NCBI GenBank assembly: GCA_020558355.1
Contig: JAJCKG010000010.1
Coordinates: 1-64,000, forward strand
Length of the DNA: 64,000 bases
Source of the DNA: a bacterium 210820-DFI.6.37
GTDB taxonomy: Bacteria; Bacillota; Clostridia; Peptostreptococcales; Anaerovoracaceae
Direction of reading: 5' to 3'
Made by a program: the position numbers and the translations under genes. Shown piece by piece: positions 1 through 64,000 of this stretch; the stretch's first letter is position 1, and each line of letters opens with the position of its first letter. A model generated the notes under the pieces. It was not told where the DNA came from and did not search any database. It was given only the letters and a program-made list of their open reading frames with translations.

Positions 1-161
1 GAGCAGCCCGGCAGAGTTTATGCAAAAAATGCCAGCGAGCCTTGCGAGCGTTTGCGTTTTATCGTATAACACTCTGCCCAGCGAGCGAAAGCGAGCAGCC
101 CGGCAGAGTTTATGCAAAAAATGCCAGCGAGCCTTGCGAGCGTTTGCATTTTATCGTATAA
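1..161. repeat. Tandem repeat, 92-bp period, two copies
   Basis: A 69-bp unit at 1-69 recurs at 93-161 with one mismatch (G to A near position 148). The copies are separated by 23 bp and the array probably continues left of the window. The joint between copies contains an inverted repeat, ACTCTGCC (71-78) with GGCAGAGT (102-109). Each unit also carries promoter-like boxes. The period is too long, and the spacers unlike, for a CRISPR array. Confidence 0.85.
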
Positions 162-162
162 T
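134..162 (+). promoter_or_regulatory. Candidate sigma-A promoter for murI inside the repeat
   Basis: TTGCGA (134-139), a 17-bp spacer and TATAAT (157-162) lie in the second repeat copy, about 130 bp upstream of the murI start. The first copy holds the same boxes at 42-47 and 65-70, with TATAAC as the weaker -10. The single repeat mismatch lies in the spacer. Confidence 0.55.
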
Positions 163-290
163 AAAGCGAACTGCAACATAATTATCTATTAGCTATGCCA
201 CAGCAAAATTCAATCCATGTATCTTTATGGCAATGCTGTAACAATCGCACGCGTTCATTATACCACAAAAGGGAAAGGAAAATAACCAGG

Positions 291-1127
291 ATGGATAATC
301 GGCCTATAGGTTTTTTTGATTCGGGGCTTGGAGGACTGACCTGCATACCCAATTTAATGAAATTGCTTCCAAAGGAGAAGATCATATATTTTGGCGATAC
401 TGCCAGGACGCCGTACGGCTCCAAGGCCACATCGACAATCCGCAGCTTTTCCAGACAGATTGCGGATTTTCTGGTAAAACAGGATGTAAAGATGATCGTG
501 ATTGCCTGCAATACGGTCAGCGCCACCTGTCTTTCGGATCTGCAGCGGCGGTATCCCGATGTTCCGGTGGTGGGGATCATCCAGCCGGCGGCGGAACGGA
601 TCACAAAGATCTGCTCTACAATGAACAAGATCGGGATTATTGGAACAAAAGTGACGATACAGAGCGGAGCGTATAAAGAGCTGATTCACAAACTGAATGA
701 TGAAATGGAAATTTATGAAACTCCATGTCCGGCCTTTGTACCGCTTATCGAAGAGGGCATTATACAAAATGACATTATGGATCTGACCATAAAATACTAT
801 ATGGATGATTTTATCCTAGAGAACAGACTGGATACAATGGTGCTGGGCTGTACCCATTACCCCTTGATCCGCTCTAATATAAAGCGGCTCTATCCATCGC
901 TTAGGATCATCAATCCGTCTGAGGAAATTGTATACAGCATAAAGCGGATTTTGAAAGAGCGGGACATGCTGGCGGGAGATTTTCAGTTTGAAAATGTTTT
1001 TTACGCCAGTGACCTGTCCGAGAACTTTGTAAATATGATTGAGCGTATTTTCCATGAGGAAGAGGTAAAGGTGAAATTTAAAAATCTGGAGCTGGAAGCA
1101 GTGGAGGAGAAAATCGATGAAATTTGA
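291..1127 (+). CDS. murI: Glutamate racemase MurI
   Basis: Cytoplasmic, cofactor-independent racemase that makes D-glutamate for peptidoglycan. The 278-residue protein shows the family landmarks: DSGLGG at 10-15, the first catalytic cysteine in ACNT (C73) and the second in GCTHYPL (C187). The frame is open from 195, but the start at 291 is chosen because the homologous part begins with MDNRPIGFFDSG and a purine-rich AAAGGAAA lies just upstream. Its 3' end overlaps the next gene by 11 bp, so the two are probably co-translated. Confidence 0.95.
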   Translation: MDNRPIGFFDSGLGGLTCIPNLMKLLPKEKIIYFGDTARTPYGSKATSTIRSFSRQIADFLVKQDVKMIVIACNTVSATCLSDLQRRYPDVPVVGIIQPAAERITKICSTMNKIGIIGTKVTIQSGAYKELIHKLNDEMEIYETPCPAFVPLIEEGIIQNDIMDLTIKYYMDDFILENRLDTMVLGCTHYPLIRSNIKRLYPSLRIINPSEEIVYSIKRILKERDMLAGDFQFENVFYASDLSENFVNMIERIFHEEEVKVKFKNLELEAVEEKIDEI

Positions 1128-1755
1128 GGCATTGCTTGATTATCTGGAGCTTGAGGAAGCTTCGGAATTTGAATATTTTGAGAATCTGGCGGATCTGGTA
1201 GAGGCTGATATGGAAATCGAGCCGGAGCTGATTTACAAGCTTTTGGAAGCGGTCGATCTGAAAATCTTTGCGGAGCTTGTAGAGACATACTTTGAGGACG
1301 TGCTGAACGCGGTGCCGGAGGAGGCTATGGAGCTTTATACTCTGCTGGATTCGCTGAAAATGGCTTTGATGGGCATGGCAAGAAATATAGAAGAAGAAAA
1401 GGATCTTGTATTGCTTTCCGATGAATTCAGCCGTTTCCGCAGTTGGTATTCTGTGGATTCTAAGGTATGGGTCCGGGATTTGAGCGGAAGCGCCAGGAGT
1501 GAGAACTGTGTCGCTTTGAGAGACGCCCTGACTCTTGCCAGGATGGAAGCTCTGGGCGGCGAGAAATACGAATATTATTTTGACGAGGCTCTCAACTTTG
1601 AGCTGGATCAGTATACCATGTCTTTTGCTGACCTTATACAGAAAGAGACTGCCGAAGGCGCGGGACGGGACGCGGAGCTGGAGGAAATGGCGGACGTGGA
1701 AATCGAAGGACTGGAATATACTGATCAGATCTTCACACCGGAAAAGCTTCACTAA
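1117..1755 (+). CDS. Acidic protein of unknown function
   Basis: I do not recognise a family. The 212-residue product is strongly acidic (many Glu, Asp and Leu), probably mostly helical, with no signal peptide and no membrane segment, so it is likely cytoplasmic. It overlaps the end of murI by 11 bp in another frame, and the murI tail carries a suitable GGAG site, so the pair is likely one transcript. Cysteine is almost absent. Nothing in the sequence points to an enzyme. Confidence 0.75.
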   Translation: MKFEALLDYLELEEASEFEYFENLADLVEADMEIEPELIYKLLEAVDLKIFAELVETYFEDVLNAVPEEAMELYTLLDSLKMALMGMARNIEEEKDLVLLSDEFSRFRSWYSVDSKVWVRDLSGSARSENCVALRDALTLARMEALGGEKYEYYFDEALNFELDQYTMSFADLIQKETAEGAGRDAELEEMADVEIEGLEYTDQIFTPEKLH

Positions 1756-1817
1756 TCACAGATTTAAAAAGCCTGCATAATATAAAGAAAACAATTTGTA
1801 TTATGGAGGTTTTTCTT

Positions 1818-2000
1818 ATGGATGAAAGAGAATGCTGTGAACGGGAATGCCTGAGAGATTGCAGAGAAAAATGCTTTGAAGAATGCTGCTGCGATAATAA
1901 TAACTGCGGAAGCATTATCTGGCTCCTGATCATTGTTCTGCTGTTCTGCTGCAATAATAACGGACACGGGAGAGGCGGACTGTTCGGAGGTCTGTTCTAA
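1818..2000 (+). CDS. Cysteine-rich single-span miniprotein
   Basis: A 60-residue protein starting at ATG 1818 behind GGAGG (1805-1809). The first 35 residues hold nine cysteines spaced three to four residues apart among Arg, Glu and Asp, consistent with a helix bearing a cysteine face. A hydrophobic span (about residues 36-49, IIWLLIIVLLF) follows, then CC and a glycine-rich tail. Eleven cysteines in 60 residues suggests metal binding or disulfide cross-linking, for example at a membrane or spore surface. That is inference, as I know no named family that fits. An intrinsic terminator follows. Confidence 0.7.
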   Translation: MDERECCERECLRDCREKCFEECCCDNNNCGSIIWLLIIVLLFCCNNNGHGRGGLFGGLF

Positions 2001-2044
2001 GATCCGAAATTTTTGCGTATGGCAGGAGATAGTTTTGCGTAGAG

Positions 2045-2075
2045 GCCGGAGGGATAAGATCCTCCGGTCTTTTTC
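2045..2075 (+). terminator. Intrinsic terminator
   Basis: GCCGGAGG pairs with CCTCCGGT around an 8-nt loop and is followed by CTTTTTC. It lies 45 bp after the cysteine-rich miniprotein. Confidence 0.85.
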
Positions 2076-2203
2076 AAAAGCGCGAGGTGACAGTTTTATG
2101 TTAAGATGTATCGGGAGAGGTAGGATATAATTGTGGATATTTTTGTGCTTTCAGAGTATAATAATTATATTAGAAGGCTTTTTGGAGAAAGTGGGTATAT
2201 GAA

Positions 2204-2425
2204 ATGAAACGAGAAGATTACATACCAGATGAACTGGTTATAAAAAGAGCAAATGAGGCTGTAAGAATCGAGTTAGAGAAAAAGAGGGCGTTAGATATTC
2301 CTGTTGCTGTATTTGACAGAAAAACACAGAAGATTTATCAGCAGAAAAGCGATGGAACAAGGATTGCTGTGGGTGAAAGGATAAAGAGGGGGCGCTATAG
2401 TGAAAGAATCTCCGAAAAGGCCTGA
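2204..2425 (+). CDS. Putative antitoxin of zeta-type pair
   Basis: A 73-residue, highly charged, helix-rich protein directly upstream of, and overlapping by 26 bp, a zeta-like kinase gene. Small size, position and translational overlap are typical of an antitoxin. The protein itself does not match a family that I can name with certainty. A TATAAT-like box at 2157-2162 could be part of its promoter, but no good -35 is spaced from it. Confidence 0.6.
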   Translation: MKREDYIPDELVIKRANEAVRIELEKKRALDIPVAVFDRKTQKIYQQKSDGTRIAVGERIKRGRYSERISEKA

Positions 2426-3002
2426 AATTGTAGTATTTGCAGGACCAAACGGATCAGGGAAAAGCACTTTTACAGAACTGCTTAAACCGCCTTTTGCTTA
2501 TATTAATGCTGATGAAATAAAGAAAAACTTGAAATGTTCGGACATGGAGGCTGCAAAAATTGCGGAACATCAGAGAGAAGAACTTTTGAGTAAAACAGAG
2601 GAATTCTGTTTTGAAACGGTTATGTCAACTGAGAGAAATTTGAATTTGTTGAAAAAGGCAAAGGAAAAGGGATATTTTATCCGGTGTTATTATATTCTTA
2701 CGGCAGATCCGATTATCAATGTTTTCAGAGTAAAATCAAGAGTGGAGTCGGGAGGTCATGACGTTCCGGAGGAGAAAATTATAAGTAGATATGATAAGGC
2801 TCTGGAATTGGTGAAAGACGTAGTGGCTGTCAGTGATATCTGTCATATATATGATAATTCAGAAGAAAAACCTTTCCGCATTTTTAAAAAGCGAAAAGAA
2901 GAAGTTTTTTATGACGAATGTGAAGATTGGTATGAAGAAGATATTAGATTGTTAACTGGTACAGAAGGATTACAACCGAAAAACTTAAATATCGGATCAT
3001 AA
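2400..3002 (+). CDS. Zeta-toxin-like P-loop kinase
   Basis: A 200-residue P-loop protein starting at GTG 2400 inside the preceding gene. GPNGSGKST (15-23) is the Walker A loop and INADEI (35-40) is the segment that zeta toxins and related small kinases use near the substrate. An FETV segment follows, as in the family. Zeta toxins phosphorylate UDP-N-acetylglucosamine and block wall synthesis. Many chromosomal relatives have other or unknown substrates, so toxicity is inferred from the paired small upstream gene. The lower GC content compared with neighbours hints at transfer. A terminator follows at 3029. Confidence 0.75.
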   Translation: MKESPKRPEIVVFAGPNGSGKSTFTELLKPPFAYINADEIKKNLKCSDMEAAKIAEHQREELLSKTEEFCFETVMSTERNLNLLKKAKEKGYFIRCYYILTADPIINVFRVKSRVESGGHDVPEEKIISRYDKALELVKDVVAVSDICHIYDNSEEKPFRIFKKRKEEVFYDECEDWYEEDIRLLTGTEGLQPKNLNIGS

Positions 3003-3028
3003 AGAGTACAAACAAATGTGGAATGTAG

Positions 3029-3057
3029 AAGCTGAGGTGGAATTGCCTCAGCTTTTT
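3029..3057 (+). terminator. Intrinsic terminator after zeta-like gene
   Basis: AAGCTGAGG pairs perfectly with CCTCAGCTT around 8 nt and runs into a T tract. Confidence 0.9.
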
Positions 3058-3089
3058 GCTATAGCAAAAAAGATGAAAACAGACTATCC

Positions 3090-3118
3090 TTTTCACCCTG
3101 TCCGTTGTTATTTATAAT
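3090..3118 (+). promoter_or_regulatory. Candidate promoter of ECF sigma operon
   Basis: TTTTCA, a 17-bp spacer and TATAAT, 38 bp before the sigma gene start. Confidence 0.45.
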
Positions 3119-3155
3119 AGAAAGCGCTTTCAGAAAAGAAGGAAAGGAGGAACGT

Positions 3156-3665
3156 ATGGAACAGGATTTTCTTCTGCTGCGAAAAATGAGGCGGGGAGAC
3201 GAGACTGCCATAGAGTGTTTTGTGCGAAAATATTATCCGGCTGTTCTCAAATACTGCAGTCTGCATATTTGGGACAAGCATGACGCGGAAGATCTCGCGC
3301 AGGAAACCTTCGAGCGTTTTTTCAGAGCCTTTGAAGGGTACCGGCACCTTGGGAAAGCAGAGAATTATCTTTATGTGATCGCCGGAAACCTGTGCCGGAA
3401 TTTTTATAAAAAGAAAAAGGCGGCCCCGGTTTCGGAGCTGCCGGAACAGGCGGAAGAAACAATTCCTGTTCTTGAAGAAAAAATGGATATGGAAAGGGCG
3501 CTGAAGCAGCTGCCCTATGAGCTGCGGGAAGTGATCATCCTGCGTTATTTTAAGGATTTGAAACTGAAACAGATCGCAAAAATGCTGGATATCGGTCTGC
3601 CGCTTGTAAAGTACAGGCTCAGGCGGGCAAAAGAATTGTTAACCGCGCACTTGAAGGAGGAATAG
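3156..3665 (+). CDS. ECF-type RNA polymerase sigma factor
   Basis: A 169-residue sigma-70 family protein with only regions 2 and 4. Region 2 contains DAEDLAQETFERFF, the core-binding and -10 recognition helix. Region 4 near the C terminus (about 110-165) contains ELREVIILRYF followed by a helix-turn-helix. The start at 3156 is preceded by GGAAAGGAGG. It is followed after 1 bp by a membrane protein and then an ABC-2 exporter, so it probably controls this operon in response to a membrane signal, with the adjacent membrane protein the obvious candidate for an anti-sigma role (inference). Confidence 0.92.
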   Translation: MEQDFLLLRKMRRGDETAIECFVRKYYPAVLKYCSLHIWDKHDAEDLAQETFERFFRAFEGYRHLGKAENYLYVIAGNLCRNFYKKKKAAPVSELPEQAEETIPVLEEKMDMERALKQLPYELREVIILRYFKDLKLKQIAKMLDIGLPLVKYRLRRAKELLTAHLKEE

Positions 3666-3666
3666 C

Positions 3667-4428
3667 ATGAAAACTCTGGAAGAACAGATTTTAGAATATA
3701 AAACGTATTATCACGGACCGGAGCCGGAGGAAAAAAAGGTAGCGAAAACGGTCCGGCAATCCATGGACGCTTTTTATACAGGACAAGAAGAGACCTGCCT
3801 GTCCTTTTTTGAATTTATTTACAAACAGGCGGCTTTTGTCAAAAAACAGTGGTGGATCGGCCAGCTGCTTCTGTTAGCTGGCTTATGGGGGATTTTGTAT
3901 TGTTCAGAGAGCGGGGACTACTGGCAGAGGCAGATCGGCGTAATGACTCCATTATTTGTCCTTCTGCTGGTGCCGGAGCTGTGGAAAAACCGATCCTGCG
4001 CGTCGATGGAAATCGAAGGAGCTTCTTATTTTTCGCTTCGTCAGGTTTATTCCGCGAGACTGCTTCTGTTTACTGCTGTGGATGTACTTCTTTTAAGCGT
4101 TTTCTTTGCGGTAACAGCTTGTACCGTGCACATTGCCTTTGGAGAAATTCTGCTCCAGTTTTTTCTTCCTTTCAATGTGACCTGCTGTATCTGCTTCCGT
4201 ATCCTTTACAGCAAACGATTTGGCTCAGAATACCTTGTTATGGCAGCTTGCCTGCTGTGGGCAGGTGTCTGGAGCTGGATTCTTTCAAAAGAGGAGATTT
4301 ACGCGGCGGTTTCCCGGCCGGTTTGGGCGGGGGTACTGATCCTTTCCGCAATTTACGCGGGATACAGTATATGCAGATCGCTGCGGGATTGTGACAACTA
4401 TATGGAGGTAAACCAAGCATGGAATTGA
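3667..4428 (+). CDS. Membrane protein between ECF sigma and ABC transporter genes
   Basis: A 253-residue protein with a soluble N-terminal part of about 65 residues and then roughly six hydrophobic spans, for example around WWIGQLLLLAGLWGILY. The N-terminal cytoplasmic segment beside an ECF sigma gene resembles the layout of membrane-bound anti-sigma factors, but I see no zinc-binding ZAS motif. It may instead be an ABC permease partner. It overlaps the ATPase gene by 10 bp, so translation is coupled. Confidence 0.75.
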   Translation: MKTLEEQILEYKTYYHGPEPEEKKVAKTVRQSMDAFYTGQEETCLSFFEFIYKQAAFVKKQWWIGQLLLLAGLWGILYCSESGDYWQRQIGVMTPLFVLLLVPELWKNRSCASMEIEGASYFSLRQVYSARLLLFTAVDVLLLSVFFAVTACTVHIAFGEILLQFFLPFNVTCCICFRILYSKRFGSEYLVMAACLLWAGVWSWILSKEEIYAAVSRPVWAGVLILSAIYAGYSICRSLRDCDNYMEVNQAWN

Positions 4429-5306
4429 AGATAGAACATATAACAAAAGAATTTAAAGGAGCAAAGGCTGTCCATGATGTGAGCTACTGTATGAAAAGCG
4501 GCGTTTACGGCCTTTTGGGAGTCAATGGAGCGGGAAAGACGACGCTTATGCGGATGCTCTGCACCCTGCTGAAGCCAACGGAAGGAAGGATTACCTGGAA
4601 TGGTGAGGATATTTTCGCTATGAAGGGAGAGTATCGGAAGATTCTGGGCTATCTTCCGCAGGACTTCGGATTTTACCCGGATTTTACAGTGGGGGATTAC
4701 CTTATGTACATTGCGTCCATCAAGGGTCTGAAACCGGCAGTCGCGAAAAAACGGACGGAAATTTTAACTCGGAAAGTAGGACTTTCCAAAGCGTCAAAGA
4801 AAAAGATGAAAACCTTATCAGGAGGAATGAAACGGCGAGCCGGTATTGCCCAGGCAATGCTCAACAATCCGAGGATTCTTATTCTGGATGAACCGACAGC
4901 GGGACTTGACCCTAATGAAAGAGTCCGCTTTCGCAATCTGATCAGTGAACTTTCCACAGAGCGGCTGGTACTGCTGTCCACCCATATTGTTTCTGATATA
5001 GAGGATATCGCCAAGGAAATCCTGCTTATGAAGGAGGGAGAAATAAAATATTCCGGTACATCGGAGCAGATTATCGCGTCGATGCCGGAACGTGTGTGGA
5101 GGGTTACAGTTCCAAGAAAATATGTAGAGCGTGTTTTGAAAACGTATCGGGTGTCCAATGTAAAATCGGTGCCAGGCGGAGCGGAGCTTAATATCCTGGC
5201 GGAAACCCGTCCATTTTCAGAGGCTGTAGAAGAAAAAATTACGCTGGAGGATGTATTCCTGTATTATTTTGGAGAGAAGGCTGGTGAAGAATATGACACG
5301 TTATGA
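4419..5306 (+). CDS. ABC-2 type transporter ATP-binding protein
   Basis: A 295-residue ATPase of the drug or antibiotic exporter type. Walker A is GVNGAGKTT (34-42), the signature is LSGGMKRR, and Walker B is ILILDEPTAGLDP, with a typical H-loop (STHIVSD). The extra 80 residues after the ATPase core are the usual C-terminal domain of this subfamily. It works with the permease encoded next, whose start lies inside this gene. The substrate cannot be read from the sequence. Confidence 0.9.
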   Translation: MELKIEHITKEFKGAKAVHDVSYCMKSGVYGLLGVNGAGKTTLMRMLCTLLKPTEGRITWNGEDIFAMKGEYRKILGYLPQDFGFYPDFTVGDYLMYIASIKGLKPAVAKKRTEILTRKVGLSKASKKKMKTLSGGMKRRAGIAQAMLNNPRILILDEPTAGLDPNERVRFRNLISELSTERLVLLSTHIVSDIEDIAKEILLMKEGEIKYSGTSEQIIASMPERVWRVTVPRKYVERVLKTYRVSNVKSVPGGAELNILAETRPFSEAVEEKITLEDVFLYYFGEKAGEEYDTL

Positions 5307-6513
5307 GATCAAAAAGATTTTTTCAAAGACAAGCAGTAAGATCGCGGTTTTGATTCTGCTTGGGGTGGTGCTGTTTAACTGTTTTTCGGCAATGAATCAG
5401 ATTCGATGGGTAGACGATCAGGGAGAAACCCATACAGGTATATTGGCGGCTCAAAAGGTGAAGGCTGAAAAGGAAAAGTGGGCAGGTCCCCTTACCGTAG
5501 AACGGCTGCGGGAGATGATTAAAGAAGTTCGGAAGGCCAATCTTTCACAGGCGGCTTCGGGAAACGCAAAGGAGGAGGACATGGCTTACAGCAAAGTGCA
5601 GGGCCTTGAAGATATCCGTATGCTGGCGTCAGGAGCCTATGGAGGAATACGGGAGTTCAATTATTTTGCCATCGATTCCCTTTCTCCTGACGACGCAAAG
5701 GACTTTTACCCGAACCGGGCGAAGGTTATAAAGGAATGGCTGGATCAGGAAAGCGGCCGGTTTTCTGAGGAGGAAAAGGCGTTTCTTCTCCAGAAGTATG
5801 AAGAGCCGGAGGGACCATGGGATTATCAGTATGCCGACGGATGGCATCAGCTATTTGATTGTTCTCCGATCATCATTATCGTCACGATTCTGATTCTTGG
5901 ATTTCTGGTGTCGGGAATCTTTCCGGGAGAATCGCGCTTAAAGGCCGATTCTATCTATTTTTCCTCTTATCATGGAAGAGGAAAAGCGACCCTTGCTAAA
6001 ATCAAAGCCGGATTTCTGGTTGTTACCATCTGTTATTGGGCGGTCATGCTGGTCTTTTCCGGCATTATGCTGGGAATTCTGGGCGCGGGCGGAGCGGACT
6101 GCGTGATTCAGACCGGGATAGATGGATGGAAGAGTTATTATCACATGACGTACGGGCAGGAATTCCTGATGATCCTACTTGGCGGTTATCTGGGAAGTCT
6201 CTTCCTTTCTTTCTTCACTATGCTGATCTCCGCAAGGGTGGATTCATCCGTAATCGCCGTAACCGTTCCCTTTGTACTGATCTTCATTCCTTCTTTTTTC
6301 AAAGACAGCGCGTCCCCGTTGGTGGAGCAGGTGATGGGGATTATGCCAAATCAGCTTGCTCAGCTTAATCTGGCGCTGACTGATTTTAATCTTTATCCTA
6401 TAGGAAATCGGATCATGGAAGAGATACCGGTCGTATTCGGTCTGTATCTGCTCTTACTTATGCTTGTTCTACCGCTGCTGTACTTTATATACAGAAAAAA
6501 GGCCGTTTTATAA
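5293..6513 (+). CDS. ABC-2 type transporter permease
   Basis: A 406-residue membrane protein with one N-terminal span, an extracytoplasmic region of about 170 residues rich in Lys and Glu, and then five to six spans in the C-terminal half. This is the ABC-2 exporter permease layout. The start at 5293 (MTRYEIKKIF) is chosen because these permeases begin just before the first span. It overlaps the ATPase gene by 14 bp. The stop codon lies inside the stem-loop of the operon terminator. Confidence 0.85.
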   Translation: MTRYEIKKIFSKTSSKIAVLILLGVVLFNCFSAMNQIRWVDDQGETHTGILAAQKVKAEKEKWAGPLTVERLREMIKEVRKANLSQAASGNAKEEDMAYSKVQGLEDIRMLASGAYGGIREFNYFAIDSLSPDDAKDFYPNRAKVIKEWLDQESGRFSEEEKAFLLQKYEEPEGPWDYQYADGWHQLFDCSPIIIIVTILILGFLVSGIFPGESRLKADSIYFSSYHGRGKATLAKIKAGFLVVTICYWAVMLVFSGIMLGILGAGGADCVIQTGIDGWKSYYHMTYGQEFLMILLGGYLGSLFLSFFTMLISARVDSSVIAVTVPFVLIFIPSFFKDSASPLVEQVMGIMPNQLAQLNLALTDFNLYPIGNRIMEEIPVVFGLYLLLLMLVLPLLYFIYRKKAVL

Positions 6514-6525
6514 CGGCTTTTTTAT
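6497..6525 (+). terminator. Intrinsic terminator of the ECF/ABC-2 operon
   Basis: GCCGTT (6502-6507) pairs with AACGGC (6512-6517), flanked by an A tract on the left and TTTTTT on the right. The permease stop codon is in the right arm. Confidence 0.85.
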
Positions 6526-6531
6526 TATGCA

Positions 6532-6608
6532 GGAAATATCGTTTTCGATATTTCCGGAATATCAACAAAGTCTACCGCTGAACATAAATCGGTGAAGCCG
6601 ACTTTGTT
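6532..6608. promoter_or_regulatory. Dyad symmetry region upstream of nitrogenase-like operon
   Basis: Two structures lie between the previous terminator and the operon promoter. GGAAATATCG (6532-6541), TTTT and CGATATTTCC (6546-6555) form a perfect 10-bp inverted repeat, and GGAATATC (6556-6563) adds a third similar half-site. AACAAAGTC (6564-6572) is mirrored by GACTTTGTT (6600-6608). They lie 30-105 bp before the -35 box, where an activator could bind. The regulator is not encoded in view. Confidence 0.5.
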
Positions 6609-6636
6609 CAATGTAAAAGAATTTATAAAAAAGGTA

Positions 6637-6665
6637 TTGACAATTTGGAAAAGCTATGCTAATAT
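6637..6665 (+). promoter_or_regulatory. Sigma-A promoter of the nitrogenase-like/sulfur operon
   Basis: TTGACA (6637-6642), a 17-bp spacer and TAATAT (6660-6665) are close to consensus. Transcription should begin near 6672, about 33 bp before the Met-rich leader peptide and about 500 bp before the NifH-like gene. Confidence 0.8.
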
Positions 6666-6704
6666 TTAAAACATATTAAACATATAGGAAAAAGGTGAAA
6701 AGAG

Positions 6705-6776
6705 ATGATGGTAATGAAAAAAATGATGTGTATGGCAGCAAGGTTTATTAACGGAATAGATTGGGGATCGCAATAG
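6705..6776 (+). CDS. Met/Cys-rich leader peptide, candidate attenuation sensor
   Basis: A 23-codon ORF behind AAGGTGAAAAG. It starts MMVMKKMMCM, so six of the first ten codons are Met and one is Cys; the remainder is unremarkable and ends GIDWGSQ. A terminator hairpin starts 48 bp after its stop. A cluster of codons for the end product of the downstream genes, before a terminator, is the arrangement of classical attenuation (trp, his, and Cys leaders in Actinobacteria). Ribosome stalling when charged Met- or Cys-tRNA is scarce is the inference. The antiterminator fold is not obvious to me. Confidence 0.65.
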   Translation: MMVMKKMMCMAARFINGIDWGSQ

Positions 6777-6823
6777 TAAGTAAGAATTTTATATGTAGGT
6801 AGCTTTACCATGCAGATATCCCT

Positions 6824-6853
6824 GAAGCCACTTGTGAAGTGAGCTTCTTTTTT
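6824..6853 (+). terminator. Leader terminator / candidate attenuator 1
   Basis: GAAGC-CACTT pairs with AAGTG-A-GCTTC (one bulged A) around a 3-nt loop and runs into TTTTTT. It lies between the Met-rich leader ORF and the YezD gene, with no convincing promoter after it. Confidence 0.8.
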
Positions 6854-6923
6854 ATGACAGTATCCGAAATAAATCGCGTTTCATTATCGTGAGACAGTCA
6901 TATGAGCATTGGAGGAACTCAAA

Positions 6924-7073
6924 ATGGAAAAAAAGAGGGCGTTGGATTTTCAGAAGGACGTCATTCCAGTTGTTTTGAAATATATGGAAGGATTAAAATA
7001 TGGATCCGTAACGTTAGTCGTACAGGATGGAAAAGTGATCCAGATTGAAAAAAAGGAAAAAATAAGACTTTAG
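6924..7073 (+). CDS. YezD family small protein (DUF2292)
   Basis: A 49-residue protein starting at ATG 6924 behind GGAGGA. The C-terminal half, KYGSVTLVVQDGKVIQIEK, is the family core, probably a small beta hairpin. YezD-type proteins recur beside sulfur assimilation genes in Firmicutes, but I know of no biochemical role. Its place at the head of this operon supports a sulfur connection. It is flanked by intrinsic terminators on both sides, so its transcript level may differ from that of the genes downstream. Confidence 0.8.
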   Translation: MEKKRALDFQKDVIPVVLKYMEGLKYGSVTLVVQDGKVIQIEKKEKIRL

Positions 7074-7092
7074 GTTGACTGAACAGATCAGA

Positions 7093-7134
7093 GACCGCCA
7101 GAGAATGCAAGGTGTATTCCGGTGGTCCTTTTTT
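7093..7134 (+). terminator. Terminator between YezD and NifH-like genes / candidate attenuator 2
   Basis: GACCGCC (7093-7099) pairs with GGTGGTC (7121-7127). Inside it, GAATGCA pairs with TGTATTC, giving a long two-part stem followed by CTTTTTT. Only 36 bp separate it from the NifH-like start, too little for a promoter, so downstream genes must be reached by read-through or antitermination. Confidence 0.8.
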
Positions 7135-7157
7135 ATTGAAAAAATCAAAAAAATTAG

Positions 7158-8394
<1,237 letters not shown>

Positions 8395-8398
<4 letters not shown>

Positions 8399-9321
8399 GC
8401 TTAATCGATGAAAAAAAATTACAGGAAATGCTGGGAAAAAAGCACAAGCGCAGCGAGCATTTTGAACATCTTGTAAAGACCCATCCTTGCATGGGCGGGG
8501 AAGCGCACTTTAAATTTGGAAGGATACATCTTCCGGTCAGCCCTTCCTGTAATATTCAGTGTAAATTCTGCAAGCGTGAATTTGAAAAAACGGTTTCAAG
8601 GCCTGGCGTAAGCTCTTTGATTCTGAAGCCGGAGGAAGCAGTAAAAAACGTGAAAAAGGCCCTTGAACTCTGTCCAGAGATTCGGGTCGCGGGAATCGCG
8701 GGTCCGGGGGATACTTTAGCCAGCGATTATGCTTTGGACACCTTTGCTTTGATAAAAAAAGAGTATCCTGATTTGTTGCTCTGTCTCAGCACAAATGGGC
8801 TGCGGCTTCCAGAAAAGGCAGACCGCCTTATTGACATTGGTGTCGATACTGTGACAGTAACCGTAAATGCGGTAGATCCGGAGATTCTGAAGGATATTTG
8901 TTCCTTCATTGTATATGAAGGGAAGAGAATTGATGGCGCGGAAGGCGCGAAAAAACTCATTGCGGCGCAGCTGGAAGGAATCAAAAAACTGGCGCGAGCG
9001 GATATTGCGGTAAAGATCAATAGTGTCCTGGTGCCGGGAATCAATGACCATCACATAAAAGACGTGGCAAGGATAACCCATGAGCTTGGAGCGAGTATTT
9101 TAAATATTATCCCTCTGATTCCGCAGCATGAAATGAAAGAAATTCCCGCTCCTGACTGTGAGATGTTGGAGCGGGTACGCATGGAGGCGGGACAGTACTT
9201 AGATGTTTTCAGACACTGCCAGCACTGCCGCGCGGACGCCTGCGGAGTGCCGGGAAAAGGACAGGACATACATCAGAAGCTGTATGATAGAGAAACCGTA
9301 GAGACATTCTCTCATGGCTAA
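8395..9321 (+). CDS. nifB: NifB-like radical SAM cofactor maturase
   Basis: A 308-residue radical SAM enzyme. THPCMGGEAH (29-38) corresponds to the NifB signature before the SAM domain, and CNIQCKFC (C52, C56, C59) binds the SAM cluster. The C-terminal CQHCRADACG holds the extra cluster cysteines typical of NifB. It lacks the fused NifX domain found in longer NifB proteins, and separate NifX-like genes lie on either side of the block. NifB makes the carbide-containing 8Fe core of nitrogenase cofactors. No nifEN follows, so the 8Fe product may be the final cofactor here (inference). The start at 8395 follows GGAGGG and overlaps the previous gene. Confidence 0.92.
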
Positions 9322-9382
9322 CGGTCCAGCCTGATTTTCGGAGAAGAGAAATTGAAGCAGAAACTGTAAAGGAGAAAGGAAA

Positions 9383-10543
9383 ATGAAATCAGAAAATGAT
9401 ATGTATACAGCACTTATTCATGGAGGTATATACGGTGATGAACTGACAGGATCGGTAAATGTACCGATTTATCAGACATCAACCTATCAGCAGGAACGTT
9501 TGGGCCATCATAAAGGCTATGAATATTCCAGAACAGGAAATCCGACGAGAGCGGCCCTGGAAGCTCTGATTGCGGAGCTGGAAGGAGGCGCCGCGGGGTA
9601 TGCTTTTGCTTCTGGAATGGCGGCGGTAAGCGCGGTCCTGAGTCTGTTTGAAACTGGAGATAAAATCCTGATTTCATCCAATGTATATGGCGGAACATTT
9701 CGCGTACTGGATAAAGTTTTTAATCAGTTCGGCATTGCCTATTCTATTGAAGACACCACAGATCTTGAAGCTCTGGAAAGCCGCGTAACCCCGGAGGTGA
9801 AGGCGATCTGGGTCGAAAGCCCGGCAAATCCGCTGATGACCATTACAGATTTGAGAGGCGTATCGCGGATTGCCAGAAAAAAGGGTATTTATACCATTGT
9901 AGATAATACCTTTATGACTCCGTATCTCCAAAGACCGATTCAGCTTGGGGCGGATATTGTCGTCCACAGCGCTACGAAATATCTGGGCGGTCACAGTGAC
10001 CTTGTGGCGGGACTGGTTGTTGTCAGCTCAGAAGAGCTTTCTGAAAGAATTGCTTTTATTCAGAACTCTACAGGAGGAGTACTGGGGCCATTTGACTCTT
10101 TCCTGCTCATTCGGGGAATCAAAACTTTGGGAGTAAGAATGGATCGCCACGTAGAAAACGCCAATTTAGCGGCGGAATTTTTGAAAAAACATAAAGCGGT
10201 TAAAAAGGTATATTATCCCGGCCTTGAAGAGAGCCAGGGGTATGAAATTAACAGAAAACAGGCAAAGAACGGAGGAGCTATGATTTCCTTCGAATTGAAG
10301 GAAAACTACAACATTGAAACCTTCTTTTCTTCGCTCAGGCTGATTGCTCTGGCTGAAAGCCTGGGAGGGGTTGAGTCCCTGATTTGTCACCCGGCCAGCA
10401 TGACACACGCCTCGATTCCAGAGGATATCCGCCGTAAAGTGGGAATTACCCAGGGATTGATTCGTCTTTCAATAGGAATTGAGGGAATCGGCAGTATATT
10501 GAACGATCTGGAACAGGCAATCAGCAAAAGCGAGGAGAAATAA
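9383..10543 (+). CDS. mccB: Cystathionine gamma-lyase/synthase family enzyme (MccB type)
   Basis: A 386-residue PLP enzyme of the Cys/Met metabolism family. HSATKYLGGHSD contains the Schiff-base lysine (K199), and the family start GG.YGDE..GSVN.PIYQTSTY is clear. Pairing with the cystathionine beta-synthase-like gene 2 bp downstream matches the mccA-mccB pair of Bacillus subtilis, in which MccB splits cystathionine to cysteine. The order here is B then A. Related enzymes (gamma-synthase, Met gamma-lyase) cannot be excluded from sequence alone. Confidence 0.85.
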   Translation: MKSENDMYTALIHGGIYGDELTGSVNVPIYQTSTYQQERLGHHKGYEYSRTGNPTRAALEALIAELEGGAAGYAFASGMAAVSAVLSLFETGDKILISSNVYGGTFRVLDKVFNQFGIAYSIEDTTDLEALESRVTPEVKAIWVESPANPLMTITDLRGVSRIARKKGIYTIVDNTFMTPYLQRPIQLGADIVVHSATKYLGGHSDLVAGLVVVSSEELSERIAFIQNSTGGVLGPFDSFLLIRGIKTLGVRMDRHVENANLAAEFLKKHKAVKKVYYPGLEESQGYEINRKQAKNGGAMISFELKENYNIETFFSSLRLIALAESLGGVESLICHPASMTHASIPEDIRRKVGITQGLIRLSIGIEGIGSILNDLEQAISKSEEK

Positions 10544-10545
10544 TT

Positions 10546-11454
10546 ATGTACTATGAATCAACGCGGGCTCTAATTGGAAACACCCCTATGGTAAAGCTAA
10601 ACCACATGAAAGTGCCTGAAAAGGTAAATATCTTTGTAAAACTGGAGCTTTATAATCCGACAGGCAGCGTAAAGGACCGAATTGGAAAATACATGCTAGA
10701 GGATGCTGAAATCACAGGGAAGCTGCAGCCGGGAGGCACGATTGTTGAAGCGACAGCGGGAAATACGGGTCTTGGAATCGCTTTTGCCGCACTGGACAGA
10801 CGATACCGAATCATATTTGTTGTTCCCGATAAGTTTTCAGAGGAAAAACAGCTTTTAATGAAAGCGTTGGGCGCGGAAATTGTCAATACGCCAAGAGCGG
10901 ATGGCATGCGGGGAGCCTCCAGGAAAGCGGAAGAGCTGCGCAAGTCGATACCAGGAGCGATTTCACTGGGGCAGTTTGAAAACCAAAGTAACCCAAAGGC
11001 ACACTATGAGACTACGGGGCCGGAGATTTATCAGGACATGTCGGGCCGTCTCCAATATCTTGTAGCCGGAGCCGGAAGCGGAGGAACTTATTCAGGCGTC
11101 GTTCGCTATCTGAAAGAACAGAATCCGGATATAAAAGGAGTTCTCGCTGACCCGGTCGGCTCTATTATCGGCGGCGGCGAGCACGCGGACTATGATATTG
11201 AAGGAATTGGAAATGATTTTATCGCGGAAACCATGGACCTCTCTCTGGTAGATGAAGTGGTTAAGATTACAGATAAAGAGGCCTTTTCCATGTGCCGGGA
11301 GCTGGCTGAAAAAGAAGGAATTTTCGCTGGGCCATCATCGGGAGCGGCGTTAGCGGCGGCATTAAAGCTGGCGCGAAAAATAGATTCAGGAAATATTGTA
11401 GTGGTTTTCCCTGACAGAGGGGACCGATATTTCAGCAAAGATTTATATAGATAA
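10546..11454 (+). CDS. mccA: Cystathionine beta-synthase / cysteine synthase family enzyme (MccA type)
   Basis: A 302-residue fold-type II PLP enzyme. PTGSVKDR holds the PLP lysine (K43), and EATAGNTG (where ordinary CysK has ETTSGNTG) together with GAGSGGT and the late FPDRGDRY fit the family. The EATAGNTG variant and the adjacent mccB suggest the O-acetylserine-dependent cystathionine beta-synthase MccA rather than plain cysteine synthase CysK. It lacks the CBS and heme domains of animal enzymes, as expected. It would convert homocysteine from the methionine side to cystathionine, the first step of reverse transsulfuration. Confidence 0.82.
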   Translation: MYYESTRALIGNTPMVKLNHMKVPEKVNIFVKLELYNPTGSVKDRIGKYMLEDAEITGKLQPGGTIVEATAGNTGLGIAFAALDRRYRIIFVVPDKFSEEKQLLMKALGAEIVNTPRADGMRGASRKAEELRKSIPGAISLGQFENQSNPKAHYETTGPEIYQDMSGRLQYLVAGAGSGGTYSGVVRYLKEQNPDIKGVLADPVGSIIGGGEHADYDIEGIGNDFIAETMDLSLVDEVVKITDKEAFSMCRELAEKEGIFAGPSSGAALAAALKLARKIDSGNIVVVFPDRGDRYFSKDLYR

Positions 11455-11485
11455 AGAGTTAAAGGAAAAAGACAGGAGACATTAA

Positions 11486-11563
11486 ATGATTTGGATTGCA
11501 AAACAATGGATTTGTAAAACAATCTATTCCATCATAATGAGTATTGACCGAATGTGTATTTAA
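11486..11563 (+). CDS. Possible 25-residue peptide in the intergenic gap
   Basis: A short ORF behind AGGAG (11474-11478), with two Trp and two Cys codons near others for Ile and Met. It lies in the 172-bp gap between MccA and the importer genes, followed by a TAAAAGCTTTTA palindrome at 11561-11572. It could be a second leader peptide or chance. A weak promoter (TTGTAA, 17 bp, TAATGA, 11512-11540) overlaps it. Confidence 0.25.
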   Translation: MIWIAKQWICKTIYSIIMSIDRMCI

Positions 11564-11626
11564 AAGCTTTTATTAGAAAACAACATATTCAATCGAAATT
11601 ACTCAATTATGAAAGGTGAATCAAAC

Positions 11627-12679
11627 ATGAAAAATAAAATAAAAACAATAGTGGCAGTACTGCTGGCGCTGACATTGCTTCTGTCTTTCGCGGCGTGCGG
11701 TGACAAAAAGGAAGAAACATCTGCCGGAACAGAAACCAAGTCCGGAGAATACAAGTACGGATCAATCGATATTCCAGGTAAAGATGGGGCCCTCTGCGCC
11801 GCGCCAATCTATATTGCTTATGAAAAAGGTTTTTTCGCGGAAGAAGGCTTTGATGTCAACCTCATTTCCGCTGACACGGAAACCAGAAAAATCGGACTCA
11901 ATAATGGAACGATCCCGATTGTAAATGGAGACTTTCAATTTTTCCCTTCTGTTGAAGAAGGTGTAAAGGTAAAGGTAGTAGAAGGTCTTCACAATGGATG
12001 TATCAAATTTATGACAAGACCGGATTCGGACATTAAGGAAGCCAAGGATCTAAAAGGAAAGAAGATCGGCGTAGACGAAATCGGCGGGACCCCGCATCAG
12101 GTAGCCAGCGTGTGGCTGGAACAGGCAGGGATCTCAGCGAAAGCGGAGGATAAGGAAGTGGAATTCCTTCCATACTCCGATGGAAATCTGGAGCTGGAGG
12201 CCCTGTACAATGGAGACATCGATGTAGCGGCAATGTGGGATCCTCTTGGAAGCATAGCGGAGAAAGCGGGAAAAGTGAACGTGATCTTTGATCTGTCTAC
12301 TGATCCGGCTTTTGCGGGAAAATACTGCTGTTTCCTTTATGCTTCCGAAAAAGTACTGAACGAAGAGCCAGAAAAGGTGGCGGCCCTTCTGAGAGCCTAT
12401 CGTAAAGCTCAGAACTGGATCAGTGAAAATCCGGAAGAAACCATCGACATTATTATTGAAGGAAAATATTCCGCGATAGAGGATAAAGAGCTGGCGGCGG
12501 AGCTGGTAAAACACTACGCTTATCCGTCGGAGGAAGAACATCAGAATAACAGCCACAGTGTAGAGGAGGATGTAAAATACTTTGCCGGAGCGCTTCACGA
12601 TATCGGATATCTTAAAATGGACGCGGAAACCTTTACTAAGAAGATCTATCAGAATGTAGACCTGACTTTAGGCCAGTAA
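11627..12679 (+). CDS. ABC transporter substrate-binding lipoprotein (SsuA/TauA/NMT1 type)
   Basis: A 350-residue lipoprotein. The N terminus has Lys residues, a hydrophobic stretch and SFAAC as an approximate lipobox, with the lipidated Cys about residue 24. The mature part follows the NMT1/SsuA fold: APIYIAYEKGFF near the start, DLKGKKIGVDE, then a GDIDVAAMWDP-type segment. Relatives bind sulfonates, taurine, nitrate or thiamine precursors. With permease and ATPase genes directly downstream in a sulfur operon, the likely ligand is a small organosulfur compound (inference). The start at 11627 is chosen for the AAAGGTGAA site. Confidence 0.88.
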   Translation: MKNKIKTIVAVLLALTLLLSFAACGDKKEETSAGTETKSGEYKYGSIDIPGKDGALCAAPIYIAYEKGFFAEEGFDVNLISADTETRKIGLNNGTIPIVNGDFQFFPSVEEGVKVKVVEGLHNGCIKFMTRPDSDIKEAKDLKGKKIGVDEIGGTPHQVASVWLEQAGISAKAEDKEVEFLPYSDGNLELEALYNGDIDVAAMWDPLGSIAEKAGKVNVIFDLSTDPAFAGKYCCFLYASEKVLNEEPEKVAALLRAYRKAQNWISENPEETIDIIIEGKYSAIEDKELAAELVKHYAYPSEEEHQNNSHSVEEDVKYFAGALHDIGYLKMDAETFTKKIYQNVDLTLGQ

Positions 12680-12695
12680 ACCGAGGTGGTATTTC

Positions 12696-13670
12696 TTGAT
12701 TAAGAATATTATTTTAACCGCGCTGGGATTTGGCGTAGCCATAGCGGTTAACGGGCTGGTCCCGCAGATATCGGAAGATGTAACCATTCAAGATTATAGC
12801 TTCGGTTCTGTGACGCTGGATATGAATGAGACCTACAGACTAGTGCTGCTGGCCCTTATAATCCTGTATGCGGGAATCGGAATTTTTTCCGCGGGGGATA
12901 AGAACCGGAGACAGAAGTATAAAAGCCGGGTAGCTTTCCGGTTTGCCGTGGGAATTGCTCTTGCTCTGCTGGACGTGTTTGGGACAAAGCTTCAGGTTCT
13001 CCCGCAGCCCTTTTTTCCAGGGCCTGCGGGAGTGATCGAGGCCTTCCTGATGGAAAGCGGCTATATTCTGCAGAACACATTGTATTCGATCCGCCTGTTT
13101 ATCGCGGGCTTTGGAATCGGGGCTGTCTTTGGAGTTTTTACCGGAATTCTTATCGGCTGGTTCCCAAAGATTTATTACTGGGTAGCTCCGGTACTGAAAA
13201 TATGCGGGGTTATTCCGGCAGTAGCGTGGATGCCTTTTGCGCTGACCTTGCTGCCTACCCCTTTTTCAGCGGCCACATTTCTAATTGTGATCTGCTGCTG
13301 GTTTCCCATCGCTTCCCTTACCGCGTCAGGAGTGCAAAGCACGCCAAAGGCGCAGTTCGAAGCGGCCAGAACGCTCGGAGGCAAAACCCCTTATCTGGTA
13401 TTTCATGTAGCGATTCCTCACGCGATGCCTCAGATTTTTACAGGTATTACTACGGCAAACGCCTTTGCTTTTACGACTCTTGTTATGGCGGAGATGATGG
13501 GCCAGCCGGGAGGCCTTGGCTATTATATCAACGCTTCAAAAGTGTGGAGCGCGTATTATAAAGTGTTTGCGGCGATTATTGTTATGGCCATCCTGTTTAG
13601 CCTGATTATGAAGGGCATTGGACTGATTGAGGATTACGTCCTTCGATGGAGAAGGGGGATAGTAAAATGA
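12696..13670 (+). CDS. ABC transporter permease (SsuC/TauC type)
   Basis: A 324-residue inner-membrane protein starting at TTG 12696 behind GAGGTGG. The core from about residue 110 has five to six spans and the EAA loop (EAARTLGGKTPYLVFHVAIP) that docks to the ATPase. It is longer than usual at the N terminus, with roughly 90 residues holding two extra hydrophobic spans and a short predicted outside loop. It overlaps the ATPase gene by 4 bp. Confidence 0.88.
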   Translation: MIKNIILTALGFGVAIAVNGLVPQISEDVTIQDYSFGSVTLDMNETYRLVLLALIILYAGIGIFSAGDKNRRQKYKSRVAFRFAVGIALALLDVFGTKLQVLPQPFFPGPAGVIEAFLMESGYILQNTLYSIRLFIAGFGIGAVFGVFTGILIGWFPKIYYWVAPVLKICGVIPAVAWMPFALTLLPTPFSAATFLIVICCWFPIASLTASGVQSTPKAQFEAARTLGGKTPYLVFHVAIPHAMPQIFTGITTANAFAFTTLVMAEMMGQPGGLGYYINASKVWSAYYKVFAAIIVMAILFSLIMKGIGLIEDYVLRWRRGIVK

Positions 13671-14452
13671 GTGAGCGTAATACAATTTTGGAAATAGAAG
13701 GTGTAAACCGTATCTATAAGGATAAAGGGAAGAGAGTAGAGGCGCTGAAAGATATTAATCTATCTGTAAAAAGAGGCGAATTCATATCCATCATCGGTTC
13801 ATCCGGATGTGGCAAAACTACCCTGCTGCGGCTTATTGCGGGTCTGGATACGCCACAGGCGGGAAAGCTCCTTTTGGAAGGAGAAGAAATTACAAATACG
13901 GATCCAAAACGGGGCTATGTGTTTCAGCAGGGGAGTCTTTTTCAGTGGCTGACTGTGGAGCAGAATATCGCGGCAGGACTGAAGGCCCGGCATATATATA
14001 AGGAAAATAAAGAAAGAATCGCGGAATATATAGACATGATCGGCCTTGAGGGCTTTGAAAGAGCCTATCCTCATCAGATCAGCGGAGGAATGGCCCAGAG
14101 AGTGGCTATTGCCAGGGCATTGATTAATGATCCTGAAATCCTTTTGCTGGACGAGCCTATGGGAGCGCTGGATTCCTTTACAAGAGCGGATATACAGGAC
14201 AAACTGCTGGAGCTGAGAAAGGCCAGCAACGCAACCATGATTCTGGTGACGCATGATGTGGACGAAGCCATTTATCTTTCCGACCGGATTGTAATTATGA
14301 CGCCGCGTCCAGGAAAGATCAGTCAGATTTTAGAGGTAGAGCTTCCACATCCAAGACATAGAGGAGGAACCGAATTTCTGATGATAAGAAGAAACATACT
14401 GGAAAAATTCCATCTGGCCAGTGCGATGCCAGAACCGGAATACCGAATTTAA
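13667..14452 (+). CDS. ABC transporter ATP-binding protein (SsuB/TauB type)
   Basis: A 261-residue ATPase. Walker A GSSGCGKTT, a Q-loop in VFQQGSLFQWLTV, signature ISGGMAQRVAIARAL and Walker B LLLDEPMGALD are all intact. The DEPMGALD and LFQWLTV forms are characteristic of the nitrate/sulfonate/taurine importer subfamily. The start at ATG 13667 lies inside the permease stop. It powers the importer formed with the two preceding genes. Confidence 0.92.
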   Translation: MSERNTILEIEGVNRIYKDKGKRVEALKDINLSVKRGEFISIIGSSGCGKTTLLRLIAGLDTPQAGKLLLEGEEITNTDPKRGYVFQQGSLFQWLTVEQNIAAGLKARHIYKENKERIAEYIDMIGLEGFERAYPHQISGGMAQRVAIARALINDPEILLLDEPMGALDSFTRADIQDKLLELRKASNATMILVTHDVDEAIYLSDRIVIMTPRPGKISQILEVELPHPRHRGGTEFLMIRRNILEKFHLASAMPEPEYRI

Positions 14453-14477
14453 CAAAGATAAAAAGGAGTTGGAATAT

Positions 14478-15785
14478 ATGACAAATTATAAATTTGATAC
14501 GATAAAAGTGCGGGGCGGCTATGATTCCAGCCAGCACAACCGGTCTGTGGCCGTTCCTATTTATGCCACGGCGGCTTATGATTTTGACAGTCCGGATCAT
14601 TTTAACCGGATAAGAGCAGGCGCGGAAGCGGGCTTTCTCTATACAAGAATTGGAAATCCTACAGTAGCGGTGCTGGAACAGAGAGTTGCTCAGTTGGACG
14701 GCGGTTCCGCCGCGCTGGGCTTGGCGTCGGGCATGGCGGCTGTAAGCTATTCCCTTCTGGCGGCTACAGGCGGAAAGGGGAGAATTCTTTCTACAAAACA
14801 GATCTACGGAGGAACGTTTGATCTGGAGCGCGATGTATTTCCGGAGCTGGGCATTCACTTTGATCTGGTAAGCCACGACAGCGGCATAGAGGAATGGGAA
14901 AACGCTGTCCGAGAAGATACAAAGGCGATCTTTATCGAATCGATCTCTAACCCGGGAGCAAAGCTGCTGGATATAGAGGCCCTGGCTGAGCTGGCGCACA
15001 GACATGGAATTCCGCTGCTGGTAGATAACACATTTGCTACTCCATATTTGCTGCGGCCTCTGGATCATGGCGCGGATATTGTAATTTACTCCGCGACAAA
15101 GGGGCTGAACGGACATGGCAACGCCATTGGCGGAGTCATCGTTGAGGGAAAGCCTTTCCACTGGTCCACTGAAAAGCACCCGCAGTTTTATAAGAGACAT
15201 TGGGTGTCCAGGGATCTTCAGGATGAGGAACGCAGTTTTCTGGAAGCATTTCCGGATTTTCCGTTTATAGCCTTTGTCCGCACAAAGCTACTTGCTTATC
15301 TGGGAGCGGCACTGAGCCCTTATGACGCGCAGCTGATTCTCATTGGACTGGAAACGCTTTCTGAACGGGTTTCAAAACAGGTAGCCAGCACACGAAAGCT
15401 GATTCAGTATCTGAAGACCAGGACCGACGCGGTAGCGTGGATACAATACCCTGAGGTTGAGGAAAGTCCGTACAAGGAACTTGCGGACCGATATTTTCCA
15501 AAGGGAGCGGGAACGGCCTTTTCCTTTGGATTTAAAGGAACAGAGAAGCAGACCGCGGCGCTTCTTGACGCGGTGAAGCTTTTCGGATATCAGGCAAATG
15601 TGGGAGACGCGAAATCCCTGATTGTGAATCCGCCAAAGATAACCCATGGGGAGCTTCGTCCGGCAGAACTTAAAGACGCCGGCGTTCTTTTGGAAACCAT
15701 CCGCCTGTCGCTGGGACTTGAGGACGCGGATGATCTGATCGATGATCTTAATCAGGCCTTTGCCGCGGCAGGGTTTGAAAAATAA
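14478..15785 (+). CDS. metY: O-acetylhomoserine sulfhydrylase family enzyme (MetY type)
   Basis: A 435-residue PLP enzyme. YSATKGLNGHG holds the PLP lysine (K208). The length and the insertion around residues 225-275 distinguish MetY from the 386-residue relative at 9383. MetY enzymes add sulfide or methanethiol to O-acetylhomoserine, giving homocysteine or methionine directly. Its placement immediately before the NifDK-like genes suggests it traps the volatile thiol those genes release, as proposed for Mar systems. The start at 14478 follows AAGGAG; the longer open frame upstream overlaps the ATPase gene. Confidence 0.88.
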   Translation: MTNYKFDTIKVRGGYDSSQHNRSVAVPIYATAAYDFDSPDHFNRIRAGAEAGFLYTRIGNPTVAVLEQRVAQLDGGSAALGLASGMAAVSYSLLAATGGKGRILSTKQIYGGTFDLERDVFPELGIHFDLVSHDSGIEEWENAVREDTKAIFIESISNPGAKLLDIEALAELAHRHGIPLLVDNTFATPYLLRPLDHGADIVIYSATKGLNGHGNAIGGVIVEGKPFHWSTEKHPQFYKRHWVSRDLQDEERSFLEAFPDFPFIAFVRTKLLAYLGAALSPYDAQLILIGLETLSERVSKQVASTRKLIQYLKTRTDAVAWIQYPEVEESPYKELADRYFPKGAGTAFSFGFKGTEKQTAALLDAVKLFGYQANVGDAKSLIVNPPKITHGELRPAELKDAGVLLETIRLSLGLEDADDLIDDLNQAFAAAGFEK

Positions 15786-15817
15786 TGCTTTGACCTAAAA
15801 AAGGAGAAGACAAAATT

Positions 15818-17290
15818 ATGAGTACAGTAAATCTAAATAGCGCGGAGGTCTCCGTCAGAGAAGTGCGTCTTGGCTCTATTACAGGATTTCACGGCGGCGC
15901 GTCCGATCTTGTCGAGGCGTCCCATTGCGGAAAGCTAAAGGACAAGTCTCGTTCCTTCAGCCAGTGTCTGGGGTGTTCTACCTCGAACGCGGCGTGTACA
16001 GCCGTTTTAATTCAGGACGCGGCAGTCATCAGCCATGGACCGGTAGGCTGCTCCACCTGCCTTCACGAATTCGCGTTTACCTATCGGGTAAACGCGGGTC
16101 TTCGGGGCGTAAGCAATCCGACCCAGAGAAAAATCTATTCCACAAATCTGGAGGAAAAGGACACCATATATGGCGGTACAGCAAAACTGGAAGAAACGAT
16201 ACGCAAGGTATATCAGCGCGCGAAACCCAGTGTAATTTTCGTTTTGACCACCTGTGCCGCCGGAATTATCGGTGATGATGTGGAGAGTGTGGCAAACGCG
16301 GTCGAAAAAGAAATCGGTATTCCGGTGGTTGCCATTTTCTGCGAAGGATTCCGGTCTAAGATGTGGACTTCCGGGTTTGACGCGGGATATCATGGGATTG
16401 CCAGAAAGTTGATAAAGCAGCCGGAGAAAAAACGAAACATAATCAACGTAGTTAATTTCTGGGGAAGCGATGTGTTTAATCAATGGTTCAGGCGGTTTGG
16501 ATATGAAGCCAACTATTTAACGCCTTACTCCACGCTGGAAACGATTCAGCATTCCTCGGAGGCGGCTTGTACCGTTCAGGCGTGCGCGACCTTAGGATCT
16601 TATCTGGCGACGGCTCTGGATCAGGCGTTTGGTGTTCCGGAGCTGAAGACTTCACCGCCTTACGGAATCGCTCAGACAGATCGGTGGTTCCGCGAGCTGG
16701 GACAGATCCTGGGGAAAGAAGAGGAAGTGGAAGCTTTTCTGGAAGAGGAACGGGCAAAATATATGCCGGAGATTCAGAAGCTGCGGGAAAAACTTTCAGG
16801 AAAAACCGCCTATGTAACAGCGGGAGCGTCCCATGGTCATTCCCTTCTGGCACTTCTTGGCGAACTGGGAATGAAAGCGGTAGGAGCGGCCATTTTCCAC
16901 CACGATCCGTCCTATGACAGTGAGTCGGTTGAAGCGGATACGCTAAAGCATACCGTAGAGGATTACGGAAATGTCGAAAACTATACAGTCTGTAATAAAC
17001 AGGAATTTGAACTGGTCAATGTGCTGAACCGGCTTCGCCCGGATATCCTTTTAGCAAGACATGGAGGCATGACTTTGTGGGGAGCCAAATTCGGGATTCC
17101 GTCCCTTCTGATCGGTGATGAGCATTTCGGTATGGGGTATGAGGGACTTGTAAAATATGGGAATCAGATCCTGACAACCATGGAAAACGATGAGTTTGTA
17201 ACGAACCTATCAAAGCACGCAATTAATCCATATACCGATTGGTGGCTGAATCAGGAACCGTATACATTCCTGAAAGGGGGTAAAAAGTAA
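15818..17290 (+). CDS. Nitrogenase-like component, NifD homologue
   Basis: A 490-residue alpha-type subunit of the nitrogenase superfamily. P-cluster cysteine positions are kept: C53 (in CLGCSTS), C78 in HGPVGC and C146 in TTCAAGIIGDD. C256 (VQACATLGS, followed by AFGVP) aligns with the cofactor-ligating Cys275 of Azotobacter NifD. The region equivalent to His442 reads GDEHFGMGYEG, so the aligned residue is Met439, with His436 nearby. Alpha-subunit residues around FeMo-co are otherwise not kept. This pattern fits a nitrogenase-like reductase with a P-cluster and a modified cofactor pocket, as in methylthio-alkane reductase. The stop overlaps the next start by 1 bp. Confidence 0.88.
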   Translation: MSTVNLNSAEVSVREVRLGSITGFHGGASDLVEASHCGKLKDKSRSFSQCLGCSTSNAACTAVLIQDAAVISHGPVGCSTCLHEFAFTYRVNAGLRGVSNPTQRKIYSTNLEEKDTIYGGTAKLEETIRKVYQRAKPSVIFVLTTCAAGIIGDDVESVANAVEKEIGIPVVAIFCEGFRSKMWTSGFDAGYHGIARKLIKQPEKKRNIINVVNFWGSDVFNQWFRRFGYEANYLTPYSTLETIQHSSEAACTVQACATLGSYLATALDQAFGVPELKTSPPYGIAQTDRWFRELGQILGKEEEVEAFLEEERAKYMPEIQKLREKLSGKTAYVTAGASHGHSLLALLGELGMKAVGAAIFHHDPSYDSESVEADTLKHTVEDYGNVENYTVCNKQEFELVNVLNRLRPDILLARHGGMTLWGAKFGIPSLLIGDEHFGMGYEGLVKYGNQILTTMENDEFVTNLSKHAINPYTDWWLNQEPYTFLKGGKK

Positions 17291-18627
17291 TGGCAGGATT
17301 AATCGAACAGGAACGTTACGCTTGCGCTATCGGAGCGCTTCAGAGTGTTGTAGCGATTCCAAGGGCAACGCCGATTCTTCATTCGGGTCCCGGATGCGGC
17401 ACAATGATTCAGGGGTTTTTCGAGCGTTCAACAGGCTACGCGGGAGGAAGCACTTCTCCATGTACCAATTTCAGTGAAAAAGAAGTTGTGTTTGGCGGAG
17501 AAAACCGCCTTCGCAAAATTATAGAAAATACATATAAGGTTTTGGATACCGATCTGCAGGTTGTAGTGACCGGCTGTACCGCTGATATTGTGGGAGATGA
17601 CGTGGCGTCTGTAACAAATGAATTTCTGGATGAGGGAAAACCCATTGTCCATGTGGAAACAGCGGGCTTTAAATCGAACAATTACGTTTCTCACAGCAAA
17701 GTAGTCAACGCCATAATCGACCAGTATGTAAACCGTTTTATTGACGAAAATCCGGTTCGAAGTGAGAAAAAGCTTGTAAACCTGCTGGCGTCCATTCCTT
17801 ACCAGGACCCTTTCTGGAAAGGAAATCTTGCGGAATACAAGAGGCTTCTCGAAGGACTGGGGCTGGAAGTAAATATTCTGTTCGGACCCTATTCCAAAGG
17901 TGTAGAGGAATGGAAGACGATTCCAAAGGCCAACTTTAATATTCTGGTTTCTCCATGGTACGGAGAGCCGATCGCGAAGCATCTGGAAAAGAAATACGGA
18001 CAGCCTTATTATCATTTCCGTTATATGCCTATTGGAGCAAATGAAACGACCCGATTTTTAAAAGGCGCGGTAGATTTTGCAAAAAAACAAGGGGCTGGCC
18101 TTAATGAGGAAAAAGCTCTGGCGTATATTGAGCATGAGGAATACGCGTACTATGAAGAAATCGACAATCTGGCGACATTCCTTCTGGAATTCCGTTATGG
18201 CCTGCCGAATCATGTCCACATTTTGCATGACGCCGGGTATGTTGTGGGATTATCCAGATTCCTTCTGCATGAAACGGGGATTGTACCAAAAGAACAGTTT
18301 ATCGTGGACAATACTCCGGCAGAGTATATTGAGACGATTACGGGTGATCTGCAGTCTGCGTCCGATAAACGGAAGATACCGGTTCGTTTTGATCCGGACG
18401 CCGGAGCGGCGCAGGATATGATCCGCGGTCTTAGTCATGAGGGGAGAGGTCTGATTATTGGAAGCGGATGGGATAAGGAGCTGGCCAAGGAGAAAGGCTA
18501 CGATTTTCTTTCCGCGGCTGTACCGACTCCATACAGATTGGTTTTAACCACCAACTATGTGGGATATACAGGAGGCCTTCGGGTCATCGAAGATATCTAT
18601 GACGCCGTTCTGTATACATATAAATAA
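17290..18627 (+). CDS. Nitrogenase-like component, NifK homologue
   Basis: A 445-residue beta-type subunit. The three beta-side P-cluster cysteines appear as C12 (ACAIGA), C36 (HSGPGC) and C96 (VVTGCTADIVGDD), with spacings of 24 and 60 that match the 25 and 58 of NifK. The protein starts almost directly at the first cysteine, so it lacks the N-terminal extension of molybdenum NifK, as do many nitrogenase-like proteins. It should form a heterotetramer with the preceding NifD-like protein and receive electrons from the NifH-like reductase. The start codon overlaps the previous stop by one base. Confidence 0.88.
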   Translation: MAGLIEQERYACAIGALQSVVAIPRATPILHSGPGCGTMIQGFFERSTGYAGGSTSPCTNFSEKEVVFGGENRLRKIIENTYKVLDTDLQVVVTGCTADIVGDDVASVTNEFLDEGKPIVHVETAGFKSNNYVSHSKVVNAIIDQYVNRFIDENPVRSEKKLVNLLASIPYQDPFWKGNLAEYKRLLEGLGLEVNILFGPYSKGVEEWKTIPKANFNILVSPWYGEPIAKHLEKKYGQPYYHFRYMPIGANETTRFLKGAVDFAKKQGAGLNEEKALAYIEHEEYAYYEEIDNLATFLLEFRYGLPNHVHILHDAGYVVGLSRFLLHETGIVPKEQFIVDNTPAEYIETITGDLQSASDKRKIPVRFDPDAGAAQDMIRGLSHEGRGLIIGSGWDKELAKEKGYDFLSAAVPTPYRLVLTTNYVGYTGGLRVIEDIYDAVLYTYK

Positions 18628-18640
18628 AAGAGGTGAAAGC

Positions 18641-18976
18641 ATGGCAAAAATCGCGGTGGCAAGCACAGATGGAATATATATTGATGAGCATTTCGGAAGA
18701 GCGGCCTTTTTTTGGATTTATGAGCGAACAGAAACGGGATACGAGTTTGTGGAAGCGCGGGACGCGGTTGCCGTTCGCCAGCATGTACGGGAACATAACA
18801 AAAGCGACTTTGACCGTCTGATAGAGCTTCTCTCCGATTGTGAGGCGGTGTTCGTAAACAGGATAGGACAGGGCGCCGCGGATTATCTGATAAAAAAAGG
18901 AGTGCGGGTTTTTGAAGCGTCCGGAAGGATTGAGCTCGTATTTCAGCAAGCGCTGGAGTGTAAAATCTGGGACTGA
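18641..18976 (+). CDS. Second NifX/NafY-type cofactor-binding protein
   Basis: A 111-residue member of the dinitrogenase cofactor-binding family, starting at ATG 18641 behind AGAGGTGAAAG. It keeps the family motifs ASTDGIYIDEHFGRAAFF and NRIGQGAADYL. It is 13 bp after the NifK-like gene and ends the operon. By position it may act in cofactor insertion into the DK complex, while the copy at 8024 may act with NifB (inference). No intrinsic terminator is evident after it, so read-through into the following ABC genes is possible. Confidence 0.85.
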   Translation: MAKIAVASTDGIYIDEHFGRAAFFWIYERTETGYEFVEARDAVAVRQHVREHNKSDFDRLIELLSDCEAVFVNRIGQGAADYLIKKGVRVFEASGRIELVFQQALECKIWD

Positions 18977-19040
18977 CTGAAAGGACTAGAGATCGCCCGC
19001 GGGGTGAAGAAGATTTTGTAATATTTCTTTCATAATCCTT

Positions 19041-19129
19041 AAATCCACCTGGAATTTCTCGACATTTTTCTATGTATATGATAAAGTGTACATAGTCGTG
19101 TGGAAAATAAGAGAAAGGAAGGTGGATTT
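19041..19129 (+). promoter_or_regulatory. Inverted repeats before the fused ABC exporter genes
   Basis: CTATGTA (19070-19076) mirrors TACATAG (19089-19095), a likely operator. AAATCCACCT (19041-19050) is perfectly complementary to AGGTGGATTT (19120-19129), which is the ribosome-binding site of the exporter gene. In a transcript reading through from the operon upstream, the site could be masked. Confidence 0.45.
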
Positions 19130-19130
19130 T

Positions 19131-21353
19131 TTGATTCAACTTAAAAATGTTTCAAAATTCTACTACAGCAAGGGGATGATTTCCAGCGGATTTTCCAAAG
19201 TAAATCTTGCCTTCGATGTAGGTGAATTTGTCGTAATCACAGGCGAATCAGGCAGCGGAAAAACCACGCTGCTGAATGTCATTTCCGGGCTGGACTCCTA
19301 TGAAGAAGGAGAGCTTTACATAGAAGGAAAGGAAACCAGCCATTATCTCGCTTCGGACTTTGAAGAATACCGGAAAAAATATATTGGAAATATCTTTCAG
19401 AATTTCAATCTTGTAAACAGCTACACGGTCTATCAGAATGTGGAGTTGATTTTGCGTATCAATGGCTACAAAAAAGAGGAAATTAAAAAGAAGGTACCGG
19501 CTATTATCGAGAGGGTAGGCCTTTCCGACTATACAAAGACAAAGGTTTCTAAGCTGTCAGGCGGACAAAAGCAGCGGGTATCCATCGCGAGAGCCCTCGC
19601 GAAGGATACGGCTATCGTAGTCGCGGATGAGCCTACCGGCAATCTGGACAGCAAGTCGGCAGAGGGAATTGTACAGCTTCTCAGCGAGATCTCCAAAGAT
19701 AAGCTGGTCATCGTTGTTACACATAATTACGATCAGTTTGAAGCGTATGCTACAAGAAAAATTAAAATGCATGACGGAAAAGTGGTGGAGGATGAGCGCC
19801 TGAAGGAGAGCGGGGCTGCTGCTGATTTGCAAAAAGGGGAATTTTTAGCGGGAAATATGTCCGTATGCAGTAAATTAAGACTGGGCCTGCGGAATACCTT
19901 TAATATTTTCCCTAAATTCCTGTTGCTGCTGATTGTATTTCTCTTTATGGTTCTGGCTGTTACCGGAGAGTATACCAGCCTGAAAAACAGCGACGCGGAG
20001 ACCGCGAAGCTGGGCTATAACGACTATTTTTGGAATTACAGTGAGGATCGGATCGTCTTAAAAAAGGAGAATGGGAAAGCCTTTAATCAGCAGGATTATG
20101 AGACCCTGCGGGCCGCGGACAATATCAAGTCAGTCGTGAAAGAGGACATACTGCTGGATTACAGTATATATCTGGAAAGCGACGATATGTCCTACGACGG
20201 GTTCCCAAGAAACCTGAATGACTTTAAAGGGGAGCTGGCACAGGGAAGAATGCCGGAAAAGGAAAACGAGGTGATCATTACCGGCAGTAAGGATGATTAC
20301 TATTTCCAGCCTGAATATATGGATGAGATTTTAGGCCATACCTTTGATATCGGTATGGGGACGGCTGATTACACAAAAAAAGTCAAGATCGTAGGGATCG
20401 CTTATGAAGAGCCGGAAAACGATATGTATTTTGCCAGCGGCAATTTTTACATGCGGGATTCCCTCATGAAGAAAATGATCCGGGAAACTTACGGCAGCAC
20501 CAGCAATGTGACTACGGTAGTAAACGATACAACGCTTGTTTATGAAGGCGGCGGACAGTATTACCGTCCGGTGGCAAGCAGCCGGGTCAAAGAGGGGGAA
20601 GCGCTGGTTTCCGAAGAGCTGAACGGCTATTATGAAAAAGGAAGAGCCGCGGGACAGGAGATTTCCATCAAAGCGGATAATCTGTTTTATAAAAAGACCA
20701 TAAAGGTAAAGGTCGCGGACACTTATAATAAAAAGAATTTTACAGCGAAAACGGATATCAAGAATTTTGAAGAAAACGACGGGGCAATTTATATCAGCCG
20801 GGCGGATTATAACCGTCTCTTTAAAAAAGCCAATTATCAGGTCACCGTTTATGCGGATGATATGAAGCGGATGGACGAGACGGTGGCTTCTCTGGAAAAA
20901 ATGGGATATACGACACTAAAGCTGCGGGATACCCTGGTAGGCGTGGACAGCGATATGGTGTCCATCGTACAGGTGCCTATGGCGGTAATCCTGGTGGTGG
21001 CGGTATTCCTGATCTGTTATTTTGTTATTCAGCTGATCTTAAGATCCAGATCGTCTTATTTCAGCATTTTAAGAATGCTGGGGCTGGCCAGGAAAAGCAT
21101 CCGCAGGATTTTGGATGTAGAGCTGTTTGTTATTACCAATATCGCTTATGGAATGTTTCTCGGAGCAGTGGCGCTGGTAAGCCGAAATATGATCCACGTG
21201 GAGTATTTGAAAAATCTTATCGAGTATATGAAGGTTTCGGATTACGCGATCCTTTACGCGGTACTGATTGTCATGTCTTATTTCATTTCCGGCAAATTTG
21301 CGCGGAAGCTGTTTAAAAAGACCGCAATGGGTTCATACAGAGAGGAGGCGTAA
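19131..21353 (+). CDS. Fused ABC transporter ATPase-permease (MacB/FtsX type), first
   Basis: A 740-residue protein if started at TTG 19131, which sits 5 bp after AGGTGG; the frame is open from 19086, but no ribosome site supports that start. Residues 1-225 are an ATPase of the LolD/MacB class (GESGSGKTT, LSGGQKQRVSIARAL, VVADEPTGNLDS). One span follows near residue 265, then an extracytoplasmic domain of some 320 residues, then three C-terminal FtsX-type spans. Such exporters move peptides, lipids or lipoproteins, or sense antibiotics. It is followed after 2 bp by a second protein of the same design. Confidence 0.88.
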   Translation: MIQLKNVSKFYYSKGMISSGFSKVNLAFDVGEFVVITGESGSGKTTLLNVISGLDSYEEGELYIEGKETSHYLASDFEEYRKKYIGNIFQNFNLVNSYTVYQNVELILRINGYKKEEIKKKVPAIIERVGLSDYTKTKVSKLSGGQKQRVSIARALAKDTAIVVADEPTGNLDSKSAEGIVQLLSEISKDKLVIVVTHNYDQFEAYATRKIKMHDGKVVEDERLKESGAAADLQKGEFLAGNMSVCSKLRLGLRNTFNIFPKFLLLLIVFLFMVLAVTGEYTSLKNSDAETAKLGYNDYFWNYSEDRIVLKKENGKAFNQQDYETLRAADNIKSVVKEDILLDYSIYLESDDMSYDGFPRNLNDFKGELAQGRMPEKENEVIITGSKDDYYFQPEYMDEILGHTFDIGMGTADYTKKVKIVGIAYEEPENDMYFASGNFYMRDSLMKKMIRETYGSTSNVTTVVNDTTLVYEGGGQYYRPVASSRVKEGEALVSEELNGYYEKGRAAGQEISIKADNLFYKKTIKVKVADTYNKKNFTAKTDIKNFEENDGAIYISRADYNRLFKKANYQVTVYADDMKRMDETVASLEKMGYTTLKLRDTLVGVDSDMVSIVQVPMAVILVVAVFLICYFVIQLILRSRSSYFSILRMLGLARKSIRRILDVELFVITNIAYGMFLGAVALVSRNMIHVEYLKNLIEYMKVSDYAILYAVLIVMSYFISGKFARKLFKKTAMGSYREEA

Positions 21354-21355
21354 TT

Positions 21356-23809
21356 ATGGTAAAGCTGGAACAGGTCAATAAGTATTTTAATAAGAGAAAG
21401 AAAAACGAAATTCATGTGATCGACCATACGTCACTGGAAATGGGGGCTTCCGGCTTAGTAGCGCTGCTGGGACCTTCCGGATGCGGAAAAACTACGCTGC
21501 TCAACGCCATTGGCGGACTGGACAAGGTCAGCAGCGGCCGGATCTTTATTAACGGGCAGCGTATTACTCGAAGACGGTCGGGAAAGATCGATCAGATACG
21601 AAACCTGAATGTGGGTTATATCTTCCAGAATTATAATCTGGTGGATAATATGACGGTTTTTGATAATGTGGCCCTGGCTCTGAAAATGGTGGGAGTAAAA
21701 GACAAACAGGAGCTGCGGGATAAAGTCAATTACGTTTTGGAAAAGGTAGGGATGTACCGCTACCGGAACCGTTACGCGGATATGCTCTCCGGCGGCGAGC
21801 GCCAGAGGGTTGGAATCGCCAGAGCCATCGTAAAAAATCCAGCTATTGTCATTGCCGATGAGCCAACGGGAAATCTGGACAGTAAGAATACCATTGAGAT
21901 CATGAATATTATCCGTACCATCTCTGAGGACAAGCTGGTGATTCTGGTAACACACGAAGAAAAGCTGGCGGATTTTTACGCTTCCAGGATCATACGGATC
22001 CGGGATGGAAAGATTCTTTCTGATGAAGAAAACCATCACGCGGACAATCTGGATTATCGCCTGGAAAACAAAGTATATCTGAAGGATATGAAAGAACACA
22101 AACGGCTGGACGCGGGTCATTACAAAATCGATTTTTATAACGACAGCGAAACGCCTGTGGATCTGGACATTGTAGTACGGAACGGCAATATCTATATCCA
22201 GACCAGGAGCGATACGGGACGGCTGGAGGTAGTAGATGAAAATTCCAGCGTTGAGCTGGTAAACGACCACTACCGGGAGCTGACAAAGGAAGAATCCCTG
22301 GAAAACAGCTTTGACAGGGACCGGCTGAAAACGCGGGGAAGACGAAGATACACTTCTATACTGAACCCTTTTACCATGATAAAAAAAGGGTTTCGAACCG
22401 TATTTTCTTATCCTGTGCTGAAAAAGATTCTGCTGCTGGGATTTCTGGTTTCAGCTATGTTTATCACTTACGCGGTAAGCAATATTTTCGGCGTACTGAA
22501 TATTACAGATGATGAGTTTGTAACCGTGGATAAGGACTACCTTACCATTGTCAGCAAGAATATTGATGTAGCCGCTTATCAGCAATATGAGAAAAATGAG
22601 AACTTTGCTTATATCCTGCCGGGGGATTCTAAGATTTCGCTTTCTATGCCTTACCGGGACTATTATCAGATGAAGGACTATTCCGCCGCCTTCAGCGGGT
22701 CTCTTTCTGATTCTGGAAAGCTGACAGAGTCTGATATAAAGTACGGGCGTCTTCCGGAAAACAAAAAGGAGATTGTTATTGATAAAATGGTTCTTAAATC
22801 CACAATCGATAACCAGCAGACTAAAATGGCCGGATTTGCCGCTCCGAAGGATTTTCTGGAACAGACTGTAACCATAAGCAATATGCCGGATATGAAGATC
22901 GTAGGTGTTACGGATAAGCAGAGTCCATGCATTTACGCGGATCAGAAGATCTTTGTCAACCTGATGGCCAATGCCCCGGCAAATGAAGAAGAGGCTCTGT
23001 ACGGCGATATGGAAGGCGACATGAGTGAAGAAGGCGGCGACGCGGCTCTTTTGGACTACCGTCTGAAAAAAAAGTCGGTAACTCTGAAAAAGGGAACCTG
23101 GCCAAAGAAAGCCTATGAAGTTCTGGTCAACGAAAATAACAAGGAAGAAATGCCGCTTAATAAGGAGATTGCTCAGAAGGTCAATGGCCATAAACTGAAA
23201 GTAGTGGGCTATTATACGGATAAAGAAGGCAGTAATTATATGCTGGTGAGCAATAAGACTGTCAAATATAATTTAATTAAAAATAAATCCAATATTACTG
23301 TTTGCCCTGTAGATAAGAAGGCGGCGATCTCTCAGCTTCAGGAGGAGCAGATCAATGTAAAGGACACTTACGCGGAAAGTAAAAAGGAATATAAGAAAGG
23401 CATATGGTCATCCATGCGCTCCGCGCTGATTATGGCTGGGGTGGTTCTTGCCATTTCTTTTATCGAAATATTCCTCATTATACGGGCTTCCTTTTTATCC
23501 AGAATCAAGGAAGTGGGCGTTTACCGGGCAATCGGTGTGAAGAAGGGGGATATTTATAAAATGTTTCTTGGAGAAATCCTCGCGATTACGACCATGGCAA
23601 GTATGCCTGGATTCCTCTTTATGGCTTATATCCTGAAAAAGCTGTCGGGGTACGCTTTGTTTTCCAATCTGTTTCTGATAAATCCTTTTGTGCTGGGAAT
23701 AACGGTTGCGCTCCTATACGGTTTTAATCTGGTCTTCGGCCTGCTGCCGGTATTCCGGACGATGCGAAAACGTCCGGCAGCCATACTCAGCAGAACCGAC
23801 ATCAATTAG
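21356..23809 (+). CDS. Fused ABC transporter ATPase-permease (MacB/FtsX type), second
   Basis: An 817-residue protein built like its upstream neighbour. The ATPase comprises GPSGCGKTT, LSGGERQRVGIARA and VIADEPTGNLDS in the first 220 residues. A linker of about 130 residues without obvious family resemblance follows, with segments such as DSETPVDLDIVVRNGN. Then come a span near residue 365, an outer domain of about 320 residues and three final FtsX-type spans. The two proteins probably form a heterodimer. There is no adjacent sensor kinase or response regulator, unlike BceAB modules. A terminator follows. Confidence 0.88.
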   Translation: MVKLEQVNKYFNKRKKNEIHVIDHTSLEMGASGLVALLGPSGCGKTTLLNAIGGLDKVSSGRIFINGQRITRRRSGKIDQIRNLNVGYIFQNYNLVDNMTVFDNVALALKMVGVKDKQELRDKVNYVLEKVGMYRYRNRYADMLSGGERQRVGIARAIVKNPAIVIADEPTGNLDSKNTIEIMNIIRTISEDKLVILVTHEEKLADFYASRIIRIRDGKILSDEENHHADNLDYRLENKVYLKDMKEHKRLDAGHYKIDFYNDSETPVDLDIVVRNGNIYIQTRSDTGRLEVVDENSSVELVNDHYRELTKEESLENSFDRDRLKTRGRRRYTSILNPFTMIKKGFRTVFSYPVLKKILLLGFLVSAMFITYAVSNIFGVLNITDDEFVTVDKDYLTIVSKNIDVAAYQQYEKNENFAYILPGDSKISLSMPYRDYYQMKDYSAAFSGSLSDSGKLTESDIKYGRLPENKKEIVIDKMVLKSTIDNQQTKMAGFAAPKDFLEQTVTISNMPDMKIVGVTDKQSPCIYADQKIFVNLMANAPANEEEALYGDMEGDMSEEGGDAALLDYRLKKKSVTLKKGTWPKKAYEVLVNENNKEEMPLNKEIAQKVNGHKLKVVGYYTDKEGSNYMLVSNKTVKYNLIKNKSNITVCPVDKKAAISQLQEEQINVKDTYAESKKEYKKGIWSSMRSALIMAGVVLAISFIEIFLIIRASFLSRIKEVGVYRAIGVKKGDIYKMFLGEILAITTMASMPGFLFMAYILKKLSGYALFSNLFLINPFVLGITVALLYGFNLVFGLLPVFRTMRKRPAAILSRTDIN

Positions 23810-23818
23810 ATACTAAGG

Positions 23819-23851
23819 CAAAAGCAGGCTTCACGCTTGCTTTTGTTTTTT
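23819..23851 (+). terminator. Intrinsic terminator after ABC exporter pair
   Basis: CAAAAGCAGGC pairs with GC-TTGCTTTTG around a short loop and is followed by TTTTTT. Confidence 0.85.
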
Positions 23852-23900
23852 GCCGGTGGTATGATTGGTTTGTATGATTTGGGGAGGTTTGTAAAATCCT

Positions 23901-24821
23901 ATGGGACAAAAGACAGAAGACAGAAAAACATATAGAATGGGACTTTCCTGCGCGCTGGGGTGCGCGGCGCTATGGGGATTTCTGCCTGTTTACTGGCAGG
24001 CGCTGAGACCGATTTCCTCATTCGTTATCATTTTCTACCGGATTTTTCTCGTAGGAATCGTATGCTTTTTCGCGTCTCTGAAGATCTACGGCATGAAGGG
24101 AATCCTGGAACCCATCAGGGACAAAAGGGCGCTTTTGAAATATTTTCTCGCGGGCGTACTTATCACAGCAAATTGGAGTATTTATATATGGGCTGTCAAC
24201 GCGGACCATGTAATCCAGACCTGCATTGGGTATTACATAGAGCCGCTGGTAGTCTGTGTCTTCGGCATCATTCTCTTTAAGGAAAAGCTGACGGGCCATA
24301 AGACCATCGCGATTCTCTTTGCCTGTGCCGGCGTGGTCATCGTACTGCTTCACTTTATGGAGGTCCCCGTTATTGCTCTGGGTCTCGCGGGAACCTTCGC
24401 GGTTTACGCCGCCATGAAAAAAAGCGTACAGCTGCCGGCGCTGCTGTCTCTTTTATATGAGACTATGTTTTTATCTCCGGCAGCCTTTGTTGTTCTTTTG
24501 TACCTGGAGCTGACAGGAAGGGGAGCGTTAGGCGTTGGCCAGCCGTATCAGTACGCGCTGCTTCTTTTGGTAGGCTTTTTTACAGCGATTCCACTTGGAC
24601 TCTTTGCAGCCGCGGCAAACCGGATTCCTCTGGTCACGCTGGGCATTACAGAATACCTTTCGCCGTCCCTGTCTCTGATCCTTGGTATTTTTTTATTGAA
24701 AGAGCCCTTTGACCGGATCCAGCTCCTCGCCTTTGCGGTAATCTGGATTGGTTTGGTATTCTTTACGGTGGGAGAGTACCGGGAAAGTAAAAGGGCGGCA
24801 GAAAGCAATGAGACTTTGTGA
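23901..24821 (+). CDS. rarD: EamA-family transporter RarD
   Basis: A 306-residue, ten-span membrane protein of the drug/metabolite superfamily. The N-terminal LSCALGCAALWGFLPVYWQ and ANWSIYIWAVN with GYYIEP mark the RarD subgroup (chloramphenicol-sensitivity protein). The natural substrate is unknown. It is followed in overlap by a metallo-hydrolase gene. The SD GGGGAGG lies upstream of the start. Confidence 0.88.
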   Translation: MGQKTEDRKTYRMGLSCALGCAALWGFLPVYWQALRPISSFVIIFYRIFLVGIVCFFASLKIYGMKGILEPIRDKRALLKYFLAGVLITANWSIYIWAVNADHVIQTCIGYYIEPLVVCVFGIILFKEKLTGHKTIAILFACAGVVIVLLHFMEVPVIALGLAGTFAVYAAMKKSVQLPALLSLLYETMFLSPAAFVVLLYLELTGRGALGVGQPYQYALLLLVGFFTAIPLGLFAAAANRIPLVTLGITEYLSPSLSLILGIFLLKEPFDRIQLLAFAVIWIGLVFFTVGEYRESKRAAESNETL

Positions 24822-24832
24822 GGATAATGAAA

Positions 24833-25762
24833 ATGGGTGAAAAAGCAGAAAGAAATTTTTTTGATTTCTTTGGGGAAGAGCATGACCGGTTCGGCTTTCC
24901 CCAGGGAATACAGCGGGTGACCGCGGGGCATGGAGGGGAAGCGATCCTGATTCTTGGAAGTGAGAAGACGCTTCTGCTGGACTGCGGCATGGCCTATTGC
25001 GGTCCGGCTCTGGTAGAAAACCTTCAAGCAGCGCTAAATGGAAAGCCACTTGACTATATCCTGTTAAGCCACAGTCACTATGACCATATCGGAGCGCTGC
25101 CTTATGTAAAGAACGCCTGGCCCGAAGCGATTACGCTGGGAGCAGAGCACGCGGCGGAGATTCTGCCTCGCCCGGGAGCGCGAAAGCTGATGAAAGAATT
25201 GGGAGAGAACGCGAGAGATATCTACGCGCCCGGTTCGGATGTGGAAATCATTACGGAGCATCTGAAGGTGGATCGGGTTATAGGCGAGGATGACTGTATC
25301 TTCCTGGGAGACAGGAGGATTTTTGTCATGGAGACAAAAGGGCACACAGACTGTTCCCTTACTTTTGTTTTAGAGCCGGACAGCATTATGTTCACAAGTG
25401 AAAGTACGGGAATTCTGGAGGGAAAGGACTATGTCAACACGCCGATTCTCAAGGGCTACGAAAACGCCATGGCTTCCTTTGAAAAGTGCAGGCGCCGCAA
25501 AGTAAAGAGGATCGTGCTGCCGCATTTTGGCCTGATTCCGGAGGACTTTAATGAACAGTACTGGAGGCTTTACGCGAAAGAGCTGGATGGAAAGCGGCAG
25601 TATCTGGCAAAATTAAAACAGCAAGGGATATCTGAGGATGAAATATTCGACTGTTACGCGAAGAAATACTGGGATCCGGCAAAAGCTCAGGAACAACCGT
25701 ATGAGGCGTTTATGATCAATTCAAGGCACATTGTAAAGGTGCTGCTGGAAAGTCTGAAATAG
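24833..25762 (+). CDS. Metallo-beta-lactamase fold hydrolase
   Basis: A 309-residue protein with the metal-binding HSHYDHIG motif (HxHxDH) near residue 80 and a later TKGHTD. This is the general MBL-fold hydrolase layout, with a C-terminal helical tail of about 100 residues. The substrate cannot be told; many members hydrolyse thioesters or lactones. Starts at 24818 (GTG), 24827 and 24833 share the frame. I prefer 24833, 9 bp after GAGG. It converges with the PHP gene on the other strand. Confidence 0.85.
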   Translation: MGEKAERNFFDFFGEEHDRFGFPQGIQRVTAGHGGEAILILGSEKTLLLDCGMAYCGPALVENLQAALNGKPLDYILLSHSHYDHIGALPYVKNAWPEAITLGAEHAAEILPRPGARKLMKELGENARDIYAPGSDVEIITEHLKVDRVIGEDDCIFLGDRRIFVMETKGHTDCSLTFVLEPDSIMFTSESTGILEGKDYVNTPILKGYENAMASFEKCRRRKVKRIVLPHFGLIPEDFNEQYWRLYAKELDGKRQYLAKLKQQGISEDEIFDCYAKKYWDPAKAQEQPYEAFMINSRHIVKVLLESLK

Positions 25763-25775
25763 AGAAAAAAGCGGT

Positions 25776-25806
25776 TAAAAAATCCGCTCCGAAGCGTCAG
25801 GAGCGG
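25776..25806 (-). terminator. Intrinsic terminator of the PHP gene
   Basis: On the minus strand, CCGCTCC pairs with GGAGCGG and is followed by ATTTTTT. The PHP stop codon lies in the loop. Confidence 0.8.
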
Positions 25807-26570
25807 AATGGAAGTTTCATATGATGATATTTTCTGTAGGGTGAAATCAGCTTGGCCAGTCCCCGGTTATAAAGCTTGAAGCCCCAGACGCCGGTCCAGT
25901 GCTCTTTTCGTTTTGCTTTTACAGTAACCTCCCGGACCGTGCCTCCCGCGTAAAGGGGGCAGCCGGCCTTTACAGCGTGGATCAGGTCGTTGTTGCAGGA
26001 GATTTCCGCGTGAATGACGGTTTCCGCCATTCCTACATACTGTTCTTCATGGGCGTCAGAGCCGGCAAAGGTGGGAAGACCGTATTTTTCCGCCAGCTGC
26101 AGGGCAAGCTCATTGGATGTTTCGGACTCACAGGTATTGAAGGTTTCAATGAAATCAAACCGTTCAATCAGATCCATGTTCATTTTTTTGAAATACATGG
26201 CGCTGGAGCTTCGCACCCCGAAAGGATGGGCAGGACCCAGTATGCCTCCGAATCGGTGAACGATTTTCAGAAGGCGTTTCAGCGTCATGCCGCGGATATT
26301 TAAAATTGGAAGATACAGATTATCCGGCATCACCACCAGGATATGACCGGCGTCCTTCGTATCATATTCCACGCCCCGAAGCACAGTAAATCCTTCGAAT
26401 TCGCCTTTCCGCCTCATATGATCCCACGCGCGGCAGCCCTTGTAGGAATTATGATCTGTAATCATAAATCCGTCAAAGCCTTTTTCTTTTAATATTTCAA
26501 CATACCTTTGAATGGTTACTTTTGAGTCAATAGAACCCTCTTTCGTATGGCAGTGTAAATCAAACCTCAA
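25797..26570 (-). CDS. PHP-domain metal-dependent phosphoesterase
   Basis: A 257-residue protein that begins FDLHCHTKEGS, the HxH metal motif of the PHP fold. ITDHNS, the middle GPAHPFG and the late GSDAHE supply further metal ligands. Members hydrolyse phosphate monoesters or act on nucleotides; YciV-like proteins of this size act on 3',5'-nucleoside bisphosphates or short RNA ends. The start is TTG at 26570, since no ATG is near and the fold begins directly there. The ribosome site is weak, so expression may be low. Confidence 0.85.
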   Translation of the reverse strand: MRFDLHCHTKEGSIDSKVTIQRYVEILKEKGFDGFMITDHNSYKGCRAWDHMRRKGEFEGFTVLRGVEYDTKDAGHILVVMPDNLYLPILNIRGMTLKRLLKIVHRFGGILGPAHPFGVRSSSAMYFKKMNMDLIERFDFIETFNTCESETSNELALQLAEKYGLPTFAGSDAHEEQYVGMAETVIHAEISCNNDLIHAVKAGCPLYAGGTVREVTVKAKRKEHWTGVWGFKLYNRGLAKLISPYRKYHHMKLPFRS

Positions 26571-26605
26571 GAATAAAACACCAGCTTTCTTTTTTTCTTA
26601 ATTTA

Positions 26606-26634
26606 ACTATAAACCTATTTTTTGCGAATTTCAA
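26606..26634 (-). promoter_or_regulatory. Promoter of the PHP gene
   Basis: Minus strand TTGAAA, 17-bp spacer, TATAGT, 36 bp before the start codon. It is back to back with the recQ promoter. Confidence 0.7.
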
Positions 26635-26657
26635 CTTAAGTACACATTAATTTTTTG

Positions 26658-26686
26658 TTGCGAAAAATAGGATTTTGTAGTATAGT
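26658..26686 (+). promoter_or_regulatory. Promoter of recQ
   Basis: TTGCGA, 17-bp spacer, TATAGT, 33 bp before the recQ start. Confidence 0.65.
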
Positions 26687-26719
26687 GGTAAAAAATGGAA
26701 TGTAAGGAAAGGCATATTT

Positions 26720-28537
26720 ATGTATGACAAAATACAACTGTTAAAAAAATATTTTGGATATGACGCGTTTCGGGAAGGACAGGAGCTTCTCATAGACAGT
26801 ATTCTGGCCGGAAAGGACACCTTCGGCATCATGCCCACCGGAGCGGGGAAATCCATTTGTTATCAGCTTCCAGGCGTTATGATGGAAGGCGTTACACTGG
26901 TAATTACACCTCTGATTTCTCTTATGAAGGACCAGGTGGCCGCGTTAAAGGAAGCGGGAATAAGAGGGGCCTATTTTAACAGCTCTCTGACGCCGGGGCA
27001 GTACAGGAAAGCGCTGGAATACGCGAAACAGGGAACGTATAAGATTATTTATGTCGCGCCGGAGCGGCTCATGAATCGGGAGTTTTTAGACTTTACGAGG
27101 GCTGTCAGGATCGCGATGGTAACTGTGGATGAAGCGCATTGCGTATCCCAGTGGGGACAGGATTTTCGGCCCAGCTATCTGAAAATCCTGGAGTTTGTGG
27201 AGCAGCTGCCCTATCGGCCCGTCATCAGCGCTTTTACTGCTACTGCTACAAAACAGGTCAGGGAGGATGTGATTCGTATTCTGAAGCTGGAGGAGCCGAC
27301 TGTTCTTACAACTGGATTTGACCGGAAAAATCTGTTTTTTTCTGTCCAAAAGCCGGGAAATAAATACCGTGTCGTAAAGAATTATATCGATACACATCCT
27401 GGAAAAAGCGGAATTATCTATTGTCTGACCAGAAAGCTGGTGGAGGAAGTCTGCCAGCGCTTAAACGAGGACGGGGTAGAAGCGACCCGGTATCACGCGG
27501 GGCTGTCAGATGAAGAGCGGCGGCAGAATCAGGATGATTTTATATATGACATAAAACCAGTTATGGTTGCGACAAACGCTTTTGGCATGGGAATCGATAA
27601 GTCCAATGTAAATTTTGTAATTCATTACAATATGCCAAAGAATATTGAAAGCTATTATCAGGAAGCGGGCCGGGCCGGCCGCGATGGAGAAAAGGCGGAC
27701 TGCGTTTTGCTTTATGGAGGAAAAGATGTTATAACAAACCAGTTTTTTATTGAAAAGGATAATGAAAATGAAGAGCTGGAGGATGAGGAGCGAGAGCTGA
27801 TTCGGCAGCGGGACCGGATACGGCTGAAGAAGATGACCTTTTACTGCCATACGAATGAATGCCTTCGGAATTATATTCTGGGTTACTTTGGAGAAAAATC
27901 ACCCGGCTACTGTGGGAACTGCGGCAACTGTCTGACTCAGTTTGAGGAAAAAGACATTACGGCGGAGACGAGACGTTTTCTGGGCTGTGTGGACAGCAGC
28001 GGACAGCGGTATGGTCTCAATGTGATCATCGATACCCTGCATGGGAGCGATACGGAAAAGATACGCCGATATTACCTGGATGAAAACGATTATTATGGAA
28101 TGGAGTCCGATAAGTCAGTCCACTACCTGCGAAAAATCGCCGATTACCTTCTGATGAAGGAGTATCTGATACAAACCGATGACCGTTACAGCATCCTTCA
28201 GTTGGGTCCAAAAGCGGCGGCCCTTATGGCGGGGAAGGAAACCCTTACGATGAAGATTGCGAAAGAAAAAGAGCCAGCCGCGCGTCCGGCCAAAAGCGGG
28301 CAGAACGTCCGCGACGCTGCCGATCCGCTGCTGTTTGAGGCGCTGCGGGCTTTGCGACTCAGACTTGCCAGAGCCCGGAGCGTACCGCCTTATGTTGTGT
28401 TTACCGATAAAACCCTGAAAGAAATGTGCGCTCTGCGTCCGAAGAATAAAGCCGAAATGCTGCGGATATCCGGAGTAGGAGAGACAAAGTTCAAAAAATA
28501 TGGAGAGGCGTTTCTGGAAGAGATTAATAAAAACTGA
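26720..28537 (+). CDS. recQ: ATP-dependent DNA helicase RecQ
   Basis: A 605-residue SF2 helicase. Motif I is MPTGAGKSICYQLPG, motif II is VDEAHCVSQWGQDFRPSY (DEAH box plus the RecQ aromatic loop), and motif VI is QEAGRAGRDG. The zinc-binding cysteines appear in the CHTNECLRNYIL to CGNCGNC region (about 375-395). The winged helix follows, and a single HRDC domain lies at the C terminus. This is the full bacterial RecQ layout for recombination and fork repair. A strong bidirectional terminator follows. Confidence 0.96.
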   Translation: MYDKIQLLKKYFGYDAFREGQELLIDSILAGKDTFGIMPTGAGKSICYQLPGVMMEGVTLVITPLISLMKDQVAALKEAGIRGAYFNSSLTPGQYRKALEYAKQGTYKIIYVAPERLMNREFLDFTRAVRIAMVTVDEAHCVSQWGQDFRPSYLKILEFVEQLPYRPVISAFTATATKQVREDVIRILKLEEPTVLTTGFDRKNLFFSVQKPGNKYRVVKNYIDTHPGKSGIIYCLTRKLVEEVCQRLNEDGVEATRYHAGLSDEERRQNQDDFIYDIKPVMVATNAFGMGIDKSNVNFVIHYNMPKNIESYYQEAGRAGRDGEKADCVLLYGGKDVITNQFFIEKDNENEELEDEERELIRQRDRIRLKKMTFYCHTNECLRNYILGYFGEKSPGYCGNCGNCLTQFEEKDITAETRRFLGCVDSSGQRYGLNVIIDTLHGSDTEKIRRYYLDENDYYGMESDKSVHYLRKIADYLLMKEYLIQTDDRYSILQLGPKAAALMAGKETLTMKIAKEKEPAARPAKSGQNVRDAADPLLFEALRALRLRLARARSVPPYVVFTDKTLKEMCALRPKNKAEMLRISGVGETKFKKYGEAFLEEINKN

Positions 28538-28606
28538 TCCGGTGTCGGGGCTGGTCGCCAGCGGCTGCGAATTGGGCCCGATGGCGATCAGCTCTGCGTC
28601 AGACAT

Positions 28607-28651
28607 AAAAATTGGCGACAGCCTGCCGCGGCAGGCCAGTCGCCAATTTTT
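28607..28651. terminator. Bidirectional intrinsic terminator between recQ and the SCIFF maturase
   Basis: AAAAATTGGCGAC is mirrored by GTCGCCAATTTTT, with a GC-rich inner stem (GCCTGCCGCGGCAGGC). A tract on one side and T tract on the other let it work for both convergent genes. Confidence 0.92.
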
Positions 28652-28668
28652 ATGTTTTCGATTTTACC

Positions 28669-30042
28669 TTAGAACGCTTCGCTCATTTCCGCCACCTTTA
28701 GCATGATGGCGCATTCGATCCGTTTTTTATGAAGCTGGCAGCCCAGATCGTAGACACCGGAAATGGAGCCCGTGGTGTGATAGGCATTGGCTGCGCAGCC
28801 GCCGCTGCAGTAAAGCTTCGCGAAGCAGTCTCTGCATTCCTGACGCGAATAGACATTGCAGCCTTTGAACTCATTACAGATTGCGTTATTGGTGATACCA
28901 TTCCAGATATCCCCCAGCAGGAATCTTTTTTCTCCGACAAACTGATGACAGGGATACAGCTGGCCGGAAGGCGTGACGGCCACATATTCTGTACCGACTC
29001 CGCAGCCGGATATCCGCTTTACAATGCAGGGACCGCCGGTCAAATCGATCATGTAGTGATAAAATGTAAAATCCCGTCCTTTTCCTTCCCGTTTTCGCTC
29101 CAGCATTTCTTCCGCCAGCCGTTCATACTCCGCAAACAGCTTTGGAAGGTCTTCTTCGGTAAGCGCGTAGGGAGCGTCTGGAGGAGCGACTACCGGTTCT
29201 ATGGAAAGCTCCTTAAAACCCAGATCAGCCATATGAATAATGTCGCTGGCAAAATCCGTATTATAACGCGTGTAGGTGCCCCGCATATAATAGTCTTTCT
29301 GGCCCCGGCTTCCAGCCAGCTTTTTAAAGGCCGGAAGGATAGCGTCGTAGCTTCCTTCTTTATTAAGCGTTTTACGCATCCGGTCATTTACTTCCTTGCG
29401 TCCGTCCAGGCTGATAACCACATTGCTCATTTCCTTATTGACAAATTCAATAACTTCATCATCCAAAAGAATGCCGTTTGTAGTAAGGGTGAAACGGAAA
29501 TTTTTCCCGCGTTCAGCTTCCCGAGAGCGGCCATAAGCAACAAGCTTCTTTACTACATCGAAATTTAAAAGAGGTTCTCCACCGAAGAAATCCACTTCCA
29601 GATTCTTTCTGGTTCCGGAATTTTCAATAAGCCAGTCCAGCGCTCGTTTTCCGGTCTCATAGCTCATAATCGCTTTTTCGCCGTGATATTCCCCCTCACC
29701 GGCAAAGCAGTAGCCACAGGTCATATTGCAGGCGTGGGCAACATGAAGGCAGAGCGCTTTTACAACAGACTGCCGTTCTTTAAATAAATCGGCCTGGCCG
29801 GAAAAAATATCTTTTGCAAAGAGCTTTCCTTCCCTCCTGAGGGTTTCCAGATCTTCCATGACTTCTTTGACATCGTCAGCTGTAACATCATAGCGCTGGG
29901 TGATGATAGAAATGATCGCGTCAGCAGGGGTCGTTTCGTACAGTTCAATAATATCATAAGCCACATCATCGACGGTGTGGACGCAGCCGCTTTCCACATC
30001 CAGAACAATGTTGTAGCCGCTCATTTTATATTGATGGATCAT
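28669..30042 (-). CDS. scfB: SCIFF peptide maturase, SPASM radical SAM enzyme
   Basis: A 457-residue enzyme. Residues 1-90 look like the winged-helix peptide-binding domain (RRE). CNMTCGYC (about 105-112) binds the SAM cluster. The C-terminal third carries SPASM cysteines (SGCGVGTEY, LYPCHQ, CRDC, YCSGGC, LGCQLH) for two auxiliary [4Fe-4S] clusters. This is the family next to SCIFF precursors (CteB in Clostridium thermocellum), which forms a sulfur-to-alpha-carbon thioether in the peptide. The precursor gene lies 90 bp upstream on the same strand. Confidence 0.93.
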   Translation of the reverse strand: MIHQYKMSGYNIVLDVESGCVHTVDDVAYDIIELYETTPADAIISIITQRYDVTADDVKEVMEDLETLRREGKLFAKDIFSGQADLFKERQSVVKALCLHVAHACNMTCGYCFAGEGEYHGEKAIMSYETGKRALDWLIENSGTRKNLEVDFFGGEPLLNFDVVKKLVAYGRSREAERGKNFRFTLTTNGILLDDEVIEFVNKEMSNVVISLDGRKEVNDRMRKTLNKEGSYDAILPAFKKLAGSRGQKDYYMRGTYTRYNTDFASDIIHMADLGFKELSIEPVVAPPDAPYALTEEDLPKLFAEYERLAEEMLERKREGKGRDFTFYHYMIDLTGGPCIVKRISGCGVGTEYVAVTPSGQLYPCHQFVGEKRFLLGDIWNGITNNAICNEFKGCNVYSRQECRDCFAKLYCSGGCAANAYHTTGSISGVYDLGCQLHKKRIECAIMLKVAEMSEAF

Positions 30043-30071
30043 GAGGGTATCCTTTCATATACAAGAAAATA

Positions 30072-30098
30072 GCTGCATCACCCCAAAGGGAATGCAGC
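30072..30098 (-). terminator. Hairpin between SCIFF precursor and maturase
   Basis: Minus strand GCTGCAT pairs with ATGCAGC, followed by TATTTTCTT. The T tract is broken, so this is probably a partial terminator that sets a high precursor-to-enzyme ratio. Confidence 0.65.
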
Positions 30099-30131
30099 AA
30101 TCAATACGATCGACAGACCAAACCGGGTCTG

Positions 30132-30278
30132 TTAGTTTTTGCACTGTTCGCACTGCTGGTTAGCAACGCTGCAGGAAGTTTTGCTCGCGGACTGGCAGGA
30201 AGTCTGGCATTCGCCGCAGCCGCCTGTCTTAGCAGATTTAGCAAGATCGCGTGATACTAAAGTCTTGATTCTCTTCAC
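30132..30278 (-). CDS. scfA: SCIFF ribosomal peptide precursor, variant core
   Basis: A 48-residue precursor of the six-cysteines-in-forty-five family. KSAKTGGCGECQTSCQS is the near-invariant block. Cysteines are at 21, 24, 28, 36, 43 and 46. The start is GTG at 30278, six bases after AAAGGTGG; a longer ATG frame from 30335 lacks a ribosome site and would add residues not found in the family. From memory, the usual core reads SACKTSCT, where Cys32 and Thr37 of CteA are joined. Here the same places are Ser32 and Ser37. Confidence 0.9.
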   Translation of the reverse strand: MKRIKTLVSRDLAKSAKTGGCGECQTSCQSASKTSCSVANQQCEQCKN

Positions 30279-30333
30279 TTGGAATTCCACCTTTCTGTTA
30301 AGTATTACTAGTAATTTGTCTTTAACGTGAATC

Positions 30334-30362
30334 ATGATACCATATTTTGTACAAGTTGTAAA
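30334..30362 (-). promoter_or_regulatory. Promoter of SCIFF operon
   Basis: Minus strand TTTACA, 17-bp spacer, TATCAT, about 55 bp before the GTG start. Confidence 0.65.
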
Positions 30363-30363
30363 G

Positions 30364-30396
30364 AAAAAAGCCCTCTGTCTGTTGAGACAGAAGGCT
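30364..30396 (-). terminator. Intrinsic terminator of the cysteine-rich gene
   Basis: Minus strand AGCCTTCTGTCT pairs with AGACAG-AGGGCT around CAAC, followed by TTTTTT. It overlaps the SCIFF promoter -35 side, so the two units are tightly packed. Confidence 0.88.
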
Positions 30397-30413
30397 GATT
30401 CGTAAAACAGAGG

Positions 30414-31472
30414 CTATCTTCTGTTCCTTGGTTCGGGTCTTTGCGGTGTACATTCATTGCATCCGCAGTCACAGTCACATCCGCAGTCAGGGCCTTCGCC
30501 AATGGATGTTCTCGCTCCGGAGCCGTTTCCGCTCTGGCCGCGCGGGTCGCGTTCGCAAGGATCTCCGCAGTTTTCTAAAGTATCCGCTTCTCCAATCCGG
30601 TTTGGAAACAGAGTCGGAAACCCGGTACAGATAGGATTGCTCTGAGTTGGGATCTCCGCGAATCCAGTAGACAGTACGCATAACTGGACTGGTACAACTA
30701 CCTTCTTTTCCGCGCTTACGCAGAGCGCGATAATCAGATTGCCGCAGACTTCTCCCTCCGGACCAACCCGCAAATCTCTGCCGCAGTTGTTGGTGGCCAG
30801 CCTTGTTTCACAGGCCAGATTTGTGAATTCTGTAAACCTTGGCAGGAAAGCGGTATCCAACGCGCTTGGCATACAGATCTCAAAGAAATTTGTGAGGACC
30901 AGCGGCCGGGACGATGTCGCGACATTGACTTCCGCGCATACGGTAAATACCCGCTCGTTGTTGCATCTGTCACAGAGCAGCAGGTCGATGTAAACAAGGA
31001 CATTGCCAGTGATGCTTACGTTTTGAGTCCCAAAGATCGGAGTACCCATACATTTGTCATCACATTCTTTTGTATCCGCAAAAAGAATTTTTTCGGAAAG
31101 CGTACCGTCAGGACCGACGACTTCAACAGGGTGCCCCTGTTTGTTCTGAAGGAAGGTAGCGCCGGAAATGCTGGTATCTACATCCAGCGTTAAATTTCTC
31201 GGGTCATCTACATTGCATGGATTGAAAAAGCGCTTGCAGCGGATATCTACAACTCTGCTGATGGAATGACCGCAAGGGATATTCGGAGTGAACATCTGAT
31301 TCTGCACTGTCTTCATTCCCTGAAGGTTGAACAGTACCGCGTCATAAACACTCTGAACATAGATCGGCGTGCTGACTACATCGTCAAGCTTGCCGTTGAA
31401 CTTGCAAAGGTTCCCCGCATTGCAGCAGTTTTCGTAGAGGTCCGGTCCTGGTCTGTTGCCGAAACAACTCAT
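30414..31472 (-). CDS. Cysteine-rich protein, probable spore-surface component
   Basis: A 352-residue protein with about 27 cysteines spread over its length, no signal peptide and no membrane span. The body has beta-rich repeats of the form NVSITGNVLVYIDLLLCD. The tail (about 305-352) is low complexity with CGCDCDCGCNEC and ends in PEPRNRR. Start at 31472 behind AAAGGAGG. The promoter matches mother-cell sigma factors, so a coat or exosporium role, possibly disulfide cross-linked, is inferred. I do not recognise a named family; functional parallels would be the cysteine-rich exosporium proteins of Clostridioides difficile. Confidence 0.65.
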   Translation of the reverse strand: MSCFGNRPGPDLYENCCNAGNLCKFNGKLDDVVSTPIYVQSVYDAVLFNLQGMKTVQNQMFTPNIPCGHSISRVVDIRCKRFFNPCNVDDPRNLTLDVDTSISGATFLQNKQGHPVEVVGPDGTLSEKILFADTKECDDKCMGTPIFGTQNVSITGNVLVYIDLLLCDRCNNERVFTVCAEVNVATSSRPLVLTNFFEICMPSALDTAFLPRFTEFTNLACETRLATNNCGRDLRVGPEGEVCGNLIIALCVSAEKKVVVPVQLCVLSTGFAEIPTQSNPICTGFPTLFPNRIGEADTLENCGDPCERDPRGQSGNGSGARTSIGEGPDCGCDCDCGCNECTPQRPEPRNRR

Positions 31473-31512
31473 ATTGTTACCTCCTTTGATTTCGCAATAA
31501 TTAATTCTTGGA

Positions 31513-31541
31513 TAGTATATGAAATACATGGAATTTGTGTT
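31513..31541 (-). promoter_or_regulatory. Mother-cell sigma (SigK/SigE-like) promoter
   Basis: Minus strand CATATACTA (31513-31521) matches the SigK -10 form CATA-N3-TA and is near SigE. AACAC lies about 15 bp upstream as a possible -35. It is 41 bp before the cysteine-rich gene. Confidence 0.55.
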
Positions 31542-31658
31542 ACATACCGCAAAAAAACACAGCTCTCATGCTATAATATTCAGGCATAGATTTCGTGACA
31601 GAACCGCTTATCTGTGCTAAAATAAAACTCAAGTCTCTGATAAAAAGGTATATTTACA

Positions 31659-31928
31659 ATGAAGGATAACAATACAGTGAAATCGCGGCAGCCAGAGCAG
31701 CCGGAGAAAAACAGGGATGATGAGGTTAAGAAAACAGCCAAAAGGGCCAGCCGGGCGGTTTTTCTTCTGGTCATCCTGCTGTTCGCGGCAGTCATGTGCA
31801 TCACATATGCTTTTGAAGTGAAATTTGGAAAAACAGCCGGAACCGCGGCGCTGATCGCGGCGGCTCTGATTATTTCCCTTTCCTTATATGGAAAGGAGAT
31901 ACTGGCAAAAATAAAAAGAAAGAAATAA
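31659..31928 (+). CDS. Small two-span membrane protein
   Basis: An 89-residue protein with a charged cytoplasmic N terminus of about 32 residues (rich in Lys, Glu and Arg), two hydrophobic spans (AVFLLVILLFAAVMCITY and AGTAALIAAALIISLSL) and a basic tail. The topology is likely both ends inside. It lies 12 bp before the M16 peptidase gene and is probably in the same operon. No family recognised. Confidence 0.7.
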   Translation: MKDNNTVKSRQPEQPEKNRDDEVKKTAKRASRAVFLLVILLFAAVMCITYAFEVKFGKTAGTAALIAAALIISLSLYGKEILAKIKRKK

Positions 31929-31940
31929 GGTGGCGTAGTT

Positions 31941-33191
31941 ATGATTCAAATAAAACAATTAAGCTGCGGGACGACCGTGGTGATGGAGAAAATCCCTCAT
32001 CTCCAGTCTGTGGCTCTGGGTATATGGGTCAGAGCCGGCGCGGTGGATGAACCGGAAGAATTGGCGGGGGTTTCTCATTATATCGAACATATGATGTTTA
32101 AAGGCACGGAAAAGCGCTCTGCCAGAGAAATTGCGTCTGATGTGGACAAGATCGGCGGTCAGTTTAACGCTTTTACAGGAAAAGAAGCGACCTGCTACTA
32201 TATTAAGACCCTGTCTTCCAACCTGGACAAGGCGGCGGAGATCCTTTTGGATATGCTGCTGAACTCCCGAATGGATGAGGAAGAAATGAAAAAAGAGAAG
32301 CTGGTCATTTGTGAGGAAATAAAAATGATCCAGGATACTCCGGATGATGATGCCCATGATACGGTCTGTGAGCTGGTATTCAAAGGCCGGCCTCTTGGAA
32401 ACTCCATAATCGGTACTCCTCAGACTTTGGCCGGTATTGACCGGAAAGCGCTGACCGGCTACTTGAAAAGAGAGTATACAAGAGACAGCATTGTGATTGC
32501 CATTGCGGGAAATTTCGATGAAGACGCTATATGCGCCAGATTTGAAGATAAGCTGACAAAGCTGGCCGCTTCAAAAGAAGAGAAATCCGCGGCAGAAACG
32601 CTGTACAGGCCGGACTATAAAGTGAAGGTAAGGGATATCGAACAGAGCCATATCAGTCTGGCGGTTCCAGGCGTGGCCTTGGAAGATGAAGATTATTACG
32701 CGATGGGGCTTCTCAGCAATATTATGGGCGGAAGTATGAGCTCCCGTCTTTTCCAGAATATACGGGAAGAAAAGGGGCTGGCCTATTCGGTTTATTCCGT
32801 GTCCAGCGCTTTCAGCAGCGGAGGATATTTCAATATCTACGCGGGGGTCGCTCATAATAAGATCTCTGACGCTATCGCGGGCATCCGGGAAGAGCTGGAG
32901 ATACTCCGGCGGGACGGCGTCACGGAGGAGGAACTGTCTACAGCAAAAGAACAGATGAAGAGCAGCTATATTTTCGGGCAGGAAAACGTAACGGGAAGAA
33001 TGTTTTCCATAGGAAAGAATATGGCGGTTTCCCGGAAGATACACACTCCGGAAGAGGTGATCGACGGCTTTAACAAGGTGACCATGGAGGATATGCGTCA
33101 GGCCGCGGAGAAGGTGTGCGACCTGAGCCGGTACTGCGGCGCGGCTGTGACAAATAAAGAATTTGATATGAAAGCGATCATGGAGGGTTAA
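31941..33191 (+). CDS. M16 family zinc metallopeptidase
   Basis: A 416-residue peptidase of the processing-peptidase/PqqL group. The inverted zinc motif HYIEH (HxxEH, residues 46-50) is near the N terminus, and the paired C-terminal half-domain has the [15 protein letters not shown] motif with the substrate-binding Arg/Tyr type residues. In Bacillus the equivalent YmxG/MlpA lies in a similar place beside dut. SD GGTGGCGTAG is modest. It is followed after 1 bp by dut. Confidence 0.92.
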
Positions 33192-33192
33192 T

Positions 33193-33621
33193 GTGAAGAT
33201 AAAAATAAAAAGCGAAAGCGGATATCTTCCTTCCTATGAAACAGACGGATCCGCAGGGATGGATCTGCGGGCCAGCCTGAAGGAAGACGTCCTTCTTGAA
33301 CCGGGGAAACGGAGCCTGGTACCTACCGGACTTTTTATAGAGCTTCCAAAGGGCTATGAGGCTCAGGTCCGCGCCCGGAGCGGACTTGCTGTTAAACAGG
33401 GGATCGGCCTGGTCAATGGAATTGGAACGATTGACAGTGATTACCGGGGAGAAATCAAAGTGCCTCTTATCAATTGGGGAGAGGAACCCTTTGTCATTCG
33501 GGACGGAGACCGGATCGCTCAGATGGTAGTGGCAAAATATGAACGAATCGTCTGGGAAGAAGCGGATCATTTAACGGATACCGGGCGAGGCAGCGGAGGT
33601 TTTGGACATACGGGGATATGA
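33193..33621 (+). CDS. dut: dUTP diphosphatase
   Basis: A 142-residue trimeric dUTPase that converts dUTP to dUMP and so keeps uracil out of DNA. All five family motifs are seen in order: [33 protein letters not shown] and the C-terminal [11 protein letters not shown]. The start is GTG 33193, just after GGAGGG in the tail of the M16 gene. Confidence 0.95.
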
Positions 33622-33666
33622 GCAAAAGAAAGATCTGTCGCATATATTACGTTGAGGTGGTATATG

Positions 33667-34635
33667 ATGACAGATTTTTTATTGCTGGAAAAAATAAGCC
33701 GGTTAACCAGCAGAACGCCCAGGCCCAGATTGCTGCATCAAAAAGGAATCGCCGCCAGGGGAAGCTTTGCTCCGTACATGTCTCTTTCGGATTATACCCG
33801 GGCGGAATTTCTGAGAGATCCGCGGGTTGAAACGTGTGTAACCGCGAGATTTTCCAGGACTACGGGGGAAAAAGGAAGCGGCGATTCCTTCCGGGATACC
33901 AGAGGATTTGCTGTCCGCTTTGAAACAGAGCAAGGAGATTATGACCTGCTCTGCCACAATATGCCGGTTTATTATATCAGCAGTCCATCCCAATTTCCGG
34001 CCATGGTAGAGACTCTGATGCCGGAAGACCGTCAAGCCCTGGGGAGCGGGGGATTTTGGAAATTCCTTTCCGAAAATCCGCAGGCAGTCAATCTTGCTGT
34101 AGGACTGTATTCGGACAGAGGAACACTAAAATCCTATCGATTTATGGAAGGCTATAGCGCAAACACTTATAAATGGGTCAATGACCGGCAGGAAGAGCTG
34201 TATATAAGATACCGGTGGGTTCCGCTGTGCGAAAGGGAGGAAGATTATGAGAAACGAAAGGGAGTTTCTTCTCAGGAGGCAGAATTTCTGGCCGGATTTT
34301 CACCGGACTGCTGCGTTTCCGATTTTGCTCTTGCGGTGGAGGAGGGAAATTTTCCGGTCTACGAGCTTGAGGCGCAGATGATGGAGCCGGACCAGGCAAA
34401 GCGGTGCGGCTTTGATTTTCTCTCTCCGTCTCTGTACTGGCCGGAGGAAAATTTCCCTTACATAAAGATCGGAAAAATGGTATTGAACCAAGTTTTGAAG
34501 AAAGAACAGGAGGACGCGTTATGCTTTCGGCCGGGAAAACTGGTTGACGGCATCGAGCCTGGAAATCTGGAATTTTTTCAGATTATGGATTATGCTCACC
34601 GGGACGGGGGAAGGCAGAGAGGAGCGAAACAATGA
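33667..34635 (+). CDS. Catalase-like heme protein core, truncated, altered proximal ligand
   Basis: A 322-residue catalase-fold protein; usual catalases are 480 or more. The distal His (H24 in LLHQKG), distal Asn (N98 in CHNMPVYY) and the RFSRTTGEKGSGD-RDTRGFAV block are kept. Aligned without gaps, the proximal motif QGRLFSY is QIMDYAH here (305-311), so the heme-ligand Tyr becomes His311 and the assisting Arg becomes Met307; later Asp and Arg positions still match. The protein stops soon after. The C-terminal domain is a separate gene overlapping by 4 bp. Start at 33667, six bases after AGGTGG. It may be a peroxidase or a heme sensor instead. Confidence 0.75.
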   Translation: MTDFLLLEKISRLTSRTPRPRLLHQKGIAARGSFAPYMSLSDYTRAEFLRDPRVETCVTARFSRTTGEKGSGDSFRDTRGFAVRFETEQGDYDLLCHNMPVYYISSPSQFPAMVETLMPEDRQALGSGGFWKFLSENPQAVNLAVGLYSDRGTLKSYRFMEGYSANTYKWVNDRQEELYIRYRWVPLCEREEDYEKRKGVSSQEAEFLAGFSPDCCVSDFALAVEEGNFPVYELEAQMMEPDQAKRCGFDFLSPSLYWPEENFPYIKIGKMVLNQVLKKEQEDALCFRPGKLVDGIEPGNLEFFQIMDYAHRDGGRQRGAKQ

Positions 34636-34820
34636 CAGAGCTGGAGCAGGCGGGAATACAGTACCGCGGCATGTCGGCAAAGGAGCGGGCGCGTCTGGAA
34701 GAAAACATTGCGGCAGAGCTCCTTTTTGAAAAAGAGGAAATCAGGGTAACCGTCCTTTCTCTTTTAAAAAAGGCGGATGAAACCTTAGAGAAAAGTTTGA
34801 AAAAAAGATTACGTTTTTAA
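34632..34820 (+). CDS. Stand-alone catalase-related C-terminal domain
   Basis: A 62-residue helical protein that resembles the catalase-related (immune-responsive) domain normally fused at the end of clade 3 catalases: QAGIQYRGMSAKERARLEENIA and then KKADETLEKSL. The start ATG overlaps the stop of the catalase-like core as ATGA. Its own GAGGAG site is in the previous gene, which argues for deliberate separate translation rather than a simple frameshift. It may bind the core as a second subunit. Confidence 0.65.
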   Translation: MTELEQAGIQYRGMSAKERARLEENIAAELLFEKEEIRVTVLSLLKKADETLEKSLKKRLRF

Positions 34821-34898
34821 TTTACTTTACTATAACAGTGATGTTATTATAAAATCACGAATATGTATATAGAAACATAAGAAAAGAGGGATTTGCGG

Positions 34899-35522
34899 AT
34901 GATTGGAGTTAAAAGGAAAGAAGATGAGTTTTTTCAGCTGCTTGCGGAATTTTCGGGAAAAATCGTAAAGGCGGGAGAGGCGTTTTTAGATCTGGTATCG
35001 GATTATCAGGACGTGGCGGATAAGGTTTCCGGAATCAAGGTATTGGAAACGGAATGCGATATGCAGGCTCATAAGATTCTGACAGCGCTGAACGCTTCTT
35101 TTATAACGCCCTTTGACCGGGAAGATATTTACGCCATAACAAAGGAAATGGATGATATCGTAGATTCTTTGGAAGAGGTGGCCAACCGGTTTATCGTATT
35201 TGATGTGCAAAAGCTCAGGCCCGACTGTCTGACCATGGCAACCTGCATCATGCAGGCGATCCGGGAGCTGGAGGTTCTGTTCCGGCACTTGTCCGAGGTG
35301 AAAAAAAATTCAGTGGTTCAGGAGCAGATCATAGAAGTCAACCGGATTGAAAACGAAGGGGATATCCTTTACAGAAAGTCGCTTACAGAGCTGTTTCGAA
35401 AAGAAACCAATCCCATCGAGCTGATCAAATGGAAGCATCTGTACGAACAGATGGAAACCAGTCTTGATTCCTGTGAAAATGTCGCGAACATTGTCGAAGG
35501 AGTGGTAATGAAATATGCTTAG
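34899..35522 (+). CDS. PhoU-like DUF47 protein, Pit accessory
   Basis: A 207-residue, all-helical PhoU-related protein (DUF47). Features include ETECDMQAHKI and the second repeat NRIENEGDILYRKSLTELF, each with acidic metal-binding residues. DUF47 genes usually lie before pit and regulate or assist the phosphate channel. The pit gene overlaps this one by 8 bp. Start ATG 34899 follows AGAGGG; a TTG at 34893 is too near that site. Confidence 0.9.
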   Translation: MIGVKRKEDEFFQLLAEFSGKIVKAGEAFLDLVSDYQDVADKVSGIKVLETECDMQAHKILTALNASFITPFDREDIYAITKEMDDIVDSLEEVANRFIVFDVQKLRPDCLTMATCIMQAIRELEVLFRHLSEVKKNSVVQEQIIEVNRIENEGDILYRKSLTELFRKETNPIELIKWKHLYEQMETSLDSCENVANIVEGVVMKYA

Positions 35523-36507
35523 CGGAATTTTAGCCTGTGTGATATTTTTCGCCCTGGCCTTTGAATTCATCAATGGGTTTCACGATACTGCCAACGCCAT
35601 CGCGACTTCCGTATATACAAGGGCCCTTACGCCGAAAAAGGCCATCGCTTTAGCGGCCGCCATGAATCTTGTTGGAGCTATGGTAAGTGAAAAAGTCGCA
35701 CTGACGATTTCCAGCGGCCTGGTAGACGTAGCCCTGGAGCAGTATGTGATTTTGGGAGCCCTGATAGGAGCGATTCTGTGGAATCTCTTTACCTGGTGGA
35801 AAGGGATCCCCAGCAGCTCTTCCCATGCTCTGATCGGAAGCCTGATCGGTTCTACCATTGTGTTTACCATGAGCACAGAACATATTTTATGGGGCGGTGT
35901 GATCCAGAAGGTGATCGTTCCTCTGTTTACATCTCCTTTTATCGGTCTGCTGATCGGGTTTGGCTTTATGAAGCTGATTTTCCTTCTGTTCGCGGGCTGG
36001 TCCCAGGCCAAAGCCAATCGAATCTTTTCCAGACTGCAGGTCCTTTCCGCGGCGCTGGTATCTTACTCGCATGGAAACAACGACGCGCAGAAAACCATGG
36101 GTATTATTACCCTGGCGCTGGTTACGGGAGGACTGCTGGATCCGGGATCCGGCGTGCCCTTTTGGGTCAAGGCGGCATGCGCCTGTATGATGGCGCTGGG
36201 AACCTCGCTGGGAGGATGGAAGATCATGAAAACCATGGGAGGCGGTGTAACAAAACTGCAGCCGGCCAGCGGGTTCGCGGCGCAGACTGCTTCTGCCATC
36301 GTAATTGAAAGCATGTCCTTTTTAGGAGCGCCCATCAGTACGACCCAGGTTATTACTACGGCCGTAATGGGCGTAGGAAGCGCGAAAAGGATATCCGCCG
36401 TAAAATGGGGGATCGCCCAGAATATTATTATTGCCTGGGTCGTGACCCTTCCAATCACAATGCTCTTAGGAGGAATCGCGGTCTGGGTCATCCAGCTGTT
36501 TGTATAG
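35515..36507 (+). CDS. pit: Inorganic phosphate transporter, PiT family
   Basis: A 330-residue membrane protein with about ten spans. The paired family signatures are GFHDTANAIATSVYT near the N terminus and YSHGNNDAQKTMGII near residue 185. It is a low-affinity phosphate (metal-phosphate) symporter coupled to a cation gradient. Overlap with DUF47 implies coupled translation. Confidence 0.95.
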   Translation: MLSGILACVIFFALAFEFINGFHDTANAIATSVYTRALTPKKAIALAAAMNLVGAMVSEKVALTISSGLVDVALEQYVILGALIGAILWNLFTWWKGIPSSSSHALIGSLIGSTIVFTMSTEHILWGGVIQKVIVPLFTSPFIGLLIGFGFMKLIFLLFAGWSQAKANRIFSRLQVLSAALVSYSHGNNDAQKTMGIITLALVTGGLLDPGSGVPFWVKAACACMMALGTSLGGWKIMKTMGGGVTKLQPASGFAAQTASAIVIESMSFLGAPISTTQVITTAVMGVGSAKRISAVKWGIAQNIIIAWVVTLPITMLLGGIAVWVIQLFV

Positions 36508-36515
36508 GTTAGAAT

Positions 36516-37526
36516 ATGATTACAAGAGAAATAATAGAAAAACGCGAATATGAGACGCTTTCCCCTTACGCCTCAAAGGTGGCCGAGTCAAAAGGCCGCG
36601 GGATGCCGGAGGAAAAGTGCGCCATAAGGACGGATTATCAGCGGGACAAAGACCGGATCATCCATTCCAAATCCTTTCGGAGACTGATGCATAAAACGCA
36701 GGTTTTCCTGGCGCCGGAGGGAGATCACTTCCGCACCAGACTGACCCATACCATTGAAGTATCCCAGATCGCGAGGACCATTGCCAGAAGCCTGGGGCTC
36801 AACGAAGATCTGACAGAAGCCATTGCTCTGGGACACGATCTTGGGCATACGCCCTTTGGACATAATGGGGAAAAAGTCCTCAACGAGCTGCATAGCGGCG
36901 GTTTTCGCCACAATGTCCAGAGCCTCAGGGTAGTAGATGTGCTGGACAGCAACGGCACCCGAAGAGGGATGAATCTTACTCAGGAAGTTCGGGACGGGAT
37001 TCTGAACCATACGGGAAGCGGAACGCCTTATACGCTGGAAGGACAGATCGTGAAAATCAGCGACCGGGTGGCGTATATCAATCATGACATCGATGACGCC
37101 CTGCGCAGCGGCGTCATCACCTCGGAGGATCTTCCTAAAGACTGTATCCGGGTTCTTGGGAAGGATCACCGCGGCAGGATCAATACACTGGTGACCGATC
37201 TGATTGAAAACAGCTATGAAAAGGATCACATTGCCATGAGTGAAAACTGCATGGAGCATATGGATCTTTTGCGGAATTTTATGTTTCGAAATGTGTACCA
37301 TAATCCCCGGGTCAAAAAGAATGAGGATCTGGAAAAGGTAAAGAATATGCTGGAATCCCTGTACCGCTATTATCTGGATAATCCCGGGCAGCTTCCTTCT
37401 GATCTGTATGAAATGGTTCCGGAATTCGGCCTTGCGGAAATGGTCAAGGATCATATCGCGGGAATGACAGACAGGTATGCCATGAACCTGTATACAGAAT
37501 TGTTCGTACCAAAAGCATGGAAATAA
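36516..37526 (+). CDS. dgt: Deoxyguanosinetriphosphate triphosphohydrolase-like protein
   Basis: A 336-residue HD-domain protein. RLTHTIEVSQIA gives the first metal His, and ALGHDLGHTPFGHNGE holds the HD pair and further ligands. It belongs to the dGTPase type II group (the short form), which cleaves dNTP to deoxynucleoside plus triphosphate. Genes of this group commonly precede dnaG in Firmicutes, as here. Confidence 0.93.
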   Translation: MITREIIEKREYETLSPYASKVAESKGRGMPEEKCAIRTDYQRDKDRIIHSKSFRRLMHKTQVFLAPEGDHFRTRLTHTIEVSQIARTIARSLGLNEDLTEAIALGHDLGHTPFGHNGEKVLNELHSGGFRHNVQSLRVVDVLDSNGTRRGMNLTQEVRDGILNHTGSGTPYTLEGQIVKISDRVAYINHDIDDALRSGVITSEDLPKDCIRVLGKDHRGRINTLVTDLIENSYEKDHIAMSENCMEHMDLLRNFMFRNVYHNPRVKKNEDLEKVKNMLESLYRYYLDNPGQLPSDLYEMVPEFGLAEMVKDHIAGMTDRYAMNLYTELFVPKAWK

Positions 37527-37625
37527 TGAAAAAATTCCTCAAAATTTTTTAATAGAAAAAAAGGAAACTGCGCGCTTTTGTCGAATAAGTTCTTGATAAT
37601 TGAAATTTTTTGACGAGGAGCAAAA

Positions 37626-39374
37626 GTGGGTGCAGGATATAACGCAGTTGATGAAATAAAAAGCAGGTGTAATATTGTCGATGTCATCGGACGTGTTGTT
37701 TCTCTGAAGCGAGCGGGAAGCAACTATAAGGGCAGATGTCCCTTCCACAATGAAAAGACACCTTCTTTTGTTGTTTCTGAAACAAAGCAGATTTTCACCT
37801 GCTTTGGATGCGGAGCCTCCGGAGATGTGATCAAATTTGTAGAGCAGTACTATCAGCTTGATTTTATGCAGGCTATGGAAAAGCTGGCGGATGAATACGG
37901 GATTACGATACAGCGGGGCTACCATAAAAGTGAAAACAAAGAAGAGGCGTATACGATTAACCGGGAGGCGGCAAAGTTTTTTTTCCGCGCGTTCCGTGAA
38001 AAGGCCAATCCGGGATACGATTATATGAAAAAACGGGGAATCTCCCCGGAAATCCTGAATAAATTCGGCATCGGTTACGCGGATGAAGGCTGGCAGAGCC
38101 TTTATGACCATCTGACCGGAATGGGATTTAAAAAGGAAAAACTGCTGGAATTAGGGTTGATTTCCGTTTCTAAGGGTAAATATTATGATAAGTTCCGAAA
38201 TCGAGTCATGTTTCCCATTATCAATACTAGCGGAAAGGTGATCGGCTTTGGGGGCAGGATCCTGGGAGACGGCGCTCCCAAGTATCTCAACTCTCCTGAG
38301 ACCAGTGTATTTTTGAAAAAAAATAATCTTTACGGCCTCAACATTACGCGTCAGGATATCCATAAGGAAGATCAGGCGATTCTGGTGGAGGGTTACATGG
38401 ACGCGATTTCTCTTTATCAGAGCGGCGTGCGCAATGTATCCGCTTCTCTGGGAACTGCGCTGACGGAAAACCAAGCCCGGCTTCTTAAACGGTATACGGA
38501 GAATATTATTTTATCCTACGACGCGGATCAGGCCGGAATCAACGCGGCGCTTCGGGGAATCGATATTCTTCATCGGGAAGGATGCAGGGTAAAGGTCCTT
38601 CATGTGACAGACGGAAAAGACCCGGATGAGTTTGTAAAGAAAAACGGAAGACTGGCGTTTCTCAGGCTGATGGAAGACGCGCTGCCTTTTGCGGATTACA
38701 AGCTGAGCGTTCTCAGAAAAGAATTTGATTTGATGACAACAGAAGGCAGAGTGGATTTTCTGAAGCAGGCTGCCGGCGTCCTAAGGGCGCTCAGTCCTGT
38801 AGAAGCGGATATTTACATAAAAAAACTGGCTGAAGAAACAAAAATATCAGAAGGTGCTATAAGACTTGAAATAAATGGCAATAATATTGAGAAACAAGCT
38901 TCCCCGCGGCATACTCCGCACGGAAAGGAAGCGGACAGAATACCGGAAGATATCACGATGCTGGAAAAGAATATCATAAAACTGATTTTACAAAACAGCG
39001 GCTATTATCCGAAATTTGCTTCATACGCAGAGGCCGCGTTTGTTTCAGAAAGCGGCAGAAATATTTACAGAGCGATTGGCGATCTGTACAGAGAAAATGA
39101 CCAGATCGATACGCGCGGGCTGGAAGATCAGCTGGATGCGGGAGATGTGCAGGTTTTGAAAGATATTACAGAAAATGTGCGGCTGGCGCATAATGAAGAA
39201 ACTATGTTCTCTGATTGTGTCCACGCGGTTCAGATGAAAGAACTGGTCCGAAAAGAACAGGAAATCATATTAAAGCTTTCCATGGCGGATGAAGAAGAAA
39301 ATATGGAAGCGATAACAGAATTGACGCAGGAGCTTATGAATATCCAGAAGCTGATAAAAAACGGTAGGGGGTAA
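37626..39374 (+). CDS. dnaG: DNA primase DnaG
   Basis: A 582-residue primase. The CHC2 zinc domain (CPFHNEKTPSF then FTCFGCGASGD) spans residues 35-70, followed by the RNA polymerase/TOPRIM core with EGYMDAIS and YDADQAG and then DnaB-binding C-terminal helices. The start is GTG 37626, five bases after GAGGAG. It makes Okazaki primers. It is in an operon with rpoD 9 bp downstream. The 100-bp gap before it holds no clear promoter that I can name. Confidence 0.96.
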   Translation: MGAGYNAVDEIKSRCNIVDVIGRVVSLKRAGSNYKGRCPFHNEKTPSFVVSETKQIFTCFGCGASGDVIKFVEQYYQLDFMQAMEKLADEYGITIQRGYHKSENKEEAYTINREAAKFFFRAFREKANPGYDYMKKRGISPEILNKFGIGYADEGWQSLYDHLTGMGFKKEKLLELGLISVSKGKYYDKFRNRVMFPIINTSGKVIGFGGRILGDGAPKYLNSPETSVFLKKNNLYGLNITRQDIHKEDQAILVEGYMDAISLYQSGVRNVSASLGTALTENQARLLKRYTENIILSYDADQAGINAALRGIDILHREGCRVKVLHVTDGKDPDEFVKKNGRLAFLRLMEDALPFADYKLSVLRKEFDLMTTEGRVDFLKQAAGVLRALSPVEADIYIKKLAEETKISEGAIRLEINGNNIEKQASPRHTPHGKEADRIPEDITMLEKNIIKLILQNSGYYPKFASYAEAAFVSESGRNIYRAIGDLYRENDQIDTRGLEDQLDAGDVQVLKDITENVRLAHNEETMFSDCVHAVQMKELVRKEQEIILKLSMADEEENMEAITELTQELMNIQKLIKNGRG

Positions 39375-39383
39375 GATAGACAA

Positions 39384-40556
39384 ATGACAAAAAAGAATGT
39401 GCAGCAGGAAACGGCGCAAGAACAGATAAAAGACAAAAAACAGCTGATTGAGGAGCTGACAGAAAAGGCAAAGGGCAAAGGCTCCCTGACCTATACAGAA
39501 ATTTCCGATCACCTTGGAAATATCGAACTGGATAAGGATGACATGGACGATATGTATGAACAGCTCATATCCAGAGGGATTGCCGTTGTTTCGGAGGTGG
39601 AGCCGGACGATATTGAACTGAGCGAGCTGGAAGACGAGGAAGTGGATGATCCGGATGTGGAAGCCGCTATCGCGGAGAGCGGCGACTCCAAGGAAATCGA
39701 TTTGGAAGCTACGATTCCAAAGGGAATCGCGGTAGACGACCCGGTAAGAATGTATCTGAAGGAGATTGGAAAAGTTCCGCTTCTTACCGCTCAGGAGGAA
39801 ATCGAACTGGCAAAGCGTATGGAAGCGGGCGACGAGGAAGCGAAGCAAAAGCTGTGTGAAGCCAATCTCCGTCTCGTTGTAAGTATCGCAAAAAAATATG
39901 TGGGAAGAGGAATGCTGTTTCTGGACCTGATTCAGGAAGGTAACTTGGGTTTAATCAAAGCGGTCGACAAATTTGACTGGAAAAAGGGATACAAGTTCAG
40001 TACCTACGCCACATGGTGGATCCGTCAGGCTATCACAAGATCCATCGCGGATCAGGCAAGGACCATCCGTATTCCGGTTCATATGGTAGAGACCATCAAC
40101 AAGCTGATTCGGGTATCCCGCCAGCTGATTCAGGAAAAGGGCCGCGAGGCAACTCCGGAAGAGATTGCGGAAGAAATGGGCATTTCCGAGGAAAAGGTGC
40201 GGGAAATTCTGAAAATCGCGCAGGAACCGGTTTCTCTGGAAACTCCTATCGGGGAAGAGGAAGACAGTCACCTGGGAGACTTTATTCCGGATGACGATGT
40301 CCCGGCGCCGGCGGAAGCCGCGGCCTTTTCCATGCTGAAGGAACAGCTGGTGGAGGTGCTGGACACGCTTACCGAGCGGGAGCAAAAAGTGTTAAAGCTG
40401 CGGTTCGGTCTGGAGGACGGACGGGCCCGGACCCTGGAAGAAGTGGGAAAGCGGTTCGATGTAACCAGAGAACGTATCCGTCAGATCGAGGCAAAAGCCT
40501 TGAGAAAGCTGCGTCATCCAAGCAGAAGCAAGAAGTTAAAGGACTACCTGGAATAA
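39384..40556 (+). CDS. rpoD: Primary sigma factor RpoD (SigA)
   Basis: A 390-residue housekeeping sigma. An acidic region 1.1 (1-105) precedes [16 protein letters not shown] (region 1.2), [14 protein letters not shown] and [15 protein letters not shown] (region 2), region 3, and region 4 with [16 protein letters not shown] and [18 protein letters not shown]. The -10 and -35 recognition helices are intact. The stop overlaps the trmK start by one base. Confidence 0.97.
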
Positions 40557-41278
40557 TGATCAGACTGACAGACAGACTGCGGGTTTTAGCAGATGAGATA
40601 AAAGAAAAGGAAACCATGGCCGACATTGGGACCGACCATGGTTTTTTGCCGGCTTATTTATGGGAACAGGGAATCTGCCCCAAGGTGATCCTTTCTGACG
40701 TAAGCCCCGGGTCTTTAGACAAAGCGAAAAACAATATCAGAGAGCTGTTTTCGGAGGCCTCCCCGGCCTTTGATTTTCGCCTGGGAGACGGGATACAGGT
40801 TCTTTCTGATGGAGAAGTGGATGTCATCGTCATTGCCGGTATGGGAGGGATCCTTATGACGGAAATCCTGGGAGAAAATCCTGCTAAAACCCGCAGCTTC
40901 AAAAAGTTGATCCTGCAGCCCAGGAGCGGACAGGGAAAGCTGCGGTACTGGCTGATCCGCAACGGGTTTGGTATAACGAAAGAATCTCTTGTGCGGGAAG
41001 GCAAATACATCTGTCAGGTACTGACCGTCGATCCCTCGGGAAATAATTGCGCTATTTCCCGGGCAATAGAAGGGAGCGGACCCAATTCGATTCAATATGA
41101 AGTACCGCCTTGGATCCTTTCAGCGGGAGAACTGGCGGAGGAGTTTATTTTGCGCAAACGCGCCGCGGAAGAGCGAGTTCTCCTGGGACTTTCTAAAAGC
41201 AAAATGAAAGACCTGGAGAAAGAAGAAACGGTAAAACAACGAATAACCTATTTGAATTCATTGTTAGGAGGTGTTTGA
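40556..41278 (+). CDS. trmK: tRNA (adenine(22)-N1)-methyltransferase TrmK
   Basis: A 240-residue SAM-dependent methyltransferase. The SAM motif is ADIGTDHGFLPAYL, with the later IAGMGG and LQPRSGQ that mark the TrmK/YqfN family. It methylates A22 of tRNAs bearing that base. The C-terminal helices form the coiled tail. Position between rpoD and nif3 is the Bacillus sigA-yqfN-yqfO order. Confidence 0.92.
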   Translation: MIRLTDRLRVLADEIKEKETMADIGTDHGFLPAYLWEQGICPKVILSDVSPGSLDKAKNNIRELFSEASPAFDFRLGDGIQVLSDGEVDVIVIAGMGGILMTEILGENPAKTRSFKKLILQPRSGQGKLRYWLIRNGFGITKESLVREGKYICQVLTVDPSGNNCAISRAIEGSGPNSIQYEVPPWILSAGELAEEFILRKRAAEERVLLGLSKSKMKDLEKEETVKQRITYLNSLLGGV

Positions 41279-41279
41279 A

Positions 41280-42074
41280 TTGTCTATGCGATTAGAAGAA
41301 CTGATACAGGTTATCGATGAAATCGCGCCCCGATCCACACAGGAAAGCTGGGATAACAGCGGGATACAGATTGCCGCGGGGCAGGATGAAATCCGAAAGG
41401 TTTTAACCAGCCTGGAAATTACGGACGCGGTAATCGATGAGGCGGATGAAGCGGACGCGGATATGATTATCACACATCACCCTCTGATATTCGGCGGTAT
41501 TAAATCGGTGGATTACCGGGAAATGACAGGCTCTTATATTGTGAAGCTGCTGAATCTCGGCATCTCTGTTTATTCCTGTCATACGCCCTTTGATAAGGCG
41601 GCAGGCGGGAATAACGATTTTTTGGCGGATTTAATCGGACTTACGGATGTAGACGGATTTTGCGTCGATGGTGAGATTAATCGGATCGGGCGGGTAGGAC
41701 GGCTGCGCAAGCCTGTTACACTGGCCTTCATGCTGGACCTGGCCGCGGAGCGCCTGCGGATGGATCCGGAGCAGATACGGGCGGTAGGACGGCCGGATCT
41801 GATTGTGGAGACGGTCGGGATCTGTACAGGAGCCGGCGCTGATCTGATGGATCTGGCGGCGGAAAATGGGTGCCAGCTGTTTATAACCGGAGACCTGAAA
41901 TACCACGACGCGCAGAAGGCCAAGGCTATGGGAATGGCCGTCATCGACGCGGGCCATTACGGTACAGAAAAATCCTTCGCGGCAAATTTCGCGGCAAAGC
42001 TTGCGGAAAAAACGGAAGGAAAAATCGAAATTGAAGAATCAAATGTGGACATTGACCCATTTGAAATGATATAA
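41280..42074 (+). CDS. Nif3-like dinuclear metal centre protein
   Basis: A 264-residue NIF3/YqfO-family protein. SWDNSG, the metal motif ITHHPL and the C-terminal ITGDLKYHD and DAGHYGTE are all present. The long insert seen in YqfO is absent. The molecular role is debated (GTP cyclohydrolase type 2 activity is reported for relatives). The likely start is TTG 41280, eight bases after AGGAGG; ATG 41286 is possible. Despite the name it has no link to the nitrogenase-like operon. Its 3' end contains the rnpB promoter. Confidence 0.9.
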   Translation: MSMRLEELIQVIDEIAPRSTQESWDNSGIQIAAGQDEIRKVLTSLEITDAVIDEADEADADMIITHHPLIFGGIKSVDYREMTGSYIVKLLNLGISVYSCHTPFDKAAGGNNDFLADLIGLTDVDGFCVDGEINRIGRVGRLRKPVTLAFMLDLAAERLRMDPEQIRAVGRPDLIVETVGICTGAGADLMDLAAENGCQLFITGDLKYHDAQKAKAMGMAVIDAGHYGTEKSFAANFAAKLAEKTEGKIEIEESNVDIDPFEMI

Positions 42075-42075
42075 T
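42046..42075 (+). promoter_or_regulatory. Promoter of rnpB
   Basis: TGGACA, 18-bp spacer and TATAAT, inside the last codons of the nif3-like gene. Confidence 0.6.
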
Positions 42076-42086
42076 AGTAATGTTTT

Positions 42087-42440
42087 GGGTAGCTCAGGCA
42101 ATTGCGTGCGTCTTCGGGACGTATGAGGAAAGTCCGGGCTCCGCAGGGCGAGGATGCCAGATAACGTCTGGCGTAGGTAACTATAGGGAAAGTGCAACAG
42201 AAACACACCGCCGAAACGGATCATGCCGTGGTAAGGGTGAAATGGTGAGGTAAGAGCTCACTGGGGTATATGGTAACATATATCCTGTGTAAACCCCATC
42301 CGGAGCAAGACCAAGAGAGGGCGTAAAAAAAGCGGCGGCCCGTCGCTGCCCGAGAGGTAGGTCGCTGGAGCGTGCTGGTGACAGTACGTCGAGATAGATG
42401 ATTGCCAGATACAGAACCCGGCTTACGAGCTGCCCGAAAC
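42087..42440 (+). ncRNA. rnpB: RNase P RNA, bacterial class A
   Basis: The catalytic RNA of tRNA 5' maturation. P1 is formed by GGGTAGCTC (42087-42095) and GAGCTGCCC (42427-42435). The conserved core GAGGAAAGTCCGGGCTC is near the 5' end, and ACAGAACCCGGCTTA near the 3' end forms P4. GGTAAGGGTGAAA and the GAGAGG-type loop lie between. Ends are approximate. Confidence 0.95.
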
Positions 42441-42474
42441 AATTGTGTATATATAAAAGAAGGAGAGAGCTTTT

Positions 42475-42828
42475 ATGAATCGAAATATCGCTTTATCTAT
42501 TGTCCTGTCGGTTGTTACCTGCGGGCTGTATTCTATTTACTGGTTTGTTGTGCTGACGGATGAAATCAATCGGGAAAAAAGGGAATACGCGGGAGATCTC
42601 TCCGGCATCGTCTGTTTCCTGCTGACCCTGGTGACCTGCAATCTTTTCGGCATCTACTGGGCCTATAAAATCGGAGAAAAGCTGGATGTGATTAAAGCGG
42701 AGCGGGGAATTCCCACAGGAAGAGACAGCAACATACTATATCTGATTCTGGAATTACTGGGTTTCAACGTGATTGTTCTCGCGCTGGCGCAGAATGAAAT
42801 GAACAAACTGAAGCCCCTTTATTATTAG
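42475..42828 (+). CDS. DUF4234-type small membrane protein
   Basis: A 117-residue protein with three hydrophobic segments. The repeated pattern TCGLYSIYWFV and TCNLFGIYWAY, each followed by a charged stretch, is typical of DUF4234. Function unknown. It follows rnpB by 35 bp behind GGAGAG and shares its transcript direction with the next DUF2752 gene 6 bp on. Confidence 0.8.
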   Translation: MNRNIALSIVLSVVTCGLYSIYWFVVLTDEINREKREYAGDLSGIVCFLLTLVTCNLFGIYWAYKIGEKLDVIKAERGIPTGRDSNILYLILELLGFNVIVLALAQNEMNKLKPLYY

Positions 42829-42834
42829 ACAGTA

Positions 42835-43212
42835 ATGGACCCTTGTAAAAAACGGATTGTTAAAGTGGTTTGCGTTATGGCAGGGCTGCTTTTTTCGGGA
42901 TTGATCTATACATATGGAGCCTTGCGCTGGGGATGGTGGCTGCCGTGCGTGTTTAACTGGATTACCGGATTGAAATGTCCGGGCTGCGGCGTTTCCCGTA
43001 TGTGTATGGCTTTGCTCCGTCTGGATTTCAGACGGGCCTTTTACTGGAATCCCGCGGTTCTTTTTTGTATGCCTTTGCTGCTCTGGATCATGGGAAGCCT
43101 GTGTCTGCGGTATGTTTACACAGGAACCTTAAAGCTGAAGCAAAGTCATGAGAGGCTTTGCTGGATTATGGCCGGGATTCTTGTTATTTTTGGCTTTCTT
43201 AGAAATCTCTAG
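42835..43212 (+). CDS. DUF2752-type membrane protein
   Basis: A 125-residue protein with three spans. LKCPGCGVSRMCMALLRLDF is the DUF2752 signature (CPxCGxxR), which suggests metal or thiol chemistry at the membrane face, but no function is established. It pairs with the preceding DUF4234 gene, a common partnership in gut Clostridia. Confidence 0.82.
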   Translation: MDPCKKRIVKVVCVMAGLLFSGLIYTYGALRWGWWLPCVFNWITGLKCPGCGVSRMCMALLRLDFRRAFYWNPAVLFCMPLLLWIMGSLCLRYVYTGTLKLKQSHERLCWIMAGILVIFGFLRNL

Positions 43213-43231
43213 AGAATTATGTAATAACTTG

Positions 43232-43260
43232 TTGAATTAAAATTAAAAACGTAATATAAT
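43232..43260 (+). promoter_or_regulatory. Promoter of the MATE gene
   Basis: TTGAAT, 17-bp spacer and TATAAT, 28 bp before the start; the transcript would begin close to the GGGAGG site. Confidence 0.75.
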
Positions 43261-43288
43261 ATCTCCTTGTTGTAGGGAGGTATTTTTT

Positions 43289-44647
43289 ATGAGTGAACAG
43301 CTTCGTGAAAACAAAATGGGAACTATGCCCATCGGCAGACTGATCGCGACCATGTCCTGGCCCGCGATTCTTTCCATGCTGATACAGGCGCTTTACAATA
43401 TCGTGGACAGTATCTTCGTTTCTATGATCAGCGAACAGGCGCTGGCAGCCGTGACATATATTTATCCAGTACAGATGCTGCTGGTGGCGGTGGGAGTAGG
43501 AACCGGCGTAGGAATCAATTCGCTTATTTCCAGAAGACTGGGCGCCAAACGCTTTGAAGAAGCGGATCTGGCAGCCAGTCATGGGTATCGAATATCCTTT
43601 TTTAACTGGATAGGATTTGCCCTGATCGGTTTGCTGCTTTCGGATATCTATATGAAATTTTTCTCGGACACCTCGTATATTCTGGAAAACGGAGCGGCGT
43701 ATATGCGGATCATTACCATCGGATCTGTTTTCGTGCTGGTAGAGGTAACTACGGAGAAAATCCTGCAGGCTACGGGGAATATGCTGTTTCCGATGCTGTG
43801 CAGCATTGCGGGAGCTGTAACAAATGTGATTCTGGATCCGCTCCTGATTTTTGGCGTAGGTCCTTTCCCGAGAATGGGTGTAACCGGCGCCGCTGTCGCG
43901 ACAATCCTTGGACAGCTGGTCGGCATGATCCTGGGACAGTATCTTCTGTTCAGCAAGGAGCATCAGGTAAAAGTAAAAGTACGCGGGTTCAAAATGAACT
44001 CCTGTATTATCAGAGATATTTATTCCGTAGGGCTGCCTGCCATACTGATGCAGGCTATGCTGTCGATACTCCAATTCGGGCTCAACGCGATTCTGGCGGG
44101 GCTTTCAGAGACAGCTGTCGCGGTAAACGGAGTATATGGAAGATTGCAGTCCTTTATCTTCATGCCTGTATTTGGTTTGAATCAGGGGGCGCTTCCAATT
44201 ATGGGATACAACTATGGAGCCAGAGATAAAGTCAGACTGATGAAAGCCTTTAAGGTAGGATTTGGCGTAGCCTTTACTATTATGGCCATCGGGCTTATTC
44301 TCTTCCAGCTTTTCCCGCGCCAGTTCCTGAGCCTTTTTAACGCGTCAGAGGCCATGTATGAAATCGGAACGCCCGCGTTTCATATTATCAGCCTGTGTTT
44401 CCTGCCAGCGTCCTTTGGTATTCTGGCTTCTGCCTTTTTCCAGGCGACGGGACACGGGGTTCTGAGCCTATGGGCGTCTTTGATCCGCCAGATGATCGGA
44501 ATCCTTCCTCTGGCATGGATTCTGGCCAGAGCAGGCGGGCTTCCCGCTGTATGGTACGCGTTCCCAATCGCGGAAGTGATTGGCGTGCTCTACAGTATAA
44601 TCGCCATGCGCTATATTTATAAAAAAGAAATTGCCAAACTGAGTTGA
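43289..44647 (+). CDS. MATE family efflux transporter
   Basis: A 452-residue, twelve-span cation-coupled exporter. The N terminus MSWPAILSMLIQALYNIVDSIFVS and the matching second-half AILMQAMLSILQFGLNAIL show the internal duplication. GVGTGVGINSLISRRLGAK is typical of the DinF/NorM branch found in Clostridia. Substrates are unknown (drugs, toxins or metabolites). It stands alone between its own promoter and terminator. Confidence 0.92.
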   Translation: MSEQLRENKMGTMPIGRLIATMSWPAILSMLIQALYNIVDSIFVSMISEQALAAVTYIYPVQMLLVAVGVGTGVGINSLISRRLGAKRFEEADLAASHGYRISFFNWIGFALIGLLLSDIYMKFFSDTSYILENGAAYMRIITIGSVFVLVEVTTEKILQATGNMLFPMLCSIAGAVTNVILDPLLIFGVGPFPRMGVTGAAVATILGQLVGMILGQYLLFSKEHQVKVKVRGFKMNSCIIRDIYSVGLPAILMQAMLSILQFGLNAILAGLSETAVAVNGVYGRLQSFIFMPVFGLNQGALPIMGYNYGARDKVRLMKAFKVGFGVAFTIMAIGLILFQLFPRQFLSLFNASEAMYEIGTPAFHIISLCFLPASFGILASAFFQATGHGVLSLWASLIRQMIGILPLAWILARAGGLPAVWYAFPIAEVIGVLYSIIAMRYIYKKEIAKLS

Positions 44648-44651
44648 TCAT

Positions 44652-44683
44652 AAAAAGCTGCTGTAATACATGGCAGCTTTTTT
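44652..44683. terminator. Bidirectional terminator between MATE and cysteine-rich gene
   Basis: AAAAAGCTGC is mirrored by GCAGCTTTTTT around an 11-nt loop. Confidence 0.85.
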
Positions 44684-45248
44684 ATCGTACAAAGCGAAGG
44701 GGAATTTGATCAAATTCCCGGTCTTCCGAGTCCATGAGAACCAAATCATAGATCAGCGGATCCCGGATCAGACGCTTCCATACTGTATAGGTGGCTTGTA
44801 TGAAGGAAGGGGTCAGTTCCATCCGCTTTTCTATGAGCGGACAGGAATAGGGGAGCTGGACCGTGTTCCATATGAGCCGGAGCGTTCCGTCCTCTGTCAG
44901 ATGTGGGGTGAGCGGAAAAAAACGGCATTGCAGAGGGCGATGCTTTCTGGGACAGTGGGGCGGGGCCGCGCAGCGGATGAACGGTACTTTGCCTGTCCAG
45001 GAATCCGGAAAGTCAAAGTCTTCCGCCCGCTCCCAGGTCCAGATCAGCCAGTCTTCCTTTCTGCTGAAGAGCTTTTCTTCCCCGGGAAGCAGATAGATCC
45101 CCAGCCGCGCGTCCTCTTCATCCTCTGTTTCCCCGCAGGTGCAGCAGGCGGCAGAGCACAGGGCCCCGCAGTCGTAGGGAAGAGGCGATACCCGATCCAG
45201 CAGACGATAGATCGCTTTATACGTACTTTTTCGAATTGTTGATTTCAT
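44682..45248 (-). CDS. YkgJ-like cysteine cluster protein
   Basis: A 188-residue protein with the CxxxC...CC arrangement DCGALCSAACCTCG (27-40), then LGIYLLPGE, CAAPPHCP and RPLQCRFFPL. This order matches the zinc- or iron-chelating YkgJ/FliB-type family (PF03692). Its molecular role is unknown. It is convergent with the MATE gene. Confidence 0.72.
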   Translation of the reverse strand: MKSTIRKSTYKAIYRLLDRVSPLPYDCGALCSAACCTCGETEDEEDARLGIYLLPGEEKLFSRKEDWLIWTWERAEDFDFPDSWTGKVPFIRCAAPPHCPRKHRPLQCRFFPLTPHLTEDGTLRLIWNTVQLPYSCPLIEKRMELTPSFIQATYTVWKRLIRDPLIYDLVLMDSEDREFDQIPLRFVR

Positions 45249-45612
45249 TTATTCCTCCGGTAATTGAACCAAACCTTGTTTTTTCAAGGTATATTATAAT
45301 ATAGAGGACAGAAAAATCATACTGATTTTTACCGCGAAGTGAAAAAGTCAGATTCCGCGAAAACGCGCGGAAAAGATTTAATCTGTGAGAAAAGGGTATA
45401 TATATAGGAAGTTTTTTTAAAATAAAAGGACTTATAGAATGATTTGTGTTATAATACATTCTATCTTTTGAGACAGATTTACCAAAAGTTACTATGAAAA
45501 CAAACGTTTAGAACCGACCGTTTGTGGTATAAGTGGTAACAGCGTTCCTGGATTTTGAAAGACGCGTTGTGTCAAAAGAGAACGCCAAAACTTTTAACAA
45601 AATGAGGTAATT
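45249..45612. other. 364-bp AT-rich intergenic region with divergent promoters
   Basis: No gene seen. CCTTGTTTTTTCAAGG (near 45277-45292) forms a hairpin on the YkgJ-like side. TATAAT at 45450-45455 is preceded by TGTGT but lacks a good -35; it could serve the large activase gene, leaving a leader of about 150 nt. The long leader hints at post-transcriptional control, but I cannot assign a riboswitch. Confidence 0.4.
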
Positions 45613-48600
45613 ATGAAATTAGGTATTGATGTAGGATCAACAACTGTAAAACTAGTATTGCTGGACAATAACGAAGAGATTTTATACAGCAGATATGAAC
45701 GCCATATGTCCAATGTATTTGAGACAGTGGCAGCGTTGCTTGCGGACTTACATAATGAATATCCGGATTCAGAGATTAAAGCGGTTATAACTGGTTCAGG
45801 AGGTCTGTCCCTGTCGCAGCTTTTAAAGATTCCATTTGAACAGGAAGTGGTGACATGCAGCGCGGCGGTGGAGGCGCTGATCCCGGAAACGGATGTGGCT
45901 ATCGAGCTTGGGGGCGAAGACGCGAAGATCACGTTTTATGGACAGACTGTAGAGCAGAGAATGAACGGTACCTGCGCGGGCGGAACGGGAGCCTTTATCG
46001 ATCAGATGGCTGTGCTTCTGAGCACGGACGCGGGAGGACTCAATGAAGCCGCTAAAAAGCATAAGATGATCTATCCTATTGCGGCCCGGTGCGGTGTGTT
46101 TGCCAAGACCGATATCCAGCCGCTGATTAATGAGGGAGCTGAGATCGAAGATCTCTCCGCTTCCATTTTCCAGGCAGTCGTAAATCAGACCATCAGCGGT
46201 CTGGCCTGCGGCAGGACAATCAAAGGAAAAGTAGCGTTTCTTGGCGGGCCATTATCCTTCCTTTCTGAGCTTAGACAGCGGTTTATCGAGACGCTGGAAT
46301 TATCAGAGGAAGATGTGATATTCCCAAGGGATTCCAAATTCTTCGTGGCCATTGGAGCCGCTATGAGGGCAGAAAAGTACGAGGCGGTTTCTCTTACTGA
46401 GATCGTTTCCCGGATTCAGAACGCGGACGCGGCAAGTCTGTCCGACACAAAGCATGTAGAGCCTCTTTTCAAAGATCACAATGAATATGAGGCGTTTGTC
46501 CAGCGTCATAAAAAGGACGCGATTAAGAAAAAGGACATCAAAAAGGTTAAGGGAAAGGTCTTTTTAGGTATTGACGCGGGGTCTACCACGACAAAGGCGG
46601 CCCTGATTGATGATGAGAAAAATCTGATTTATTCCTTTTATAAGAATAATGAGGGCAAGCCTATTGACGCTTGTATGACCATGCTCAGGGAACTGTATTC
46701 CAAACTTCCAAAAGACGCGTTCATTGGAAACGCGACGGTTACAGGCTATGGGGAGGGTCTAATCAAATCCGCCTTCAAAGTGGATCTGGGTGAGATCGAG
46801 ACCATGGCTCATTATAAAGGGGCGGAAGAATTTCTGCCGGGTGTGGAATTTATCCTGGACATTGGCGGACAGGATATGAAGTGCATGAAGATCAGGGATA
46901 ACGCGATCTACAATATTATGCTGAATGAAGCCTGTTCTTCCGGATGCGGCTCTTTCATCGAAACCTACGCAAAGTCTGTGAATATGGATGTGCGGACCTT
47001 TGCCAGGGAAGCGCTTTTCGCGGAGGCCCCGGTAGACCTGGGAACAAGATGCACAGTATTTATGAACTCCAAAGTAAAACAGGCGCAGAAAGAAGGCGCT
47101 ACCATTGGAGATATTTCCGCAGGGCTGTCTTATTCAGTTATTAAAAACGCTCTGTACAAAGTAATTAAATTGAGGAACCCGGATGAAGCGGGTGAAAAGA
47201 TTGTGGTGCAGGGCGGAACTTTCCTGAATGACGCGGTTCTCCGCAGCATCGAACGGATCATAGGAAAAGACGTGGTGCGTCCGGATATCTCCGGGATTAT
47301 GGGCGCTTATGGCGCGGCGATCATCGCCAGGGAGCAATATGTAGAAGACACCGAGTCTTCGATTCTGAAGCTGAATGAAATGGATTCTTTTACTGTAAAG
47401 AATACCCATACCAGATGCAAAGGCTGTGAAAACAACTGTCTTCTCACAATTAACCAATTCAATGACGGCAGCCGTTTTATCACGGGAAACCGCTGTGAAA
47501 AGGGGGAAGGAAAGAGCAGTGAAGAAAATCAGCTTCCAAACCTGTATGAATATAAATTTCAGCGGCTCTTCAGCTACAAGCCACTCAGTGAAGCGGACTC
47601 TATACGAGGAACGGTAGGAATACCGAGAGTTCTGAATATGTATGAAAACTATCCGTTCTGGTTTACCTTCTTCACAGAGCTGGGATTTCGGGTCCAGCTT
47701 TCTCCGGCTTCCAGCAAGGAGCTGTATGAAAGCGGGATGGAAACCATTTCTTCCGATACGGCCTGTTATCCGGCAAAGCTGGTTCACGGGCATATCAAGT
47801 GGCTGGTGGAGCATGGCGTACGGTGGATTTTTTATCCAAGCGTCAATTATGAGAGGAATGAAGACCCAACAGCGCCAAATCACTACAATTGTCCGATTGT
47901 GGCAACGTACCCGGAAGTAATCGCTGGAAATATGGATGATGTTTTTGAGTCCTATGGCGTAACCTTTACCCATCCGTTCCTGCCGTATGACAATGATGAA
48001 TTCCTTGCCCGGGAAATGATGGCGGTGTTAAAACACACCGGCGTTACAAAGACGCAGGTGCAAAACGCAGTAAACGCGGGTCGAGCGGAGTCCAAGCGAT
48101 TTAAGGATGATATAAAGAAAAAGGGCGAGTACGCTCTGCGCTACGCGAGGGAAAACAAGAAAAAGACCGTAATTCTGGCCGGACGTCCATATCATCTGGA
48201 TCCGGAAATCAATCACGGCATCGATAAGATCATCAGTTCCTTTGATATGGTCATTGTAACGGAAGATTCCATTGCGCATCTTGGCAAGCTGGAGCGGCCG
48301 ATCCGGGTTCTGGATCAGTGGATGTATCATTCCAGACTGTACAAGGCGGCCCAGTTCGCGGGAACTACAGATGATGTGGAGCTGGTACAGCTCAACTCCT
48401 TTGGATGCGGTCTGGACGCGGTAACGACAGATCAGGTGGAAGAGATCACCAAGAAAAACAACAAGCTTTATACTGTTTTGAAAATTGACGAGGGCTCTAA
48501 TCTGGGAGCCGCGAGGATTCGAATCCGTTCACTGAAGGCGGCTATGGATGAGCGCGAGAAAAATAATATTAAACATGTGGAACATAACGCGCCTTTTGAA

Positions 48601-49881
48601 AGAGAGATCTTTACCGAAGAGATGCGCAAGGATTACACGATTCTGATTCCGGAAATGTCTCCGATCCACTTCCAGTTTGTAGAGGCGGTGATGAGAAAAT
48701 CCGGTTATCACGCGGTGCTGCTTCCTACGGTAGACAAAAACGCGGTAGAGGAAGGACTGAAATACATAAATAATGACGCCTGCTATCCTACGATTGTAAG
48801 TCTGGGACAGATCATTTCCTATCTGAAGTCAGGAAATCTGGATCTCAATAAAACAGCGGTTGTTATGAGCCAGACAGGAGGACAGTGCAGAGCCAGCAAT
48901 TATGTGTCGCTGCTTCGTAAGGCGCTGAAGGATCTGGGGATGGAGCAGATTCCGGTTATTTCAATCAATATGGCCGGCCTTGAAACCAACCCGGGCTTTA
49001 AGTTCAGCGCAGGGATGATCAAGCGTATGCTGATGGCGCTGGTTTATGGAGATGTATTTATGCGGATTCTCTATGCCACAAGACCTTATGAACAGGAACA
49101 GGGGGCCGCTGACGCGCTTTTCCGGAAATGGTCTGACGCGGCCCGTGAAAATATCATTCAGGGCAATATGAGAGTATTCAAAAAACAGCTGGCGCGGATC
49201 GTTCATGATTTTGATACGCTTCCCCTGCGGGATATAAAAAAACCGAAGGTTGGCGTTGTCGGTGAGATTCTGGTAAAATATCATCCTAATGCCAATAACG
49301 ACATCGTGGGCATTATCGAGCGGGAAGGCGGCGAAGCCGTAGTTCTGGATCTGATCGACTTCCTCATGTACGGTATGCACAGCAAAAAGTTCAACTACGA
49401 GCACCTGTCAGGCACTTACAAGCAGATGCTGGGCAATCAGATCGCGATTAAGGTATTGGAGCATTTCAGAAAACCAGCGAGAAAGGCGTTGAGAGCCAGC
49501 AAACGATTTGAAGAGCCTATGTATATCGAGGACATCGCGAAAAAGGCCAGCGAGGTAGTTTCCATCGGAAACCAGTGCGGCGAAGGATGGCTGCTGACGG
49601 GAGAAATGGTAGACCTGATTGACAGCGGCGTTGAAAATATCGTCTGTATGCAGCCTTTCGCGTGTCTGCCTAACCACGTAACAGGAAAGGGCGTTATGAA
49701 GCCGATGCGCAAGCGCAATCCAAGGGCTAATATCGCGGCCATCGACTATGATCCGGGCGCCAGCGATGTAAACCAGCTGAACCGAATCAAGCTGATGATG
49801 GCTACGGCATACAAGAACATGGAAAAATCTCTGGCAGAAGGAGAACAGATGGAGACCGTGGAGCTGAAAGAAGCGGAATAA
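45613..49881 (+). CDS. Giant 2-hydroxyacyl-CoA dehydratase activase-like protein
   Basis: A 1422-residue fusion. Two ASKHA ATPase domains begin at GIDVGSTTVKLVLLD (residue 3) and GIDAGSTTTKAALID (about 318). In the second, EACSSGCGSFIE (C440, C444) supplies the cluster-binding cysteines known from the HgdC/BadG activators, which inject an electron into dehydratases at ATP cost. A DUF2229 domain begins near 671, and an HgdB-like region near 850 contains GRPYHLDPEINHGI and later SQTGGQCRASNY. Such long fusions are common in Clostridia and lack a proven substrate. No separate dehydratase or CoA-transferase genes are adjacent. Confidence 0.88.
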   Translation: MKLGIDVGSTTVKLVLLDNNEEILYSRYERHMSNVFETVAALLADLHNEYPDSEIKAVITGSGGLSLSQLLKIPFEQEVVTCSAAVEALIPETDVAIELGGEDAKITFYGQTVEQRMNGTCAGGTGAFIDQMAVLLSTDAGGLNEAAKKHKMIYPIAARCGVFAKTDIQPLINEGAEIEDLSASIFQAVVNQTISGLACGRTIKGKVAFLGGPLSFLSELRQRFIETLELSEEDVIFPRDSKFFVAIGAAMRAEKYEAVSLTEIVSRIQNADAASLSDTKHVEPLFKDHNEYEAFVQRHKKDAIKKKDIKKVKGKVFLGIDAGSTTTKAALIDDEKNLIYSFYKNNEGKPIDACMTMLRELYSKLPKDAFIGNATVTGYGEGLIKSAFKVDLGEIETMAHYKGAEEFLPGVEFILDIGGQDMKCMKIRDNAIYNIMLNEACSSGCGSFIETYAKSVNMDVRTFAREALFAEAPVDLGTRCTVFMNSKVKQAQKEGATIGDISAGLSYSVIKNALYKVIKLRNPDEAGEKIVVQGGTFLNDAVLRSIERIIGKDVVRPDISGIMGAYGAAIIAREQYVEDTESSILKLNEMDSFTVKNTHTRCKGCENNCLLTINQFNDGSRFITGNRCEKGEGKSSEENQLPNLYEYKFQRLFSYKPLSEADSIRGTVGIPRVLNMYENYPFWFTFFTELGFRVQLSPASSKELYESGMETISSDTACYPAKLVHGHIKWLVEHGVRWIFYPSVNYERNEDPTAPNHYNCPIVATYPEVIAGNMDDVFESYGVTFTHPFLPYDNDEFLAREMMAVLKHTGVTKTQVQNAVNAGRAESKRFKDDIKKKGEYALRYARENKKKTVILAGRPYHLDPEINHGIDKIISSFDMVIVTEDSIAHLGKLERPIRVLDQWMYHSRLYKAAQFAGTTDDVELVQLNSFGCGLDAVTTDQVEEITKKNNKLYTVLKIDEGSNLGAARIRIRSLKAAMDEREKNNIKHVEHNAPFEREIFTEEMRKDYTILIPEMSPIHFQFVEAVMRKSGYHAVLLPTVDKNAVEEGLKYINNDACYPTIVSLGQIISYLKSGNLDLNKTAVVMSQTGGQCRASNYVSLLRKALKDLGMEQIPVISINMAGLETNPGFKFSAGMIKRMLMALVYGDVFMRILYATRPYEQEQGAADALFRKWSDAARENIIQGNMRVFKKQLARIVHDFDTLPLRDIKKPKVGVVGEILVKYHPNANNDIVGIIEREGGEAVVLDLIDFLMYGMHSKKFNYEHLSGTYKQMLGNQIAIKVLEHFRKPARKALRASKRFEEPMYIEDIAKKASEVVSIGNQCGEGWLLTGEMVDLIDSGVENIVCMQPFACLPNHVTGKGVMKPMRKRNPRANIAAIDYDPGASDVNQLNRIKLMMATAYKNMEKSLAEGEQMETVELKEAE

Positions 49882-49934
49882 GCCGCTATGAAGGGTACAA
49901 AACCGCGGCTTTGTAGAATCCGCTTGAACCCTAC

Positions 49935-49963
49935 TTGAAATCAGGCGGATTCTCATGTATACT
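49935..49963 (+). promoter_or_regulatory. Promoter of yebC
   Basis: TTGAAA, 17-bp spacer, TATACT. The -35 lies in the loop of an inverted repeat (AGAATCCGC with GCGGATTCT) that has no T tract. Confidence 0.7.
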
Positions 49964-50000
49964 ATAAAAGCGAAATTAATTATATGAAGGAGGTGTCTTG

Positions 50001-50729
50001 ATGGGAAGACACGGTACAATAGCAGGAAGAAAAGCAGCACAGGACTCAAAGAGAGCGGCAATGTTCACAAAATACGCGAAGGCAATTACAGTAGCGGCCA
50101 AAGACGGTGGAGATCCTGAATATAACGCGGGCCTGCGAGTCGCGATAGAAAAAGCAAAGGCAATCAGTATGCCTAATGATAACATTCAGAGAGCGATCAA
50201 AAAAGGAACGGGAGAACTGGAAGGCGCTTCATATGAAGAACTGTCCTTTGAAGGATACGGCGCGGGCGGAGTAGCCATCATCGTTGACTGTCTGACGGAC
50301 AACACGAACAGGTCCACTTCCTTTGTAAGATCCACTTTTGATAAGCATGGCGGCAATCTTGGAACACCAGGCTGTGTATCCTATATGTTTTCAAGAAAAG
50401 GCGTTCTGATTATCGAAAAGAATGATGAGATCGATGAGGACGCGCTGATGGAGGCGGCTCTGGAAGCAGGCGCGGATGATATGGAGACCGCGGAGGACAG
50501 CTTTACCATTTATACAGAACCAAACGCCTATACGGATGTATATCAGGCTCTGGCAGAGGCTGGCTACGAATTTGTAGAATCGGATGTTGAAATGGTTCCG
50601 TCCATGGAAAGCGCGCCGACAGATGAAAACGACATCAAAAAGCTGAGAAAGCTGATTGATATTCTGGAAGATAACGATGATGTACAGAAAGTACATACAA
50701 ACTGCGGTATCGATCTTTACGCGGAATAA
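50001..50729 (+). CDS. yebC: YebC/PmpR family protein
   Basis: A 242-residue protein of the YebC family. MGRHGTIAGRKAAQDSKRAA at the start and PNDNIQRAIKKG, YEGYG-type and TDNTNRS segments are diagnostic. The family was named a transcription regulator and more recently linked to translation of proline stretches. The ATG at 50001 is seven bases after AGGAGG; a TTG codon just upstream in frame is ignored. Confidence 0.95.
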   Translation: MGRHGTIAGRKAAQDSKRAAMFTKYAKAITVAAKDGGDPEYNAGLRVAIEKAKAISMPNDNIQRAIKKGTGELEGASYEELSFEGYGAGGVAIIVDCLTDNTNRSTSFVRSTFDKHGGNLGTPGCVSYMFSRKGVLIIEKNDEIDEDALMEAALEAGADDMETAEDSFTIYTEPNAYTDVYQALAEAGYEFVESDVEMVPSMESAPTDENDIKKLRKLIDILEDNDDVQKVHTNCGIDLYAE

Positions 50730-50743
50730 TTAAATATATCCTA

Positions 50744-50772
50744 TTGCAGAGTAGCAAATGATTTGCTATAAT
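50744..50772 (+). promoter_or_regulatory. Promoter with spacer palindrome downstream of yebC
   Basis: TTGCAG, 17-bp spacer, TATAAT. A perfect palindrome AGCAAATGATTTGCT (50753-50767) fills the spacer, suggesting an operator. The transcript could cover the 6S RNA and the channel gene. Confidence 0.6.
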
Positions 50773-50895
50773 AGTAAACGATTTAAAGCGATACACGAAA
50801 CGGTATCCGAAAACAGGATATGACGCCTGGATTTGGAAATGGAATTGATGTTTATTTCATCAGGGAAAAGCATACAATACTAATAAATCCTGAAG

Positions 50896-51058
50896 TGTTC
50901 GTTGGGAATCTATAATTCAACCTACGTTTTAACATTGGGAGTCCGGAGTTTCCGGCAGCGGATGTCAGGCCGCCTTCTGAGCGGAAGACAGATGCGGGAA
51001 CAGGGCACCCCCCTATCGAAGATAGGGCGTGAATTATATTCTCGACGGCATGTCGGGA
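50896..51058 (+). ncRNA. ssrS: 6S RNA (SsrS), Firmicutes type
   Basis: A long rod: GAATCTATAATTCA near 50907 pairs with TGAATTATATTC near 51030. Inside are sequence blocks I recall from clostridial 6S RNA: AACCTACGTTTT, TTGGGAGTC, GCCTTCTGAGCGGAAG (an apical hairpin) and AGGGCACCCCCCTA, closing with AGATAGGG. Length of about 165 nt fits. 6S RNA binds the SigA RNA polymerase as an open-promoter mimic. A T tract follows at 51062. Ends are approximate. Confidence 0.72.
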
Positions 51059-51106
51059 TTCTTCTTTTTTTGATACATTTGATACAGGAAATGGAGCAGA
51101 ATATAA

Positions 51107-51937
51107 ATGAATAAAACATTAAAACCAGCGGAAATACTAGATGTTACGATTGAAACCGGTATAAATAAATCGGGAGGAAGTATCGCGAAGCTTTCGATTC
51201 TTGGATTCCTGGCCGGAGCGTTTATCGCGTTTGCGGCGGCGGCTTCCAATACAGCGGCGTTCAATCTGCTGATGGCTCCGGAGACCTTTGGACTTGGAAA
51301 AGTTCTGGCGGGATCGGTTTTTACCGCGGGTCTGATTATGGTAGTCCTGGCAGGAGGGGAGCTGTTTACCGGAAATGTTTTGATTTTCGCCGCTGTTTTG
51401 GAAAAAAAGGTTTCTCCCGCGCAAATGCTGCGCAACTGGGTCATCGTTTACATAGCTAACTTACTTGGAGCGTTGGCCGTCGCACTGATGGTTTACTACA
51501 GCGGACAGCTTTCCGGCGGAGACTCCATGCTTGGAGCTTTTACGGTAAAAGCGGCCGCGGGAAAGGTGGGACTGAGCTTTGGAAAGGCTTTTATCCTGGG
51601 GATCCTTTGCAACTGGCTGGTATGTATCGCGGTGTGGATCTCCTTCGGAGCGTCCTCTGTGGGAAGTAAGATCGCGGGTATGTTCTTTCCGATCTGGCTC
51701 TTTGTCACATCCGGTTTTGAACATAGCGTAGCTAATATGTATTTTATCCCGGCAGGGATACTGGCAAAGGGAAATGAGGCTTTCACCGCGCTTTCCGGGC
51801 TTTCGGCGGAACAGATTGGTTCGCTGACCTGGAGCGGGTTTTTTATAGACAACCTGATACCCGTCACCTTGGGCAATATTGTCGGGGGCGGAGTATTCGT
51901 CGCCATGGCCTACTGGCTTGCGTTTAAAAAAGCCTGA
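51107..51937 (+). CDS. Formate/nitrite transporter family channel
   Basis: A 276-residue, six-span FNT-family pentameric channel. Features are GFLAGAFIAFAAAASNTA near the start, GGELFTGNVL (first filter half), ILCNWLVCIAVWISFGAS and GFEHSVANMYFIP (second half with the central His). Family members carry formate, nitrite or hydrosulfide. Because the window contains a sulfur-scavenging operon, hydrosulfide should be considered, but the genes are 32 kb apart and formate is as likely. Confidence 0.92.
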   Translation: MNKTLKPAEILDVTIETGINKSGGSIAKLSILGFLAGAFIAFAAAASNTAAFNLLMAPETFGLGKVLAGSVFTAGLIMVVLAGGELFTGNVLIFAAVLEKKVSPAQMLRNWVIVYIANLLGALAVALMVYYSGQLSGGDSMLGAFTVKAAAGKVGLSFGKAFILGILCNWLVCIAVWISFGASSVGSKIAGMFFPIWLFVTSGFEHSVANMYFIPAGILAKGNEAFTALSGLSAEQIGSLTWSGFFIDNLIPVTLGNIVGGGVFVAMAYWLAFKKA

Positions 51938-52009
51938 ATAACGCCATAACAATTTCATAAAACATCGATTCAAAGCCTATATCCATTACGCGAATGGGAC
52001 TTAAAGAAG

Positions 52010-52035
52010 ATATCACACCTTTAAGGAGGTGATAT
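52010..52035 (+). promoter_or_regulatory. Hairpin that covers the panG ribosome-binding site
   Basis: ATATC-AC-ACCT pairs with AGGT-GATAT, placing AAGGAGG (52023-52029) in the loop and right arm just before the start codon. This could throttle translation of the pan operon or simply be local structure. Confidence 0.4.
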
Positions 52036-52036
52036 T

Positions 52037-52891
52037 ATGAAGCTGGGATTTATTGGTGCCGGCAAGGCGGGAAACAGCCTGGCGCGGTATTTAAAAAGTC
52101 CGGAGATTCAGATCAGCGGATTTTACAGTAAAACCGAAAAACACGCGAAGCAGGCGGCGGATCAGACAGGATCGGCCGTTTTTTATAACTTAAAAGATAT
52201 TGTTTCAGCAAGTGATATAATCTTTATAACAACTCCCGACGGCATAATTGGGGAAGTATGGGATACCATCCGAAGGGAAGCGGAACCCGGCAGTCTGCGG
52301 GGAAAAATTTTCTGTCACTGCAGCGGCAGCCTTTCCGCGGAGGTCTTTACCCATATCAGAACGTATGGGGCTTTTGGATGCAGCCTTCATCCAATGCAGG
52401 CTATCAGCGGCAAAGAGACCGACCTGACGGGAACCTTCTTTACCGCGGACGGGCAGGATGAGGCTGTAGGACAGGTAAGAAAAATGTTACAGGCAAAAGG
52501 AAATCCTGTAGGTATTATCGAATCGGAATGTAAAAAGAAATATCATATGGCAGCAAGCGCAGCCAGCAATCTGGTGGTTGGTATTGTGCAGATGGCAGTT
52601 GTCGCCCTTGAAGAATGCGGCTTTACAGAAGAAACAGCCCTTCAGATGCTGACTCCGCTTCTTCTTGGAAATATGGAAAATATCTGCGGCAAAGGAACAG
52701 CGGCAGCCCTTACAGGGCCGCTGGAGCGCGGTGACAGCCAAACGGTCAAGGGACATCTTGATCAGCTTACCGGAGAAAAAAAAGAAATTTACCGGCTTTT
52801 ATCCAAGCAGCTCTTAGAAGTTGCGCAGAAAAAAAATCAAATGAGAGATTATTCAGATCTAAAAAATTTACTGGAGGAAAAAGACCAATGA
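52037..52891 (+). CDS. panG: Rossmann/DUF2520 protein, PanG-type ketopantoate reductase candidate
   Basis: A 284-residue NAD(P)-binding protein. The N-terminal [19 protein letters not shown] is the dinucleotide-binding loop, and a DUF2520 helical domain forms the second half (HPMQAISG, then [15 protein letters not shown]). It overlaps panB by 4 bp and no classical panE is seen. From memory, PanG proteins of this type replace PanE in Francisella and some Firmicutes, giving pantoate from ketopantoate. The assignment rests on that knowledge plus operon context. Confidence 0.72.
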
Positions 52892-53715
52892 AAAACACAA
52901 CCGCTACTTTTAAAAAGGCAAAAGAAGAACATAAAAAACTGACCATGCTTACGGCGTACGATTATTCCTTTGCGAAGATCATGGACGAAGCGGGCGTTGA
53001 CTCGATTCTGGTGGGGGATTCGGTAGGTATGGTATGCCTTGGCTACGAGGACACACTGCCTGTAACTATGGAGGATATGATCCATCATACCGCTGCCGTT
53101 TCCAGAGGAGCGAAGAACGCTCTGGTGGTTGCGGATATGCCGTTCATGTCCTATCAGACATCTGTTTATGACGCGGTGACAAACGCGGGACGCCTGATCA
53201 AGGAGGGCCGGGCCCAGGCTGTAAAGCTGGAAGGCGGATTCGAAGTGGTTGAACAGATTAAAGCCATTGTGGCAGCTTCCATACCGGTAGTTGCGCACAT
53301 CGGTCTGACTCCACAGTCTGTCAACGCGTTCGGCGGATTTAAAGTGCAGGGAAAGAGCGAAGCCGCTGCCCAAAAATTGCTGGATGAAGCCAGGGCCATT
53401 GAAGAAGCAGGCGCTTTTGCTGTAGTACTGGAATGTGTGCCGGAAAAGCTGGCGGCAAAGATCAGTGAAGCGATTTCCATTCCTACCATTGGTATCGGAG
53501 CTGGCGCCGGATGTGACGGGCAGGTACTGGTGTATCAGGATATGCTGGGACTGTTCAGCGATTTTACGCCAAAATTTGTTAAAAAATTCGCTAATGTAGG
53601 AGAGATTGTCAGAGAAGCCTTTGAAGGCTATATTAAAGAGGTGAAAGAAGGAACCTTCCCGGCAAAGGAGCATACCTACAAAATGGACGATGAAATTTTA
53701 GATAAACTGTATTAA
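52888..53715 (+). CDS. panB: 3-methyl-2-oxobutanoate hydroxymethyltransferase
   Basis: A 275-residue TIM-barrel enzyme. It transfers a hydroxymethyl group from methylene-THF to 2-oxoisovalerate, giving ketopantoate. [25 protein letters not shown] at the start, GHIGLTPQ-like [11 protein letters not shown], and [17 protein letters not shown] at the end are diagnostic. It is between panG and panC. Confidence 0.96.
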
Positions 53716-53725
53716 GAGGAGTAGA

Positions 53726-54568
53726 ATGAACATAGCTGAAACGATAAACCAAGTACGACAAACTGTAAAACTATGGAAAGGGCAGGGCCTTACGGTAGGC
53801 CTTGTTCCTACCATGGGCTTCCTTCATGAAGGGCATGAAAGTCTGATTCGTCAGTCAGTAAAGGATAATGACAGAACTGTAGTGAGTATCTTTGTAAATC
53901 CTATGCAATTTGGAAAAAATGAAGATCTGGAAACCTATCCCAGAGATTTTCAGCGGGATAGCCGGATCTGCCAGGAAGCTGGGGCAGACCTGATCTTTCA
54001 TCCCGCGCCGGAGGAAATGTACCCGCCTCAGTTTTTCACATATACAGATATGGATACCCTTACGGACGGTCTTTGCGGAAGCGGAAGACCGGGCCATTTC
54101 CGGGGCGTCTGTACCGTGGTGGGAAAGCTGTTTCACATTGCTGCGCCAGATCGGGCTTATTTTGGGCAAAAAGACGCTCAGCAGCTGGCTGTAATTAAAA
54201 AAATGGTACGGGATCTGAATTTTGACCTGGAAGTCGTAGGCTGTCCTACCGTCAGAGAAGCGGACGGACTTGCGAAAAGCTCCCGTAATTCCTATCTTTC
54301 CGAAGAAGAGAGGAAGCAGGCGCCGGTGCTGCGTCAGGCGCTGAGCTACGCGGAGGCTGCGGTCAGAGCAGGGGAGACGGACGTCAAAACAATCCGCGAT
54401 GAAATGATCCGGATGATTGAAACAAAACCTCTTGCCAGAATCGAATACATCGAGTTTGTCGATGGAGAAACCCTTCAGCCGGTCAGCCGGGTAGAAAAGC
54501 CGGCTCTTGCCGCGTTGGCTGTCCGTTTTGGAAAGACCCGGCTCATTGACAATTGCTTTTTTCAATAG
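53726..54568 (+). CDS. panC: Pantothenate synthetase
   Basis: A 280-residue ligase joining pantoate and beta-alanine. VPTMGFLHEGHESLI has the HIGH-type nucleotide motif, FVNPMQFG and YFGQKDAQQLAVI complete the active site, and GLAKSSRNSYLS is the KMSKS-like loop. panD, which makes beta-alanine, is not in the window. coaE, the last CoA step, lies 7 kb downstream. Confidence 0.96.
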   Translation: MNIAETINQVRQTVKLWKGQGLTVGLVPTMGFLHEGHESLIRQSVKDNDRTVVSIFVNPMQFGKNEDLETYPRDFQRDSRICQEAGADLIFHPAPEEMYPPQFFTYTDMDTLTDGLCGSGRPGHFRGVCTVVGKLFHIAAPDRAYFGQKDAQQLAVIKKMVRDLNFDLEVVGCPTVREADGLAKSSRNSYLSEEERKQAPVLRQALSYAEAAVRAGETDVKTIRDEMIRMIETKPLARIEYIEFVDGETLQPVSRVEKPALAALAVRFGKTRLIDNCFFQ

Positions 54569-54611
54569 CCTGCGGAGGAAAGAAAAATTAGAGAAATTTC
54601 CTAAAACAGGG

Positions 54612-54640
54612 TTGATTTATAAAATGGGTTGATGTATAGT
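54612..54640 (+). promoter_or_regulatory. Promoter of htpG
   Basis: TTGATT, 17-bp spacer and TATAGT; the CIRCE element begins 5 bp after the -10, covering the transcription start. Confidence 0.75.
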
Positions 54641-54644
54641 AATG

Positions 54645-54671
54645 TTAGCACTCAATATAAATGAGTGCTAA
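54645..54671. promoter_or_regulatory. CIRCE element, HrcA operator
   Basis: TTAGCACTC, nine spacer bases and GAGTGCTAA, a perfect match to the CIRCE consensus. It places htpG under HrcA heat-shock repression; hrcA itself is not in the window. Confidence 0.96.
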
Positions 54672-54697
54672 CATTTTTAGGATAAAGGAGAATAGAG

Positions 54698-56584
54698 ATG
54701 GCAAAGAAACAGTTTAAAGCAGAATCAAAGCGTTTACTTGATCTGATGATCAATTCCATTTACACCCATAAAGAGATTTTTCTAAGAGAGCTTATTTCCA
54801 ATGCCAGCGACGCGATTGATAAATTATATTATCAGAGCCTGACCGAAGGCAGCACAGGACTTTCCAGAGACGATTTTACGATTCGTATCGAGGCGGACAA
54901 GGACTCCCGGACTCTGAAAATCATTGACAACGGTATGGGAATGACAAAAGAAGAGCTGGAAAAGAACCTGGGAACCATAGCGAAGAGCGGATCCTTAGAC
55001 TTTAAAGCTGAAAATGAAAAAAAGGATGAGATCGATATCATTGGACAGTTCGGTGTCGGTTTTTATTCCGCTTTCATGGTGAGCGAAACCGTGAATGTAG
55101 TCAGCAAAGCGTACGGGCAGGAGCAGGCCTATGAATGGGAATCCTCCGGCGCTGACGGATATACCATCAAGGAGCGCGAAAAAGACGCGAACGGTACAGA
55201 AATCACTCTGACATTAAAAGCGGATACGGAAGACGAGAATTACAGTGAATACCTGGATACTTACAAAATCAAAAATCTGATCAAAAAATACTCCGACTAT
55301 ATCCGTTATCCGATCCAGATGATGGTAGAAAAGCAAAGGCTGAAAGAGGGCAGTGAAGATGAATATGAAGCTTATTCTGAACTGGAGACCCTTAACAGCA
55401 TGGTCCCTCTCTGGAAGAAGAATAAGAGCGAGCTGAAAGACGAAGATTACAACAATTTTTATAAAGAAAAATTCTATGACTTCGCGGATCCGGCTAAGGT
55501 GATCCACAGCAATGTGGAGGGTGTGGTAAGCTATACCTCTCTGCTGTTCATACCTGGACAGGCTCCGTACAATTATTATACAAAGGACTACGAAAAGGGG
55601 CTTCAGCTGTATTCCTCCGGCGTTCTGATCATGGACAAATGCGCCGATCTGCTTCCGGATTACTTCAGCTTTGTGAAGGGGCTTGTGGATTCTCAGGATC
55701 TGTCTTTGAATATTTCCAGAGAAATGCTGCAGCACGACCGTCAGCTGAAAGCCATTGCTCAGAGACTGGAAAAGAAAATCAAGAGCGAGCTGCTGTCCAT
55801 GCTCAATACGGATAGAGACAAGTATGTGGAATTCTTCAAGAACTTTGGCCTGCAGCTGAAATTCGGACTTTACGATCAGTTCGGCATCCATAAGGACGTG
55901 CTGAAGGATCTGGTTATGTTCTATTCTTCCAGTGAAAAAGGTCTGGTAACTCTGTCTGAATACGTTTCCAGAATGAAGCCGGAGCAAAAGTACATCTATT
56001 TTGCCAGCGGGGAAAGCACCGACAAGATCGACAAGCTCCCGCAGACCGAGCTGTTGAAAGATAAAGGCTATGAAATCCTGTACCTGACTGATGATGTGGA
56101 TGAATTCGCGCTGCAGATGCTTCGTGAATTTGATGAAAAGGAATTCAAATCCGTATCGGCGGACGATCTGGAAATCGAAGAAAGCCAGGAAGAGAAGGAA
56201 GCCGCTGAAAAACAGGCTGAGGAAAGCAAAGATATGCTGGAAGCCATGAAAGAGGCGCTGGGAGATAAGGTAACAGAAGTTCGCCTGTCTCAGAGGCTAA
56301 AGAGCCATCCGGTCTGCCTGTCAGCTAAGGGCGGTCTTTCCATTGAAATGGAAAAGGTACTCAACTCTATGCCGACCGATCAGAAAGTCCAGGCGGAACG
56401 GGTTCTGGAGATCAACGCGAAGCATCCGATCCTAAAAGCCCTTACGAAGACTTACGCTGAGGATAAGGACGCCATTGGAACCTATGCGAAGCTCCTTTAT
56501 GATCAGGCTATGCTCATTGAAGGAATGCCGATCGAAGATCCAGTCGCTTTTTCCAACGCAGTATGTGAATTGATGACGAAATAA
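54698..56584 (+). CDS. htpG: Molecular chaperone HtpG (Hsp90)
   Basis: A 628-residue Hsp90. The GHKL ATPase motifs are in order: [13 protein letters not shown] (catalytic Glu and Asn), [22 protein letters not shown]. The middle domain and the C-terminal dimerisation domain are complete. The N-terminal [30 protein letters not shown] is the standard start. Controlled by the CIRCE element just upstream; the SD is AAAGGAGAA. Confidence 0.97.
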
Positions 56585-56611
56585 AGCCTGAAAAGATAAA
56601 ATAAAGAAATC

Positions 56612-56651
56612 GGCGTCCCGACACGCGCGTCTCCAAAGGGGACGCCTTTTT
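56612..56651 (+). terminator. Intrinsic terminator of htpG
   Basis: GGCGTCCC pairs with GGGACGCC around a GC-rich loop and is followed by TTTTTC. Confidence 0.85.
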
Positions 56652-56712
56652 CTTTTGTCAAACCGGAGCGGGATTTTGGCGGAATGTCTTAAAAGTTAAG
56701 GCGTGTAAATGA

Positions 56713-56741
56713 TTGTAATTGAAGGGGAGATTGTTTATAAT
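56713..56741 (+). promoter_or_regulatory. Promoter of surface protease gene
   Basis: TTGTAA, 17-bp spacer, TATAAT, 36 bp before the start. Confidence 0.65.
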
Positions 56742-56777
56742 AAAATAGATTGCAGCAAAAGAAGCGGAGGCGAAATG

Positions 56778-58808
56778 ATGAAAAAAAGGATACTTATTTA
56801 TATAACGTGTATAACCATGCTGGCGGCCTTTTGGGGAACAGCGTCTATATACGCGGCAGAGGGGGAAAATATAAAGCTCGACTCGATAGAAAAGACGGGA
56901 GAAGTGGTAACAGAGGATGATGGGAAGATCCGCTATGAAGTAGAGGATCAATCTCTATTCGCTCCACCTGTTTCCTTGACGGAAAAGAAAAGAGCGGCTT
57001 CTTCACTTCCGTCATCCTATTCCTTAAAGGACGCGTTGCCGGAAGTGAGAGAGCAGCTTTCAAATAACAATTGCTGGGCTTACGGAGCGCTGGCGTCTTT
57101 GGAATCGGGACTGATCAAAACAGGACGGGCAGCCAGAACCATCGACCTTTCAGAAAACCACCTGACCTGGTTTACCTATAACGGCGCCAATACCGGGACG
57201 AAAAGCACTTACGCCGGAAAGGACTCTTTCACATCCGGCGATCCATATAACGAAGGCGGAAACCGCTGGTTTTCAACAGCCACCTTGGCAAGATGGTATG
57301 GCGCGGTAAATCAGAGCAGGACGGGCTCTTCCGCGGCGCTTGCTTCCAGTCTTCGGACCGTGTCGGATTATCGGCTGAAAAACGCTTATTTTCTTCCGGA
57401 TCCGCAGACAGAAACCGGCAGGACTGTAATAAAACAGTATCTTATGACCAAGGGAGCGGTAGACGTAAGCTATTATGACAATCTTTCCAATTATAGCAAG
57501 GCGGAGGGAAAGAGCTGCTATTATGGAAGCGCAAAGATAACCGCCGATCACGAAGTTGCCATTGTGGGCTGGGATGATACTGTGACCTGTCAGGGCTGGC
57601 CAAATGCCGGAGCCTGGCTGGTGAGAAACAGCTGGGGCTCAGAGGTGTTGGACGCGGGCTATTTTTACCTGTCGTATTACGACAAAAGCATCTGCGACCC
57701 GACTTTCTTTGAAGCTGAATCCAAAGCCAGGGAATACGCTTCTGTTTATCAATATGACGGAGTGGGACATGGAGATGCGGAGTTTAGTTCTTCCAGTAAA
57801 ATCTCCGGCGCCAATCGTTTTGTAGCGAGAAAGGACGCTTTGATCAAGGCGGTAGGGACTTATACCTTGGCGGCAAATTCCACGGTAACCGTATCCATTT
57901 ATGTCAGCCCGTCTGCGGCGAAGCCAACCAGCGGGGTAAAGGCTTACAGCAAATCATTTTCTGTTCCGTACGCGGGATATCACACCCTGGAGCTTGGAAC
58001 TAGCGTTGGAGTGCCGAAGGGATACGCCTTTTCTGTTATTATGACCTCCTGCTATGGAAGCGGCAGCAGCAAGCGTTATATGCTTCCGGTAGAAGTCGAG
58101 AGTCTGAGCGGCGGTGTGGCTTCCATCGATTACAGTAAGAATCAGAGCTATATTCTCAGCGGTTCCAAATGGTATGATGTGACTCAGATGGCGCCTCTCA
58201 GCGCGGGAGGCTGGTATGACATGGGAAACGCTCTGGTAAAGGCCTACGCCGCAAACGGTGGAAGCGCCTCTCAGGCTGTTTCTGTAACAAAATCCAAGTA
58301 TACAAAGACTTATGGAAATAAAGCCTTTAGTCTGGGCGCAAAGAGGACAAAAGGCACCGGAAAGCTGTATTACAAAACCAGCAGCAGTAGTGTAGCCACA
58401 GTAAGCTCCTCTGGAAAAGTAACCATAAAAGGTCCGGGAAAAGCTTCTATTACGGTGGCGGCCGCGCCAACGACCGCCTGCAAATCCGCGTCAAAGACAA
58501 TTTCACTGACTGTAAAACCAAAGAAGAGTGCGATCAGCTCTGTAAAATCTTCCAAATCGAAAACGCTTACGGTAAAGTGGAAGAAGGACGCGAAAGCTAC
58601 CGGTTATCAGGTGGTGATCGCAAAGAACAAATCCTTTAAATCAGGAAAGAAGAGCGCCACAATCCGCAAAAACGCGACAACCTCTAAGACCTTCAAAAAG
58701 CTTTCCTCCGGGAAAACCTATTACGCCAAGGTGAGAGCTTATAAAACAGTGAGCGGAAAGAAGCTTTACGGAGCGTACAGCAAGGTTAAGAAATGCAGGA
58801 CAAAATAA
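56778..58808 (+). CDS. Secreted C1-family cysteine protease with Ig-like and Fn3 domains
   Basis: A 676-residue exported protein. The signal peptide spans about 1-26 (KKRILIYITCITMLAAFWGTAS, cleavage after YAA). The papain-type domain has the nucleophile in NNNCWAYGA (C99), His in DHEVAIVGW and Asn in VRNSWG. A lectin-like beta domain follows (about 325-495), then a Big_2 Ig-like repeat (SVATVSSSGKVTIKGPGKAS) and an Fn3-like basic tail. There is no LPXTG motif, so attachment may be by charge or it is released. ATG 56775 is equally possible as start; 56778 has the better SD spacing. Confidence 0.88.
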   Translation: MKKRILIYITCITMLAAFWGTASIYAAEGENIKLDSIEKTGEVVTEDDGKIRYEVEDQSLFAPPVSLTEKKRAASSLPSSYSLKDALPEVREQLSNNNCWAYGALASLESGLIKTGRAARTIDLSENHLTWFTYNGANTGTKSTYAGKDSFTSGDPYNEGGNRWFSTATLARWYGAVNQSRTGSSAALASSLRTVSDYRLKNAYFLPDPQTETGRTVIKQYLMTKGAVDVSYYDNLSNYSKAEGKSCYYGSAKITADHEVAIVGWDDTVTCQGWPNAGAWLVRNSWGSEVLDAGYFYLSYYDKSICDPTFFEAESKAREYASVYQYDGVGHGDAEFSSSSKISGANRFVARKDALIKAVGTYTLAANSTVTVSIYVSPSAAKPTSGVKAYSKSFSVPYAGYHTLELGTSVGVPKGYAFSVIMTSCYGSGSSKRYMLPVEVESLSGGVASIDYSKNQSYILSGSKWYDVTQMAPLSAGGWYDMGNALVKAYAANGGSASQAVSVTKSKYTKTYGNKAFSLGAKRTKGTGKLYYKTSSSSVATVSSSGKVTIKGPGKASITVAAAPTTACKSASKTISLTVKPKKSAISSVKSSKSKTLTVKWKKDAKATGYQVVIAKNKSFKSGKKSATIRKNATTSKTFKKLSSGKTYYAKVRAYKTVSGKKLYGAYSKVKKCRTK

Positions 58809-58828
58809 AAAGGGGAGAAGCTAAGGAT

Positions 58829-61492
58829 ATGGAAAAAACCATCGTTATCATTGACGGAAACAGTTTAATCAATCGGGCTTATTACGCTATGCAGCGGCCT
58901 ATGATTACAAAAGAAGGTATTTACACGCAGGGGATCTATGGCTTCCTCAATATGCTGAACAAAATCGAAAAGGATTATGAGCCGGGCTATATTACAGTTG
59001 CCTTCGACTTGAAGGCGCCTACGTTCCGCCATCTGGAATATAAAGAGTATAAAGCGGGACGGAAGAAGATGCCGCCGGAGCTTGCCATGCAGATGCCCCT
59101 TTTAAAGGATGTACTGACCGCTCTGAATATTAAAATTCTGGAAATGGAAGGCTTTGAAGCGGATGACATTATTGGAACTGTCGCGAGAGAAGCGGAAGAA
59201 CAGGGACTGGAGCCTCTGATCATTACAGGAGATAAGGACGAGCTGCAGCTTGCCACAGAAAAGACAAAGGTGGTTATTACAAAGCGGGGCACGACACAGT
59301 TTGAAATTTACGATCATCAGGCTATGGTGGACAAATACGGATTCACCCCAGCGCAGTTTATTGATTTTAAAGGGCTGATGGGAGATCCGTCCGATAATAT
59401 CCCGGGCCTTCCGGGTGTGGGTGAAAAGACAGCCCAGAAGCTGATTTTAGAATACGGAAGTGTGGAAAATCTAATCGCGAACACAGAGAAGATCACCAGA
59501 AAGAAGCTTCGCGAAACCATTGAAGAAAACGTACAGCTTGCTGTTATGAGCAAGCGGCTCGCCACCATCAATACACAGGTTCCCATTGAAATCAATTTCG
59601 ATCAATTCCTTCTGGAAGACCCGGATTATGACAAGCTGATTGAAATCTATACAAAGCTGGAATTTAACAGCTTTTTGAAAAAGCTGGATCAGAACGCGGT
59701 AAAGCAAATGGGGGCAGAAGCCTCTCTCAATTTAGAGGCCATTGAAGTATCTATACTGTCCTCGGCAGAAGAGGTGGAGAAGCTTCAGCTTTGCCAGCCG
59801 ATCACGATAAAGGCGCTGGGGGATCATAATCATAAGGCAAAACCGAAAATTTACGGTATTGGGATTCTGTTAACTGAAAGCGCTTACTGCTATTTGAACT
59901 GTGAGAAGGAGGGCGTCCTGGAAGCCTTTATTTCTCTTTTGAACTGGGAAAAGCCAGTGCTGCGGGGGCATGATCTGAAGGATGATTACTATATGCTGTT
60001 TCATTACGGGATGGCGGCCTGCGTTTCCGGATTCGATACGGCAGTCGGGCAGTATGTGCTGGATTCAGGGCGCAGCAACTATGAGCTGAAGACTTTGGCT
60101 TATGAATATTTTCATGAAAGCCTGGAAAGCGAAAAGGAATTTTTTGAGGCCACCGGTCAGGAGGATCTTTTTAGCGATCGGGCGGCGTCGTACAGTCAAT
60201 ATTGTCTTAAATGGTGCGCCGCTGCCGCAAGCCTGATTCCTGTAATGGAGGAGAAGATCAAAGCGGCGGATTTAGAAAAAGTTTTTTACGACGTAGAGCT
60301 TCCTCTTATTGAAGTGATGGCTTCGATGGAGTACGAAGGTGTCCGCGCGGACCGGAATGAGCTTGCTCGTTTGGGAGAGATCATTACCGGACAGGTGGAA
60401 ATCATCACCCAGCGGATTTACCAACTGGCGGGAGAGGAGTTTAATATTAATTCGCCCGCTCAGCTGGGGCCGATCCTCTTTGAAAAGCTGGGGCTTACAG
60501 CCGGAAAGAAAACAAAGAGAGGTTATTCTACCAGCGCGGAAACATTGGAACGGATCATAGAGGAACACGAAATCGTGCCATTGATTTTAGAGTACCGGAC
60601 GTTGACAAAGCTGAACAGCACTTATATTGAAGGGCTTCTGCCTCTTATCGATAACGGGGGAAAGATTCATGCGCATTTCAATCAAACGGTAACTGCCACC
60701 GGACGGATCAGCTGTACAGAGCCAAACCTGCAGAACATCCCGATCCGGCAGGCCTTCGGAAGACAGCTTAGAAAAGCCTTTGTGCCTTCTGATGCGGAGC
60801 ATACGCTGGTGGGAGCGGACTACTCGCAGATTGAGCTGCGGGTCCTTGCGCATATGGCGCGGGATCCAGTCCTGATTGAGGCCTTTAATAATGGGGAGGA
60901 TATTCACAGAACAACAGCGGCAAATGTGCTGGGAGTGCCGCGGGAAGAGATCACCATCGAAGAGCGGAGCCGGGCAAAAGCGGTCAACTTCGGAGTAATT
61001 TACGGCATGAGCGCTTTTGGTCTTTCTACAGAACTGCATATCACAAGAAAGGACGCGGATGAATATATCAAAGCTTATTTTGAAAAACACGCGGCGGTAA
61101 AAGCCTTTATGGATGAGCAGGTCCGTCTGTGCCGGGAGCATGGATATGTTTCCACGATTCTGGGAAGAAAGCGGTATATCAATGAAATCTCCGCTTCTAA
61201 CTATATGGCGAGGCAGGTAGGCGAACGGCTTGCTATGAACAGCCCTATTCAGGGAAGCGCCGCGGATATTATTAAAATCGCCATGATAAAGGTGTATGGA
61301 GCGCTTCGGAAAGCCGGTCTCAAGTCAAAGCTGATCCTGCAGGTCCACGACGAGCTGATTATCGATACCCGCAAAGAGGAACAGGAGGCTGTTGAGAAGC
61401 TGCTGGTAGAAAATATGGAAAGCGCTGTGGAGCTGAAAGCCCGCCTGACGGCGGATTTGAATCAGGGCGACAGCTGGTACGATTTAAAGTAG
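58829..61492 (+). CDS. polA: DNA polymerase I
   Basis: An 887-residue protein. The 5'-3' exonuclease (1-290) starts IVIIDGNSLINRAYYAM with the acidic metal residues and GDPSDNIPG. The middle domain (about 300-480) has lost most 3'-5' exonuclease residues, as in Bacillus. The polymerase domain includes DYSQIELRVLAHMA (motif A), RSRAKAVNFGVIYGMS (motif B) and LQVHDELI (motif C). The 5' end of its longer frame overlaps the protease gene. It is followed by coaE, a common Firmicutes order. Confidence 0.97.
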   Translation: MEKTIVIIDGNSLINRAYYAMQRPMITKEGIYTQGIYGFLNMLNKIEKDYEPGYITVAFDLKAPTFRHLEYKEYKAGRKKMPPELAMQMPLLKDVLTALNIKILEMEGFEADDIIGTVAREAEEQGLEPLIITGDKDELQLATEKTKVVITKRGTTQFEIYDHQAMVDKYGFTPAQFIDFKGLMGDPSDNIPGLPGVGEKTAQKLILEYGSVENLIANTEKITRKKLRETIEENVQLAVMSKRLATINTQVPIEINFDQFLLEDPDYDKLIEIYTKLEFNSFLKKLDQNAVKQMGAEASLNLEAIEVSILSSAEEVEKLQLCQPITIKALGDHNHKAKPKIYGIGILLTESAYCYLNCEKEGVLEAFISLLNWEKPVLRGHDLKDDYYMLFHYGMAACVSGFDTAVGQYVLDSGRSNYELKTLAYEYFHESLESEKEFFEATGQEDLFSDRAASYSQYCLKWCAAAASLIPVMEEKIKAADLEKVFYDVELPLIEVMASMEYEGVRADRNELARLGEIITGQVEIITQRIYQLAGEEFNINSPAQLGPILFEKLGLTAGKKTKRGYSTSAETLERIIEEHEIVPLILEYRTLTKLNSTYIEGLLPLIDNGGKIHAHFNQTVTATGRISCTEPNLQNIPIRQAFGRQLRKAFVPSDAEHTLVGADYSQIELRVLAHMARDPVLIEAFNNGEDIHRTTAANVLGVPREEITIEERSRAKAVNFGVIYGMSAFGLSTELHITRKDADEYIKAYFEKHAAVKAFMDEQVRLCREHGYVSTILGRKRYINEISASNYMARQVGERLAMNSPIQGSAADIIKIAMIKVYGALRKAGLKSKLILQVHDELIIDTRKEEQEAVEKLLVENMESAVELKARLTADLNQGDSWYDLK

Positions 61493-61501
61493 GAGAAAGG
61501 T

Positions 61502-62107
61502 ATGAATGTAATTGGACTGACTGGGGGAATCGGCACAGGAAAATCTACCGTCTCTCAATATTTAAGGGACTGGGGATTTGCTGTCATTGACGCGGATAAG
61601 ATCGCCCGGGAAATTACAGAGCCGGGAAGACCGCTTCTGGCGGAGCTTGAGAAAGCTTTTGGGAATGAAATTATAAGAGAGGACGGCTCTCTGGACAGGA
61701 AGGGTCTTGCCGCTATTGTCTTTTCAGACGCGGAAAAACGCCGGGTTCTGGATCAGCTCACTCATGGCAGGATCCTGGAGGAAATACAGCGCGGAGTTGT
61801 TTTATGTAAGGAACAGGCAAGCGCCAAAGGGATCATCATTGACGCTCCCCTTTTGTTTGAAACCGGTCTTGACCGGCAGTGCGATCAGGTATGGCTGGTG
61901 ACAGCGGACCAGGATCTGCGGGTTCAGCGGGTCTGTGTCAGAGACGGGTCTTCCCCGCAGGAGGTACGGGACCGGATACGAAGCCAAATGCCTGATGAGG
62001 AAAAAAGAAAACGGGCAGACCGCGTTCTGGATAACTCCGGAAGCCTTAAGCAGCTGGAAGTGCGGCTGCGGCAGATCTTGCTGGAACAAGGATTTTTGCG
62101 GCAGTAA
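61502..62107 (+). CDS. coaE: Dephospho-CoA kinase
   Basis: A 201-residue P-loop kinase doing the last step of CoA synthesis. GLTGGIGTGKSTVSQYL is the ATP loop, DADKIARE the substrate segment, and DAPLLFETGLD the family motif. The SD AGGAGAAAGG overlaps the polA stop. It complements panG-panB-panC in this window. Confidence 0.96.
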   Translation: MNVIGLTGGIGTGKSTVSQYLRDWGFAVIDADKIAREITEPGRPLLAELEKAFGNEIIREDGSLDRKGLAAIVFSDAEKRRVLDQLTHGRILEEIQRGVVLCKEQASAKGIIIDAPLLFETGLDRQCDQVWLVTADQDLRVQRVCVRDGSSPQEVRDRIRSQMPDEEKRKRADRVLDNSGSLKQLEVRLRQILLEQGFLRQ

Positions 62108-62134
62108 GGGAAAGAAAACAAGGAGAATCAAAAT

Positions 62135-62821
62135 ATGATCGGAACTATTGTAAATACTTGCACGATCCTGGCAGGCAGCATTATCGGAAGTGTTATAAAG
62201 AAAGGGATCAAGCAGCAGTATCAGGACGCGCTCCTCAACGCGATGGGCCTCGCGGCAGTTGCTTTAGGCATCAATACTCTGGTGCAGAATATGCCCAACA
62301 GCAAGTTTCCGGTGCTGTTTATCCTGAGCCTGGCAGCGGGAAGCCTTTTTGGCTATATCGTTGATCTGGACAAGCGGTTTCAAAATCTGACAGACCGGTT
62401 TGCCAGCTCCGGTTCGAATCTGGCCCAGGGGCTATCTACCGGAATTATGCTGTTTTGTATTGGAACCCTGTCGATTCTGGGTCCCATTGAAAGCGCGCTG
62501 CATAATAACCATACTTTTTTATTTACCAACGCTACCCTGGATTTTGTTACATCGATGGTGCTGGCGTCTACATATGGAATCGGCATTGCAATCGCGGCGG
62601 GGGTGCTGTTTTTGTGGCAGGGCGGTATTTATCTTCTGGCTACCTGTGTCGCCTCGTCTCTGTCGGCCGACCTGCTTACAGAGGTTTCTATTATCGGAGG
62701 CGTTCTGATTTTCAGCTCCGGTCTTGGTATCCTGAAGATAAAGGAGCTGAAGGCTCTGAATATGCTGCCTTCTCTCTTTGTGCCGGTGATCTGGTTCGGG
62801 TTTAAGGCGCTGTTTCTGTAG
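62135..62821 (+). CDS. DUF554 membrane protein
   Basis: A 228-residue protein with about seven spans. IGTIVNTCTILAGSIIG and the middle GTLSILGPIES with a long conserved GxxxG-rich segment are typical of DUF554 (YdfK/YqgA). These are putative transporters with no settled function. It lies 27 bp after coaE. Confidence 0.9.
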   Translation: MIGTIVNTCTILAGSIIGSVIKKGIKQQYQDALLNAMGLAAVALGINTLVQNMPNSKFPVLFILSLAAGSLFGYIVDLDKRFQNLTDRFASSGSNLAQGLSTGIMLFCIGTLSILGPIESALHNNHTFLFTNATLDFVTSMVLASTYGIGIAIAAGVLFLWQGGIYLLATCVASSLSADLLTEVSIIGGVLIFSSGLGILKIKELKALNMLPSLFVPVIWFGFKALFL

Positions 62822-62862
62822 GTAAGGGCCGAAGCCGCAGCGAAAAAATTTTAAATTTTCAA

Positions 62863-62891
62863 TTGACAAACCCAGCGTTTTCCGTTATTAT
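62863..62891 (+). promoter_or_regulatory. Promoter of tRNA-Leu
   Basis: TTGACA, 17-bp spacer, TATTAT, 26 bp before the mature 5' end. Confidence 0.8.
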
Positions 62892-62917
62892 TATTCAAGT
62901 GAGCACAAAGTAAATAT

Positions 62918-63000
62918 GCGGCTGTGGCGGAATAGGCAGACGCGCACGGTTGAGGGCCGTGTGGGCGACCGTATGGGTTCAAGTCCCATCAGCCGCACCA
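62918..63000 (+). tRNA. tRNA-Leu (GAG)
   Basis: Acceptor arms GCGGCTG and CAGCCGC, anticodon stem CACGG/CCGTG with loop TTGAGGG (anticodon GAG), a long class II variable arm, T arm GGGTTCAAGTCCC, and encoded CCA at 62998-63000. Confidence 0.96.
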
Positions 63001-63004
63001 ATGG

Positions 63005-63034
63005 AACGTTGAAATTTCAACGTTCTTTTCTTTT
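63005..63034 (+). terminator. Terminator after tRNA-Leu
   Basis: AACGTTGAAATTTCAACGTT is a perfect 20-bp palindrome followed by CTTTTCTTTT. Confidence 0.85.
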
Positions 63035-63101
63035 GCCTTTGAAAATGAGAAAAAAAATCATATAAAAGGCAAAGCCAAGACCCGCTGTTTATAGAAACAG
63101 A

Positions 63102-63157
63102 TTGACAATTGACACAGTGTCAAGTACAATGAATACGTTGTACTGACACTGTGTCAA
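63102..63157 (+). promoter_or_regulatory. Promoter with nested palindromic operators for the TetR gene
   Basis: TTGACA (63102-63107), 17-bp spacer and TACAAT (63125-63130). TTGACACAGTGTCAA (63109-63123) is a perfect palindrome in the spacer. TGACACTGTGTCA (63144-63156) is a second, and the two flanks form a larger inverted repeat. Autorepression by the adjacent TetR protein is likely. Confidence 0.82.
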
Positions 63158-63180
63158 TTTTTGTGCGCAAGGAGCGAAAC

Positions 63181-63774
63181 ATGCCAAATGAAGCGTTTTT
63201 TCATCTTGAAGAACAGAAAAAACAGATTTTGCTGAAATCAGCTATTTCTGAATTTTCAAGTCTGCCCTATGAAAAAGTATCCATTTTTAAAATTGCTCAA
63301 AACGCGGGGATTTCCAGAACCAGCTTTTATTATTATTTTAAGGGGAAGGAAGATATCTACCAATATCTGCTGAAACAGATCCGGGATTCTTTTATTAAAG
63401 AGCTGGAAAAGGAATCAAAAAAATATGATATCTTTGCTTTCGGCAGAAAGATTTTCTTCTTTATCGCTTCACTGAAAGGGACAGAAAGCGACGCCTTTTT
63501 CCGTCAGGTGATTTCTGATATGAAGCCGGAAGACACATGGACCTTTTTTGAACGGTTAGAGACTTGCGCGGGCGAAAAGCATTTTGAATATCTGAGGGGT
63601 CTGGACGGGCTTAAAGTGGATTCCACCCGGGAGCTGATGGGACTCGCGTTTCTCATCGCGTCCTGTACCATATTTTCACTGAAAAGCTATCTGACGGATA
63701 AAATGAGCCTTGAAGAAGCTGCTCGCGACCTGGATAAAATGTACGACATGATAAAATACGGCGCTGTAAAATAA
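63181..63774 (+). CDS. TetR/AcrR family transcriptional regulator
   Basis: A 197-residue repressor. The N-terminal helix-turn-helix is VSIFKIAQNAGISRTSFYYYFKGKEDIY (about 33-60); the all-helical remainder is the ligand domain. Start ATG 63181 follows AAGGAG; the longer frame would begin within the operator. It sits 25 bp before an RND pump gene, which it probably controls together with itself. Confidence 0.93.
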   Translation: MPNEAFFHLEEQKKQILLKSAISEFSSLPYEKVSIFKIAQNAGISRTSFYYYFKGKEDIYQYLLKQIRDSFIKELEKESKKYDIFAFGRKIFFFIASLKGTESDAFFRQVISDMKPEDTWTFFERLETCAGEKHFEYLRGLDGLKVDSTRELMGLAFLIASCTIFSLKSYLTDKMSLEEAARDLDKMYDMIKYGAVK

Positions 63775-63799
63775 AGCAAAAGGGATCAGGAGGAGATAT

Positions 63800-64000
63800 A
63801 TGTTAGCAAAATTCAGCGTAAAAAAACCTTTTACTATACTGGTAGCGGTTATATTGATCCTTGTATTTGGGATCGTGTCCTTTACGAAAATGACACCGGA
63901 TCTGTTTCCAAGCATCAATATGCCTTACGCCATTGTTATGACCACTTACCCGGGAGCCAGTCCGGAGGAAGTAGAAAACGATATTACAGATCCGCTGGAA
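63800..64000 (+). CDS. RND/AcrB-type efflux transporter, 5' part
   Basis: Runs off the window after 67 codons. It starts at ATG 63800 behind CAGGAGGAG. The first span KKPFTILVAVILILVFGIVSF and then TPDLFPSINMPYAIVMTTYPGASPEEVEN are the hallmark N terminus of AcrB/MMPL-type pumps, in the form seen in Firmicutes. Adjacent TetR control suggests an inducible pump. Confidence 0.9.
   Translation, partial: MLAKFSVKKPFTILVAVILILVFGIVSFTKMTPDLFPSINMPYAIVMTTYPGASPEEVENDITDPLE

Follow-up and report, generated by a model that had tools for sequence, protein, structure and literature searches.

The closest described systems to the locus treated here are nitrogenase-like complexes, namely MarBHDK of Rhodospirillum rubrum (the methylthio-alkane reductase, MAR; PDB 9fmg, 9d9u), IsrBHDK of Rhodobacter capsulatus and NfaDK of Endomicrobium proavitum. 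IsrD has kept one of the three P-cluster cysteines and has no equivalent of Cys275 (PMC11423573), and IsrB is closest to BciD. NfaDK is described in print as a nitrogenase: in the accessible part of the literature, E. proavitum is reported to incorporate 15N2 (PMC9147875) and to have no other nif-like genes, and it is cited as the exception, that is, a NifEN-less Group IV enzyme which fixes N2. In addition, Group IV-A genes near type I mlp clusters, which are MarHDK-like and accompanied by sulfur genes, have been proposed to serve methionine salvage or sulfur use (PMC10418091); the accessible part of that work treats neither E. proavitum, the ligand set, an importer-mccAB-metY operon nor regulation. 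A literature search which covered few subscription papers gave no report of a sulfur cluster in E. proavitum or of the hairpin element described below, and no activity, substrate or sulfur-response data on any IV-A enzyme.

The DNA analysed here (the window, 64,000 nucleotides of contig JAJCKG010000010.1 of the bacterium 210820-DFI.6.37) contains a 12-kb operon in which genes for nitrogenase-like H, NifX, NifB, D, K and again NifX proteins are interleaved with mccB, mccA, the genes of an ABC importer and metY. Every gene named in a preliminary description of this DNA was found, in the order given there, and all features below lie on the + strand. H is a NifH-like reductase of 285 aa (7170..8027; TIGR01287, 468.5 bits, above the cut-off), followed by a first NifX-like cluster carrier (8024..8398; PF02579, 1.6e-19) and by B, a NifB-like radical SAM protein (8395..9321), which matches TIGR01290 over model positions 5-280 of 441 with 303.8 bits (cut-off 343.65) and lacks the C-terminal NifX domain. 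MccB, cystathionine gamma-lyase/homocysteine desulfhydrase-like (9383..10543), scores 570.9 bits with its best model, PRK07671, slightly below the cut-off of 594. MccA, OAS-dependent cystathionine beta-synthase-like (10546..11454), has as its best solved relatives 5xw3 (318.8 bits) and then 5b1h (279.1); we take 5xw3 to be the reverse transsulfuration enzyme of B. anthracis, while it is listed as an O-acetylserine lyase and CysK models score about as high on MccA, the assignment being supported by the fact that mccA adjoins mccB. The importer consists of a substrate-binding lipoprotein of the NMT1/SsuA type recognised by profile matches (11627..12679, the start being one of two in-frame ATG codons), a permease (12696..13670; PF00528, 6.3e-19) and an ATPase (13646..14452; PF00005, 8.2e-36). 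Since the binding protein matches several SBP types, all of them weakly, reading the substrate from its relatives was rejected. The operon continues with MetY, O-acetylhomoserine sulfhydrylase-like (14478..15785; TIGR01326, 444.5 bits, cut-off 495.1), with D and K, and with a second NifX-like carrier (18641..18976; PF02579, 3.1e-20). From H onward the genes overlap or are separated by at most about 170 nt, which is consistent with a single transcript. Chance does not explain the arrangement, given the matches of D (1e-128) and K (1e-112) to MAR and the presence of the gene set in other phyla.

D (15818..17290) was assigned as a Group IV-A nitrogenase-like catalytic subunit by sequence match, fold, tree and residues, and in K, the other catalytic subunit (17290..18627), Cys 12, 36 and 96 align with the P-cluster cysteines of MarK. 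The nearest solved relative of D and K, by sequence and by fold, is MAR. D keeps the MAR-type P-cluster cysteines (C53, C78, C146), C256 (MAR Cys270), R414-H415 (Arg428-His429), W183 (Trp195), F187 (Phe199) and H361 (His375), and has M182 and T61 at the positions of MAR His194 and Gln74. In the tree, D groups with E. proavitum NfaD in one clade (26 rows, support 100/100; SH-aLRT 100 in another tree), whereas MAR and MAR-like D proteins form a separate clade (15 rows, 100/98) with the window D outside; D is 70% identical to NfaD and 40% to R. rubrum MarD. Among distinct sequences (161 IV-A and 121 MAR, left from 169 and 127 rows after removal of repeats), Arg428-His429 is present in 159 of the 161 IV-A proteins, the other two being gapped, while His194 occurs in none and Gln74 in two of them; both residues are found in all 121 MAR proteins. 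MAR proper was rejected on the tree placement and these two replaced residues. The idea of a MAR-like C-S reductase put forward in the preliminary description has largely held, as regards the nearest solved relative, the retained ligand set and the sulfur context recurring in the clade, but D belongs to the separate IV-A clade and has Gln74 and His194 replaced.

Furthermore, nitrogenase Gln191/His195 are absent from all 161 IV-A proteins, and in the window D the cofactor-near Val70, Gln191 and His195 of nitrogenase have become Cys/Thr, Trp and Phe. D scores 141.4 bits with TIGR01282 (cut-off 653.55). A place within true NifDK, with nifEN elsewhere in the genome, had been named at the outset as evidence against a sulfur role. 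As far as the relatives' genomes allow, the outcome favours that role: D lies far from NifD and NifE, and NifE over the curated cut-off is absent in 41 of the 47 relatives' genomes and present in six, genome completeness not being given. Six D/K sets were located in C. luticellarii.

Sulfur genes are frequent around IV-A loci. At least one of mccA, mccB and metY lies within 10 kb in 32/42 IV-A loci and in 0/31 canonical nif loci (also given as 0/39), which come mostly from taxa other than the IV-A hosts; canonical nif loci of the same genomes gave 0/6. In this census three of the 46 original loci, in which the focal D ORF was missing, were dropped, L040 did not enter the count, and the IV-A set includes stem-group D proteins of 54-60% identity; a first census with cruder gene calls had 24/46 positive loci and 21/25 among those with a flank of at least 15 kb. 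Ten of the 42 long-flank IV-A loci have no MccA, MccB or MetY at the thresholds used. Paralog loci were positive in 0/14 cases within 10 kb, in 1/14 at a looser cut, and in 2/18 (L085, L102) when MetY at 40% identity was allowed; the 18, among which L097 and L101 have weak D matches, remain after L096 and L098 (2/20) were excluded for holding a IV-A D. Paralog locus L090 has metY in two pieces and a weak relative of the binding protein. Some sulfur genes thus also occur outside IV-A, and the paralog loci cannot serve as a clean negative control. The importer and reverse transsulfuration, earlier regarded as additions of this operon, are indeed present in it but are not peculiar to it, since they recur in IV-A, and all 12 operon genes lie in one cluster in E. 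proavitum.

The region in front of H begins with a sigma-A-type promoter (TTGACA-17-TAATAT with TG before the -10, 10/12 consensus matches; 6637..6665), a call which rests mainly on position because the promoter scan overall gave 23 matches vs 18.1 in shuffles, hardly above them. It is followed by a Met-rich leader peptide, MMVMKKMMCMAARFINGIDWGSQ (6705..6776), and by an intrinsic terminator (6824..6853) with a bulged stem of -9.7 kcal/mol (6824-6847) and the T-run TTTTTT (6848-6853). Met/Cys-dense leaders are also present in relatives (p = 1.3e-4, a descriptive value since the density measure was picked after examples were seen); earlier leader scans with other thresholds missed cases. Next is a yezD-like gene for a small DUF2292 protein (6924..7073; PF10055, 5.6e-18), a distant relative of OscA (35 bits with the NCBIfam OscA model, under the cut-off of 85), and then a conserved hairpin with the stem CTGA/TCAG (7076..7134), whose pairs covary, fused to a terminator (7093-7127, T-run 7129-7134). 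This hairpin-terminator pattern, counted only where the terminator is present, occurs 23 times in the loci and 0 times when the sequence is reversed, and it also precedes sulfate, MetN/MetQ and MetY genes. The candidate attenuator noted previously consists of the terminator that follows the leader peptide and of this further, conserved element, so that there are two candidate attenuation points; L046 and L113 have a terminator after yezD and none between leader and yezD.

The upstream elements vary among the IV-A relatives, with a SAM riboswitch in two of them and Met/Cys-rich leader peptides or the hairpin-terminator in others; the regulators recognised at IV-A loci are SAM, Met or Cys signals, the scan having left out nitrogen signals and nitrogen-regulator genes. 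Both the recurrence of the sulfur context across the clade and this sulfur-type regulation in relatives bear out the preliminary description. An Rfam search of the window operon gave no T-box and no known riboswitch, which were accordingly rejected, and its leader region is no more stable than shuffles (z 0.60). A classical trp-type switch was also rejected: under equilibrium folding of ten leaders, the terminator stays formed in 8/10, with a pair probability of at least 0.80 in every state tried, whether the ribosome sat on Met/Cys codons or on the stop codon, and a shift in the attenuator direction was seen only in L024 and, at some positions, L026. The Met/Cys leader peptides may have a metal-binding or other role. 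In E. proavitum the leader and hairpin scans gave no Met/Cys leader and no hairpin pattern.

The gene content, clade, conserved ligands and repeated sulfur context found here, together with regulatory elements seen as sequence features, point to a sulfur-starvation scavenging system, in which an importer supplies a reductase of organosulfur C-S bonds and the sulfur goes to methionine and then to cysteine; to this reading we give a probability of about three in four. The ABC importer would take up an organosulfur compound. B, together with both NifX-like carriers, would build an [Fe8S9C] cluster, a type suggested by analogy with MAR, and pass it on to DK, with no need of Mo, homocitrate or NifEN. 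ATP-driven H would reduce DK, which would cleave the C-S bond reductively, a reaction transferred from MAR, to which D is 40% identical and from which it differs at two positions close to the active site, and would most likely release methanethiol, or else sulfide. MetY could couple the thiol to O-acetylhomoserine to give methionine (or homocysteine), and MccA and MccB could pass homocysteine sulfur to cysteine by reverse transsulfuration. The two leader terminators would limit expression, which would presumably go up under a shortage of methionine or cysteine; substrate, product and the sense of regulation are thus proposed from context.

Points against a sulfur role are the 15N2 incorporation stated in the accessible report on E. 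proavitum, the ten of 42 loci without sulfur genes, the sulfur genes at a few paralog loci, the transfer of the reaction from a relative of 40% identity, the leaders that do not switch in 8/10 cases, and the lack of both a Met/Cys leader and the hairpin pattern in E. proavitum. As for the released product, it is unlikely to be sulfide instead of methanethiol, with MetY making homocysteine directly and MccAB making cysteine from it. MetY enzymes accept sulfide, the SAM cycle would not be needed, the importer suggests a charged and possibly unmethylated substrate, and D departs from MAR at His194 and Gln74; however, cysteine synthase alone would suffice for sulfide, MAR as the closest characterised relative releases methanethiol, and methionine is suggested by the SAM riboswitches of two relatives. 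It is more doubtful still that the operon encodes a sulfonate reductase like IsrBHDK, in which the SsuA-like importer takes up a sulfonate, isethionate for instance, and sulfite is set free by DK. The binding protein is of the SsuA/NMT1 type and R. capsulatus Isr works with an SsuCAB importer (PMC11423573), but the window D, unlike IsrD, keeps all P-cluster cysteines and the Cys275 equivalent and B is NifB-like, not BciD-like, so that identity with Isr was rejected; moreover, a PF01077 protein that could use sulfite is missing from 23/36 IV-A genomes, among them that of E. proavitum, and MccAB would be of little added use for sulfite.

The least probable of these readings is that Group IV-A enzymes are genuine nitrogenases of a simplified kind, whose neighbouring sulfur genes supply sulfur for large Fe-S clusters. 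In its favour, TIGR01287 labels the H of the window as the iron protein of nitrogenase, and E. proavitum is reported to incorporate 15N2 and to have no other nif-like genes; the latter agrees with our profile search, in which NfaD and NfaK are its sole PF00148 proteins. Nevertheless, IV-A D proteins have MAR-type ligands and lack Gln191/His195, which are termed essential for N2 reduction (PMC12552129), the sulfur context was never seen in the canonical nif loci examined, 6/47 IV-A hosts also carry NifE, and the regulators recognised, in a scan outside which nitrogen signals fell, are SAM/Met/Cys signals; a true nitrogenase was rejected on residues, tree and context. MAR, with the same ligand set, reduced acetylene and made no 15NH4+, so acetylene reduction alone is no proof of N2 fixation, and as the same enzyme and genes are present in E. 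proavitum, the claim of Group IV N2 fixation deserves a direct retest. We lean, if not strongly, to extending the organosulfur reading to the whole clade, so that IV-A enzymes including that of E. proavitum would be importer-fed organosulfur reductases and not nitrogenases, the published diazotrophy needing another explanation, and in Clostridia would belong to a sulfur regulon under an undescribed covarying hairpin-terminator RNA, with YezD and Met/Cys leaders, common to sulfate, methionine-uptake and MetY genes. The standard model labels the H of this IV-A operon nifH. If the clade is a sulfur enzyme, diazotrophy inferred from IV-A genes in termite-gut Endomicrobia and Heliophilum would be misassigned, the argument for a minimal nitrogenase would lose its example, and anaerobic communities would gain an ATP-driven route to organic sulfur, perhaps with hydrocarbons or thiols as by-products.

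Compared with the known systems, the window operon shares with MarBHDK the B, H, D, K set and the sulfur role, and with MAR the P-cluster cysteines, Cys270, the Arg428-His429 loop, Trp195, Phe199 and His375; MAR differs in its separate clade, 40% D identity and the His194 and Gln74 replaced in the window, which has beyond MAR the importer and two NifX-like carriers. MAR and MAR-like loci (L083, L086, L091, L094, L102) are without mccA, mccB and metY at strict thresholds, L102 having MetY at 40% identity or more. IsrBHDK resembles the operon as a nitrogenase-like complex with a radical SAM partner and an SsuA-type importer for organosulfur, but IsrD is without most cluster ligands, IsrB is not NifB-like and the product is sulfite. 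E. proavitum NfaDK shares the D clade (100/100), with 70% identity and the same 12 genes in one cluster, although the gene order differs, its H is 49% identical to the window H, and no leader or hairpin element was found there.

The preliminary description had claimed an operon combining nitrogenase-like and sulfur genes, and standard models bear this out: the operon runs on the + strand of the window, from a promoter at 6637 to 18976. The NifH-like protein (H) scores 468.5 bits with TIGR01287, above the cut-off, and the models further recognize two NifX-like carriers, a NifB-like protein (B) without a NifX domain, MccB, an MccA/CysK-type enzyme, an NMT1/SsuA-type importer, MetY and a PF00148 pair, the catalytic subunits D and K, which fall far beneath the NifD and NifK cut-offs. 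Upstream of these genes lies that of a 49-aa DUF2292 (YezD) protein, which reaches 35 bits against OscA (cut-off, 85) and is a distant relative of this sulfur-starvation protein. Genes for a class A RNase P RNA (42086-42440) and for 6S RNA (50884-51063) also lie in the window, which is therefore probably chromosomal.

The window D belongs with NfaD of Endomicrobium proavitum to the Group IV-A (“Nfa”) clade, abbreviated here to IV-A. A single scan of GTDB species genomes (best 80 matches; L001-L047, relatives; L048-L080, canonical nif) supplied loci for comparison, and further loci were added later from other genomes. MccA, MccB or MetY, at fixed identity thresholds, lies no more than 10 kb from D in 36 of 59 IV-A loci (32/42 where the flank is 12 kb or longer), as against 0/39 canonical nif loci (0/31 with such flank; Fisher 3e-11 and 4e-12, respectively). 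Loci fetched after the sulfur idea had been formed are positive in 12 of 16 cases. Group-IV paralog loci in the genomes that gave IV-A loci are all negative (0/18; 0/14 with 12 kb or more of flank), although this control is softer than it appears, because two of 18 (1/14) turn positive when MetY is allowed at 40% identity, and because, in Acetivibrio straminisolvens, a divergent Group-IV paralog has as neighbours a metY split in two and a weak relative of the binding protein. Therefore, the full mccAB-metY set marks IV-A, and weaker sulfur ties occur in some other Group-IV loci. In addition, relatives of the importer's substrate-binding protein (at least 49% identity) are present in 10 of 13 genomes tried, and among 391 genomes from the class that includes Ruminiclostridium sufflavum, 15 have a D at E up to 1e-180 (54-84% identity).

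NifE above the curated cut-off is present in six of 47 IV-A genomes and absent in 41, genomes whose completeness is not given; isolates lacking it include R. albus AR67 and Herbinix hemicellulosilytica. One further genome, of an Endomicrobium sp., gives a 336-bit match, which suggests a canonical NifD-type protein. As to the product, a PF01077 sulfite/nitrite reductase is missing from 23 of the 36 IV-A genomes searched, which disfavours sulfite. Because reverse transsulfuration is encoded in the operon, we infer that sulfur enters at the methionine/homocysteine level, as methanethiol would via MetY; sulfide is the alternative entering form. The importer would likewise point to a substrate that, unlike dimethyl sulfide, does not diffuse freely.

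The regulatory elements are of three kinds. A hairpin-terminator fusion (window 7076-7134) stands downstream of ten of 14 yezD copies. The 4-bp stem of the hairpin varies with pairing kept in eight aligned copies (CTGA/TCAG, CTAA/TTAG, CCAG/CTGG and CCGG/CCGG), with further stems (CTGG/CCAG and CTAG/CTAG) among 40 sequences in which pairing was required; its loop is A-rich and has TGA and AGR on its two sides. Within 2.25 Mb of loci, hairpin plus terminator occurs 23 times against 0 in reversed sequences, and the hairpin alone 43 times against 10. A strict pattern gives 29 matches in eight of 14 genomes, E. proavitum not among them, and 0 in the reversed control. By inspection of the next ORF (ten and six matches were checked further), 14 precede H, B, NifX or D-type genes, five precede sulfur genes (two MetN-type, MetQ-type, MetY and a sulfate-binding protein), two precede importer genes of other kinds within Group-IV loci, and eight precede other or unclear genes, some lacking an evident terminator. 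Twelve matches sit in loci that supplied the pattern; of the 17 outside them, nine precede nitrogenase-like (seven) or sulfur (two) genes. Besides the window, the element occurs at position 1579 of the Clostridium luticellarii locus L040, in L046, L086, L123 and others, and is common to nitrogenase-like and sulfur genes in Clostridia. In 11 of these loci, all Rfam matches over the element at E up to 1 were below threshold and implausible. The hairpin is a candidate new regulatory RNA, which we read as a sulfur-regulon antitermination element; an action of YezD, or of some other protein, on it is conjecture. Highly Met/Cys-rich small ORFs adjoin some copies (L152 of C. luticellarii; L145, L149, L151 and L153 of genome G440), and upstream of a sulfate-binding protein gene of G440 (L154) a T-box, a Cys-containing small ORF and the hairpin stand in series.

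SAM riboswitches constitute the second kind. One in C. luticellarii (L040, 1401-1504) heads a MetN-type importer with D and K immediately behind it, a second in this species lies upstream of yezD, and that of L123 lies upstream of yezD, D and K; in the D tree, the D proteins of L040 and L123 fall in the stem group immediately outside the IV-A clade of 26 rows. No other SAM riboswitch-headed D operon was found among the 21 + 15 loci scanned; T-boxes occur in L025 and L038. The third kind is leader peptides. Short ORFs with at least five Met/Cys in 10 residues, a measure picked post hoc, make up nine of the 125 small ORFs that lie ahead of system genes (nine loci, the window included) against four of 507 elsewhere, and three more leaders were seen by eye (L019, L024 and L046). 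A terminator separates leader and next gene in six of 12 cases by script and, by eye, in the window, L019, L024 and L030; none was found in L046 and L113, and equilibrium folding gave no switching in eight of 10 leaders.

Several features of the importer, H and related loci may be added. The substrate-binding protein (window 11627-12679) has Cys57, Cys125, Cys234 and Cys235 invariant and its lipobox Cys near-invariant in 16 aligned sequences. In the loci compared, IV-A-type DK are accompanied by two kinds of H, about 80-91% or about 49% identical to that of the window (the comparison included L109 16293-17168 of E. proavitum, L118 and L081), so H may be exchanged between systems. In C. luticellarii (loci L040, L084-L088 and L132), nitrogenase-like D/K sets number at least six (one each in L040, L086, L087 and L088, two in L085); the genome has a canonical nif locus as well, and L084 holds additional nif-type ORFs. 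On plasmid pTS2 of Treponema saccharophilum (L082), an ABC importer is flanked by two nitrogenase-like D/K pairs, with a type I-C CRISPR locus about 5 kb away, and a plasmid of the Chloroflexota phototroph Candidatus Chlorohelix allophototropha (L081) carries an IV-A stem-group B-X-H-D-K with MetY and ABC importer genes.

The E. proavitum genome encodes only two PF00148 proteins, NfaD and NfaK. Their cluster runs on one strand as MetY, binding protein, permease, ATPase, D, K, NifX, MccB, MccA, NifB, NifX and H, that is, the 12 genes of the window operon from H onward in a different order; an apparent binding-protein gene fragment lies between K and NifX (L109 11956-12207). The analysis found neither yezD nor a leader or hairpin element here, and PF01077 reductase is absent from the genome. 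Papers, PMC9147875 among them, report that E. proavitum incorporates 15N2 and describe its Group IV enzyme as a functional nitrogenase, and the conflict with the sulfur reading is real: either IV-A also reduces N2 despite ligands of the methylthio-alkane reductase (MAR) type, or the attribution needs revisiting. For MAR itself, PMC12552129 describes acetylene reduction and 15NH4+ not above background.

The same paper defines the MAR ligands and suggests Arg428 and His429 (MAR D numbering) as a possible hallmark against nitrogenases. A census covered 161 distinct IV-A, 121 distinct MAR and five NifD sequences, similarity-ranked database matches in which close relatives count separately. Cys66, Cys91, Cys158, Cys270, Trp195 and Phe199 are present in all 161 IV-A sequences, His375 in 160 (one gap) and Arg428 and His429 in 159 (two gaps); NifD (n = 5) has Gln and His at the Trp195 and Phe199 positions. 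His194 and Gln74, in contrast, are found in 121/121 MAR sequences, whereas IV-A has Val (72), Met (43), Ile (42) or Leu (4) and never His at the former and mostly Thr (77) or Met (74), with Gln in two, at the latter. Since His194 is among the residues placed 3.9-4.7 Å from the S2B site in MAR (PMC12552129), IV-A plausibly takes other substrates than MAR with the same cluster. A sulfur role of IV-A is not wholly new, because the preprint PMC10418091 already describes IV-A genes that neighbour mlp clusters and are accompanied by sulfur genes, and proposes methionine salvage. As far as the literature searched shows, four things are new: the ligand census, the recurrence of the importer-mccAB-metY operon as measured against controls, the occurrence of this operon in E. 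proavitum, and the regulatory elements.
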